From a virus: DNA of 38,047 bases. The stretch is from IMG/VR virus record IMGVR_UViG_3300034101_001526, positions 1 to 38,047 of that record; one strand, given 5' to 3'. Under the pieces are notes generated by a model. It was not told where the DNA came from and ran no database searches. It worked only from the letters and a program-made list of their open reading frames with translations. Of this stretch, positions 1-38,047 are shown piece by piece. The translations under genes were made by a program, and so were the position numbers. Each line of letters starts with the position of its first letter. Position 1 is the first letter of the stretch.

Positions 1-638
1 ACAAATTAAAAGAGCAAGAAGAAGTAGGAGCAGAAGTTTCACCTTCAAATCGTGAACAAGTAAATTACGATGTTGTAGTTACTCCTAAAGGCGTTTCTGT
101 AGAAGATACAGTTAAAGCTTTAGAGACATTAGATAACTACGGAATGTATATTTCTAACATGCGTAATAAACAATCAATTCAAAAAGCATTAGAAGATCAC
201 TTTGGTCCTGTTATTCCTGCTAAACGTAAGAAAATGGAAAAAGATCAAGGTTTTCCTTTTCCTGTTAAAACTAAAACAGCAATTGATGATTTTGTTAAGT
301 CACTTACTTCTAGACCTACATTATTAAAATATAAAGTTAAAGACGATACTATTGTTTTCCCTAAGTCAGGAAATCCAGCTAAAGACTTAACTAAAAAAAT
401 TATTGATGTGGTAATGAAAAGTGCTAAAATTGATTATTCAATATCTGAAAAAGAAACAGTAGATGAAATAACAGATAAATTAGATCAAGAAGCAAAAATA
501 TATTTCATGCAACAAGTTAAACAAGGTAAAATTAAAGAATTACCTAAAGATCCTAAAGCAGAATATATGAAAATTAAAATGTCTAAAGATAAATTAAAAG
601 AAATCATTAGAGAAAAGTTACAAAAACTTACTAAATAA
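1..638 (+). CDS. Partial tagged phage protein, 5' end outside window
   Basis: The reading frame is open from the first complete codon (base 3), so the internal ATG at 144 is probably not the start; about 211 residues are visible. The visible N-terminus is acidic and charged, the middle is lysine-rich with alternating hydrophobic residues, and the C-terminus is an amphipathic helix of the type KDKLKEIIREKLQKL. That helix resembles the N-terminal tags of many downstream genes, here placed at the C-terminus, and contains an I-R-E that would fit the prohead protease rule (I/L)-x-E. I do not recognise the family. Placement in the tagged cluster suggests a head-associated or packaged protein; this is inference. 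The next gene starts 2 nt after its stop. Confidence 0.7.
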   Translation, partial: KLKEQEEVGAEVSPSNREQVNYDVVVTPKGVSVEDTVKALETLDNYGMYISNMRNKQSIQKALEDHFGPVIPAKRKKMEKDQGFPFPVKTKTAIDDFVKSLTSRPTLLKYKVKDDTIVFPKSGNPAKDLTKKIIDVVMKSAKIDYSISEKETVDEITDKLDQEAKIYFMQQVKQGKIKELPKDPKAEYMKIKMSKDKLKEIIREKLQKLTK

Positions 639-640
639 AA

Positions 641-1213
641 ATGGCAGAATCAGTTTTAAAAAAAGAATTTAAAGAAAAAGATGTACAACGTCTTAGAAAT
701 ATAATTCAAGGTAAAGAAGACGAAAGAACAACTACTAGTATTGGATATACTAAAAAAGAAGAATTTCATGCTGAAGGTGATGTATGGGAAGAAGATGGAC
801 GTGAATGGACTATTAAAAACGGTATAAAACAAAATATAACTAAATTGGATAAAGCTAAAGCTCAAATCCATTTACCACTATTTTGCCCTGAATGTAGTAC
901 TATCATGAAACATAGATATGATAAACAATTCTATATTCAGTATAATAGATGTTTTAATTGCCAAGTAGTATTTGAAAGTGAAATAAAAGCAAAGGGATTG
1001 TGGGAAGAATATGAGAAAAATATATTAAATTCAGATATTGATAATTTAATTAAAGACTTTAGTATATGGATTGACGAGCAAATTGATACTAAATTAGAAT
1101 CATATATAACAGAGGCGGGTGATGTTGAGTCATGGAAAGGTTCAAATAAAGAACATTTATTAAAAAATAAAGAAACAGTAATTGAATATTTATCAAGTTT
1201 AAAGAAACATTAA
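641..1213 (+). CDS. Zinc-ribbon phage protein of unknown function
   Basis: This 190-residue protein has two CxxC knuckles at residues 82-85 (CPEC) and 104-107 (CFNC), a spacing typical of a zinc ribbon. Before the ribbon is a region rich in charged and aromatic residues (GDVWEEDGREWTIKNGIKQN), which I recall as conserved among uncultured marine phage proteins, without a known function. The C-terminal 75 residues are acidic and predicted helical. Unlike most neighbours it has no obvious capsid-targeting tag. A zinc ribbon suggests nucleic-acid binding or a scaffolding role, but nothing here fixes the function. It sits 2 nt after the preceding stop and is likely co-transcribed with it. Confidence 0.8.
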   Translation: MAESVLKKEFKEKDVQRLRNIIQGKEDERTTTSIGYTKKEEFHAEGDVWEEDGREWTIKNGIKQNITKLDKAKAQIHLPLFCPECSTIMKHRYDKQFYIQYNRCFNCQVVFESEIKAKGLWEEYEKNILNSDIDNLIKDFSIWIDEQIDTKLESYITEAGDVESWKGSNKEHLLKNKETVIEYLSSLKKH

Positions 1214-1214
1214 A

Positions 1215-1222
1215 TATTTATA
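1215..1222 (+). promoter_or_regulatory. Candidate late promoter TATTTATA
   Basis: Exact TATTTATA overlapping the region just after the stop of the zinc-ribbon gene, 14 nt before the ATG at 1237. It is one of about a dozen instances of this octamer placed just upstream of start codons. The promoter role is inferred from position and recurrence. Confidence 0.45.
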
Positions 1223-1236
1223 AAAAACATACAAGC

Positions 1237-1440
1237 ATGAGTAAATTTGATACTTACAAATATTTTAACCGCCGTCGTTTAGTTGAAAATAACGAGATGA
1301 TGGAAGAAGATATATTAGATCCAGTAATTAAATTTGATGTTAGTGAAAAACTATACAAAATATTAAAAGCTAACCCTGAATTATTAGATAATAATTTATC
1401 AACTTTTCATTTTAAGATAAACGACTTATTAAGTAAATAA
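1237..1440 (+). CDS. Small hypothetical protein with possible head tag
   Basis: A 67-residue acidic protein. The first 20 residues are basic (YKYFNRRR) and lead to LVENNE, which contains an L-x-E site like those cut by T4-type prohead proteases; the rest is acidic and predicted helical. It follows a TATTTATA box and lies 1 nt before the next gene. No homologous family recognised. I accept it as real because it fills the gap exactly, has its own upstream box and shares the neighbours' codon use. A role as a small packaged protein is inference. Confidence 0.65.
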   Translation: MSKFDTYKYFNRRRLVENNEMMEEDILDPVIKFDVSEKLYKILKANPELLDNNLSTFHFKINDLLSK

Positions 1441-1441
1441 T

Positions 1442-1795
1442 ATGGACGCTATACAACAAACAGCAGCTAAAAAATTACAAGCAATAAAACAATTAATTAA
1501 CGCTACTAATCAAGGTAATGTTAAATTTGTATTAAAAGGTAAATCTATTGATGATTTAGATCCTAATGTTGATTTTGTAGTTATTAATAAAATATTTGAT
1601 TTAGTTAAACCTAGACAAAATAACTTAAAAGAGCGTATTAAAAATATAGTAAATGAACTATTAATTGAAAAACTTTGCCCTAAAGGTGAAGCTTATCGTC
1701 AACGTAGATTAGCAGCGGGCGAAAAATCATCTGCTTATTTATCAGGCAGAGCTGTTAAAGTATGCAAAGGACAAATGTCTGGTAAGAAAAAATAA
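1442..1795 (+). CDS. Small basic phage protein with C-terminal Cys/Arg module
   Basis: A 117-residue protein in two parts. Residues 1-60 are mixed alpha/beta. Residues 60-117 are strongly basic and contain an internal tag-like helix (NIVNELLIEKL) followed by CPKGEAYRQRR and a second cysteine (C79 and C108). This Cys-flanked basic segment looks like a small DNA-binding or packaging-associated module that I recall from several marine phage proteins without an assigned function. An L-I-E sits just before it, so cleavage there by the prohead protease would release the basic tail. The stop overlaps the next ATG (TAATG). Function unknown. Confidence 0.75.
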   Translation: MDAIQQTAAKKLQAIKQLINATNQGNVKFVLKGKSIDDLDPNVDFVVINKIFDLVKPRQNNLKERIKNIVNELLIEKLCPKGEAYRQRRLAAGEKSSAYLSGRAVKVCKGQMSGKKK

Positions 1796-2067
1796 TGGAT
1801 AAATTAAAAAGTTTAGTACAAGAATCATTACGTGACTGGTTTAAAAAAGAAAAATGGGTACGTATAGACACTCAAGGTAATATAGCTGGTGAGTGTGGTT
1901 CTATGCCTAAAGGTAAACCAACACAACGTTGTTTACCATTAGCTAAAGCAAAACGCTTAACTAAAGCAGAACGTGCTGCAACAACACGCAAAAAAGTTGA
2001 GGGTAGTAAAAAAGGTAAACAATTTGTACCTAATACTGAAAAAGCTAAAGTTAAATTTAATAAATAA
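1795..2067 (+). CDS. Small basic tagged protein, likely nucleic-acid associated
   Basis: A 90-residue, lysine/arginine-rich protein. It begins with a tag-like amphipathic helix, MDKLKSLVQES, with V-Q-E at residues 7-9 close to the (I/L)-x-E cleavage rule. The remainder (WVRIDTQGNIAGECG, then RCLPLAKAKRLTKAERAAT) is a compact basic module with two cysteines that I remember as recurring in marine phage proteins annotated only as hypothetical. The composition suggests binding to packaged DNA. It overlaps the preceding stop by one base and ends directly before a TATTTATA box. Function is inferred from composition only. Confidence 0.75.
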   Translation: MDKLKSLVQESLRDWFKKEKWVRIDTQGNIAGECGSMPKGKPTQRCLPLAKAKRLTKAERAATTRKKVEGSKKGKQFVPNTEKAKVKFNK

Positions 2068-2075
2068 TATTTATA
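2068..2075 (+). promoter_or_regulatory. Candidate late promoter TATTTATA
   Basis: Exact octamer beginning one base after the previous stop codon and 16 nt before the ATG at 2092. Position and orientation match the other copies of this element. Confidence 0.45.
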
Positions 2076-2091
2076 ACATATATATAAAGAC

Positions 2092-2967
2092 ATGAATTCA
2101 AACAACACATTCGCTCGCATGCAAAAATTAGCGGGTATAATTAAAGAAAATCAAACAGAGTCATTATTTAAGTCATTATTTAAAGATAAAAAATTTAAAG
2201 GACTATCTCCATATTCTAAAGAAGAGGTAAAAAGTTACTTAAGTGTAGATGATGATTATGAAGATTGGGTAGAACTTGCTTTTACAAATGGATTTAAACT
2301 TGATGAGTTTGAAGATCAATGGTATGGCCCACTTAAAGAAAATAAAGAATCATATTACAAAGACGCTGAAAAAGATGACGCGGCACATATCGATGCTTTA
2401 GAAAAAGACATGAAAGATGATGCTAAACATACTAGCGAAGGCAAAATGACTAAATCTGATTTAAAAGCAAAAATCAAAGAAATGATTTTAGCTGAATTGA
2501 ATGAAGATTCAGACGAAGATGTGAATATAACAGACGCAGACAGTGCTTATGATCCATTAGCTGAAGCTAAAAAAGATGAAGAAGTTGAAGATGTAACAGT
2601 AGATGATACTGAAGTAGTTGACACTCCTGCATCAGATATGATGACTGGTGAATCAGCTGAAATATCAGGTATTCAATCTAACTTACAAGCAGCGTATGCT
2701 GAAGCAAAAGCCTTAGGTGATGAAAAATTAATCACTCAAATTGCTAATACAATTACTTATTTTACTAAAGCCCATATCTTAGATACAGCTCCAATTAATG
2801 AACAAATAAGTCCTGAAGCTATTGATAGAATGGAAGGATTAGCTAATATAAGACTTTTAAAAATGTTACATGATTCATTACGTATCTTAGGAACAGAATG
2901 GATGACAGAAGGATTTGAAAAAGAAGATGTAAAAGAATATATATCAAACTTTATAGATAATATCTAA
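2092..2967 (+). CDS. Double-tagged acidic phage protein, putative head-packaged
   Basis: A 291-residue protein. Residues 5-20 carry the second tag class ([15 protein letters not shown], with I-K-E), nearly the same as the tag at 7851 and the C-terminus of the scaffold protein. A second, different tag-like helix ([21 protein letters not shown]) lies internally near residues 119-140, so the protein looks like two tagged units fused. Between and after are acidic linkers ([11 protein letters not shown]) and a helical C-terminal domain. No enzymatic motif seen. It has its own upstream TATTTATA box and is followed 1 nt later by the next gene. Proposed role: internal head protein cut into at least two pieces; the cleavage sites are predicted, not shown. 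Confidence 0.8.
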
Positions 2968-2968
2968 T

Positions 2969-4336
2969 ATGAAACAATCCATTACTGAAAAAAAATTAAC
3001 TCCTAATGAATTAAAAAAACGTGAGGAAGTAATTAAAAAGCTTAAAGCTAATCGTTCATCATTAGTTAAACGATATGGTAAAGATGCTGAAAAGGTAATG
3101 TATGGTCGTGCTACTAATATAGCTAAAAAAACAGCAGAAAATATGAATAAAGATAAAGTAAGAGAAATGATTAAGAAGACTCTTATGTCTCCTGTAGAAG
3201 AAAAATTCTCAAAAGAATATGATAATGACCCTGCTTTAAAAGGTAAACAAAAATCTTTACCTGATGCTTTACAAAAAGCCATTATCAAAAAATCAACAAA
3301 TGAAGATATTGATTTAGGTCATCAAGATGATGAACCAGATATGTTAAAAGCATCTGTTTATCGTATAGCACAATACGCTGCTGGTTTATATAAAATGTTA
3401 AACAAGTATGATCAAATGGATCAGGAAGTTGATTTTCCTGATTGGTGGCAAGAAAAAATTCATCTAGCTGCTGATTATATGGATAAAGCTAAACATTATT
3501 TAGAATTTGAAGAAAAACAACCAGCTTTAGATGCTATGATTCAAGAAGCAAAAGATGAAGTTTTCAAATCAGAAGCAAAAGCAAATATTGATTCTGGATT
3601 AGTACAAAAAGTAGAACGATTTGTTAATGGTGTAGCTAAGTATTATAAGTATGATATTGAATCAGCTCTTTCAGCTATTAGAACTATTATTGGAGTTGAT
3701 GAAAATAAAGTAAACGAAGGAGTTAATGAAGAAGAAGCAGAAGCTAAAGACGCAGTAGATACAGTTACTATGGATGTACCTTTATTTATCCGTATGTTAG
3801 AATTCGCTCGTGAAGACGCTAAAGCAGATGTTGATTTACATGATGTAGCTGAAAAAGCTATTGAAATTAACAAAAGTAAAGAAACATTGTCAATGCAAGA
3901 CTATGAGTCTATAGTTCCAGCATCAGAATCAATGGATGAAGGTTTACCTAAAGGATTTTGGAAAAAAGAAACAGCTGAATTAGATGAATCATTTGAAAAA
4001 TTAGTTGGTAAATTAAAAAAACAAGGCAAATCAGAAAAAGCAGCTAAAGCAATTGCAGGAGCTGTTGCTCAATATAAAGCTAAAGGTGGAGGTAAAGGTC
4101 CAACAGCTAAACAAGCGGCTCGTTTAAAAGAAGAAATGTCTGATATTGATACATTAAAAACATATGTATCTAAATACACAGATAACGCAGATAAAGAAAT
4201 CTCAAAATATAAATTAGCAGGATTTCAAGCATTTTCAGAACCAGTAAAAATAGGTTTAAAAAGTGATATGGACTTTATAACATGGGTTCAAATGAAACAT
4301 GATAAAGACCAACTTAGAAGAGAAAAAGGAATATAA
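2969..4336 (+). CDS. Modular tagged phage protein, putative head-packaged
   Basis: A 455-residue mosaic. It opens with [15 protein letters not shown], which includes I-T-E at residues 5-7. Next comes a basic helical module ending in a tag-like [13 protein letters not shown], then a segment around residues 110-190 rich in Trp/Tyr and helices ([20 protein letters not shown]) that I recall from other marine phage proteins. An acidic linker follows, then a Gly/Lys-rich basic module ([32 protein letters not shown]) and a C-terminal helical part. I do not know the function of any module. The architecture suggests assembly by domain shuffling. The stop overlaps the next start (TAATG), so it is translationally linked to it. 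Confidence 0.8.
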
Positions 4337-4800
4337 TGACTAGCAACGAATTAAAAGATAGAATACGTGTACTTGTAAAACAAGTATATAAAACCACTTC
4401 TAAAGTTGACTTAGATACTCAACAAGATATTTCTTTAGATTTGGATAAGTTTCCTATTTTAAGTAAATTTCCTACATTAAGAGATGCTATAGTTCAAGTA
4501 TTAACATCACAATATAAAGATTTTGTAGCTGATATACAGTGGGTAGCACCAAAACCAACTACTTTTAAAATTGTATTAGCTAATAATCAATTCTTTTACT
4601 TAATATATGACGAGATAACTTGGATATGTAAAGTAGAAGGTAAAAAATACTGGTTAAACGACATAAAAGATGAAGGTAGAGCTACTGAAGCTATAGCAAG
4701 AATATTAACATATGGTGCTTCTAAAAACGCTACTTCTTCATTTAAAGATTCATCAGAAGAAGCAGCGGCTACAGAAACAGCACCTGAACCTGAAGTATAA
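4336..4800 (+). CDS. Conserved phage hypothetical protein
   Basis: A 154-residue protein with an N-terminal helix (SNELKDRIRVLVKQVYK) resembling the cluster's tags but without an (I/L)-x-E site, so processing is not predicted. The centre (FPILSKFPTLRDAIVQVLTSQ, then VAPKPTTFKIVLANNQFFYLIY) alternates hydrophobic and polar residues and probably forms a small alpha/beta domain. The last 20 residues are Ala/Glu-rich and likely disordered. I recall similar short proteins in marine phages but no assigned role. It overlaps the previous gene by one base and is followed 2 nt later by the nuclease-like gene. Confidence 0.75.
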   Translation: MTSNELKDRIRVLVKQVYKTTSKVDLDTQQDISLDLDKFPILSKFPTLRDAIVQVLTSQYKDFVADIQWVAPKPTTFKIVLANNQFFYLIYDEITWICKVEGKKYWLNDIKDEGRATEAIARILTYGASKNATSSFKDSSEEAAATETAPEPEV

Positions 4801-4802
4801 TT

Positions 4803-5768
4803 ATGAGTCCAATTGAAAAATTTTTAAAACAATATTCTTATAAATTTCCTAAAGGATATCCTGACATGAAGAATGAGCAGGATATTTTATTAATGGAACA
4901 AATATTAAAAGAATTAAATATAAATATAAATGAAGCGGGTTCTTCAGAAATTTATAATAAAATAATAGAAAAAAAATTAGGTTCTTTTCCTACTCCTAAA
5001 GGAGACTATAAATTAGGAGTTAATGTTAATTTACAAGGTGAAGATGCTAAAATTTTTAAAGAATTATACCCAATATCTCCACCAAAGTCAGGTCAAGAAG
5101 ATTCAGAAGTAGGTAGTAAAGGTTCAGGTAATGGAGAAATAGCCATGTATTGGTTATTAAGTAAAAATTATACTGTAGTTGATGGCCGTGGAGGAGGAAA
5201 ACCAGATTTATATGTTAATAATATTGGTGTAGAAGTTAAAGCATACAGTACTAAAAAAATTACTTTAGGTAGATTTAGTTCAGACGCTAATAATTTAAGT
5301 TTATTAAATACATTATTTGGATTAAATTCATTAGTATCATCTTTAGAAAAAGATAGTGCTAAATCTAAAAAATCTAATCCATTAAACTTTACTAAATCTG
5401 ATATCATTGACGCATTTGAAAGTCTTAGAGATTTTAGCGCAAGTTCAGAATTAAGAGAATTATCATCTAGATATCAATTAATTAAAAATATATTTGATAA
5501 AGTAGATGAACTTATAGGTAAATTAAATCTATCTAGTGACTTTTCAGTTGATGAAGCCGCAGCTAATATGGTTAAAAGTATTATATCTTCTAAAATTAAA
5601 GAAAAACCAGGCGATGGTGGATATATAGTAAATGTTACTGAAAATGGTGATATTAAATATATTCAAGTTACCCAAGATAAATTAACAAAAGCTGATTCTG
5701 ATGTAATTTTAAACAATTCAGCGATAAACCAAGGAGCTATTATTATAAATCCAGACGCAATATTCTAA
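4803..5768 (+). CDS. Tagged PD-(D/E)XK nuclease-like protein
   Basis: A 321-residue protein. Residues 1-44 are helical, with a basic FLKQYSYKFPKGYP segment and an I-N-E at 42-44 (ININEAGS) that fits prohead-protease cleavage. The central region has the signature of the PD-(D/E)XK fold: an upstream glutamate at 112 (NGEIAMYW), then GGGKPDLYV with D135 and IGVEVKAY with E144 and K146. The rest is helical, with a beta-rich C-terminus. A metal-dependent DNA endonuclease is the likely activity. If the tag is real, the enzyme would be packaged in the head and could act on host DNA or a defence plasmid at infection; that is inference. Alternatives are a Holliday-junction or packaging-related nuclease. 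Confidence 0.72.
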   Translation: MSPIEKFLKQYSYKFPKGYPDMKNEQDILLMEQILKELNININEAGSSEIYNKIIEKKLGSFPTPKGDYKLGVNVNLQGEDAKIFKELYPISPPKSGQEDSEVGSKGSGNGEIAMYWLLSKNYTVVDGRGGGKPDLYVNNIGVEVKAYSTKKITLGRFSSDANNLSLLNTLFGLNSLVSSLEKDSAKSKKSNPLNFTKSDIIDAFESLRDFSASSELRELSSRYQLIKNIFDKVDELIGKLNLSSDFSVDEAAANMVKSIISSKIKEKPGDGGYIVNVTENGDIKYIQVTQDKLTKADSDVILNNSAINQGAIIINPDAIF

Positions 5769-5773
5769 TAATC

Positions 5774-6427
5774 ATGAATAAATTAAAAAAACTTATAACA
5801 GAAGTATTATCTAATTATCAAACATTAGATTCATGCAAATCTTGCAATAAACCGCCTATACTGGTAGAATCTAAGCAGTACGATTTCGCGATATCAGAGG
5901 CAATGCGTTACCATATAGACAGTAAACTTCAGCTTACTGAGAATATATACCGTCCAGGTAGTATAGCTCACGCTAAATTATTAACTGAGGCAAGAATATT
6001 ATGGACTAAAGGTATAATTGAATTATACGATATAGATAAAAAATTATTTGAAAATACAGATATTGGAAGATGGGATAAATACGAAGGTCAATTTGTACCT
6101 TTAGATTTACCTATGATGGAAATATTAACTGAAGCTGAATACCAAGGTAAAGATGTAGATTTAGGAAAACCAAAACGTGGTGGATCTAAAAAATTCTATG
6201 TTTATGTTAAAGATCCTAAAACTAAAAAAGTTAAAAAGGTATCATTTGGTATGGCTGGTGGAGGTTTACGTGCTAAATTAAATAATCCTAAAGCACGTAG
6301 AGCATTTTCTGAAAGACATAATTGTCCTCAGAAAAAAGATAAAACTAAAGCATCATATTGGTCATGTAGATTACCAAGATACGCTAAATTATTAGGATTT
6401 AAAACAACATTCACTGGATACTGGTAA
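5774..6427 (+). CDS. Tagged mosaic phage protein with C-terminal basic Cys/His module
   Basis: A 217-residue protein beginning with the tag MNKLKKLITEVLSN (I-T-E at 8-10), followed by a CxxC pair at 21-24 (CKSC). The middle is acidic and helical. The last 85 residues form a separate basic module, with a beta-rich FYVYVKDPKTKKVKKVSFGM followed by ARRAFSERHNCPQ and SYWSCRLPRYAK, giving H182, C184 and C198 as potential metal ligands. I recall this RHNC...SYWSC module from phage structural proteins, function unknown. Bases about 5840-6000 look slightly richer in G+C than neighbouring genes, perhaps a mosaic join. A TATTTATA box begins at the base after its stop. Confidence 0.78.
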   Translation: MNKLKKLITEVLSNYQTLDSCKSCNKPPILVESKQYDFAISEAMRYHIDSKLQLTENIYRPGSIAHAKLLTEARILWTKGIIELYDIDKKLFENTDIGRWDKYEGQFVPLDLPMMEILTEAEYQGKDVDLGKPKRGGSKKFYVYVKDPKTKKVKKVSFGMAGGGLRAKLNNPKARRAFSERHNCPQKKDKTKASYWSCRLPRYAKLLGFKTTFTGYW

Positions 6428-6435
6428 TATTTATA
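6428..6435 (+). promoter_or_regulatory. Candidate late promoter TATTTATA, very close to ATG
   Basis: Exact octamer starting immediately after the previous stop and only 3 nt before the ATG at 6439. If transcription starts about 6-8 nt downstream of the box, the mRNA would begin at or inside the start codon, which would imply a leaderless or re-initiating message. Confidence 0.4.
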
Positions 6436-6438
6436 ATC

Positions 6439-6711
6439 ATGAAAAAATCAGAACTAAGACAACTTATTAAAGAAGAAATAAGTAAAATATTAAAAGAATC
6501 TATAGTAGATGATTTTAGAAAAGATGTTGAAGCAGCAGGAGTAAAATATGCTCATGTTAATGCAGACGGAAATGATAAAATTAAAATTTATTTAGACGAT
6601 GAACCTAACAAAGAAATAAATATAATTAATAAAGTAGTTAGAACTAAATACCTTGGTAAATTAGCTAAAATGCGTTCTGAAGAAGACGTAGTAGTATTTA
6701 AAATAAAATAA
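6439..6711 (+). CDS. Small tagged protein, putative head-packaged
   Basis: A 90-residue protein with the clearest first-class tag: MKKSELRQLIKEEISKILKES, with I-K-E at residues 10-12. The remaining 70 residues (VDDFRKDVEAAGVKYAHVNADG, then KIKIYLDDEPNKEINI) look like a small alpha/beta domain. The first 39 bases match those of the next gene at 6714 except for one base, indicating recent duplication or exchange of the tag. The bodies of the two proteins differ. No known function. Confidence 0.78.
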   Translation: MKKSELRQLIKEEISKILKESIVDDFRKDVEAAGVKYAHVNADGNDKIKIYLDDEPNKEINIINKVVRTKYLGKLAKMRSEEDVVVFKIK

Positions 6712-6713
6712 TT

Positions 6714-7157
6714 ATGAAAAAATCAGAACTAAAACAACTTATTAAAGAAGAATACGCATCATCAAAAAAGGTATTAGCCATTGGTGGTGTATTAGTTATC
6801 AATCCTCAAGTTGCTAAAATGAAATACATTTTATCTGACGTTAGAGCTGTTTTAGGTGTTACTATTGTTAATAATAAAGAATATCAATCAGGTAATCCAT
6901 CATCAAAATATGAGTATGCTTACTTAGATATTAAAATTGATCCATCACCATTCCCTAAAGGATTAAATGATACAGCTAATATTGTAACTAAAGTAGAAAA
7001 AGATATTAAATCAATTCGTGGTGTAGTTACTTTTAAATTAAAAGAAAAAGCACGTGATGTTAAAACTTGGACTATATCAGAAACACCAGATCCTCAATCT
7101 GGTAAATCAGCTCCATACGGCTCAGGATACGCACCATTTAAAAAAATAAAATATTAA
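6714..7157 (+). CDS. Small tagged protein, putative head-packaged
   Basis: A 147-residue protein with the same tag as its upstream neighbour (MKKSELKQLIKEEYASS, I-K-E at 10-12), then an alpha/beta body (VLAIGGVLVINPQVAKMKYI, later YEYAYLDIKIDPSPFPKG) and a Gly/Ser/Pro-rich C-terminus (PDPQSGKSAPYGSGYAPFKK). Alternating valine and isoleucine strands suggest a ferredoxin-like fold, which is a guess. It starts 2 nt after the previous stop and its own stop overlaps the next ATG (TAATG). Proposed to be a mature head protein after tag removal; not demonstrated. Confidence 0.75.
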   Translation: MKKSELKQLIKEEYASSKKVLAIGGVLVINPQVAKMKYILSDVRAVLGVTIVNNKEYQSGNPSSKYEYAYLDIKIDPSPFPKGLNDTANIVTKVEKDIKSIRGVVTFKLKEKARDVKTWTISETPDPQSGKSAPYGSGYAPFKKIKY

Positions 7158-7594
7158 TGAGCAACTTTGATTTAAAAAAATATCTTAAAGAAGGTAAATT
7201 ATATGAAGCAGCTATGGCTTGCCCTTTACCTACTCAAGATTTAGAACTTAACACTAAAAATAGAGACTCAGCTATTAAAGCAGATTATATTAAATATGGT
7301 CCTTTAAATGTTGATGAACCTGGAGACTATTGGGAAGAATTAGCAAAACACTGGGATACAACAGTTGAAGCAGCTAAACAATCTTTATGCGCTAACTGTG
7401 CTGCGTTTGATATATCTCCAAGAATGGAAGACTGTATGCCTGGCCCACTATCAGACAATGATGGAAGATTAGGATATTGTTGGATGCATAGCTTTAAATG
7501 CCACTCAGCTCGTACTTGCAGAACATGGGCTAAAGGAGGTCCTATAGTTAAGGATGTTATATCTTATGATTGGCAAGAGCGTAAAGGAGAATGA
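7157..7594 (+). CDS. Cysteine-rich tagged phage protein, probable metal binder
   Basis: A 145-residue protein. The N-terminus (MSNFDLKKYLKEGKLYEA) is tag-like, with L-K-E at 10-12 and L-Y-E at 15-17. The body has eight cysteines: C22, C78, C81 (LCANC), C93, C108, C115, C121 and the pair-forming histidines H111 and H116 near GYCWMHSFKCHSARTC. This density suggests zinc or Fe-S binding or disulfides. The stretch LNTKNRDSAIKADYIKYGPL is one I recall as highly conserved in marine phages, but without a function. Its stop overlaps the next gene's start (ATGA). Confidence 0.75.
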   Translation: MSNFDLKKYLKEGKLYEAAMACPLPTQDLELNTKNRDSAIKADYIKYGPLNVDEPGDYWEELAKHWDTTVEAAKQSLCANCAAFDISPRMEDCMPGPLSDNDGRLGYCWMHSFKCHSARTCRTWAKGGPIVKDVISYDWQERKGE

Positions 7595-7851
7595 GGCCAT
7601 ATAAAGACATAGAAGTTACAGACAAATATATTATTCGTGAATTTAACGAAAATATAGATCCAATTGAACTAATGTGGCATCGTGATGATGAAGATAGAAC
7701 AGTTGAAGTAATAGGTAAAACAAATTGGAAACTACAACTTGAAAACCAATTACCGACTTCTATAAATCAACCAATATTTATACCAAAACACGAATGGCAT
7801 AGAGCTATTAAAGGTACAGGTACTTTAAAATTAAAGATATATAAATCATAA
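7591..7851 (+). CDS. Small cupin-like protein
   Basis: An 86-residue protein that is nearly all beta-strand by pattern. Histidines at 30 (ELMWHRDDED) and at 67 and 70 (PKHEWHRAI), with an acidic residue near 32-34, match the two-motif metal site of small cupins; GTGTLKLKIYK forms the last strand. Small cupins of this size occur in T4-like marine phages, though I cannot name a substrate. It has no head tag, unlike the genes on both sides. It overlaps its neighbours by 4 and 1 bases, so it is translationally coupled within the cluster. GGAG lies directly before the ATG, too close to be a standard Shine-Dalgarno. Confidence 0.7.
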   Translation: MRPYKDIEVTDKYIIREFNENIDPIELMWHRDDEDRTVEVIGKTNWKLQLENQLPTSINQPIFIPKHEWHRAIKGTGTLKLKIYKS

Positions 7852-8321
7852 TGAAACAACCATTAAACGAACAATTCCGCAGAATGCAAAAGCTTGCAGG
7901 AATTATTACTGAAAACCAAATCAATAAAGAATCAAACTCATTTTACCAAAGTATGATGTCTGCTAACCCAGGATGGAATAGAGAAAAAGTTATGGATATG
8001 GTAAAAAATGAAGTTGATCCTGACGAAGAATTTGGTAATGAAGAACATCAAGAATACTTAGAAGATAGTGAAGCATATTTTGATATGTTACAAGCATCAG
8101 GGCCAACTGTAAAACCAGGTGATAAAGTTGAAGTATTTGATAAAATGAAACAAAAATTCATCCCAGGTAAAATTGTAAAAGCAACTAAATTAAAAGGAAA
8201 TTTTATGTATAATGGAAATGTAGAACCTAATAATATTCCAGCATGGGAAATTTCAGATGTAGATGGTAGAAGAACATATTACCCTCAATATAAAGAAGGT
8301 GAAGCATTTAAAAAAATCTAA
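7851..8321 (+). CDS. Tagged protein with SH3-like C-terminus, putative head-packaged
   Basis: A 156-residue protein carrying the second tag class at its start ([18 protein letters not shown] at 19-21), closely similar to the tag at 2092. Residues 25-80 are helical and acidic. The C-terminal 70 residues (VKPGDKVEVFDKMKQKFIPG, then GNVEPNNIPAWEISDVDG) read like a small beta-barrel of the SH3 or KOW kind, with charged loops. No catalytic motif seen. It is the last gene of the dense tagged run; an A-tract/T-tract pair follows its stop, but I could not call a convincing terminator. Confidence 0.75.
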   Translation: MKQPLNEQFRRMQKLAGIITENQINKESNSFYQSMMSANPGWNREKVMDMVKNEVDPDEEFGNEEHQEYLEDSEAYFDMLQASGPTVKPGDKVEVFDKMKQKFIPGKIVKATKLKGNFMYNGNVEPNNIPAWEISDVDGRRTYYPQYKEGEAFKKI

Positions 8322-8338
8322 AAAATTTTTTAACATTT

Positions 8339-8363
8339 AGACAGATTCATAGCCTGTCGATTT
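8339..8363 (+). repeat. 25-bp direct repeat, copy 1
   Basis: Exact 25-base match to 8919-8943. It contains a short inverted repeat GACAG / CTGTC (8340-8344 and 8354-8358) around a 9-nt loop, and ends 9 nt before the ATG at 8373. Position suggests a leader or operator element; a recombination or homing scar is also possible. Confidence 0.85.
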
Positions 8364-8372
8364 AAAAATATT

Positions 8373-8906
8373 ATGATAAAATTAAAAACGTTACTACTTG
8401 AATGTTTTTATAATTCTCAATGGTTAGATATTTTACAAAAATACCCTAAAATTGTTGAATTATTTAAAAACGATCCTATAACTAAAAAAAATGGATATTT
8501 TTTAGGTAGTGATGTTAATTGGAATGATTTAACTAATATAGCATCTATTATAAGTTATTATGGGGGTCATTGTAATTTAAATCCATCTGATTTTAACTAT
8601 AATGCTGTTAAAGATTTTTTATATTATGATGTATGGGCAGAAGATAGTCCTACAGATAGTGATATAACTAAAGAAACTTTAGATAAAATATTACCTTTAA
8701 TAAAAGATTATTTTAAAAAATATGGTAATAATACAACTAAAGAAACTGAATTAAATTGGATTAAAACTGAATATGATAGAATAGTAAATAAACACGGTAA
8801 AGAAGAAGCAAATAAATGGATTAACTTTCAACTTAAAATGGGTGATTCATTTTGGAAAAGATTAAAATTAACAAATAAAGAAATTAAAGACTTTATAGAA
8901 ATATAA
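8373..8906 (+). CDS. Unknown protein flanked by direct repeats
   Basis: A 177-residue protein, rich in Asn, Lys, Tyr and Trp, with no recognised family. The start MIKLKTLLLECFYNSQWLD resembles a tag, with L-L-E at 8-10. The middle has a Gly-Gly-His-Cys motif (YYGGHCNLNP). The C-terminal third is predicted helical (WIKTEYDRIVNKHGKEEANKW). It is the only gene between the two copies of a 25-bp repeat, so the repeat-gene-repeat unit could have moved or duplicated as a cassette. Codon use looks more AT-extreme than that of the neighbours. Function unknown. Confidence 0.72.
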   Translation: MIKLKTLLLECFYNSQWLDILQKYPKIVELFKNDPITKKNGYFLGSDVNWNDLTNIASIISYYGGHCNLNPSDFNYNAVKDFLYYDVWAEDSPTDSDITKETLDKILPLIKDYFKKYGNNTTKETELNWIKTEYDRIVNKHGKEEANKWINFQLKMGDSFWKRLKLTNKEIKDFIEI

Positions 8907-8918
8907 ATTATGACATAC

Positions 8919-8943
8919 AGACAGATTCATAGCCTGTCGATTT
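8919..8943 (+). repeat. 25-bp direct repeat, copy 2
   Basis: Exact copy of 8339-8363, here ending 11 nt before an ATG (8955) that opens a 13-codon ORF. Sequence similarity continues weakly upstream (both have a -ACAT- before the repeat) but not downstream. Confidence 0.85.
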
Positions 8944-8954
8944 TATAAAACATT

Positions 8955-8996
8955 ATGGAAGCTGTGGCTCCGATCGAAAGATTGGAGCCACCTTAG
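8955..8996 (+). other. Possible 13-codon leader peptide ORF
   Basis: ATG at 8955 to TAG at 8994-8996 encodes MEAVAPIERLEPP. The ORF spans nearly all of the strong hairpin at 8964-8991 and sits at the same distance from the repeat as the real gene does from copy 1. It could be a leader peptide, the remnant of a deleted gene, or chance. No independent evidence of translation. Confidence 0.3.
8964..8991 (+). terminator. Strong GNRA-loop hairpin, possible terminator
   Basis: A 12-bp stem (8964-8975 with 8980-8991; one G-U pair) closed by a GAAA tetraloop. It is followed by CTTAGTTTGGCTTTT, which is T-rich but not an uninterrupted U-tract, so termination efficiency is uncertain. It separates the tagged-protein block from the metabolic genes and could also protect an RNA 3' end or act as an attenuator. 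Confidence 0.55.
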
Positions 8997-9028
8997 TTTG
9001 GCTTTTAAATAAAAATTAATTATATTAA
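8997..9028 (+). promoter_or_regulatory. Candidate Bacteroidota-type promoter
   Basis: TTTG (8997-9000), 20-nt spacer, then TATATTAA (9021-9028), 5 nt before the ATG at 9034. This resembles the -33 TTTG / -7 TAnnTTTG arrangement known from Bacteroidota. The box is extended to TTTGGCTTTT and recurs at 12012 and 36352. Confidence 0.5.
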
Positions 9029-9033
9029 AATAT

Positions 9034-10344
9034 ATGAAGAAAATTGTAATCGTTGGAGCCGGAGTAGCAGGCATTAATGCTGCAACTAAATTAGTAGATA
9101 ATGGATATCCGGGTGAGTTAATTACTATTATTGACGCTGGAAAAGATCCATATAATCGTCCTAAAGATGAAGTAATGAAAGGTTTTGCAGGTGCTGGGCT
9201 TTTCTCTGATGGTAAATGGGCTTACTTGCATAACGCAGTAGGTGGACAATTAGCGAAGTATACAGGTGAAGAAAAAGCAGAACAAATATTAAATGAAGCT
9301 TGGTCTTATATTCTACGTTTCCATCCTGATCCATCTAAAGTAATGTTTTCAAATCCTATAAAGGAACCAGATTTTATTAAACCATATTTTAACTTAAGAA
9401 TGGCACCTACATATCATATAGGTACTAATTACTTACATGATATGGGTAAAAAATGGTATGATTGGTTAGTGAATAAAGGAATTAATTTTTGTTGGGAATG
9501 TGAAGTAAGAGATATTGATTTTGATAAACAATATGTTAGATTCTGTTTTTTACAAACAGTAGATCAAGTAGAAGTTAATATAGAATTTGATAAACTTATC
9601 TATGGTACAGGTAAATCAGGTATTGATTTAACTCAAAAACTTATTAATAAATATAATCTTAAAAAAGAACCAAAAAGTGTCCAACTTGGTGTTCGTATGG
9701 AATTACCTCAAAAATATATGCAATCTATAATTGATATAGCATATGATTTTAAATTATATAAACGTCATAATAATAAAGTATCTTCACGTTCATTTTGTAG
9801 TAATAACTTCGCCGCTTATGTAGCAGAAGAAATAACATATGATATGAAATCATATAATGGACATTCTTATAAACAAGATAATATGATTAATAATATGACT
9901 AATTTTGGTATTATTATGGAAATTAAAGATATAGATAATCCGTTCCAATTCCAAAAAGAAATAGTATCAAAATGTCAAATTAATGGAAAAGGTATTCATT
10001 ATTCACCTAATTTAACTCGTAAACCTTCATTAACAGCTGAAGGTAAAGAAATGAATGTAATTAGTGTAGGTAATTTAGATTTATTTAAAGAAATATATAA
10101 AGAATACGCTGATTATATCATTAATTATATAGATGATTTAAACAAAGTATTTAAATTTGAAAATGACTATTCATTATATATACCAGAAGTAAAGTTTTTA
10201 TCAGAAGAAGTATTAGTTAATTATAATAATTTATCATTAATAGATTATCCAAATATACATTTTGTAGGAGATAGTTTATCATCTAGAGGTATAGCAGTAA
10301 GTGCTGCACAAGGACTATATAGTGTAGAAGGGATATATTTATGA
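9034..10344 (+). CDS. FAD-dependent oxidoreductase
   Basis: A 436-residue flavoprotein. The N-terminus has the dinucleotide-binding Rossmann motif KIVIVGAGVAGINAATKL (GxGxxG) and an acidic residue after the second strand (ITIIDAG). The segment GFAGAGLFSDGKW matches, in my recollection, the GxGGAGTFSDGKL signature of uncharacterised FAD-dependent dehydrogenases (COG2509). A C-terminal NIHFVGDSLSSRGIAVSAAQG fits the FAD-binding GD motif and closing helix. Length is normal for the family and the gene looks intact. Substrate unknown; an auxiliary metabolic or tRNA/cofactor modification role is possible. It has its own host-like promoter and begins an accessory operon. Confidence 0.8.
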   Translation: MKKIVIVGAGVAGINAATKLVDNGYPGELITIIDAGKDPYNRPKDEVMKGFAGAGLFSDGKWAYLHNAVGGQLAKYTGEEKAEQILNEAWSYILRFHPDPSKVMFSNPIKEPDFIKPYFNLRMAPTYHIGTNYLHDMGKKWYDWLVNKGINFCWECEVRDIDFDKQYVRFCFLQTVDQVEVNIEFDKLIYGTGKSGIDLTQKLINKYNLKKEPKSVQLGVRMELPQKYMQSIIDIAYDFKLYKRHNNKVSSRSFCSNNFAAYVAEEITYDMKSYNGHSYKQDNMINNMTNFGIIMEIKDIDNPFQFQKEIVSKCQINGKGIHYSPNLTRKPSLTAEGKEMNVISVGNLDLFKEIYKEYADYIINYIDDLNKVFKFENDYSLYIPEVKFLSEEVLVNYNNLSLIDYPNIHFVGDSLSSRGIAVSAAQGLYSVEGIYL

Positions 10345-10347
10345 TAA

Positions 10348-10998
10348 ATGATAGGAATCTATAAAATAATTTCACCATCAAATAAAATATATATTGGACA
10401 ATCTACTAATATTAAAAAAAGAAAAAAACAATATATACAATTAAGTAAAACTTCTATAGGTCCTAAATTATATAACTCATTATTAAAATACGGTTTTGAA
10501 AATCATAAATTTGAAATAGTTGAAGAATGTATTTTAGAACAATTAAATGAACGTGAAATATTTTGGAAACAACAAATATTAAATGAAATAGGATGGTTAC
10601 ATGTTTTATTTTGTGAAATATATGATAAAGGAGGAGGACCTAAATCAAAAGAAACTAAATTAAAACAAAGTATATCTCATAAAATAAATTTATCCAAACC
10701 AGAAATAAAAGAAAAAAGAAAAATTAATTGTAAAATAGCAGCCAATAAACCCGGAGTACAGGAAAAAGCAATTGCTAATACGGATTGGAAACAAAGAGAA
10801 ATAAATAGAATGTTATCTATGGATTATTCTAAAATTAAAAAACCTGTTTTACAATATGATTTAGAAGGTAATTTTATTAAAGAATGGACTGGATTTATAG
10901 ATATTAAAAAAGAATTAAATTATGATCAATCTTTAATCCGTAAATGTTGTAAAGAAAAACAAAAAACAGCTTATGGCTTTAAATGGAAATATAAATGA
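10348..10998 (+). CDS. GIY-YIG homing endonuclease with NUMOD modules
   Basis: A 216-residue protein. Residues 2-25 carry the GIY-YIG core (IGIYKI...KIYIGQSTNIKKRKK), with a downstream NEREIFW segment providing the catalytic Glu. The centre has basic SKETKLKQSISHKINLS and similar helices typical of NUMOD3-like DNA-binding modules. The C-terminal 50 residues (PVLQYDLEGNFIKEWTGF, then GFKWKYK) match the NUMOD1-type helix-turn-helix. This is a freestanding homing endonuclease like the T4 Seg proteins. It is fitted 3 nt after the oxidoreductase and overlaps the next gene by ATGA, so insertion did not disturb the operon. Confidence 0.88.
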   Translation: MIGIYKIISPSNKIYIGQSTNIKKRKKQYIQLSKTSIGPKLYNSLLKYGFENHKFEIVEECILEQLNEREIFWKQQILNEIGWLHVLFCEIYDKGGGPKSKETKLKQSISHKINLSKPEIKEKRKINCKIAANKPGVQEKAIANTDWKQREINRMLSMDYSKIKKPVLQYDLEGNFIKEWTGFIDIKKELNYDQSLIRKCCKEKQKTAYGFKWKYK

Positions 10999-11690
10999 AA
11001 ACATTAGTAATATCTGACCTACATATAGGTTCTAAAGGTTGTAATACTAAAGCTATCATAAACCTACTTAAAACTGAGGAATATGATCGCTTAATATTAG
11101 TAGGTGATATTATTGATGGTTGGTTATTTCAACGATATAAGAAGTTTAGTGAGGCTCATAACAGAGTAATACGTAACTTATTTAAAATATCTAAAGAAAA
11201 AGAAATTATTTGGATATCAGGTAACCATGATGAATTCTTAAGAAAATATACACCTATGCAATTAGGTAATATTAAAATAGTAGATGAATTTACTGAAGGT
11301 GGTATTTGGTTTTGTCATGGAGACAAATATGATGGTATTGTTAAAATGCATTGGTTAGGTATGTTAGGTTCAATTGGTTATGATGCCGCTATTGTTATTG
11401 ATAGACTATTAAAGAAAATTAATAAGAAAACAAGTTTATCTAAGTATTTAAAAGATAACGTTAAAGCTGCTGTTTCATTTATGATTGATTTTGAACAGGA
11501 AATGGTTAGACAAGCTAAAAAACGAAATTGCCACACTGTTATTTGTGGACATATTCATACACCAATAGACAAAACTATAGATGGTATTAGATATATCAAC
11601 ACAGGTGATTGGATTGAAAACCAATCATATGTAATATATGAATTATCCAATTACAAAATAGATAGTGAGACATTAAAATTATATAAGTGA
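10995..11690 (+). CDS. LpxH-like calcineurin-type metallophosphatase
   Basis: A 231-residue enzyme with all metallophosphatase motifs: SDLHIG (DxH), VGDIIDGW (GDxxD), SGNHDEF (GNHD/E), FCHGDKYD and CGHIHTP (GHxH), followed by NTGDWIE. The order and the NTGDWIE ending resemble the UDP-2,3-diacylglucosamine hydrolase (LpxH/COG2908) group, which acts in lipid A synthesis at the inner membrane. A distinct substrate, such as a nucleotide or cyclic nucleotide, cannot be excluded. It overlaps the homing endonuclease by 4 nt and the Fe-S carrier start by 4 nt. With the glycosyltransferase at 36391, it hints at envelope modification, which is inference. Confidence 0.82.
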   Translation: MKTLVISDLHIGSKGCNTKAIINLLKTEEYDRLILVGDIIDGWLFQRYKKFSEAHNRVIRNLFKISKEKEIIWISGNHDEFLRKYTPMQLGNIKIVDEFTEGGIWFCHGDKYDGIVKMHWLGMLGSIGYDAAIVIDRLLKKINKKTSLSKYLKDNVKAAVSFMIDFEQEMVRQAKKRNCHTVICGHIHTPIDKTIDGIRYINTGDWIENQSYVIYELSNYKIDSETLKLYK

Positions 11691-12010
11691 TAATTACAGA
11701 TAAAGCTAGAGATAGAATAAAAAAAATAAAATTAGAATCTAACTTGGACAATACTTACTTTTTAAGAGTATCTGTCCAAGGTGGAGGATGTTCTGGCCTA
11801 TCTTATAAATTAGATTTTGATAATGAAACCAAACCAGGTGATCAAGAATTTGAATCAAATGGTGAAAAATTAGTATTAGATATGAAATCATTCCTATATC
11901 TAGCTGGTACAGAATTAAATTTTTCTGATGGATTAAATGGTAAAGGATTCCAATTTCATAATCCAAATGCAACAAGAACTTGTGGATGTGGTGAAAGTTT
12001 TGCTGTATAA
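11687..12010 (+). CDS. A-type Fe-S cluster carrier (HesB/IscA/ErpA family)
   Basis: A 107-residue protein of normal family length. The three conserved cysteines are present: C35 in QGGGCSGLSY and C99/C101 in RTCGCGESF. It starts with GTG at 11687, overlapping the stop of the preceding gene (GTGA); the MIITDKARDRIKK N-terminus fits the family and no ATG is available. A-type carriers accept and deliver Fe-S clusters during maturation of apoproteins. Homologues are known in some marine T4-like phages, where they may support phage or host Fe-S enzymes such as ribonucleotide reductase. It ends the accessory operon that begins at 9034. Confidence 0.9.
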   Translation: MIITDKARDRIKKIKLESNLDNTYFLRVSVQGGGCSGLSYKLDFDNETKPGDQEFESNGEKLVLDMKSFLYLAGTELNFSDGLNGKGFQFHNPNATRTCGCGESFAV

Positions 12011-12011
12011 G

Positions 12012-12043
12012 TTTGGCTTTTTACCTTATCTTTATTATATTTA
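12012..12043 (+). promoter_or_regulatory. Candidate Bacteroidota-type promoter
   Basis: TTTG (12012-12015) within GTTTGGCTTTTT, 20-nt spacer, TATATTTA (12036-12043), 18 nt before the ATG at 12062. This is the closest match of the set to TAnnTTTG. Confidence 0.5.
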
Positions 12044-12061
12044 AATATAAAGAACAATAAT

Positions 12062-12313
12062 ATGGATAAGAAAAAATTAGAACCTACTAAAAAACTTACT
12101 CAAAAAGATGGAACAGTAATGTATATTTGGGAAGGTAAATTACATCGCTGGGAAGGCCCAGCATTAATACCACAAGGTGATAATAAAAAACGTGAGTATT
12201 ATTTATATGGTATTAAATATACTGAAAAACAATGGAAAGAACATTGTAAACAACGTGAAGGTTTACCATGGTTTAAATCATCATCAGGTAAAACATCAGG
12301 TGCTAGAGTGTAA
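12062..12313 (+). CDS. Small WEGPA-motif phage protein
   Basis: An 83-residue basic protein. The core (TVMYIWEGKLHRWEGPALIPQG, then REYYLYGIKYTEKQWKEH) resembles the LHREDGPA...WYLNGK repeats found in several phage and bacterial proteins, here as a single unit. The C-terminus (SSSGKTSGARV) is Ser/Gly/Lys-rich and probably flexible. Function unknown. It appears to be a single-gene transcription unit, with the TTTG/TATATTTA promoter upstream and a hairpin terminator downstream. Confidence 0.7.
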   Translation: MDKKKLEPTKKLTQKDGTVMYIWEGKLHRWEGPALIPQGDNKKREYYLYGIKYTEKQWKEHCKQREGLPWFKSSSGKTSGARV

Positions 12314-12338
12314 ATCAACAATATTTCAATTTTAGTTT

Positions 12339-12360
12339 GGCCTCTTATGAGGCCTTTTTT
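12339..12360 (+). terminator. Rho-independent terminator
   Basis: GGCCTC / GAGGCC stem with a TTAT loop followed by TTTTTT. It lies 25 nt after the stop at 12313. Its 5' arm overlaps a TTTGG that could also serve as a -33 element, with TATCATAC at 12360-12367, for the next gene, but that -7 match is poor. Confidence 0.8.
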
Positions 12361-12372
12361 ATCATACAATAT

Positions 12373-12903
12373 ATGAAAATAGGATTAACAGGAACTATGA
12401 GTGTAGGTAAAACCACTTTGATTAAATCATTAAGTGAATTACCTGAATTTAAAGATTTTTTTATAGCTACTGAACGTAGTAAATATTTAAGAGATTTAGG
12501 GATACCATTAAATACTGATAGTACTATTAATGGTCAAACAGTATTTTTAGCTGAACGTGTTAGTGAATTAATGCGACCTAAGTTATTAACTGATAGAACA
12601 ATTATTGATGTGTTAGCATTTACTAAATGTGCTAAATCTATTAATGTTTTAGATAAAGAAGCATTTGAAGACTATGTTAAAATATTTATTGATCAATATG
12701 ATTACATATTTTACATAAATCCAGTAGGAACTGTCATTGAAAATAATGGAGTTCGTGAAACTGATGCAGAATATAGACAAACTATTGATTTTTTTATTCA
12801 AAGAATGTTAGATAGATATTCACATCGTATTAAAAATTTAGTAGAAATATCAGGTTCTAATGAAGATCGTATTAAAAAGATTAAAGAAACAATATCCTTG
12901 TAA
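12373..12903 (+). CDS. P-loop NTPase / kinase-like protein
   Basis: A 176-residue protein from the ATG at 12373; an upstream in-frame TTG at 12337 would read through the terminator and is rejected. Walker A is GTMSVGKTT (residues 7-15). A TDRTIIDVLAF segment supplies the Walker-B-like Asp, and a KTLLTDRT/YSHRIKN arrangement fits the NadR/AAA_28-type small kinase group that phosphorylates nucleosides or nicotinamide riboside. INPVGTVIENNGVRETD is typical of the lid region in these proteins. The exact substrate cannot be read from sequence. It lies between two regulatory regions. Confidence 0.8.
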   Translation: MKIGLTGTMSVGKTTLIKSLSELPEFKDFFIATERSKYLRDLGIPLNTDSTINGQTVFLAERVSELMRPKLLTDRTIIDVLAFTKCAKSINVLDKEAFEDYVKIFIDQYDYIFYINPVGTVIENNGVRETDAEYRQTIDFFIQRMLDRYSHRIKNLVEISGSNEDRIKKIKETISL

Positions 12904-12911
12904 TATTTATC
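12904..12911 (+). promoter_or_regulatory. Variant late-promoter box TATTTATC
   Basis: One mismatch to TATTTATA, directly after the stop of the P-loop gene and 13 nt before the ATG at 12925. Weaker than the other copies. Confidence 0.3.
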
Positions 12912-12924
12912 ATAAAAATATTCA

Positions 12925-13737
12925 ATGAAACGTTCAGATCTTAAATCTTTTATCCGTGAGGAAATAATAAATACATTATCAGAAGATGTAGCTTATCAAG
13001 TTACAGGTACTTCAGGTAAAACTGTTCAATCTTTTAAAAATGATCAAGAAGCAAGAGATTTTGATGCTAAAGCATCTAATGTCACTGTAAAAAAATTAGA
13101 AGAAGATGAATTAGAAGAAATGGCTAGAGCAAAAGTATCATATGCCTTAAATATTGATAAAGCTCAAGAATTAAAAGATGTAATAGACATGGCTAAAGGT
13201 AATGTTAAAAAAGCTTTAGAATATCTATTAGATAAAGAAACTATGTCTGTAGCTGACGTAGCTAAAGAATTAGGTTTAAAAGATACAGCTAGTATTAATA
13301 ACCCTAAATTCAGAGAACTAATGAATACTCTAAAAGAAAGAGGAATAGTTTCATTAGTAGGCTCTTCAGAAGTACCTAAAGAAAAATCATCAAAAGAAAA
13401 AGTAGCAATAAAAGCAGTAGAAAAAGATATAGAGACAGGTGAAGAAGAAGCAGATGACTACTATAAAGCAGGTGATGAAGATTCAGCACCAGAAGAATCA
13501 GATATTGATAAACAAGCAGCTAAAGCAGCTACTAAATTAACTAAACGTACTTCTAAATTAGATAAAGTATTAAAAGGTTTAATTCAAGTAGAAAAAGAAA
13601 TGAAAGAATTAGCTGGTGAATATAAAAATGCTGAAGGTGAAGAAAAAGCAAATATTATTGCTAAATTAAAAGAAAAAACAGCTCAAAAGAAAGAATTAGA
13701 AGCATTAAAAGATAAATTCGAATTTGATGTGGTATAA
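12925..13737 (+). CDS. Tagged coiled-coil protein, putative head-packaged
   Basis: A 270-residue protein starting with a first-class tag (MKRSDLKSFIREEIINTLSED; I-R-E at 10-12 and L-S-E at 18-20). Residues 85-150 (MSVADVAKELGLKDTASINN, then RELMNTLKERGIVSL) resemble a winged helix or other small DNA-binding fold. An acidic linker follows (ETGEEEADDYYKAGDED), and the C-terminal 75 residues form a charged coiled coil. This is the only clearly tagged gene between the 8.9-kb block and the head genes. A DNA-binding cargo protein is possible but unproven. Confidence 0.75.
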   Translation: MKRSDLKSFIREEIINTLSEDVAYQVTGTSGKTVQSFKNDQEARDFDAKASNVTVKKLEEDELEEMARAKVSYALNIDKAQELKDVIDMAKGNVKKALEYLLDKETMSVADVAKELGLKDTASINNPKFRELMNTLKERGIVSLVGSSEVPKEKSSKEKVAIKAVEKDIETGEEEADDYYKAGDEDSAPEESDIDKQAAKAATKLTKRTSKLDKVLKGLIQVEKEMKELAGEYKNAEGEEKANIIAKLKEKTAQKKELEALKDKFEFDVV

Positions 13738-14074
13738 AGAAATTATAAAATTTATAGGGATTGTAGGATTAGTATTATTGGTGTTTTTTATCTTTAATAT
13801 TAGTCCTAACTCTAATTTTAATAAACAAAACGAATTATTAAAATTTAAGATTGATTCATTACAGTCAACTATTGATTCTAGTAAAGTTAAAATAGATAGA
13901 TTAGATTCAATAAATAAAGTATATCAATTAGAAATTAAAAATACTAAACAAAAATTATCAGATCTAAAAATAAAATCTGATTTATATAAAAAGAAATACA
14001 ATGAAGAACATAATCGTATTAATAACTTGTCTAATGATGCCATTGTTAGCGAGTTCACAAACGCCTTCCAATAA
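13727..14074 (+). CDS. Membrane-anchored coiled-coil protein, possible i-spanin
   Basis: From the ATG at 13727 this is about 115 residues (an in-frame TTG three bases earlier is not needed). Residues 8-25 (FIGIVGLVLLVFFIFNI) are a single N-terminal transmembrane helix, followed by a long coiled coil with regular Leu/Ile spacing (LKFKIDSLQSTIDSSK). This N-in, C-out arrangement is that of Rz-type inner-membrane spanins. It overlaps the preceding gene by 11 nt and the next gene by 74 nt in another frame, as Rz/Rz1 pairs often do. No endolysin or holin was recognised nearby, so a lysis role remains a proposal. Confidence 0.6.
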   Translation: MWYKEIIKFIGIVGLVLLVFFIFNISPNSNFNKQNELLKFKIDSLQSTIDSSKVKIDRLDSINKVYQLEIKNTKQKLSDLKIKSDLYKKKYNEEHNRINNLSNDAIVSEFTNAFQ

Positions 14075-14402
14075 TAACGATTTAGTTTCAATCCCAGTAA
14101 AAACTTTAAAAGCTGCCTTATTAGTAAAAACTGAAAGAGACTACCTAAAAAATCAAATTTCAGTAGTAAGAGACTCTGTTTATAATTTAAATAAAATTAT
14201 ATTTTATCAAGACTCAATAATTACAAATCAAGATTCATCAATTAAGTTATATAAGAAAATAGACATTGATAGACAATCTCAATTATCATATAAAGACGAC
14301 ATTATCACTAATTATAAACAAGAGTTAAAAAAAGAGAAAAAGAAAAGTATTTTCATTTTAGGTGGGAGTAGCATAATTCTTTTATTAACTATACTAATAT
14401 AA
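14001..14402 (+). CDS. Exported coiled-coil protein, possible spanin partner
   Basis: A 133-residue protein with an N-terminal signal-like segment (KNIIVLITCLMMPLLASSQ), a central coiled coil of about 85 residues and a C-terminal hydrophobic helix (FILGGSSIILLLTILI). The cysteine at residue 10 is preceded by I-T, so it is not a canonical lipobox; signal peptidase I cleavage after ASSQ is the alternative. A lipoprotein or exported N-terminus plus C-terminal anchor recalls single-protein (u-)spanins. It begins inside the preceding coiled-coil gene in a different frame and ends 1 nt before the terminase gene. Confidence 0.6.
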   Translation: MKNIIVLITCLMMPLLASSQTPSNNNDLVSIPVKTLKAALLVKTERDYLKNQISVVRDSVYNLNKIIFYQDSIITNQDSSIKLYKKIDIDRQSQLSYKDDIITNYKQELKKEKKKSIFILGGSSIILLLTILI

Positions 14403-14403
14403 T

Positions 14404-15987
14404 ATGAGTCAAAATCCTTCTGATTTAAGAGAAATAATTAAAGCTGAATATATTAAATGTGCTCAAGACCCAGCACATTTCATGAAAAAATATTGTTATA
14501 TTCAGCATCCCTTACAAGGAAAAATTATATTCAATCTATATCCATTTCAAGGAAAAGTATTAAATTTATGGAAAGATAATCCATATAATATTGTATTAAA
14601 ATCAAGACAATTAGGTATTTCAACACTATCAGCTGGTTATTCTTTATGGTTAATGATATTCCATAGAGATAAAAATATACTTTGTATTGCCACAAAGCAA
14701 GAAACAGCTAAAAACATGGTTACTAAAGTTAAATTCATGTTTGATAATTTACCTAATTGGCTAAAAGTACAAGCCGTAGAAAATAACAAACTAACACTTA
14801 GGTTAGCAAATGGTTCTCAAATAAAAGCAGTATCAGCAGCGGGTGATGCCGGTCGATCAGAAGCAGTATCATTACTACTAATTGATGAGGCTGCATTTAT
14901 TGAAGGTATTGATTCTATTTGGGCTTCAGCACAACAAACCTTAGCAACAGGTGGTGGTGCTATTGTGTTATCTACTCCATATGGTACAGGTAATTGGTTC
15001 CATAAAACATGGGTAGCAGCAGAAGCAAATGATAATGATTTCTTACCTATTAAATTACCATGGTATGTTCATCCTGAAAGAGATGAAGCATGGAGAAAAA
15101 AACAAGACGAATTATTAGGTGATCCTAGATTAGCAGCACAAGAGTGTGATTGCGATTTTAGTACTTCTGGTGATGTTGTATTTTATCCTGAATGGATAGA
15201 ATTTATTAAAGAAACAACAATACAAGAACCTGTAGAACGTAGAGGTGTGGATAAAAATTTATGGGTTTGGGAAAGTCCAAATTACACTCAAAATTATATG
15301 GTGTTAGCTGATGTAGCTAGAGGTGATGGTAAAGACTTTTCAGCGGCCCATGTTATTCATATTGAAACAAACACACAAGTAGCAGAATATAAAGGTCAAA
15401 TGCCACCTAAAGAATTTGGATACTTTTTAGTATCTTTAGCTACTGAATATAATGATGCTTTATTAGTAATTGAAAATGCTAATGTAGGTTGGTCTACATT
15501 AGATTCAGCTATTGAACGAGGTTATAGAAATTTATATTACTCACCTAAATCAGATTCAGGTAATTCAGATTCTTATTTTGATCAATTTTCAGATCATTCT
15601 AAAATGACACCTGGTTTCACAATGTCTTTAAGAACTCGTCCTTTAGTAATTAATAAATTTAGAGAATATATTGGTGATAAAAGTGTTACTATTAAATCTA
15701 AACGATTACTAGAAGAAATGAAAGTATTCATTTGGAAAAATGGTAGACCAGAAGCACAATCAGGATATAACGATGATTTAATTATGAGTTTTGCTACAGG
15801 TATGTACTTAAGAGATACTTCATTAAAATTTAAATCACAAAACCTAGAAATGTCTAGAGCAACATTAGGTAATATGTCTGTTAATAGAACAGGATTTACG
15901 GGTGCTTATGGTTCTAGTGTTCCTAACCCATATAGTATACAAAATGGAATGGGTGGAGCAGAAGATATTAGTTGGTTAATACGATAA
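14404..15987 (+). CDS. gp17: Large terminase subunit (T4 gp17-like)
   Basis: A 527-residue packaging motor. The ATPase domain has a Walker-A-like KSRQLGIST (near residues 66-74) and Walker B LLLIDEAAF with D161/E162; TGGGAIVLSTPYGTGNW supplies the coupling motif. The nuclease domain has LADVARGDG (D303), VIENANVGW (E357) and YNDDLIMS (D457/D458), the RNase-H-like acidic triad that cuts concatemers. Length is shorter than T4 gp17 (610), mainly at the N-terminus. No small terminase (gp16) is recognised next to it. It starts the head module, one base after the possible spanin gene. Confidence 0.96.
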   Translation: MSQNPSDLREIIKAEYIKCAQDPAHFMKKYCYIQHPLQGKIIFNLYPFQGKVLNLWKDNPYNIVLKSRQLGISTLSAGYSLWLMIFHRDKNILCIATKQETAKNMVTKVKFMFDNLPNWLKVQAVENNKLTLRLANGSQIKAVSAAGDAGRSEAVSLLLIDEAAFIEGIDSIWASAQQTLATGGGAIVLSTPYGTGNWFHKTWVAAEANDNDFLPIKLPWYVHPERDEAWRKKQDELLGDPRLAAQECDCDFSTSGDVVFYPEWIEFIKETTIQEPVERRGVDKNLWVWESPNYTQNYMVLADVARGDGKDFSAAHVIHIETNTQVAEYKGQMPPKEFGYFLVSLATEYNDALLVIENANVGWSTLDSAIERGYRNLYYSPKSDSGNSDSYFDQFSDHSKMTPGFTMSLRTRPLVINKFREYIGDKSVTIKSKRLLEEMKVFIWKNGRPEAQSGYNDDLIMSFATGMYLRDTSLKFKSQNLEMSRATLGNMSVNRTGFTGAYGSSVPNPYSIQNGMGGAEDISWLIR

Positions 15988-15995
15988 TATTTATA
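15988..15995 (+). promoter_or_regulatory. Candidate late promoter TATTTATA
   Basis: Exact octamer immediately after the terminase stop codon and 20 nt before the portal ATG at 16016; the spacer is A-rich (AATAAAATAACAATAAA). Confidence 0.5.
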
Positions 15996-16015
15996 ATTAA
16001 TAAAATAACAATAAA

Positions 16016-17884
16016 ATGGCAGATACAAGTTTATTCTCACGTCTAAAACGATTATTCTCTACAGACGTAGTAATGAGAAATGAGGGTGGTAATCAACTTA
16101 AAGTAATGGATGTTAACACCATTCAACAAACTGGTGATTTAATAAATAATTCTTTAGCTGATAGATACAATAGAATATACTCTCCTAATGCTTCATCATT
16201 ATATGGACAGCAATTAAATCTAAACTATCAATACTTACGTACCCAATTATATTCAGATTATGATATTATGGATGCGGATGCTATTGTAGGTTCAGCATTA
16301 GACATTATAGCTGATGAGTCTACATTAAAAGATGATATGAATGAAGTATTATCTATTCGTTCATCAGACGAAAACATTCAAAGAATATTATATAATTTAT
16401 TCTATGATGTATTAAATATTGAATTCAACTTATGGTCTTGGATTCGCCAAATGTGTAAATATGGTGATTTTTTCTTAAAATTAGAAATTGCTGAAAAATT
16501 TGGTGTATATAATGTTATACCATATACAGCATATCACATTGAACGACAAGAACATTATGATCCTAAAAATCCAGCATCTGTTCGTTTCCAGTATAAAGCT
16601 GATGGGTTTTATTCAGGTGATGGTTACTATAGTACACCTACATTAGGTCAAAAGAATGAGCCAGGTATATTTTTTGATAATTATGAAATTGCTCACTTTA
16701 GATTAATCACTGATGTTAATTACTTACCTTATGGTAGATCTTATTTAGAACCAGCTCGTCGTTTATATAAACAATATGCATTAATGGAAGATGCAATGTT
16801 AATCCATCGCGTAGTTCGTTCACCAGAAAAACGTACTTTCTTTATTAATGTTGGTTCTATTCCACCTAATGAAGTTGAAGCATTTATGCAGAAAACTATT
16901 AGTTCAATGAAACGTACTCCGTTAATGGACCAAAAGACAGGTGAATATAACTTAAAATATAATATGCAAAACTTACTAGAAGATTTTTATATTCCAGTAA
17001 GAGGTAATGACCAAGCAACACGTATTGATAATACTAAAGGTTTAGATTATGATGGTATTCAAGATGTTGAATATTTAAGAGATAAGTTATTTGCAGCGTT
17101 AAAAGTACCTAAAGCATTTTTAGGTTATGATAAAGATTTACAAGGTAAAGCTACATTAGCAGCAGAAGATATTAGATTTGCTCGTACAATTGATAGAATA
17201 CAACGTATTACATTATCAGAATTATATAAAATTGCATTAGTACATTTATATGTACAAGGTTATACTAATGAAGAATTAACAAACTTCGAATTATCATTAA
17301 CAACACCATCAATCATATACGAACAAGAACGTATTATGCTAATGAAAGAAAAAGTAGATTTAGCTAAAAATATGATTGAAACTAAATTAATGCCTTCAGA
17401 TTGGATTTATGATAATTTATTTAGATTCTCAGAAGATCAATTAGATGAATATAGAGATTTAATGATTGAAGATGCTAAACGTGAATTCCGTATAACTCAA
17501 ATTAGAGAAGAAGGTAATGATCCAATAGAAACAGGTAAATCATATGGTACACCACACGATCTAGCTAGTTTATATAGTAAAAATGGTGGAGCACCTGGTG
17601 AATTACCATTACCATATGATAATGATACTCAATTAGGTCGTCCAAAAGAAAAAGTATCTAGTATTAATACTCAAGATAATGCGTTTGGTCGTGATAGATT
17701 AGGCGTTAAAGATATGAAAACTGATGACCAGTCTGGATATAGTAATTCAAAATCAATGATGGAAAATGCTAAAACATCTTTATTAAAGAATAAAAGAATA
17801 TTAGAAGAGGTTGATAAAAAGTTAGTGTCTTTTAAAAAAGATGAAGGAAATTCGTTACTTGATGAATCCCAAATTAGAGAATAA
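16016..17884 (+). CDS. gp20: Portal vertex protein (T4 gp20-like)
   Basis: A 622-residue protein matching T4-type portals in length (T4 gp20 is 524) and local sequence: DADAIVGSALDIIADEST near residues 80-100, NYLPYGRSYLEPARRLYKQY, RVVRSPEKRTFFINVG and VPKAFLGYDKDLQGKATLA. The portal is a dodecamer at one capsid vertex, nucleates prohead assembly and is the channel for DNA packaging by the terminase. Residues after about 530 form a Gly/Asn/charged extension not needed for the core fold. It has an upstream TATTTATA box. Confidence 0.95.
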   Translation: MADTSLFSRLKRLFSTDVVMRNEGGNQLKVMDVNTIQQTGDLINNSLADRYNRIYSPNASSLYGQQLNLNYQYLRTQLYSDYDIMDADAIVGSALDIIADESTLKDDMNEVLSIRSSDENIQRILYNLFYDVLNIEFNLWSWIRQMCKYGDFFLKLEIAEKFGVYNVIPYTAYHIERQEHYDPKNPASVRFQYKADGFYSGDGYYSTPTLGQKNEPGIFFDNYEIAHFRLITDVNYLPYGRSYLEPARRLYKQYALMEDAMLIHRVVRSPEKRTFFINVGSIPPNEVEAFMQKTISSMKRTPLMDQKTGEYNLKYNMQNLLEDFYIPVRGNDQATRIDNTKGLDYDGIQDVEYLRDKLFAALKVPKAFLGYDKDLQGKATLAAEDIRFARTIDRIQRITLSELYKIALVHLYVQGYTNEELTNFELSLTTPSIIYEQERIMLMKEKVDLAKNMIETKLMPSDWIYDNLFRFSEDQLDEYRDLMIEDAKREFRITQIREEGNDPIETGKSYGTPHDLASLYSKNGGAPGELPLPYDNDTQLGRPKEKVSSINTQDNAFGRDRLGVKDMKTDDQSGYSNSKSMMENAKTSLLKNKRILEEVDKKLVSFKKDEGNSLLDESQIRE

Positions 17885-17895
17885 GAAATACTACA

Positions 17896-17903
17896 TATTT
17901 ATA
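17896..17903 (+). promoter_or_regulatory. Candidate late promoter TATTTATA
   Basis: Exact octamer 11 nt after the portal stop and 16 nt before the ATG at 17920. Confidence 0.45.
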
Positions 17904-17919
17904 ATAAAACAATTTAGGA

Positions 17920-18774
17920 ATGAGTGTAAAACATTCAAAATATAAGAATACTGGTATATTATTTGAATTACTAGTCAGACAAATAACAGCTGATACATTA
18001 TCAGGTACTGATTCTAAGGCAGCTAAAATTTTGAAAAAACATTTTGTCAAAACTGAATTAGGCAAAGAATATAAATTATATGAAACTTTACTTAACCATA
18101 ATAAGTTAAGTGAAGGTAAAGCTGACTTAATAATTAACACATTATTAGAAAACGCTAAGTACCTAAACAGATCAGCATTACGTCGTCAAAAATATAATTT
18201 AATTAAAGAAATTAAAGAAAATTATAATATTGATGAGTTTTTCAAAACAAAATTACCTAACTATAAAACTCAAGCAGCTTTATATACATTATTAGAATTA
18301 TATAGTGAATCTAAAGCACCTAATCCTAATGAAGTAATAGCTAATAAATTAATATTATTAGAACACTTAACATCTACTCCTGTAACTCCTAAAGTAAAAG
18401 ATACTTTAATGGAAGAATTTAAAACATATGACAAAGATGTTCGTATGTTAACATACAGAGTAATGTTAGAAAAATTTAATTCTAAATACTCAGATTTAAA
18501 TAATGAACAAAAATTAGTATTAAGAGAGTTTATTAATTGTGTAGATAATCCAGATAAACTTAAAGAATTTTATAATGTTAAAGTTCAAGAAATTAAAACT
18601 AGTTTATCTAAATTAAATAAAAAAGTAGAAGATAAAGCTACAAATATTAAAATAAATGAAGTACATAACATGTTAACTATTTTATCTAAAACAGATAGAA
18701 TAGATAACAATGATATGACTAATTTACTTCATTATTATGAATTATTAGCAGAATTATATAAAATTCATGGATAA
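17920..18774 (+). CDS. Conserved head-module hypothetical protein
   Basis: A 284-residue, largely helical, lysine/leucine-rich protein (NTGILFELLVRQITADTL near the start; LVLREFINCVDNPDKLKEFY later). I recall proteins of this kind between portal and protease in marine T4-like phages, but no function. Its position is where T4 encodes the small prohead-core proteins gp67 and gp68, though the sequence does not resemble them to my eye. No tag at the N-terminus. It ends overlapping the next gene by 8 nt. Confidence 0.75.
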   Translation: MSVKHSKYKNTGILFELLVRQITADTLSGTDSKAAKILKKHFVKTELGKEYKLYETLLNHNKLSEGKADLIINTLLENAKYLNRSALRRQKYNLIKEIKENYNIDEFFKTKLPNYKTQAALYTLLELYSESKAPNPNEVIANKLILLEHLTSTPVTPKVKDTLMEEFKTYDKDVRMLTYRVMLEKFNSKYSDLNNEQKLVLREFINCVDNPDKLKEFYNVKVQEIKTSLSKLNKKVEDKATNIKINEVHNMLTILSKTDRIDNNDMTNLLHYYELLAELYKIHG

Positions 18775-19228
18775 GCTAAAAATACTTATTAAAAAAGCTT
18801 TAGAAGAAGAATCGGTAACTGGAGCTGGCCCATCAGCTGGTACTTTTACTCCAGGGACAGGTGCTCAATATGCTACACCAAACGCATTTAAAAAAGGTAC
18901 TAATTCAAAAGGTACTAAAAATATATACTACTATAAACTGGGTTTTAAGCCGGTTAAACAAACTAAACTAAGTGAGGCGCAACTAGATACTGATGCGTAT
19001 ATAGACAGTTTAAATATAGAAGATAAGAGCTTAAAAACACATATCAAATCAAGATTAGAAGGATTTGATACTATAGAGAAAAAATTAAATGAATTAGTAC
19101 CATTATTGCAAAAAGCAAAACAACGTACATTAGATTATTATAAAAATAAACCTAATTACAGTGTAGTATATGGTACAGATTTAGCAAATGATTATTTAAC
19201 AGACTTAATAGATTTATTCAAAAATTAA
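18767..19228 (+). CDS. Head protein sharing the capsid protein's mature N-terminal motif
   Basis: A 153-residue protein. Residues 1-13 (MDKLKILIKKALEE) are a tag-like helix with L-E-E at 12-14 or A-L-E at 11-13. Directly after it comes SVTGAGPSAGTFTPG, almost the same as DTGAGSSAGTFTPG that follows the predicted processing site in the major capsid protein (residues 62-75). The rest contains a YYYKLGFKPVKQTK segment and a helical C-terminus. It is probably a minor head component that, after cleavage, exposes the same N-terminal arm as the capsid protein. Function unknown. Confidence 0.78.
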   Translation: MDKLKILIKKALEEESVTGAGPSAGTFTPGTGAQYATPNAFKKGTNSKGTKNIYYYKLGFKPVKQTKLSEAQLDTDAYIDSLNIEDKSLKTHIKSRLEGFDTIEKKLNELVPLLQKAKQRTLDYYKNKPNYSVVYGTDLANDYLTDLIDLFKN

Positions 19229-19231
19229 AAT

Positions 19232-19462
19232 ATGGCAACAATACCTGTAAACCCATCAGCAACATTATTAAGTGGATCAGCCTCAGTAACTGGTTCTTTT
19301 GCTGGTTTCACAGTAGCACAAGCAGTTACTTTTACTGGATTAAAAGACGCAAATGGTACTAATTTAGTAGGAAATGGATTAACATTCGCTTCAGGAATGA
19401 CAGTTCCTATTTATGTGACTAGTGCATCAATATCAGCAGGAGCAATATTACTTTATAACTAA
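19232..19462 (+). CDS. Small beta-rich head-module protein
   Basis: A 76-residue protein rich in Ser, Thr, Ala, Gly and Val with almost no charge (SGSASVTGSFAGFTVAQAV). The pattern suggests a small beta-sandwich, as in capsid decoration or fibre-tip proteins. It resembles the repetitive GSLSVSG style of the fibre genes in this window rather than its charged neighbours. It sits 3 nt after the preceding stop, 8 nt before the next gene. A role in decorating the head is a guess from position. Confidence 0.6.
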   Translation: MATIPVNPSATLLSGSASVTGSFAGFTVAQAVTFTGLKDANGTNLVGNGLTFASGMTVPIYVTSASISAGAILLYN

Positions 19463-19470
19463 TTATAAAC

Positions 19471-20241
19471 ATGAAAACATTACAAGAACAATATACTTTA
19501 ATTAACGAAGGTAAAGGAGATAAAAATTTCTTCTTAAAACAAGCACGCCATTTATTCCCTGAGTATGTAAATCAATATACTGACTATAATAATGCTGTAA
19601 AAATTTTAAAATCAAAGAGTATTTTACACGAAAATATAAATACTATATCTACTTCTACTAAATCTATATTTCAAATATTTAAAGAAAATATAAATGAAAT
19701 GAATATGGATAAAGTATATAAAGTATTTGATTATTTTAAAGATAAATCATACGAATTTACAAAAGATGTAAAACCAGTAATGAATAAAATGGGTTTAACA
19801 TCAGATGAACAACAAGAAGTTGAAGTAATGTTATTTGATTATGATAGAGAATATGATGAGATAGATGAGATATTAGCTGAAGCTATTGGTGTTAAAAATA
19901 AAAAAGAATATGGTGATCAAAATGAATTTGAATCAATTGATAAAGATGTTCAAAAAGCATTAGATAACCAATTTGACTATAAAGATAAGAAAAATATTGA
20001 TAATGTTTATGGTACATCTTTCTTAAATGGCTACTATGCTGAAATGAAAGATCCTAAAAATTCTAAAAAAACACCTGACGAAATAAAACAAATTGTTTTA
20101 AAAAACATGGATAAAAACATAAATTATTATGCTGAAAATGCTATGTTTGGAACAAAAGGTGTTGGATTTAAAGAAATGAAAGATACTGAACCTGTTAAAG
20201 GTAAGTATAAATCAAGTGGATATGGCGATTTAAAAAAATAA
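19471..20241 (+). CDS. T4-internal-protein-like tagged head protein
   Basis: A 256-residue protein whose start, MKTLQEQYTLINEGKG, resembles the capsid-targeting sequence of T4 internal proteins (MKTYQEF followed by I-x-E); here I-N-E is at 11-13. The body is helical and highly charged (MDKVYKVFDYFKDKSYEFTK, EYDEIDEILAEAIG), with a basic C-terminus ending in KSSGYGDLKK. Repeated short motifs (SILHENINT, FKENINEMN) look like additional cleavage sites. It immediately precedes the protease gene by 1 nt, as expected for a core protein. Its activity after injection, if any, is unknown. Confidence 0.75.
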   Translation: MKTLQEQYTLINEGKGDKNFFLKQARHLFPEYVNQYTDYNNAVKILKSKSILHENINTISTSTKSIFQIFKENINEMNMDKVYKVFDYFKDKSYEFTKDVKPVMNKMGLTSDEQQEVEVMLFDYDREYDEIDEILAEAIGVKNKKEYGDQNEFESIDKDVQKALDNQFDYKDKKNIDNVYGTSFLNGYYAEMKDPKNSKKTPDEIKQIVLKNMDKNINYYAENAMFGTKGVGFKEMKDTEPVKGKYKSSGYGDLKK

Positions 20242-20242
20242 A

Positions 20243-20854
20243 ATGAAACAAGTATTAATAGAAACGCAATTATTTAGCCCTAAGCCCATTAAATTAACTG
20301 AAAGCATTACTGCTAGTGGTAATCCATTAGTTGAAGGTATTTTAGCTACAGTTGAAGTAAAAAACGGAAACGGTAGATATTATGCTCGTAAATTATGGGA
20401 ACGTGAATTAGAAAAATATATGCAATCTGTTAATGAAAATAGAGCATTAGGTGAGTTAGATCACCCTGATTCATCAATTATAAATTTAAAAAATGTATCT
20501 CATAATATAAAAAAAGTATGGTGGAATGGTGACAATATATTAGGTGCTATAGAAATTTTACCTACACCCTCAGGCAATATTTTAAAAGCATTAATTGACA
20601 GTGGTGTAACAATTGGTGTATCTTCACGCGGTATGGGTTCGTTAGAACAAAGAGGTAACGTGATGGAAGTACAAGAAGATTTTGAATTATTATGTTGGGA
20701 TTTTGTTTCAACACCATCAAATCCAGGCTCATGGATGTATCCAGTAAAAAGTGCTATGAATGAGAGTTTAATGAGAGATATTAATAAATACTCTAGAATA
20801 AACTCAATAGTGACAGAAATTCTATGTGCTAACGGATCTTGCCCTATATTTTAA
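20243..20854 (+). CDS. gp21: Prohead core protease (T4 gp21-like)
   Basis: A 203-residue serine protease. Conserved blocks are RALGELDHPDSS (catalytic His74), TIGVSSRGMGSL (catalytic Ser at 127 or 128) and CWDFVSTPSNPG (D153), as in T4 gp21 and herpesvirus assemblins. The N-terminus (MKQVLIETQL; L-I-E at 5-7, L-T-E at 18-20) and C-terminus carry potential self-cleavage sites. T4 gp21 cuts after (I/L)-x-E to mature the shell and digest the core; that rule underlies my reading of the tags in this window. A terminator follows the gene. Confidence 0.94.
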   Translation: MKQVLIETQLFSPKPIKLTESITASGNPLVEGILATVEVKNGNGRYYARKLWERELEKYMQSVNENRALGELDHPDSSIINLKNVSHNIKKVWWNGDNILGAIEILPTPSGNILKALIDSGVTIGVSSRGMGSLEQRGNVMEVQEDFELLCWDFVSTPSNPGSWMYPVKSAMNESLMRDINKYSRINSIVTEILCANGSCPIF

Positions 20855-20887
20855 ATTAACCCCTTTATTAATAGTATTAATAAATCG

Positions 20888-20916
20888 ATGCCTCTCAAAA
20901 AGAGGCATTTCTTTTT
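20888..20916 (+). terminator. Rho-independent terminator after protease gene
   Basis: ATGCCTCT / AGAGGCAT 8-bp stem with a CAAAA loop, followed by TTCTTTTT. It isolates the scaffold/capsid transcription unit from upstream genes. Confidence 0.85.
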
Positions 20917-20952
20917 CCACTCCTGTGTATTTTTCAAAAATCCGGACATATG

Positions 20953-21056
20953 TATATTAGAATATACTGCCCGTTTCCCTTATGCAGTATTTGATATTAA
21001 CAATTCTATTACACTTCCCCCCTAATAAGTGTATTTCCAAAACAAAATTTGAGGAC
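20953..21056 (+). promoter_or_regulatory. Structured leader of the scaffold-capsid operon
   Basis: Part of the longest intergenic stretch in the window. It has TATATTAG (20953-20960), like the -7 boxes elsewhere but without a clear TTTG 20 nt upstream. Two hairpins follow: ATACTGC / GCAGTAT (20964-20970 with 20984-20990) and TACACTT / AAGTGTA (21010-21016 with 21027-21033, C-rich loop). A clear GAGGA Shine-Dalgarno lies at 21051, about 9 nt before the ATG at 21065. Most other genes here lack such a site. The hairpins could stabilise or regulate the mRNA. Confidence 0.45.
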
Positions 21057-21064
21057 AAAAAACA

Positions 21065-22138
21065 ATGAGTACAAAAAGAGATTTGCTTAAGGAAGCTATC
21101 GAAGATGCTAAAGCAGTTAAAGAAACAGCTATAGCAAACGCAAAAGCAGTTCTTGAGGAAGCTTTCACACCTCATTTAAAATCTATGTTAGCAGCTAAAC
21201 TTCAAGAAATGGAAGATGAAGATTTAGACGAAGCTAAAATGGACGATTTAGATGAAATGAAAGATGAAAAAGAGCTTGATGAAGCTAGTGAAGAAATCAA
21301 AGAAGAAGATTTAATCAATGATCCTAAAGGTCCAACAGCACACGGTAACGTAGCTGAGGAAGAAGAATCATTAGATGAATTAAACTTAGATGAATTATTA
21401 GCTGAATTAGAAGCAGAAGAAATGTCAGAAGCAAAAGAAGAAGACATGACTGAAGCTAAAAAAGATGACGAAGATAAAAAAGATCTTAAAGAAGCTGAAG
21501 AAGAAGTTGAAACTGAAGAAGAAATCAACATCGAAGACATGACTGAAGAAGATTTAAAATCATTTATCGAAGACGTTATTAAAGACATGGTTGAAGCTGG
21601 CGAATTAGAAGCTGGTGAAGGCATGGAAGGTGAAGAAGGTGAAGAAATGGCTGGTGAAGAAGAAATGGCTGGTGAAGAAGAAGTTTCAATTGACGAATTA
21701 TTAGCAGAAATCGAAAAAGAAGAAAAAATGGATGAAGCTAAAGAAGGTGATATGGATGAAGCATATTCTAAAATGAAAAAAGATTTAGATGAAGCTTACA
21801 AAACTATCGAGTCAATGAGAAAAGATATCAATGAAGTAAATTTATTAAACGCTAAATTACTTTACACTAACAAAATTTTCAAAGCTAAAAACTTAACTGA
21901 ATCACAAAAAGTAAAAGTTTTAAACGCATTCGACAAAGCAACAACTGTTAAAGAAACTAAATTAGTTTACGAAACATTAACTGAAGGATTAAAAGAAAAA
22001 TCTAAATCACCAGTTAACGAATCATTAAAAACAAGTTTAGCTTCTAAAGTTACTACAACATCAACTGCAAAACAACCGATTGTTGAAGTTACTGAAGCAT
22101 TTAAGAGAATGCAAAGAATTGCAGGAATTATTAAATAA
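21065..22138 (+). CDS. gp22: Prohead scaffold / core protein (T4 gp22-like)
   Basis: A 357-residue, extremely Glu/Asp/Lys-rich helical protein directly upstream of the capsid gene, the position and composition of T4 gp22, the main internal scaffold. It begins MSTKRDLLKEAIEDAK, with L-K-E at 8-10, and has many further (L/I)-x-E sites for degradation by the protease. The C-terminus (EVTEAFKRMQRIAGIIK) is the second tag class seen at the N-termini of the genes at 2092 and 7851. This suggests that the tag is the core-assembly interface. Codons are richer in C-ending forms than in most neighbours, consistent with high expression. Confidence 0.85.
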   Translation: MSTKRDLLKEAIEDAKAVKETAIANAKAVLEEAFTPHLKSMLAAKLQEMEDEDLDEAKMDDLDEMKDEKELDEASEEIKEEDLINDPKGPTAHGNVAEEEESLDELNLDELLAELEAEEMSEAKEEDMTEAKKDDEDKKDLKEAEEEVETEEEINIEDMTEEDLKSFIEDVIKDMVEAGELEAGEGMEGEEGEEMAGEEEMAGEEEVSIDELLAEIEKEEKMDEAKEGDMDEAYSKMKKDLDEAYKTIESMRKDINEVNLLNAKLLYTNKIFKAKNLTESQKVKVLNAFDKATTVKETKLVYETLTEGLKEKSKSPVNESLKTSLASKVTTTSTAKQPIVEVTEAFKRMQRIAGIIK

Positions 22139-22173
22139 AAAATTTAAAAACTAAAAACCAAAAATTAAAAACA

Positions 22174-23838
22174 ATGAGTACAATTCAATCATTATTAGAA
22201 TCAGCTAATCCTTGGAAATCTCTTCAAAGTGATGCAGCTAAATTATCTTCTAAATGGTCTAAGACAGGCTTATTAGAAGGTTTAGCAGAGGTAGAATCAA
22301 ATAATATGTCAATATTATTAGAAAACCAAGCTAAACAATTAGTAATGGAGCAATCAGATACAGGTGCTGGTTCGTCAGCTGGTACATTCACACCAGGTCA
22401 ATCAGAAAACTGGGCAGGTATTGCTTTACCATTAGTAAGAAAAATCTTTGCTCAAATCGCAGCAAAAGAATTCGTTTCAGTTCAACCAATGAATATGCCT
22501 TCAGGTCTAGTGTTCTTCTTAGATTTCCAATATGGAACAGCTAAAGATCCATTCTCAGTAGGTGGTTCATTATATGGTGACAGAAACGCAACAGGTCAGT
22601 TCCCATTCGCTACACCAGCTCCAGTAGGTGGTTTATATGGAACAGGTCGTTTCACTTATTCAACTAACCAATTCTCAGCTTCAGCTACTGTATTATCAGG
22701 AAGCGCTGTTACAGATGCTACTTTTGCAGATGTAAACTTTAGCGCTGCTTACTCAGCTTCAGCTGCTGCAGGTGGTATTAAGAAAATTACTGTTGCTAAC
22801 GCTACATCAACATTACCTAACTTTGATATGGATGCTGTAAGAGGTTTCATTATTTCTTCAGGTTCAATTGTAACTGCTGATAACTTAAATGAGTTCTTCT
22901 CATTCAACTATACAGCTAACACAATTACATTCTTTGTTACAGCTTCTACAGCAGAATTTGCTGCTACAAGTTCATTTGTTGTTGAATATAACAAAATGAC
23001 TTTTGATAATAATAGAGGTGATTTCGAAGATTCATCTTCATACGCTATTCCAAACGCGGCTTCAAACTCAACAATTGTTATCCCAGAAATTAACATCAAG
23101 ATGCAATCACAAGCCATCACAGCTAAAACTAAAAAGTTAAAGGCAGTATGGACACCTGAATTTGCTCAAGATTTAAGTGCTTACCAAAACATTGATGCTG
23201 AAGCAGAAGTAACAAACATCATGAGTGAGTATATTTCAATGGAAATTGATTTAGAAATCTTAGATATGTTAATCGAAGATGCAGCTGCAGGTACAGAATA
23301 TTGGTCAGCAGAAAACAACCAAGTAATTAACGCTACTAACACTGCGTTTGTGAATGCTACTTCAGGATTCTACAATACACAAGGTCAGTGGTTCCAAACT
23401 TTAGGTACTAAAGTACAAAAATTAAGCAACAAAATTCACCAATTAACTTTAAGAGGTGGTGCTAACTTCATCGTTACATCTCCAACTGTAGCTACAATCT
23501 TAGAAGCAATTCCAGGATTCGCTGCTAACTCAAATGGTGATGCTGCTCAAATGGAATACGCTTTCGGTGTACAAAAAGCAGGTTCATTAAATGGTAGATA
23601 TACAATCTACAAAAACCCTTACATGACTCAAAACATCATGTTAATGGGTTACAGAGGTTCACAATTCTTAGAAGCTGGTGCTGTATTTGCTCCATACATT
23701 CCATTAATCATGACTCCTCTAGTTTATGATCCAGATACATTCACACCAAGAAAAGGTCTATTAACAAGATACGCTAAGAAAATGTTAAGACCAGAATTCT
23801 ATGGTAAGATCTATGTAGCTGGTTTAAACACTATCTAA
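22174..23838 (+). CDS. gp23: Major capsid protein (T4 gp23-like)
   Basis: A 554-residue shell protein. Typical gp23-family segments include FAQIAAKEFVSVQPMNMPSG, EYISMEIDLEILDMLIEDA, SPTVATILEAIPGF, MLMGYRGSQFLEAGAVFAPY and RPEFYGKIYVAGLN. A propeptide is predicted: the N-terminal 59 residues contain several (L/V)-x-E sites and end at VME59, close to the E65 site of T4 gp23. After it lies TGAGSSAGTFTPG, shared with the gene at 18767. The gene uses many C-ending codons (AAC, TTC, ATC), as expected for the most abundant protein. The leader is A-rich with no Shine-Dalgarno. A strong terminator follows. Confidence 0.95.
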   Translation: MSTIQSLLESANPWKSLQSDAAKLSSKWSKTGLLEGLAEVESNNMSILLENQAKQLVMEQSDTGAGSSAGTFTPGQSENWAGIALPLVRKIFAQIAAKEFVSVQPMNMPSGLVFFLDFQYGTAKDPFSVGGSLYGDRNATGQFPFATPAPVGGLYGTGRFTYSTNQFSASATVLSGSAVTDATFADVNFSAAYSASAAAGGIKKITVANATSTLPNFDMDAVRGFIISSGSIVTADNLNEFFSFNYTANTITFFVTASTAEFAATSSFVVEYNKMTFDNNRGDFEDSSSYAIPNAASNSTIVIPEINIKMQSQAITAKTKKLKAVWTPEFAQDLSAYQNIDAEAEVTNIMSEYISMEIDLEILDMLIEDAAAGTEYWSAENNQVINATNTAFVNATSGFYNTQGQWFQTLGTKVQKLSNKIHQLTLRGGANFIVTSPTVATILEAIPGFAANSNGDAAQMEYAFGVQKAGSLNGRYTIYKNPYMTQNIMLMGYRGSQFLEAGAVFAPYIPLIMTPLVYDPDTFTPRKGLLTRYAKKMLRPEFYGKIYVAGLNTI

Positions 23839-23862
23839 TCCTAGATTATTAGAATAAAAAGA

Positions 23863-23891
23863 AAGGACATGCCAATGCATGTCCTTCTTTT
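23863..23891 (+). terminator. Rho-independent terminator after capsid gene
   Basis: A 10-bp stem, AAGGACATGC / GCATGTCCTT, with a CAAT loop followed by CTTTT. It lies 24 nt after the capsid stop. Confidence 0.9.
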
Positions 23892-23898
23892 GTCTACA

Positions 23899-23906
23899 TA
23901 TTTATA
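23899..23906 (+). promoter_or_regulatory. Candidate late promoter TATTTATA
   Basis: Exact octamer just beyond the capsid terminator and 17 nt before an ATG at 23924; it would restart transcription for phoH and the neck genes. Confidence 0.5.
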
Positions 23907-23923
23907 GAAAACTAATAAGTTTC

Positions 23924-24133
23924 ATGAGTGGAATTATAATAAAGCCGCTTAATACTAATAATATTATAGATATAATACCTTATATCATTCTTATCTTATC
24001 CGTTTCATTAAACGGTCTAATCAACAAATTTATTAATTTAACTATTACATTATGGCTTCAAATCATCATGATGACGAGATCTTCAAAGAAAAGAAGAAAC
24101 CTAAAAATCCTATCAAGTTTAAAATTCAATTAA
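23924..24133 (+). CDS. Possible small membrane protein overlapping phoH
   Basis: From the ATG at 23924 this reads 69 residues: a short start (MSGIIIKPLNTNN), a hydrophobic stretch (IIDIIPYIILILSVSLNGLI) likely to span the membrane, a second hydrophobic part and a basic C-terminus overlapping the first 82 bases of phoH in another frame. A TATTTATA box is correctly placed upstream. The longer frame from 23879 begins inside the terminator and is rejected. It could be a small membrane effector or holin-like protein, or a non-translated leader of phoH. Confidence 0.45.
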   Translation: MSGIIIKPLNTNNIIDIIPYIILILSVSLNGLINKFINLTITLWLQIIMMTRSSKKRRNLKILSSLKFN

Positions 24134-24768
24134 ATGAAGAACAAAAACTAGCAAAACAAAAAATCTTAGAAAACACAGTAACTTTATTAGCAGGGTCAGC
24201 AGGTTCAGGAAAGACATTATTAGCATGTCAAATAGCATTAGAAAAGCTATTTATGAAAGAAGTTGAAAAAGTAATTATTACACGTCCTACAGTATCTAAA
24301 GAAGAAATTGGTTTCCTACCAGGAGATTTAAGAGAAAAAATGGATCCTTGGGTTCAACCTATTTACCAAAATATGTATTTACTTTATAATAAAGTAGATA
24401 TAGAAAAACATATAGCAGAAGGTAATATAGAAATTGTACCAGTATCATTTATGAGAGGTAGAACATTTGTTAATTCAATTGTTATAGTAGATGAGGCTCA
24501 AAACGTGACACATGAACAAATGGAAATGATTGTCACTCGTATTGGTCTAAACTCTAAAATGATTATATGTGGTGATGATCATCAAGTAGATTTAAAAAAT
24601 AAACGTGATTCAGGATTTAAATTTTTATACACAGCAGCTAAAAAAATTAAACAATTAGAAGCTATTAAATTAACTACTAACCATAGAAATCCAATAGTTG
24701 ATGATTTACTTGATCTTTATACAGATTTCTACGAAACAAGTAGCCCAGCTGTTAAGACAACTAAATAA
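24052..24768 (+). CDS. phoH: PhoH-family ATPase
   Basis: A 238-residue P-loop protein with LLAGSAGSGKTLLACQ (Walker A, residues 48-55), TRPTVSKEEIGFLPGDLREK, IVDEAQNVTHEQ (Walker B) and GDDHQVDL followed by TNHRNP. These are the family-defining PhoH motifs. PhoH genes are widespread in marine phages and often used as markers; the biochemical role in infection is unsettled, with RNA-related functions suggested for bacterial relatives. It lies unusually between the capsid gene and the neck genes. Confidence 0.94.
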   Translation: MASNHHDDEIFKEKKKPKNPIKFKIQLNEEQKLAKQKILENTVTLLAGSAGSGKTLLACQIALEKLFMKEVEKVIITRPTVSKEEIGFLPGDLREKMDPWVQPIYQNMYLLYNKVDIEKHIAEGNIEIVPVSFMRGRTFVNSIVIVDEAQNVTHEQMEMIVTRIGLNSKMIICGDDHQVDLKNKRDSGFKFLYTAAKKIKQLEAIKLTTNHRNPIVDDLLDLYTDFYETSSPAVKTTK

Positions 24769-24773
24769 TTGAA

Positions 24774-24781
24774 TATTTATA
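24774..24781 (+). promoter_or_regulatory. Candidate late promoter TATTTATA
   Basis: Exact octamer 5 nt after the phoH stop codon and 13 nt before the ATG at 24795. Confidence 0.5.
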
Positions 24782-24794
24782 AATAAAACAAAAT

Positions 24795-26006
24795 ATGAAT
24801 ATTCCTATATGGCCAGGTTCTAGCTCATTTGCAGCAGTATCTGCTTCTTATTACGCCCCAACATCATCAGGTATTCCTCCAACTCCGTTTGGATTTTATG
24901 ATAACCAGGCTGATTTTAAGACAGACGCTGATAAAGTAGCTATGTTTGTTACTCGTAGATTAGGCTATCCAATTATGGCGGTAGAATTACAAGATCTTAA
25001 TATTTATGCTGCTTTTGAAGAAGCAGTAACTACATATGGTAATGAATTATATGCTTTTCTTACAAGAGATAATTATTTATCTTTTGAAGGAGCTCCTAAT
25101 ACTGTAAATGTTAATACTTCATTAATTACTCCTTCATTAGATGGTGTTATTAGATTATCTCAACAATATGGTGCGGAAGCTGGTTCAGGTGGTAATGTTA
25201 CTTGGCATAAAGGTGAATTACAATTACAACCAGGAGTACAAACATATGATTTAAAACAATGGGCTATGTCACAAAGTATATCTGGTGGTATAGAAATTAA
25301 AAATATTTGGTACCAACCGCCTCCAGCTGTATCTCAATTATTTTCTCCTTATTTAGGAACTACAGCAGGTGGATTAGGTGGTGTACCCGCAGCTGGAGCT
25401 TATGGTTTAGGATATGGTTATACTAACTATTTAATGATTCCTACAAGTTTTACAGCGCAAAGTATTCAAGCTATTGAGATGAATAATCAAATTGTTTTAT
25501 CTCAATATACATTTAATATTCATAACAATGTTTTAACTATATTCCCTATACCAGGAACTTCAGATGGTTTATTAGATGGAGACGAATATAGACATTCATT
25601 ATGGTTTGATTATATTAAATTAGAAGAAAGAATAGCAGCTGTATTTGCTTCAGGTTCAACTAAAATAACAAATACATCAAATGTTCCTTATGTTAATCCT
25701 GATTATGATACAATAAATTCTGTAGGCCGAAGTTGGACATTTGAATATACTTTAGCATTAACTAAAGAAATGTTAGGATATGTTAGAGGAAAATATAGTA
25801 CTGTTCCTATCCCTGATCAAGAAGTAACTTTAAATCAACAAGACTTATTAGCTTCAGCTACAGCAACTAAAGACGCTTTAATAACAAGATTAAGAGAGTA
25901 TTTTGATCAAACATCTCGTCAAGCTTTACTTGAAAGACGAGCCGCAGAATCAGAAGCAAGAGTAAAAGAAATTAGTCAAGTACCAATGGTAATATTTATA
26001 GGATAA
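24795..26006 (+). CDS. gp13: Neck / head-completion protein (T4 gp13-like)
   Basis: A 403-residue structural protein. The region near residues 50-100 (MFVTRRLGYPIMAVELQDLN, then AAFEEAVTTYGNELY) is the part I associate with gp13-type neck proteins of marine T4-like phages. A Pro/Gly/Ala-rich insertion follows, then aromatic beta-rich segments and a C-terminal charged helix (RAAESEARVKEISQ). It is longer than T4 gp13 (309). Neck proteins close the filled head at the portal and bind the tail. The next two genes fit gp14 and gp15, supporting this order-based call. Confidence 0.65.
   Translation: MNIPIWPGSSSFAAVSASYYAPTSSGIPPTPFGFYDNQADFKTDADKVAMFVTRRLGYPIMAVELQDLNIYAAFEEAVTTYGNELYAFLTRDNYLSFEGAPNTVNVNTSLITPSLDGVIRLSQQYGAEAGSGGNVTWHKGELQLQPGVQTYDLKQWAMSQSISGGIEIKNIWYQPPPAVSQLFSPYLGTTAGGLGGVPAAGAYGLGYGYTNYLMIPTSFTAQSIQAIEMNNQIVLSQYTFNIHNNVLTIFPIPGTSDGLLDGDEYRHSLWFDYIKLEERIAAVFASGSTKITNTSNVPYVNPDYDTINSVGRSWTFEYTLALTKEMLGYVRGKYSTVPIPDQEVTLNQQDLLASATATKDALITRLREYFDQTSRQALLERRAAESEARVKEISQVPMVIFIG
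25993..26000 (+). promoter_or_regulatory. TATTTATA box within the 3' end of the neck gene
   Basis: Exact octamer encoding part of the final VIFIG residues, 5 nt before the ATG at 26006. Its placement before a start codon matches the series, but because it is coding it may be chance. Confidence 0.3.
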
Positions 26007-26515
26007 TGGCATTATTTGGATCAGCAAGAGATATTTCAATGTTTAGATATGTTAACCGAGAGTTGCTTGGTGACATTATTACTCAACAAATTGGATATTA
26101 TAAATATAATCTAAATCAAACTAGAGTAAACATGTATGGAGAAAATGTTGAAGGTAAATACTACATTGGTCCAGTTTTATTAAACTGTTTACTTGAAAGA
26201 AATGATCAGGCATTCCCTACAAATGATTTTGGTCCTGATTTAACTTGGGGTATTAAAGTAGCATTCTTAAGAGATGATTTAGTAGGTGCTAATGTAGTAC
26301 CTGAAGTAGGTGATATTATAATGTATCAAGAAGGTTACTTTGAAGTAGACAATATAATTTCAAATCAACAATTTGTAGGTAAAGATCCAGATTATCCATA
26401 TAGTGTTAACCCACTAAACCCAGGACTAGGAAACTTTGGTTACAATGTTTCTATAGTATGTGAAGCACATTATGTTCCACAAGATAAAGTAAATATTACA
26501 TTAGCAAGAGGATAA
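26006..26515 (+). CDS. gp14: Neck protein (T4 gp14-like)
   Basis: A 169-residue protein with the arrangement YYKYNLNQTRVNMYGENVEG followed by VLLNCLLERN and a later VGDIIMYQEGYFEVDNI, which resembles gp14-type neck proteins of T4-like marine phages. It is shorter than T4 gp14 (256). It begins in the TAATG overlap with the gp13-like gene and ends 4 nt before the gp15-like gene. The call rests on local motif memory plus gene order. Confidence 0.6.
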   Translation: MALFGSARDISMFRYVNRELLGDIITQQIGYYKYNLNQTRVNMYGENVEGKYYIGPVLLNCLLERNDQAFPTNDFGPDLTWGIKVAFLRDDLVGANVVPEVGDIIMYQEGYFEVDNIISNQQFVGKDPDYPYSVNPLNPGLGNFGYNVSIVCEAHYVPQDKVNITLARG

Positions 26516-26519
26516 GAGC

Positions 26520-27836
26520 ATGGCAGGAAGAACACCCATACCTAAAACACAAAAACAATTAAGTGAAGAGCAAATAAAAGCTACTAGCATTGAATATGGT
26601 AATCCTAATAAAGCTAATCAACCTAATAGAGGTACTCAAACTTCATTTAGAAATGATGATACTAAACCATTTAGTATAGGTATTCAAGATATTGATGAAG
26701 CTATAATGTATTATTTTCAAAATGTTATCAGACCTTTTGTAATACAAAATAACGAAAGATTACCAGTACCTGTTATATATGGTTCTCCTGAAAAATGGAA
26801 AGCTATGCAAAAAGATGGTTACTATAGAGATGTTAATGGAAAAATAATGGCTCCTCTTATTATGTTTAAAAGAGGAAATATAGAAAAAAATAGAGGTATA
26901 ACTAATAAATTAGATGCTAATAATCCAAATAATTATACTGTAACACAAAAACAATACTCACCAGATAATATTTATAGTAATTTTAATGTCTTAACTAATA
27001 GAATACCAACAAAAACATATTATGCTTCAGTAGTACCTGATTATTTAACAGTAAGTTATACTTGTACTATATTTACATATTATGTAGAACAAATAAATAA
27101 AATAATAGAAGCAATAGAATATGCTTCAGATGCTTATTGGGGTAATCCAGAAAGATTTCAATTTCAATCTCGTATTGATTCATTTGATTCAACAACTGAA
27201 TTACAAGATGCTGAAGAAAGATTAGTTAGAAGTACATTTGAAATTAGAGTATATGGTTATATAGTACCTGATGTTTTACAAAAAGATCTTAACTCAATTA
27301 AGAAATTTTCAAGTAAAAGTAAAATTATTATTAATTTAGAAACAACATCTAATTCAAATGACTTTATAAATGGTACAAATACAGATATAGAAGCAGGAGT
27401 ATTTAATCCTAATGCTAATGTTGTTAATACAAATATTAGATTCTTAGATCAAGTATCTTTAGCATCATTTGAAACAGGTCCATCATCAGCCGACGTGACA
27501 GTATATAATTATCTAGCTTTAAATACAGTAGTAAGTGGAAGTAACTTAACTGGTTCATATTCATCAGTTTATCCTGATGGTACAATAGATGGTATATCAA
27601 CTGCTATTATAAATAACTTTAATACATCTTCAGTACCAGTAAGTATAACGGATACAGGAGTTATGAAGTTTAATTTCTATATAAACGGATTATATTTAGA
27701 ACCACAAGCTATAGTTTCTATAATTAATAGTGGATCAAATGTAATATTAACAGTGGACAATCATTTAGCTAATTTCTCAGAACCATTAGACTCAGGAGAT
27801 GAATTAATAGGAAATGGTAAATTTATAGCAGTATAA
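26520..27836 (+). CDS. gp15: Tail completion / sheath stabiliser protein (T4 gp15-like) with extension
   Basis: A 438-residue protein. The core resembles T4 gp15 in order: LPVPVIYGSPEKWKAMQ, then IMAPLIMFKR, YLTVSYTCTIFTYYVEQIN, and ERLVRSTFEIRVYGYIVPD. T4 gp15 (272 residues) forms the hexameric ring at the top of the tail tube and sheath that binds the neck. The N-terminal 60 residues and the C-terminal 160 residues (SDVTVYNYLALNTVVSG, later NGLYLEPQAIV) are additional; the latter is beta-rich and may form a surface domain. Confidence 0.68.
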   Translation: MAGRTPIPKTQKQLSEEQIKATSIEYGNPNKANQPNRGTQTSFRNDDTKPFSIGIQDIDEAIMYYFQNVIRPFVIQNNERLPVPVIYGSPEKWKAMQKDGYYRDVNGKIMAPLIMFKRGNIEKNRGITNKLDANNPNNYTVTQKQYSPDNIYSNFNVLTNRIPTKTYYASVVPDYLTVSYTCTIFTYYVEQINKIIEAIEYASDAYWGNPERFQFQSRIDSFDSTTELQDAEERLVRSTFEIRVYGYIVPDVLQKDLNSIKKFSSKSKIIINLETTSNSNDFINGTNTDIEAGVFNPNANVVNTNIRFLDQVSLASFETGPSSADVTVYNYLALNTVVSGSNLTGSYSSVYPDGTIDGISTAIINNFNTSSVPVSITDTGVMKFNFYINGLYLEPQAIVSIINSGSNVILTVDNHLANFSEPLDSGDELIGNGKFIAV

Positions 27837-27838
27837 TA

Positions 27839-28093
27839 ATGGCAAGAGTACGATTTAAAAATATAAACCCAACAGGCTCATTTAACATAACAGGAAGTTT
27901 AAATGTAGAAGGAACAACTACATTAATACAAACTGATATATCAGGTTCTGCTTTAATAGTTTCTGGCACTATGGAAATAGTACAAGCAATGATAGGAGCT
28001 GAAATTGAAAAAGCAAAATTAACAATACAAAATTTAGGTTCTTTAGGTGATACAGGTTCACTTAATATTATAGACTTAGGTGGATTTTTTTAA
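27839..28093 (+). CDS. Small fibre-associated protein
   Basis: An 84-residue protein starting MARVRFKNINPTGSFNITGS, in the same GSLNVEGTTT style as the downstream fibres, with a central helix (IVQAMIGAEIEKAKLTIQN). It may be a short fibre or a trimerisation/connector subunit. It follows the gp15-like gene by 2 nt. Function inferred from similarity to the fibre shaft composition. Confidence 0.6.
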   Translation: MARVRFKNINPTGSFNITGSLNVEGTTTLIQTDISGSALIVSGTMEIVQAMIGAEIEKAKLTIQNLGSLGDTGSLNIIDLGGFF

Positions 28094-28101
28094 TATTTAT
28101 T
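28094..28101 (+). promoter_or_regulatory. Variant late-promoter box TATTTATT
   Basis: One mismatch to TATTTATA, directly after a stop codon and 18 nt before the ATG at 28120. Confidence 0.35.
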
Positions 28102-28119
28102 ACAAACATAGATTAAGAA

Positions 28120-29613
28120 ATGGCTCAAATAATAAAAAATAGAAGAGGTAGTATAGGAAACGTAAAAGATGTAACTACACAAAATGGTGAAGTTATAGTT
28201 GCGTCTGGTTCAATTGGAGACTTATCAGGTCCTTTTATACTTTATGGTTCTCCAACACCTTCAGATAATGGTCTAGCTGGTGTTTACAAACCTGCTTCTA
28301 AAATTTATCAAGGAGCTAATGTACCAACTATTGCTGTAGGAACATATGGTAATGTTTTAGATGGTACTCCATTTTATTCTTCTGCAAGTAAAGCCTTATA
28401 TATATTAAATGCTGCTGGAAATACTTTAATGGATCTAGCAGGTAACTTAAGTGGTTCTGTATTTCCTTATATCATAGCTTCAGGTTCATTTAGTGGTTCA
28501 TTTCAAGGTAATGGTAGTGGATTAACTGATATTTCTGCTTCAAGTATAGTAGGTTTAAATCTATCACAAATAGCAACAGGATCCGTTACTGCTTCGGTTA
28601 ATGTAGATAATATTAGTTATAGAATTATAAGCTCAAGTGTAGATTTATTTAGTGTATATAATAATGGTTTAGTAGGTATATCAGGTTCATTAATTGTAAT
28701 AAATGGTATAACTGGATCTTTATTAGGTACTGCTTCTTACGCTGACCAAGCAACAAGTTCTTCATATGCTTTGAGTGCTTCTTATGCTTTTAATTCAACA
28801 ACAGCATCTTTTGCGTTAAATGCTTTAACAGCTTCATATGTAGCCTCAGCTTCATATGTTCCTAATTTACAAGAAGTAACAAATCAAGGATCATCTACAA
28901 CAAATGCTCTAACAATGTCTGGGGCTTTTATTAATGGTAATACTATTATAAGTGGTGATTTAGATGTTAATGGTACTATAACTTATATTTCTTCTTCAAC
29001 TTTATTAATTGGAGATAATATTATAGAAATCAACGTTAATAAAGCAGCTGGAAATTCAGGAATGATAGTATATGATACTACAGCTCCTTTCACTGCTTCT
29101 TTATTATGGGATGCGGCGATAGATAGATGGATAGCTGGTCCTTATGGTTCTGAATCAGTAATTATATTAGCTAGTGACACTAGTTCAATGTCAGTAAATT
29201 TTGCTAGAACCGCTTCTTACTCTACAACTTTAGGTGCTAGTTTAACATCCTCAGCAAATGATCAAGTAAGATTATTAGCTAGTGATGGAGGTACATTATC
29301 TACAATTACAGTAAATAATGTTGCTTCATCTTCTTACGCTTTAAGTGCATCATATGCTTTTAATGCTACTACAGCTTCTTTTGCTTTAACTTCTTCATAT
29401 GTAAATCCTTTAATACAAAATTTAATAGTTACTGGTTCAGTGACAGCTACAACCGGATTTTTTGATGGCACAGGAGCAGGAGCAATACAGTTCGCTTATC
29501 TAAATGCTTCAAAACAATTAGCTTATTTAACTCCATCTACCGCAGGAGATTTAATCCAATGGAATGGAATTGCAATGACTGCTTCAAACCTAATTGACGG
29601 AGGTACATTCTAA
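28120..29613 (+). CDS. Tail fibre / structural protein with ASYA repeats
   Basis: A 497-residue Ser/Ala/Thr-rich protein. The start (MAQIIKNRRGSIGNVKDVT) resembles attachment domains of fibre proteins. Two blocks of short repeats (GTASYADQATSSSYALSASY near residues 205-245, and SSSYALSASYAF near 405-425) are typical of repetitive shafts with Ser-Tyr-Ala periodicity. Between them is DVNGTITYISSSTLLIGDNI, another common fibre-shaft form. The C-terminus ends in SNLIDGGTF with no S74 chaperone. Likely part of the baseplate-distal fibre complex with the 1900-residue gene downstream. Confidence 0.75.
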   Translation: MAQIIKNRRGSIGNVKDVTTQNGEVIVASGSIGDLSGPFILYGSPTPSDNGLAGVYKPASKIYQGANVPTIAVGTYGNVLDGTPFYSSASKALYILNAAGNTLMDLAGNLSGSVFPYIIASGSFSGSFQGNGSGLTDISASSIVGLNLSQIATGSVTASVNVDNISYRIISSSVDLFSVYNNGLVGISGSLIVINGITGSLLGTASYADQATSSSYALSASYAFNSTTASFALNALTASYVASASYVPNLQEVTNQGSSTTNALTMSGAFINGNTIISGDLDVNGTITYISSSTLLIGDNIIEINVNKAAGNSGMIVYDTTAPFTASLLWDAAIDRWIAGPYGSESVIILASDTSSMSVNFARTASYSTTLGASLTSSANDQVRLLASDGGTLSTITVNNVASSSYALSASYAFNATTASFALTSSYVNPLIQNLIVTGSVTATTGFFDGTGAGAIQFAYLNASKQLAYLTPSTAGDLIQWNGIAMTASNLIDGGTF

Positions 29614-29616
29614 GTA

Positions 29617-29640
29617 TATTTATATAGGACCTATATAGGT
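29617..29640 (+). promoter_or_regulatory. TATTTATA box overlapping palindromes
   Basis: TATTTATA (29617-29624) is followed by two overlapping palindromes: TATATAGG-A-CCTATATA (29621-29637) and ACCTATATAGGT (29629-29640). The ATG of the giant fibre is at 29660, so this leader is longer than usual. The palindromes could be an operator for a dimeric repressor; no repressor gene is identified. Confidence 0.4.
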
Positions 29641-29659
29641 ATCTTTATAAATCATACAT

Positions 29660-32600
29660 ATGAGCCAAAAAGTTAAATTACGCAGAAGCGCAATTCCAGG
29701 AAACAAACCTACAACAACCCAATTAGATTTAGGAGAATTAGCCATCAATACTAATGATGGTAAAATATATTTTGAAAAATCCTCTTCTTTAGGAGAATCA
29801 ATTCAAGAAGTATTTGTAACAGATGCTTGGATAACAGGTTCATTACAAGTTACTGGTTCAAATACTTTAATTGGAACTACTTCATTAACTGGCTCACTTA
29901 ATGTATCAGGTTCAACAACTCAAATTGGTAATAATACATTAATTGGAGAAACAGTATTATCCGGTAGTATTATTATTTCAGGATCAGGAGCTCCAGGTTC
30001 ACCTACAGCCTCTGTTCAAATATTTGGTAACACTGAACAAACTGGATATTTAAGATTTTTACCTGTAACCACTAATATAGATACTTCTATATCAGCTTCA
30101 TACATTTATGTTTCTGGCTCTACAAATGACTTATATTTTTCCCAAAATGGTGAAGGATATACTAACGTAACTCGTTTACGTTGGTTAGAAGGTAATTTAT
30201 ACACAGGTTTATTACATGGTGGTGTACTTTCTACAGCTTCATCTACTGTTTATCAAATAAGTAGTGGTAGTGGTATTATAGTAAATTTAAATGCAAGTTT
30301 AACTGATGATCCATTTCCAACAATACAATATTTAAATTGGGGAAATTTAACTGCTAGTATAGCTCCTCTTACAGCTTCATATCAACAAGCTTTTGTTGGT
30401 ATTGATTCAACTAATAACATTTTTCAACAAGGTACTCCATTTTCAAATGGTCAGTTTGATGTAATAATTAATATTGGTAATGTGTTATTTCAAAACCAAT
30501 CAACAATTAATGGTGTTAAAACACAACCTTCAGTTGCTTATGGAGCTCAACAACAACAAAATGTATTTAATAGAGCATTTGGTCCTTTAAAATTATCTGG
30601 ATATACTTTAGCACCTAGTGGTTCTTCAACTGGTGGTTTAATAGTTGGAAGTGGTACAGCTTACGCACCAGGTTCTAACTATATTATAGATCCAAACGAA
30701 CCTTATTATACTGTTGATAATGGAACTAATATATCTAAAATATTTAGATACTACCAGTCAGGATCTACTTGGGTATATTTAACAAATGCTGGTGCGGGAT
30801 TTACTACAATTGACCCTAGCCAATATTCAAATAATGGTACTTTAACTCCAGTGCAACCTAATGATTGGTCTATACAACGTGTATTTTGGTTTCCCAATTC
30901 AGTAACAAAAGCGATAGTTGTATATTATGGTAATCAATCTTATTCAACTGAAGCTAATGCTATAGCTAATATAAACATTGAATCATTTGTTGAAGCCCCT
31001 AACACAGCGGCAAATGCGATTTATTTAGGAGCAATAATAATTAGAGGTAACGGTGTGTTTACCAATGCCTCTGATTTTACAATTGTACCAGGAGGCTTAT
31101 TTAGACAAGTAGGAGGATCAGGAGGTGGAGGTTCTATAATAACTCAAACTTTAGCAGGCTTATCCGATGTTAATATATCAGGTCCTTTAAATGGACAGCC
31201 TTTAGTGTATAATAATATATCAACTAAATGGGAAAACAGTAGTACATTAACAGCAAGTTTAGATGGTAATGCTACAACAGCAACATCAGCCTCATACGCT
31301 TTAAGTTCATCTTATGCTTTAACAGCATCATTTGCCATCACGCCTACAGTATCTGGTTTATCAGGTATTTCAGGTTTAAGTGGTATATCTGGTTTAAGTG
31401 GCCTTTCAGGCATATCAGGCTTAAGTGGTATATCTGGACTTTCAGGAACTTCAGGTATCTCAGGTTTAGAAGGTACTTCTGGTATAAGTGGTCTTTCAGG
31501 CCAAGTAGGATCTTCAGGTCTTTCTGGTTTAAGTGGTACTTCTGGCATATCAGGTCTAGAAGGTACTTCAGGAATTTCTGGACTTTCAGGTGCATCAGGC
31601 CAAGTAGGTACTTCAGGTATAAGCGGTTTATCAGGTGCAAGTGGTCAGGTTGGAGCGAGTGGTATTTCAGGTCTAGAAGGTACTTCAGGACTTTCTGGTC
31701 TATCAGGAGCATCAGGTGCTTCAGGTCAAGTTGGTACTAGTGGTATAAGTGGTCTATCAGGTGCGAGTGGTGCATCTGGTCAAATAGGAACTTCAGGAAT
31801 ATCAGGTTTAAGCGGTGCTTCAGGTATAAGTGGTCTTTCAGGAGCAAGTGGTGCTTCAGGTCAAGTTGGAACAAGTGGTATTTCAGGTCTAGAAGGTACT
31901 TCAGGTATATCAGGTTTATCAGGTCAAATAGGTACATCTGGTTTATCAGGTTTAAGCGGTACATCAGGAGCTAGTGGTATTTCAGGTTTATCTGGTGCTT
32001 CAGGTCTTTCAGGACTAAGCGGTGCTTCAGGAGCATCAGGCCAAGTAGGTACTTCAGGTCTTTCAGGATTATCAGGAGCTAGTGGTGCTTCAGGTGCAAG
32101 TGGAGCCTCAGGTCAAGTAGGTGCTAGTGGTATAAGTGGTCTTTCAGGAGCAAGTGGTGCTTCAGGCCAAGTTGGAACAAGTGGTATAAGTGGTTTATCA
32201 GCTGCTACATCAATATCTAATAATGTAGATAATTACATTGTAACAGCAACAGGAAACTCAGGAACTCCATTTAATGGTGAATCTTTACTTCAATTTGATG
32301 GCCAAAAATTAAGTGTATTATATCAATCAGGAGATGAAGGTGGAGAAATACTTTTAAATAAACCAGTCACTAACACATCACTTACAGGTAGTGGTATAAC
32401 TATTGACTCATATCAAAATAGAATAAGATTTTTTGAACAAGGAGGTACAGCGAGAGGAGCTTACATTGATTTAACAGCGTGTTTAGGAGGTGCGGGAACA
32501 AATTTACTTTCAGGAGGTGCATCTGGACTTTCAGGTTTATCAGGTGCTTCAGGTGCTTCAGGACAAGTAGGTACTTCAGGTATCTCAGGACTAAGTGGAG

Positions 32601-35362
32601 CCTCAGGTGCGAGTGGAGCATCAGGAGCATCAGGTGCAAGCGGTATAAGTGGTCTTTCAGGAGCAAGTGGTGCTTCAGGAGCAAGTGGTCAAGTTGGTAC
32701 ATCTGGTATAAGTGGTTTATCAGGTGCTAGTGGTGCTTCAGGACAAATAGGAACATCTGGTATTTCAGGACTAAGTGGTGCTAGCGGAGCTTCAGGTGCA
32801 AGTGGTGCGTCAGGAGCAAGTGGAATTAGCGGTTTATCAGGTGCAAGCGGTGCATCAGGACAAGTAGGAACAAGCGGTATTTCAGGTTTATCAGGCGCTA
32901 GTGGAGCAAGTGGTGCTTCAGGTGCAAGTGGTGCTTCAGGTGCTAGCGGTATTTCAGGTTTATCAGGCGCTAGTGGAGCAAGTGGTGCTTCAGGTGCAAG
33001 TGGTGCTTCAGGTGCTAGCGGTATTTCAGGTTTATCAGCTGCTACTTCTATAACTAATAATGTTAATAATTATGTAGTAACAGCTACAGGAAATTCAGGT
33101 ACTCCATTTAATGGAGAAGCAAATTTAACATTTGATGGTTCGACATTAGAAGTAAGTGGTTCAGCTCAAGTTTCTCGAATTTCATCAGCTACTACTACTT
33201 TATATAATACATATAGAGCAAATAATATTGAAGTTGGATATATAGGAAATGGAGAAGGATTAGTTAGTGGTGGTTCAGCTACATCTTTTGGTATTAGAGC
33301 AGAATCAGACATGATTTTTGCAATTACAAATACTACAAGAATGGTAATTTCAAGTAGTGGTAATGTAGGTATTGGTACTACAACTCCACAAGGTAAACTA
33401 TCTATTGATGGTGGAAATATTAGATTTAACTATAATAATGCAGCCGCTAATTATTATATGTATTTAAATCATGCTAATGCTCAAGATGGTGGTATATTAT
33501 TGTCTAGAGATAATTCCACATTAGATTGGCAGATGAGCAATGCAGCGTCATCAGGAGACTTTTTCTTATATTCATATGGTACTAGTGCTTCACCATTTTA
33601 TATAACAAGAGCTAATGGTTATGTAGGTGTTGGATTAACATCACCTCAAAAACCATTAGATGTATTTTCAAATGCTAATGATTTTGTTACTGTAGGTGCT
33701 TATCAATTAGGAGTAGGTCAATGGGCTGGTATACATTTTGGTTATAGGGAAAATAATACAAATTATAGAAAATCAGCTATAGTATTCCAAAGAACAGACC
33801 TTACATCTGGAAATGCTCAAGGAAAGGTACATATATTAAATGGACCACAAGCAGGTGCTGGAAGTGCTACTTTATCAGATGCTAAATTAACTATTGCTGA
33901 AAATGGTAATGTAGGTATTGGTTATACAAGTCCAGCAGCATTATTACAAATTGGATATCAAAATACATCAGCTGAACTTTTAAGATTAGGTATTAATTAC
34001 TCTGCTCAAAACTCTGAAAGAGGTGCTATTATTTGGCATGATGGTTCTGGAATAACAGGTAAAATTTGGAGTGAATATGATGGTACTAATACAAAATTAA
34101 ATTTTGGTGGATTATATAATGGCTCTTATAATCAAGGAACTGTTTTAACTATTAATGGAAATAGTAATGTAGGTATAGGAACAGTAGACCCACTTTCTAA
34201 ATTATATATAGAAGGAGGATCAGCAGATTGGAATGAAACAACTCCAGGTTTATCAGTAGGTACTATACATTTAGATCCAGGAGTAACTACTGATAACTTT
34301 GGAAACGCTATTACATTTGGAACTTCAGATTCAGCAGGTGGTACACAAGCACAAGCTGGAATATATATAAGATCAGATGGTGCGTATGGTACTAAAATGT
34401 ATTTTGCTACTACAAATGCTTATATATCAGGAGCAAAAACAGCGATGATGATAAATTCTGATGGTACTATAGGTGTAGGAACAACATCTCCACTTTCATC
34501 ATTTGATGTTTTAAATAAAGTATTAATAGGAACTGATGGTACTTATGGTTCAGGATATGGAATGATAGGTTTTGGTGGTACTACAAATGGATCAAATAGA
34601 ATTATAGCTTCTCCCACGGGTACTGATGGTATATATATTATGGCTGCTACAAGTCGAGCAATATACTTTAGACCAAACGGAGGTACTACAGATACATTAA
34701 TAGTAGGAGCTAATGGAGAATTAACACAATTAGAAACAATAAATATAAATGACTCAGTACCTTTAGCATTTACTAATACAGGTACTGGTAATAATCAAAC
34801 ATTAATATACGCTAATACAACTAATTACTTATTATTTGATGTTGCTGCTAATGCTCCTTATGTTAATTTTAAGAAAAGAGGACAAGCAACATCAACAATG
34901 TTCTTAGACACTACTAACTTTAGAGTAGGTATCAATAATAACACATCACCTGCTGTATCATTAGATGTTACTGGTGATATAAATGCTACAGGAGATATAG
35001 TAGCTTACGCTTCAGATGAAAGATTAAAAACAAATTTACAACCTATAGAAAATGCTTTAGATAAAGTTAATACTTTAAGAGCAATTACTTATGAACAAAG
35101 TGAATTAGCTAATAAATATATGGAACCTAGACCATATAGACAAGCAGGGGTTATAGCTCAAGATGTACAAAAAGTATTACCTGAAGTAATAAAATTAGCT
35201 CCATTTGATACTACTAGAGATGAAAATAATAATATAGTAAGTAAAACAGGAGAAAATTATTTAACAGTACAATATGATAAATTAGTACCTTTATTAATTG
35301 CTTCAATTCAAGAATTAACTAATAAAGTAAATAGTTTAGAAGAACAACTTAAAAATAAATAG
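29660..35362 (+). CDS. Giant tail fibre with collagen-like tracts and S74 chaperone
   Basis: A 1900-residue protein. Residues 1-45 (KVKLRRSAIPGNKPT, LDLGELAINTNDGKIYF) form a typical virion-attachment start. A GSLNVSGS-type shaft and a mixed beta region follow to about 560. Collagen-like Gly-X-Ser triplets occupy 566-847 and 953-1126, each followed by a copy of an AATSIxNNV...TATGNSGTPFNGE domain. Then come about six GNVGIGTTTP-like repeats between 1200 and 1780. The C-terminus from about S1785 (SDERLKTNLQPIENALDKV...GVIAQDVQKVLPE) is an S74-type intramolecular chaperone that trimerises the fibre and cleaves itself off. Probable host-recognition fibre. Confidence 0.93.
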   Translation: MSQKVKLRRSAIPGNKPTTTQLDLGELAINTNDGKIYFEKSSSLGESIQEVFVTDAWITGSLQVTGSNTLIGTTSLTGSLNVSGSTTQIGNNTLIGETVLSGSIIISGSGAPGSPTASVQIFGNTEQTGYLRFLPVTTNIDTSISASYIYVSGSTNDLYFSQNGEGYTNVTRLRWLEGNLYTGLLHGGVLSTASSTVYQISSGSGIIVNLNASLTDDPFPTIQYLNWGNLTASIAPLTASYQQAFVGIDSTNNIFQQGTPFSNGQFDVIINIGNVLFQNQSTINGVKTQPSVAYGAQQQQNVFNRAFGPLKLSGYTLAPSGSSTGGLIVGSGTAYAPGSNYIIDPNEPYYTVDNGTNISKIFRYYQSGSTWVYLTNAGAGFTTIDPSQYSNNGTLTPVQPNDWSIQRVFWFPNSVTKAIVVYYGNQSYSTEANAIANINIESFVEAPNTAANAIYLGAIIIRGNGVFTNASDFTIVPGGLFRQVGGSGGGGSIITQTLAGLSDVNISGPLNGQPLVYNNISTKWENSSTLTASLDGNATTATSASYALSSSYALTASFAITPTVSGLSGISGLSGISGLSGLSGISGLSGISGLSGTSGISGLEGTSGISGLSGQVGSSGLSGLSGTSGISGLEGTSGISGLSGASGQVGTSGISGLSGASGQVGASGISGLEGTSGLSGLSGASGASGQVGTSGISGLSGASGASGQIGTSGISGLSGASGISGLSGASGASGQVGTSGISGLEGTSGISGLSGQIGTSGLSGLSGTSGASGISGLSGASGLSGLSGASGASGQVGTSGLSGLSGASGASGASGASGQVGASGISGLSGASGASGQVGTSGISGLSAATSISNNVDNYIVTATGNSGTPFNGESLLQFDGQKLSVLYQSGDEGGEILLNKPVTNTSLTGSGITIDSYQNRIRFFEQGGTARGAYIDLTACLGGAGTNLLSGGASGLSGLSGASGASGQVGTSGISGLSGASGASGASGASGASGISGLSGASGASGASGQVGTSGISGLSGASGASGQIGTSGISGLSGASGASGASGASGASGISGLSGASGASGQVGTSGISGLSGASGASGASGASGASGASGISGLSGASGASGASGASGASGASGISGLSAATSITNNVNNYVVTATGNSGTPFNGEANLTFDGSTLEVSGSAQVSRISSATTTLYNTYRANNIEVGYIGNGEGLVSGGSATSFGIRAESDMIFAITNTTRMVISSSGNVGIGTTTPQGKLSIDGGNIRFNYNNAAANYYMYLNHANAQDGGILLSRDNSTLDWQMSNAASSGDFFLYSYGTSASPFYITRANGYVGVGLTSPQKPLDVFSNANDFVTVGAYQLGVGQWAGIHFGYRENNTNYRKSAIVFQRTDLTSGNAQGKVHILNGPQAGAGSATLSDAKLTIAENGNVGIGYTSPAALLQIGYQNTSAELLRLGINYSAQNSERGAIIWHDGSGITGKIWSEYDGTNTKLNFGGLYNGSYNQGTVLTINGNSNVGIGTVDPLSKLYIEGGSADWNETTPGLSVGTIHLDPGVTTDNFGNAITFGTSDSAGGTQAQAGIYIRSDGAYGTKMYFATTNAYISGAKTAMMINSDGTIGVGTTSPLSSFDVLNKVLIGTDGTYGSGYGMIGFGGTTNGSNRIIASPTGTDGIYIMAATSRAIYFRPNGGTTDTLIVGANGELTQLETININDSVPLAFTNTGTGNNQTLIYANTTNYLLFDVAANAPYVNFKKRGQATSTMFLDTTNFRVGINNNTSPAVSLDVTGDINATGDIVAYASDERLKTNLQPIENALDKVNTLRAITYEQSELANKYMEPRPYRQAGVIAQDVQKVLPEVIKLAPFDTTRDENNNIVSKTGENYLTVQYDKLVPLLIASIQELTNKVNSLEEQLKNK
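31355..32200 (+). repeat. Collagen-like Gly-X-Ser tract 1
   Basis: 94 consecutive triplets, each beginning with Gly; most are GLS, GIS, GAS or GTS, with periodic GLE, GQV and GQI. Proline is absent, which is unusual for collagen-like sequence. Codons vary (GGT/GGA/GGC, TCA/AGT/TCT), so this is an old expansion for the most part. Confidence 0.92.
32516..33037 (+). repeat. Collagen-like Gly-X-Ser tract 2
   Basis: 58 consecutive Gly-initial triplets, dominated by GAS, again without proline. It is separated from tract 1 by about 105 residues of globular sequence. Confidence 0.92.
32879..33022 (+). repeat. Exact 72-bp tandem duplication
   Basis: Two identical 72-base units (32879-32950 and 32951-33022) followed by a 16-base partial third. 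Each encodes eight triplets. Base identity, against the codon variety of the rest, points to recent slippage or unequal recombination. Confidence 0.92.
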
Positions 35363-35364
35363 TT

Positions 35365-35931
35365 ATGACTATAACAGGTTCAGGAGCAATTTTGATGAGT
35401 GATTTAAATATAGAGTTTGGAAGAGGAGGTACCTCTCAACTTTCATTATCTCAATCATTCGCTGGTACTTATGCTCAATATGGTGCTATAAATAGAAATA
35501 CTGAAGCAGGTCAAAATGTAACTAGTGTATTTAATGGAGGTACTGATTTTGCTATAAGTTGGTTTTATGATTATAATGATACAGCTACAGTACATTGGAC
35601 TTATAATTTTGAAAACGTATCACCAACTTTAATTAACATAAGTGTTGATTATAATTCTGTTAATTTATATAATATAATGGGATGGGCAGGTGTTGACACT
35701 AACTCAGATGTTAATACAGGAACTTCAAGTGGAGCTAGTTTAGGTGATATAAATTTAACATTAAACGCAGGCGGTATTCCTAATTTTGTAGATATAACTT
35801 GTTATGATACTGATACTAGGGATATTATATTTCAAATAACTGGAGATACACCTAATAATTATGGTGGAGGTTCAATTGGTCAAATTTATGGTTATCAACG
35901 CTTTACTTTAGATCTATATTTTTACGATTAA
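35365..35931 (+). CDS. Tail-associated structural protein
   Basis: A 188-residue protein. The N-terminus (ITGSGAILMSDLNIEFGRGG followed by SLSQ) matches a short motif, (G)xISMSDINTEFGR...SLS, that I associate with phage tail/adhesin proteins. The rest is beta-rich, with many Asn, Asp and aromatic residues (DFAISWFYDYNDTATVHWTY), suggesting a beta-sandwich that could bind a ligand. It follows the giant fibre by 2 nt and may be a fibre-tip or base component. Confidence 0.68.
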   Translation: MTITGSGAILMSDLNIEFGRGGTSQLSLSQSFAGTYAQYGAINRNTEAGQNVTSVFNGGTDFAISWFYDYNDTATVHWTYNFENVSPTLINISVDYNSVNLYNIMGWAGVDTNSDVNTGTSSGASLGDINLTLNAGGIPNFVDITCYDTDTRDIIFQITGDTPNNYGGGSIGQIYGYQRFTLDLYFYD

Positions 35932-35936
35932 AATAA

Positions 35937-35944
35937 TATTTATA
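35937..35944 (+). promoter_or_regulatory. Candidate late promoter TATTTATA
   Basis: Exact octamer 5 nt after the previous stop and 10 nt before the ATG at 35955. Confidence 0.45.
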
Positions 35945-35954
35945 ATAAAATAAA

Positions 35955-36350
35955 ATGGCAATAGAAATTTCAAATTTTAACCCTGTATGGACTTTTGTTA
36001 ACTCTAACACAGCTCCTATATCTAATGTTATTCCTCAATTTTATGATGGAACTTACTTATTTGTTTTATGCTCTATAAATAATGGAACATCAGTTTCAGT
36101 TACAGCTAACTTATATGATAAAAAACCAGGTTATATTACAGGTTCATTACCTTCAGGTTCAGCATCAGGCTCCCAACCTCCAATAGTTTATAATGGTGCT
36201 GTGATGATAGCAAATCTAAACTATGGAAGTATTGAAACAGATGTTCAAGGTAATATTTTATTAGCCGGACATGAATATATTGTATCTCAATCATTAATAC
36301 AAAATCCAACAGTAGACTTTACTATAGTTGATCTTTCAGGTTCTATATAA
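35955..36350 (+). CDS. Hypothetical beta-rich protein of the fibre module
   Basis: A 131-residue protein, beta-rich, with Ser/Gly stretches (GSLPSGSASGSQPPI) and few charges. No family recognised. The pattern and position suggest a small structural or accessory fibre protein. It has a TATTTATA box upstream, and a different, host-like promoter begins 1 nt after its stop, marking the end of the late fibre unit. Confidence 0.6.
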   Translation: MAIEISNFNPVWTFVNSNTAPISNVIPQFYDGTYLFVLCSINNGTSVSVTANLYDKKPGYITGSLPSGSASGSQPPIVYNGAVMIANLNYGSIETDVQGNILLAGHEYIVSQSLIQNPTVDFTIVDLSGSI

Positions 36351-36351
36351 T

Positions 36352-36382
36352 TTGGCTTTTTAAAGTTAATTTTATATATTAC
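36352..36382 (+). promoter_or_regulatory. Candidate Bacteroidota-type promoter
   Basis: TTTG (36352-36355) within TTTGGCTTTTT, 19-nt spacer, TATATTAC (36375-36382), 8 nt before the ATG at 36391. Same extended box as at 8997 and 12012. Confidence 0.5.
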
Positions 36383-36390
36383 AAACAGTT

Positions 36391-38047
36391 ATGAAACAAA
36401 TTACAGTTATAATCCATACGGAAAGTGATCTGCTTTTAGATACATTAATTGATACTTTAAGAATAAGTAATATAAGGGAGAACATAACTAACCTTTTAAT
36501 AAATGCTAAAGGATGTACTCCTTGGACTAATGATATATTATTTCAAAAAATAATCTCTTTACCTAAGAATTATTATGAAATAACTCCTACAGAAAAATCT
36601 TCTACAAACTCAATAGTAGAACTTTTAACTAAAGTTAAAACAGAACAAGTTTTAATATTACATGAAAATATATTACCGCTTATACCATTTAAAGAATGGG
36701 ATAAAACGACTAATACTTATTTATTAGCGCCTACTAATGATTTATTACGCCTTAATTGGGACAATAAATACAATTATATAAACGGGTTTATTGCGGATTT
36801 AATAACACAAAAAACAGGATATATCTTTGATATAAAAGATGAACGTTATTTTAAAAAAGCAAAACATCCTTTACTTAATGAAAGAATAATTCATATAGGG
36901 GGTGGTTTAGGAGATCATGTTATGGCTTATCCTTTATTAGAAAAAATAGGAAAAGATGTTTATGTTTCTTGTGTTTATCCATTTGCTATAAGTCATATTA
37001 AAACTAAAGGGCAAATAGAATGGTCAGATGAATTATTTGGAGGTTATAATAGATTTGTTTATAATTATGGTTCTTCAAATAATACTCCTACTATAATAGA
37101 TGCTTACTTTGAAATGTATGGAGAAAAAAGAGAAGAACAAGATATACTAAAATACACAGGTCCTATAACTCCTTATGAAAAATATAAACCAATAGCTCTA
37201 ATAAGTACAACAGCAGCTAAAATTGGAGGATTAGATTCAAATAAAGATTGGCCTGAAATTAGATGGTTTAAATTAATATATGAATTAAAACAATTAGGTT
37301 ATCATGTTATACAAGTAGGTTCTTATAAAGATAATCAATTACCTTTATCTCCAGCTCCTGGAGGAGTAGATGAAAAATTTTTAGACAGATCAATTCCAGA
37401 ATTAGCGGGCTTAATTGAAGCCTCAGATTTATGGTTAAGTGTAGATACATTCTTTCATCATTTTGCTTCATCAGTAAAACCAGAAGTAGGAATATGTTTA
37501 ACACCATTTTATAATAATCATGCTAAACATAAAAGAGTTACTTACATAGAAAAAGATTGTGGTAAAGATTATTATGATAGAAGATGGTGGCTAGATTCAC
37601 AACAACCAGAAAGAAAAGATTGTATGAATTTAATTACGGTAGAAGATGTTTTAAAAAAGATTAATAAACCTAATACTAAAAGAAAATATAAAGTAATATA
37701 TTATAGTTTAGGACCTAAAGATAATTGTTCTAATTGGAGAGCTTATATGCCATTTGATAGGACATCAGAACATATAGAATATAATATAATTGATTTAAAT
37801 AATGATAAGTTTGATTTAGAAAGAGATAAACAAGTAGATATAGTAATATTTAATAGACCAGTAATAAATTTATTAGATTATATAAAAACATTACAATCAT
37901 TTGGAGTTAAAGTTATAGTAGATTATGATGATGTATTTCCTTATGTAGATTTAACTGAATCAGTTTTTATAACTGCTTATACAGAAATGTTAAGTATTTT
38001 ACAACAAACTGATATGGTAATAACCACTAATAATACTTTAAAATTTT
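36391..38047 (+). CDS. Partial two-domain glycosyltransferase
   Basis: The frame is open from the ATG at 36391 to the window end (552 codons seen, no stop). After an N-terminal domain of about 160 residues, a GT9/heptosyltransferase-like domain follows: IIHIGGGLGDHVMAYPLLEK (as in LPS heptosyltransferases), then DSNKDWPEIRWFKLIYELK, VIQVGSYKDN and SIPELAGLIEASDLWLSVDT. After about residue 430 a second domain begins (KVIYYSLGPKDNCSNWRAY, later GVKVIVDYDDVFPYVD) that resembles GT4-type transferases. It could modify host surface glycans or glycosylate fibre proteins. Separate promoter. Confidence 0.8.
   Translation, partial: MKQITVIIHTESDLLLDTLIDTLRISNIRENITNLLINAKGCTPWTNDILFQKIISLPKNYYEITPTEKSSTNSIVELLTKVKTEQVLILHENILPLIPFKEWDKTTNTYLLAPTNDLLRLNWDNKYNYINGFIADLITQKTGYIFDIKDERYFKKAKHPLLNERIIHIGGGLGDHVMAYPLLEKIGKDVYVSCVYPFAISHIKTKGQIEWSDELFGGYNRFVYNYGSSNNTPTIIDAYFEMYGEKREEQDILKYTGPITPYEKYKPIALISTTAAKIGGLDSNKDWPEIRWFKLIYELKQLGYHVIQVGSYKDNQLPLSPAPGGVDEKFLDRSIPELAGLIEASDLWLSVDTFFHHFASSVKPEVGICLTPFYNNHAKHKRVTYIEKDCGKDYYDRRWWLDSQQPERKDCMNLITVEDVLKKINKPNTKRKYKVIYYSLGPKDNCSNWRAYMPFDRTSEHIEYNIIDLNNDKFDLERDKQVDIVIFNRPVINLLDYIKTLQSFGVKVIVDYDDVFPYVDLTESVFITAYTEMLSILQQTDMVITTNNTLKF

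Follow-up and report, generated by a model that had tools for sequence, protein, structure and literature searches.

A shared leader module with swappable, nuclease-like payloads points to a likely head-packaged nuclease in an environmental phage

The protein encoded at 4803..5768 of the window, by which we mean the whole 38 kb stretch analysed, a linear virus record with a T4-type head module, begins with a leader that is a shared module bearing many different payloads. This is the central fact to emerge from our analysis, and it lay beyond the view of the initial annotation, which had read the gene as a putative head-packaged PD-(D/E)XK nuclease. We regard the protein as a likely head-packaged nuclease, and we hold with reasonable confidence the joint reading that such nucleases are packaged and processed in the head and injected to cut unmodified DNA, that they are swapped in one slot, and that the phage relies on a self-protection common to all of them. 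The gene and its N-terminal elements are the following.

4803..5768, + strand: leader-nuclease gene, an intact ATG open reading frame of 321 aa with full-length homologues (35-89% identity) on 8 other phage contigs
4803..4934, + strand: shared N-terminal leader, residues 1-44, a putative capsid-targeting propeptide with hydrophobic residue 4 and Phe 7
4926..4934, + strand: I42-N43-E44, putative prohead-protease site with a predicted cut after E44

Scanning viral contigs with the window protein returned 34 loci, five of which matched over the full length. At the remaining loci the match was confined to residues 1 to about 45-63, the leader (MDPIDKFLKQYSYKFPKGYPDMKNEQDILL...) being the same and the sequence beyond it quite different. 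When uncultivated phage contigs were scanned with the leader alignment, at least 481 loci were recovered, and the best 80 of the 481, fetched for payload comparison, yielded 80 distinct complete proteins that fall into 16 payload clusters. The leader-bearing proteins are 266-521 aa long, and they share a propeptide on otherwise unrelated proteins, as the T4 internal proteins do. Among 18 diverse leaders, F7, K14, F15 and K17-D21 are invariant; of 76 leaders, 73 have L, F or I at position 4 and 71 have F at position 7. The initial annotation had placed an I-N-E processing site near the N-terminus, and I42-N43-E44, followed by A45-G46, bears this out, the site being kept across the leader proteins: 77 of the 80 carry [ILMV]xE at residues 40-56, the point where leader homology stops, against an expectation of 18% (the frequency of the motif per 17-residue window within payloads), a count that does not stand for 80 independent events, given the homology among the leaders. 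Taken singly, an [ILMV]xE is near chance, since a 17-residue payload window has one 18% of the time; the xxE site is retained where the payload changes, so that the propeptide ends at a prohead-protease site of the [IL]xE type, a further trait of T4 internal proteins. The three proteins without the motif in this range (L005, L006 and L120) all come from the window's own payload family and, by eye, have such sites slightly earlier.

The payload is replaced cleanly, its ends being the leader and the stop codon, in a slot bounded by two conserved genes.

4336..4800, + strand: upstream slot flank, 154 aa, with an acidic A/P/E-rich tail
5774..6427, + strand: downstream slot flank, 217 aa, phrog_7595

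At all 76 testable loci, whatever the payload, a homologue of the upstream flank precedes the leader gene by no more than 1.5 kb, and the downstream-flank gene follows the payload at 70 of 73 loci, most often 12 nt past the payload stop. Eight large contigs (89-174 kb) contain one leader gene each. Payload exchange is seen most directly at loci L007, L009, L010 and L011, whose payloads belong to clusters 2, 2, 8 and 0, respectively. Their leaders are 95-98% and their flanking genes 89-98% identical at the DNA level, whereas payloads of different clusters show 53-57% identity, compared to 52-54% in a shuffled control computed for one pair, L007 vs L010. This pattern bears on the possibility that the gene encodes a structural or DNA-processing protein of the head, working on the phage's own DNA as it is packaged or ejected. 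The terminase gene lies some 9 kb downstream, and the neighbouring block has other proteins with CTS-like N-termini, as if all of its genes encoded head-packaged proteins; however, an exchange for unrelated proteins among near-identical phages would be incompatible with a core function in the head, which makes such a role very improbable. Slot alleles that are wholly different between phages with 89-98% identical flanks could also be produced by a nuclease of homing type, or one serving competition, that is made or injected when phages co-infect and cuts rival genomes with another allele, the payload then being copied into the slot during repair. The PD-(D/E)XK homing endonuclease I-Ssp6803I does appear among the structural matches given below, but homing genes, which need no packaging leader, usually interrupt their target and do not, as here, fill a single slot behind a shared leader in frame. 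We consider homing unlikely, and it would overlap with the preferred reading of an injected, DNA-cutting cargo if rival phages were the target.

The part of the protein that follows the leader contains the following elements.

5115..5354, + strand: PD-(D/E)XK core, residues 105-184, with the invariant K-G-x-G-x-GE112...D135-L...E144-V-K146, assigned from its predicted fold and Hjc-type matches
5136..5138, + strand: codon of E112, the helix acidic residue
5205..5207, + strand: codon of D135
5232..5240, + strand: codons of E144-V145-K146
5355..5765, + strand: C-terminal part kept in the family, helical at 198-267 (an insert) and rich in strands at 274-315, its end

E112, D135, E144 and K146, which the initial annotation had named as the PD-(D/E)XK residues, are all in place, and the alignment that it had proposed as a check, of nine family members sharing 35-89% identity with the window protein, shows all four as invariant, with no loss of catalytic residues among these homologues. 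They form the conserved E...(P)D...(D/E)xK signature of the superfamily; P134 is variable, being A in three of the nine. In an AlphaFold2 model of the window protein (mean pLDDT 80), the core consists of a helix (112-119), strands 125-127, 136-138, 141-147 and 153-157, and a second helix (162-181), and these predicted elements fit the alpha-beta-beta-beta-alpha-beta core of the superfamily, the four residues being placed on the expected helix and strands. The remote-homology search, also proposed at annotation, gave a divided answer. With a model of the core only (pLDDT 66), the top seven rows of VIA-align were all PD-(D/E)XK proteins (Hjc five times, I-Ssp6803I and HinP1I), each with a weak Z of 3.5-4.3; we take the unanimity of the seven rows, and not any single weak score, as the evidence for the fold, according to which residues 105-184 appear compatible with PD-(D/E)XK. 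Archaeal Hjc and the restriction enzyme HinP1I have the same helix-strand-strand-strand-helix order with E...D...ExK, whereas the window protein differs from them in having a lengthy helical insertion and additional strands at its C-terminus, the Z scores being weak and a sequence match lacking. The full-length model found no significant match in Foldseek searches of PDB and BFVD, probably due to the helical insert 198-267, and searches of PDB sequences with the window protein and profile A3 gave no relevant match. Taken together, no nuclease was matched significantly in Pfam, in PDB sequences or by Foldseek, and Pfam, PHROGs and PADLOC returned nothing useful for the window protein; a PADLOC CARF match (E 0.0014) was judged to be chance.

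The nuclease-like character extends to the other payloads. Most of the 16 clusters have D...(E/S)xK motifs, and a strict D-hyd...[ES]-hyd-K motif is present in 62% of payloads, the control values being 9% for shuffled payloads and 8% for a set of 166 other ORFs. This per-sequence test with controls was used in place of a strict invariant-column test, because the latter missed the window's own cluster. In several clusters SxK replaces ExK, as in Cfr10I-type enzymes. Profile comparison revealed distant links between clusters 0-4, 0-12, 0-1, 1-13 and 4-6; other links are weak, and none that joins the window's cluster to another is strong. Cluster 9 (L099:4001-4924 and L104:4001-4876) has the same leader followed by HYDDRKKERG..., does not look nuclease-like and may be a different kind of cargo. 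For the window protein, the cargo looks like an active nuclease. The nuclease core and the processing site of the initial annotation thus have the backing of homologues, of motif statistics and of structural matches that are weak yet unanimous, while its other component, head packaging, is one that we infer from the genetic setting, which includes two head genes of the window.

20243..20854, + strand: head maturation (prohead) protease, the expected cutter at xxE (phrog_207, E 4.4e-55)
22174..23838, + strand: T4-type major capsid protein (phrog_138, E 1.2e-69)

The window thereby pairs a prohead protease with a T4-type head gene, as is characteristic of phages with T4-type internal proteins. 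Packaging of the window protein is strongly suggested by its T4-CTS-like residues 4 and 7, the end of leader homology at xxE, the one swappable slot, the prohead protease in the window and a sister-payload homologue annotated as virion protein in a cyanophage. In the T4 CTS, residues 4 and 7 are targeting determinants and residues 8 and 10 processing determinants (PMC9026906). Fusions to T4 IPIII or the CTS package EcoRI and staphylococcal nuclease, and the latter is silent and harmless in the T4 head until Ca is added (PMC9026906, PMC3012670). Like T4 IPI, IPII and IPIII, the window protein has an N-terminal propeptide with determinants at residues 4 and 7, here a hydrophobic residue and Phe (PMC9026906, PMC12373910). 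The xxE end, non-homologous mature parts, variable locus and prohead protease are likewise shared with the T4 proteins. Unlike them, the window system has a leader of about 44 residues instead of 10, large and mostly nuclease-like payloads, and a likely host of another phylum.

T4 internal proteins share nothing but the leader, and their mature parts block specific GmrSD enzymes (PMC12373910, PMC3012670). By analogy, the payloads could be injected counter-defence proteins that bind and inhibit host restriction enzymes, their nuclease-like fold mimicking or titrating a host enzyme. The genetic layout is that of the T4 proteins with their GmrSD targets (PMC12373910), and the extreme payload diversity fits a race with variable host enzymes. 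On the other hand, a decoy need not keep catalysis, and E112, D135, E144 and K146 are invariant down to 35% identity; moreover, mature T4 IPI has 76 residues (PMC3012670), compared to leader proteins of 266-521 aa. Inhibition in place of cleavage therefore seems rather unlikely to us. The open-access literature searched yielded no description of a head-packaged nuclease family.

Further features of the window were noted alongside. Genes at 2092-2967, 5774-7594, 7851-8321 and 12925-13737 have short CTS-like N-termini, and the scaffold-like ORF at 21065-22138 has a similar CTS-like motif at its C-terminal end (FKRMQRIAGIIK). By eye, 10348-10998 encodes a GIY-YIG-like endonuclease (GIYKIISPSNKIYIGQS), probably a homing gene, and 29660-35362 is a 1900-aa ORF with long GLSGxSG-type repeats and a peptidase-chaperone-like C-terminal end, which probably encodes a tail fibre. 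Scanning the window for Rfam families and tRNAs gave no match.

Sister payloads have relatives in cultured phages. Homologues of clusters 4, 2 and 15 are found in T4-like cyanophages (phrog_1462, phrog_8438 and phrog_2496), three families that occupy one slot beside cytidylyltransferase/NMNAT; in the eight genomes examined their position is the same, with gp41/mazG ahead of them and T4-GC 71 or the cytidylyltransferase immediately behind. These slot proteins are homologous to leader-borne payload clusters, yet unlike the window protein they are without the long leader, and they have no detectable sequence homology to the window's own payload. One cluster 4 homologue, PQC12_gp282 of S-SCSM1, a sister payload to the window's, is annotated as 'virion protein', and the next gene encodes NMNAT. 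The S-SCSM1 study describes 45 virion proteins by mass spectrometry, including the NMNAT product of this adjoining gene, and its authors allow for co-purification (PMC9602691); the virion status of the slot homologue itself is that given by the record annotation. The N-termini of the cyanophage cytidylyltransferase/NMNAT proteins (MKKFSAFLTEAE in L124:7023-8183 and MKSFLQFLKEAAE in L125:6062-7291) are very T4-CTS-like, and a T4-type CTS-like N-terminus would explain the repeated presence of NMNAT in cyanophage virions. As a separate observation, the T4-GC 71 proteins that follow the slot protein (L123-L130; e.g. L126:6166-7035 and L128:5881-6777) contain KWDGAP...GTKS, which by eye resembles the nucleotidyl-transfer motif of DNA/RNA ligases; a ligase-like protein next to a virion nuclease would be notable if true.

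The window protein itself had no match in cultured phages by tblastn, and a genome scan found no member of its family in bacterial or archaeal genomes. A cultured relative, Flavobacterium phage vB_FspM_immuto_2-6A, was located via the terminase and the flank genes instead. Because the window terminase is 58% identical to that of immuto, a Bacteroidota host is likely. Immuto gp078 (YP_010114605.1) sits in the same slot, with a diverged leader (MSVVDKIVIEWAFRCKKGYPDMNN) and a D...EIK core, and shares 30% identity, along its length, with the L010 protein, a sister allele; unlike the window protein, it belongs to another payload cluster, and it is annotated as a hypothetical protein. The upstream gene, gp079, has a segment homologous to the upstream flank of the window, whereas the immuto downstream-flank gene sits elsewhere in the genome. 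Also in the slot's genome region, as in cyanophages, is a NadR-type NMNAT (L131:9132-11855; NC_055915.1 107131-109854). Immuto makes our model testable in an existing phage-host pair.

An injected nuclease would have to spare the phage's own DNA, a problem already raised in the initial annotation. A payload-specific immunity gene was considered and rejected: the flanks are the same whatever the payload, and most loci have nothing besides the payload between them. In some loci extra genes are present, and these are of the same kinds with different payloads, several having other CTS-like stretches, for which reason no payload-specific immunity partner is apparent. The slot thus departs from polymorphic toxins, in which a cognate immunity gene would stand beside each payload. 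A general self-protection, by contrast, is one under which payloads could be swapped freely, and 7-deazaguanine in relatives is its likely source. With the immuto protein as query, DpdA homologues were found in 8 of 8 larger leader-bearing contigs as well as in immuto, a co-occurrence that is not independent evidence because the contigs belong to one phage clade. This query was chosen because the Pfam DpdA family PF23859 had no match anywhere, controls included, and the TGT family PF01702 had none in these records. QueC is present in 7 and QueD in 8 of ten records, and the immuto annotation lists FolE, QueD, QueE, QueC, DpdA and QueF, the full 7-deazaguanine set. The 38 kb window has no DpdA, and the methyltransferase families PF01555 and PF00145 had no match in the ten records. 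7-deazaguanine in phage DNA blocks many restriction enzymes (PMC6884629), and it is plausible that the modification in these relatives protects them from the nuclease.

In the mechanism that we propose, the gene product would be a precursor of two modules, leader 1-44 and nuclease 45-321. Residues 1-44 would bring the protein into the prohead core, where the prohead protease would remove them after E44. The mature part, residues 45-321, presumably a metal-dependent nuclease of the PD-(D/E)XK superfamily, would remain in the head and be injected along with the genome. Its targets would be DNA without the phage's modification, be it the host chromosome, plasmids, prophages or competing phages, and the self-protection common to all payloads would most likely consist of 7-deazaguanine in the phage DNA and a restricted supply of metal within the head. 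Payload exchange would come about by recombination, with the conserved leader on one side and the downstream gene on the other.

T4 internal proteins are the textbook variable head-borne proteins, and the ones whose targets are known act as inhibitors; in the phages described here, nucleases appear to be borne by the same arrangement. The apparent nuclease cargo is found in hundreds of environmental phages, among which close relatives differing in payload provide a natural experiment, and the leader can serve as an easy tag when searching for new proteins of the packaged kind. The data suggest that these phages draw on an arsenal of interchangeable proteins, injected as infection begins. In its widest form, which we offer tentatively as a possibility somewhat short of even, a large T4-like clade would possess swappable head-packaged nucleases with no linked immunity, sparing its own 7-deazaguanine-marked DNA while destroying everything unmarked, and exchanging the nuclease part via a shared packaging tag. 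If true, this would be a restriction-modification system turned outward, and it would open to test both the use of injected nucleases at the very start of infection and the use of DNA hypermodification for attack as well as defence.
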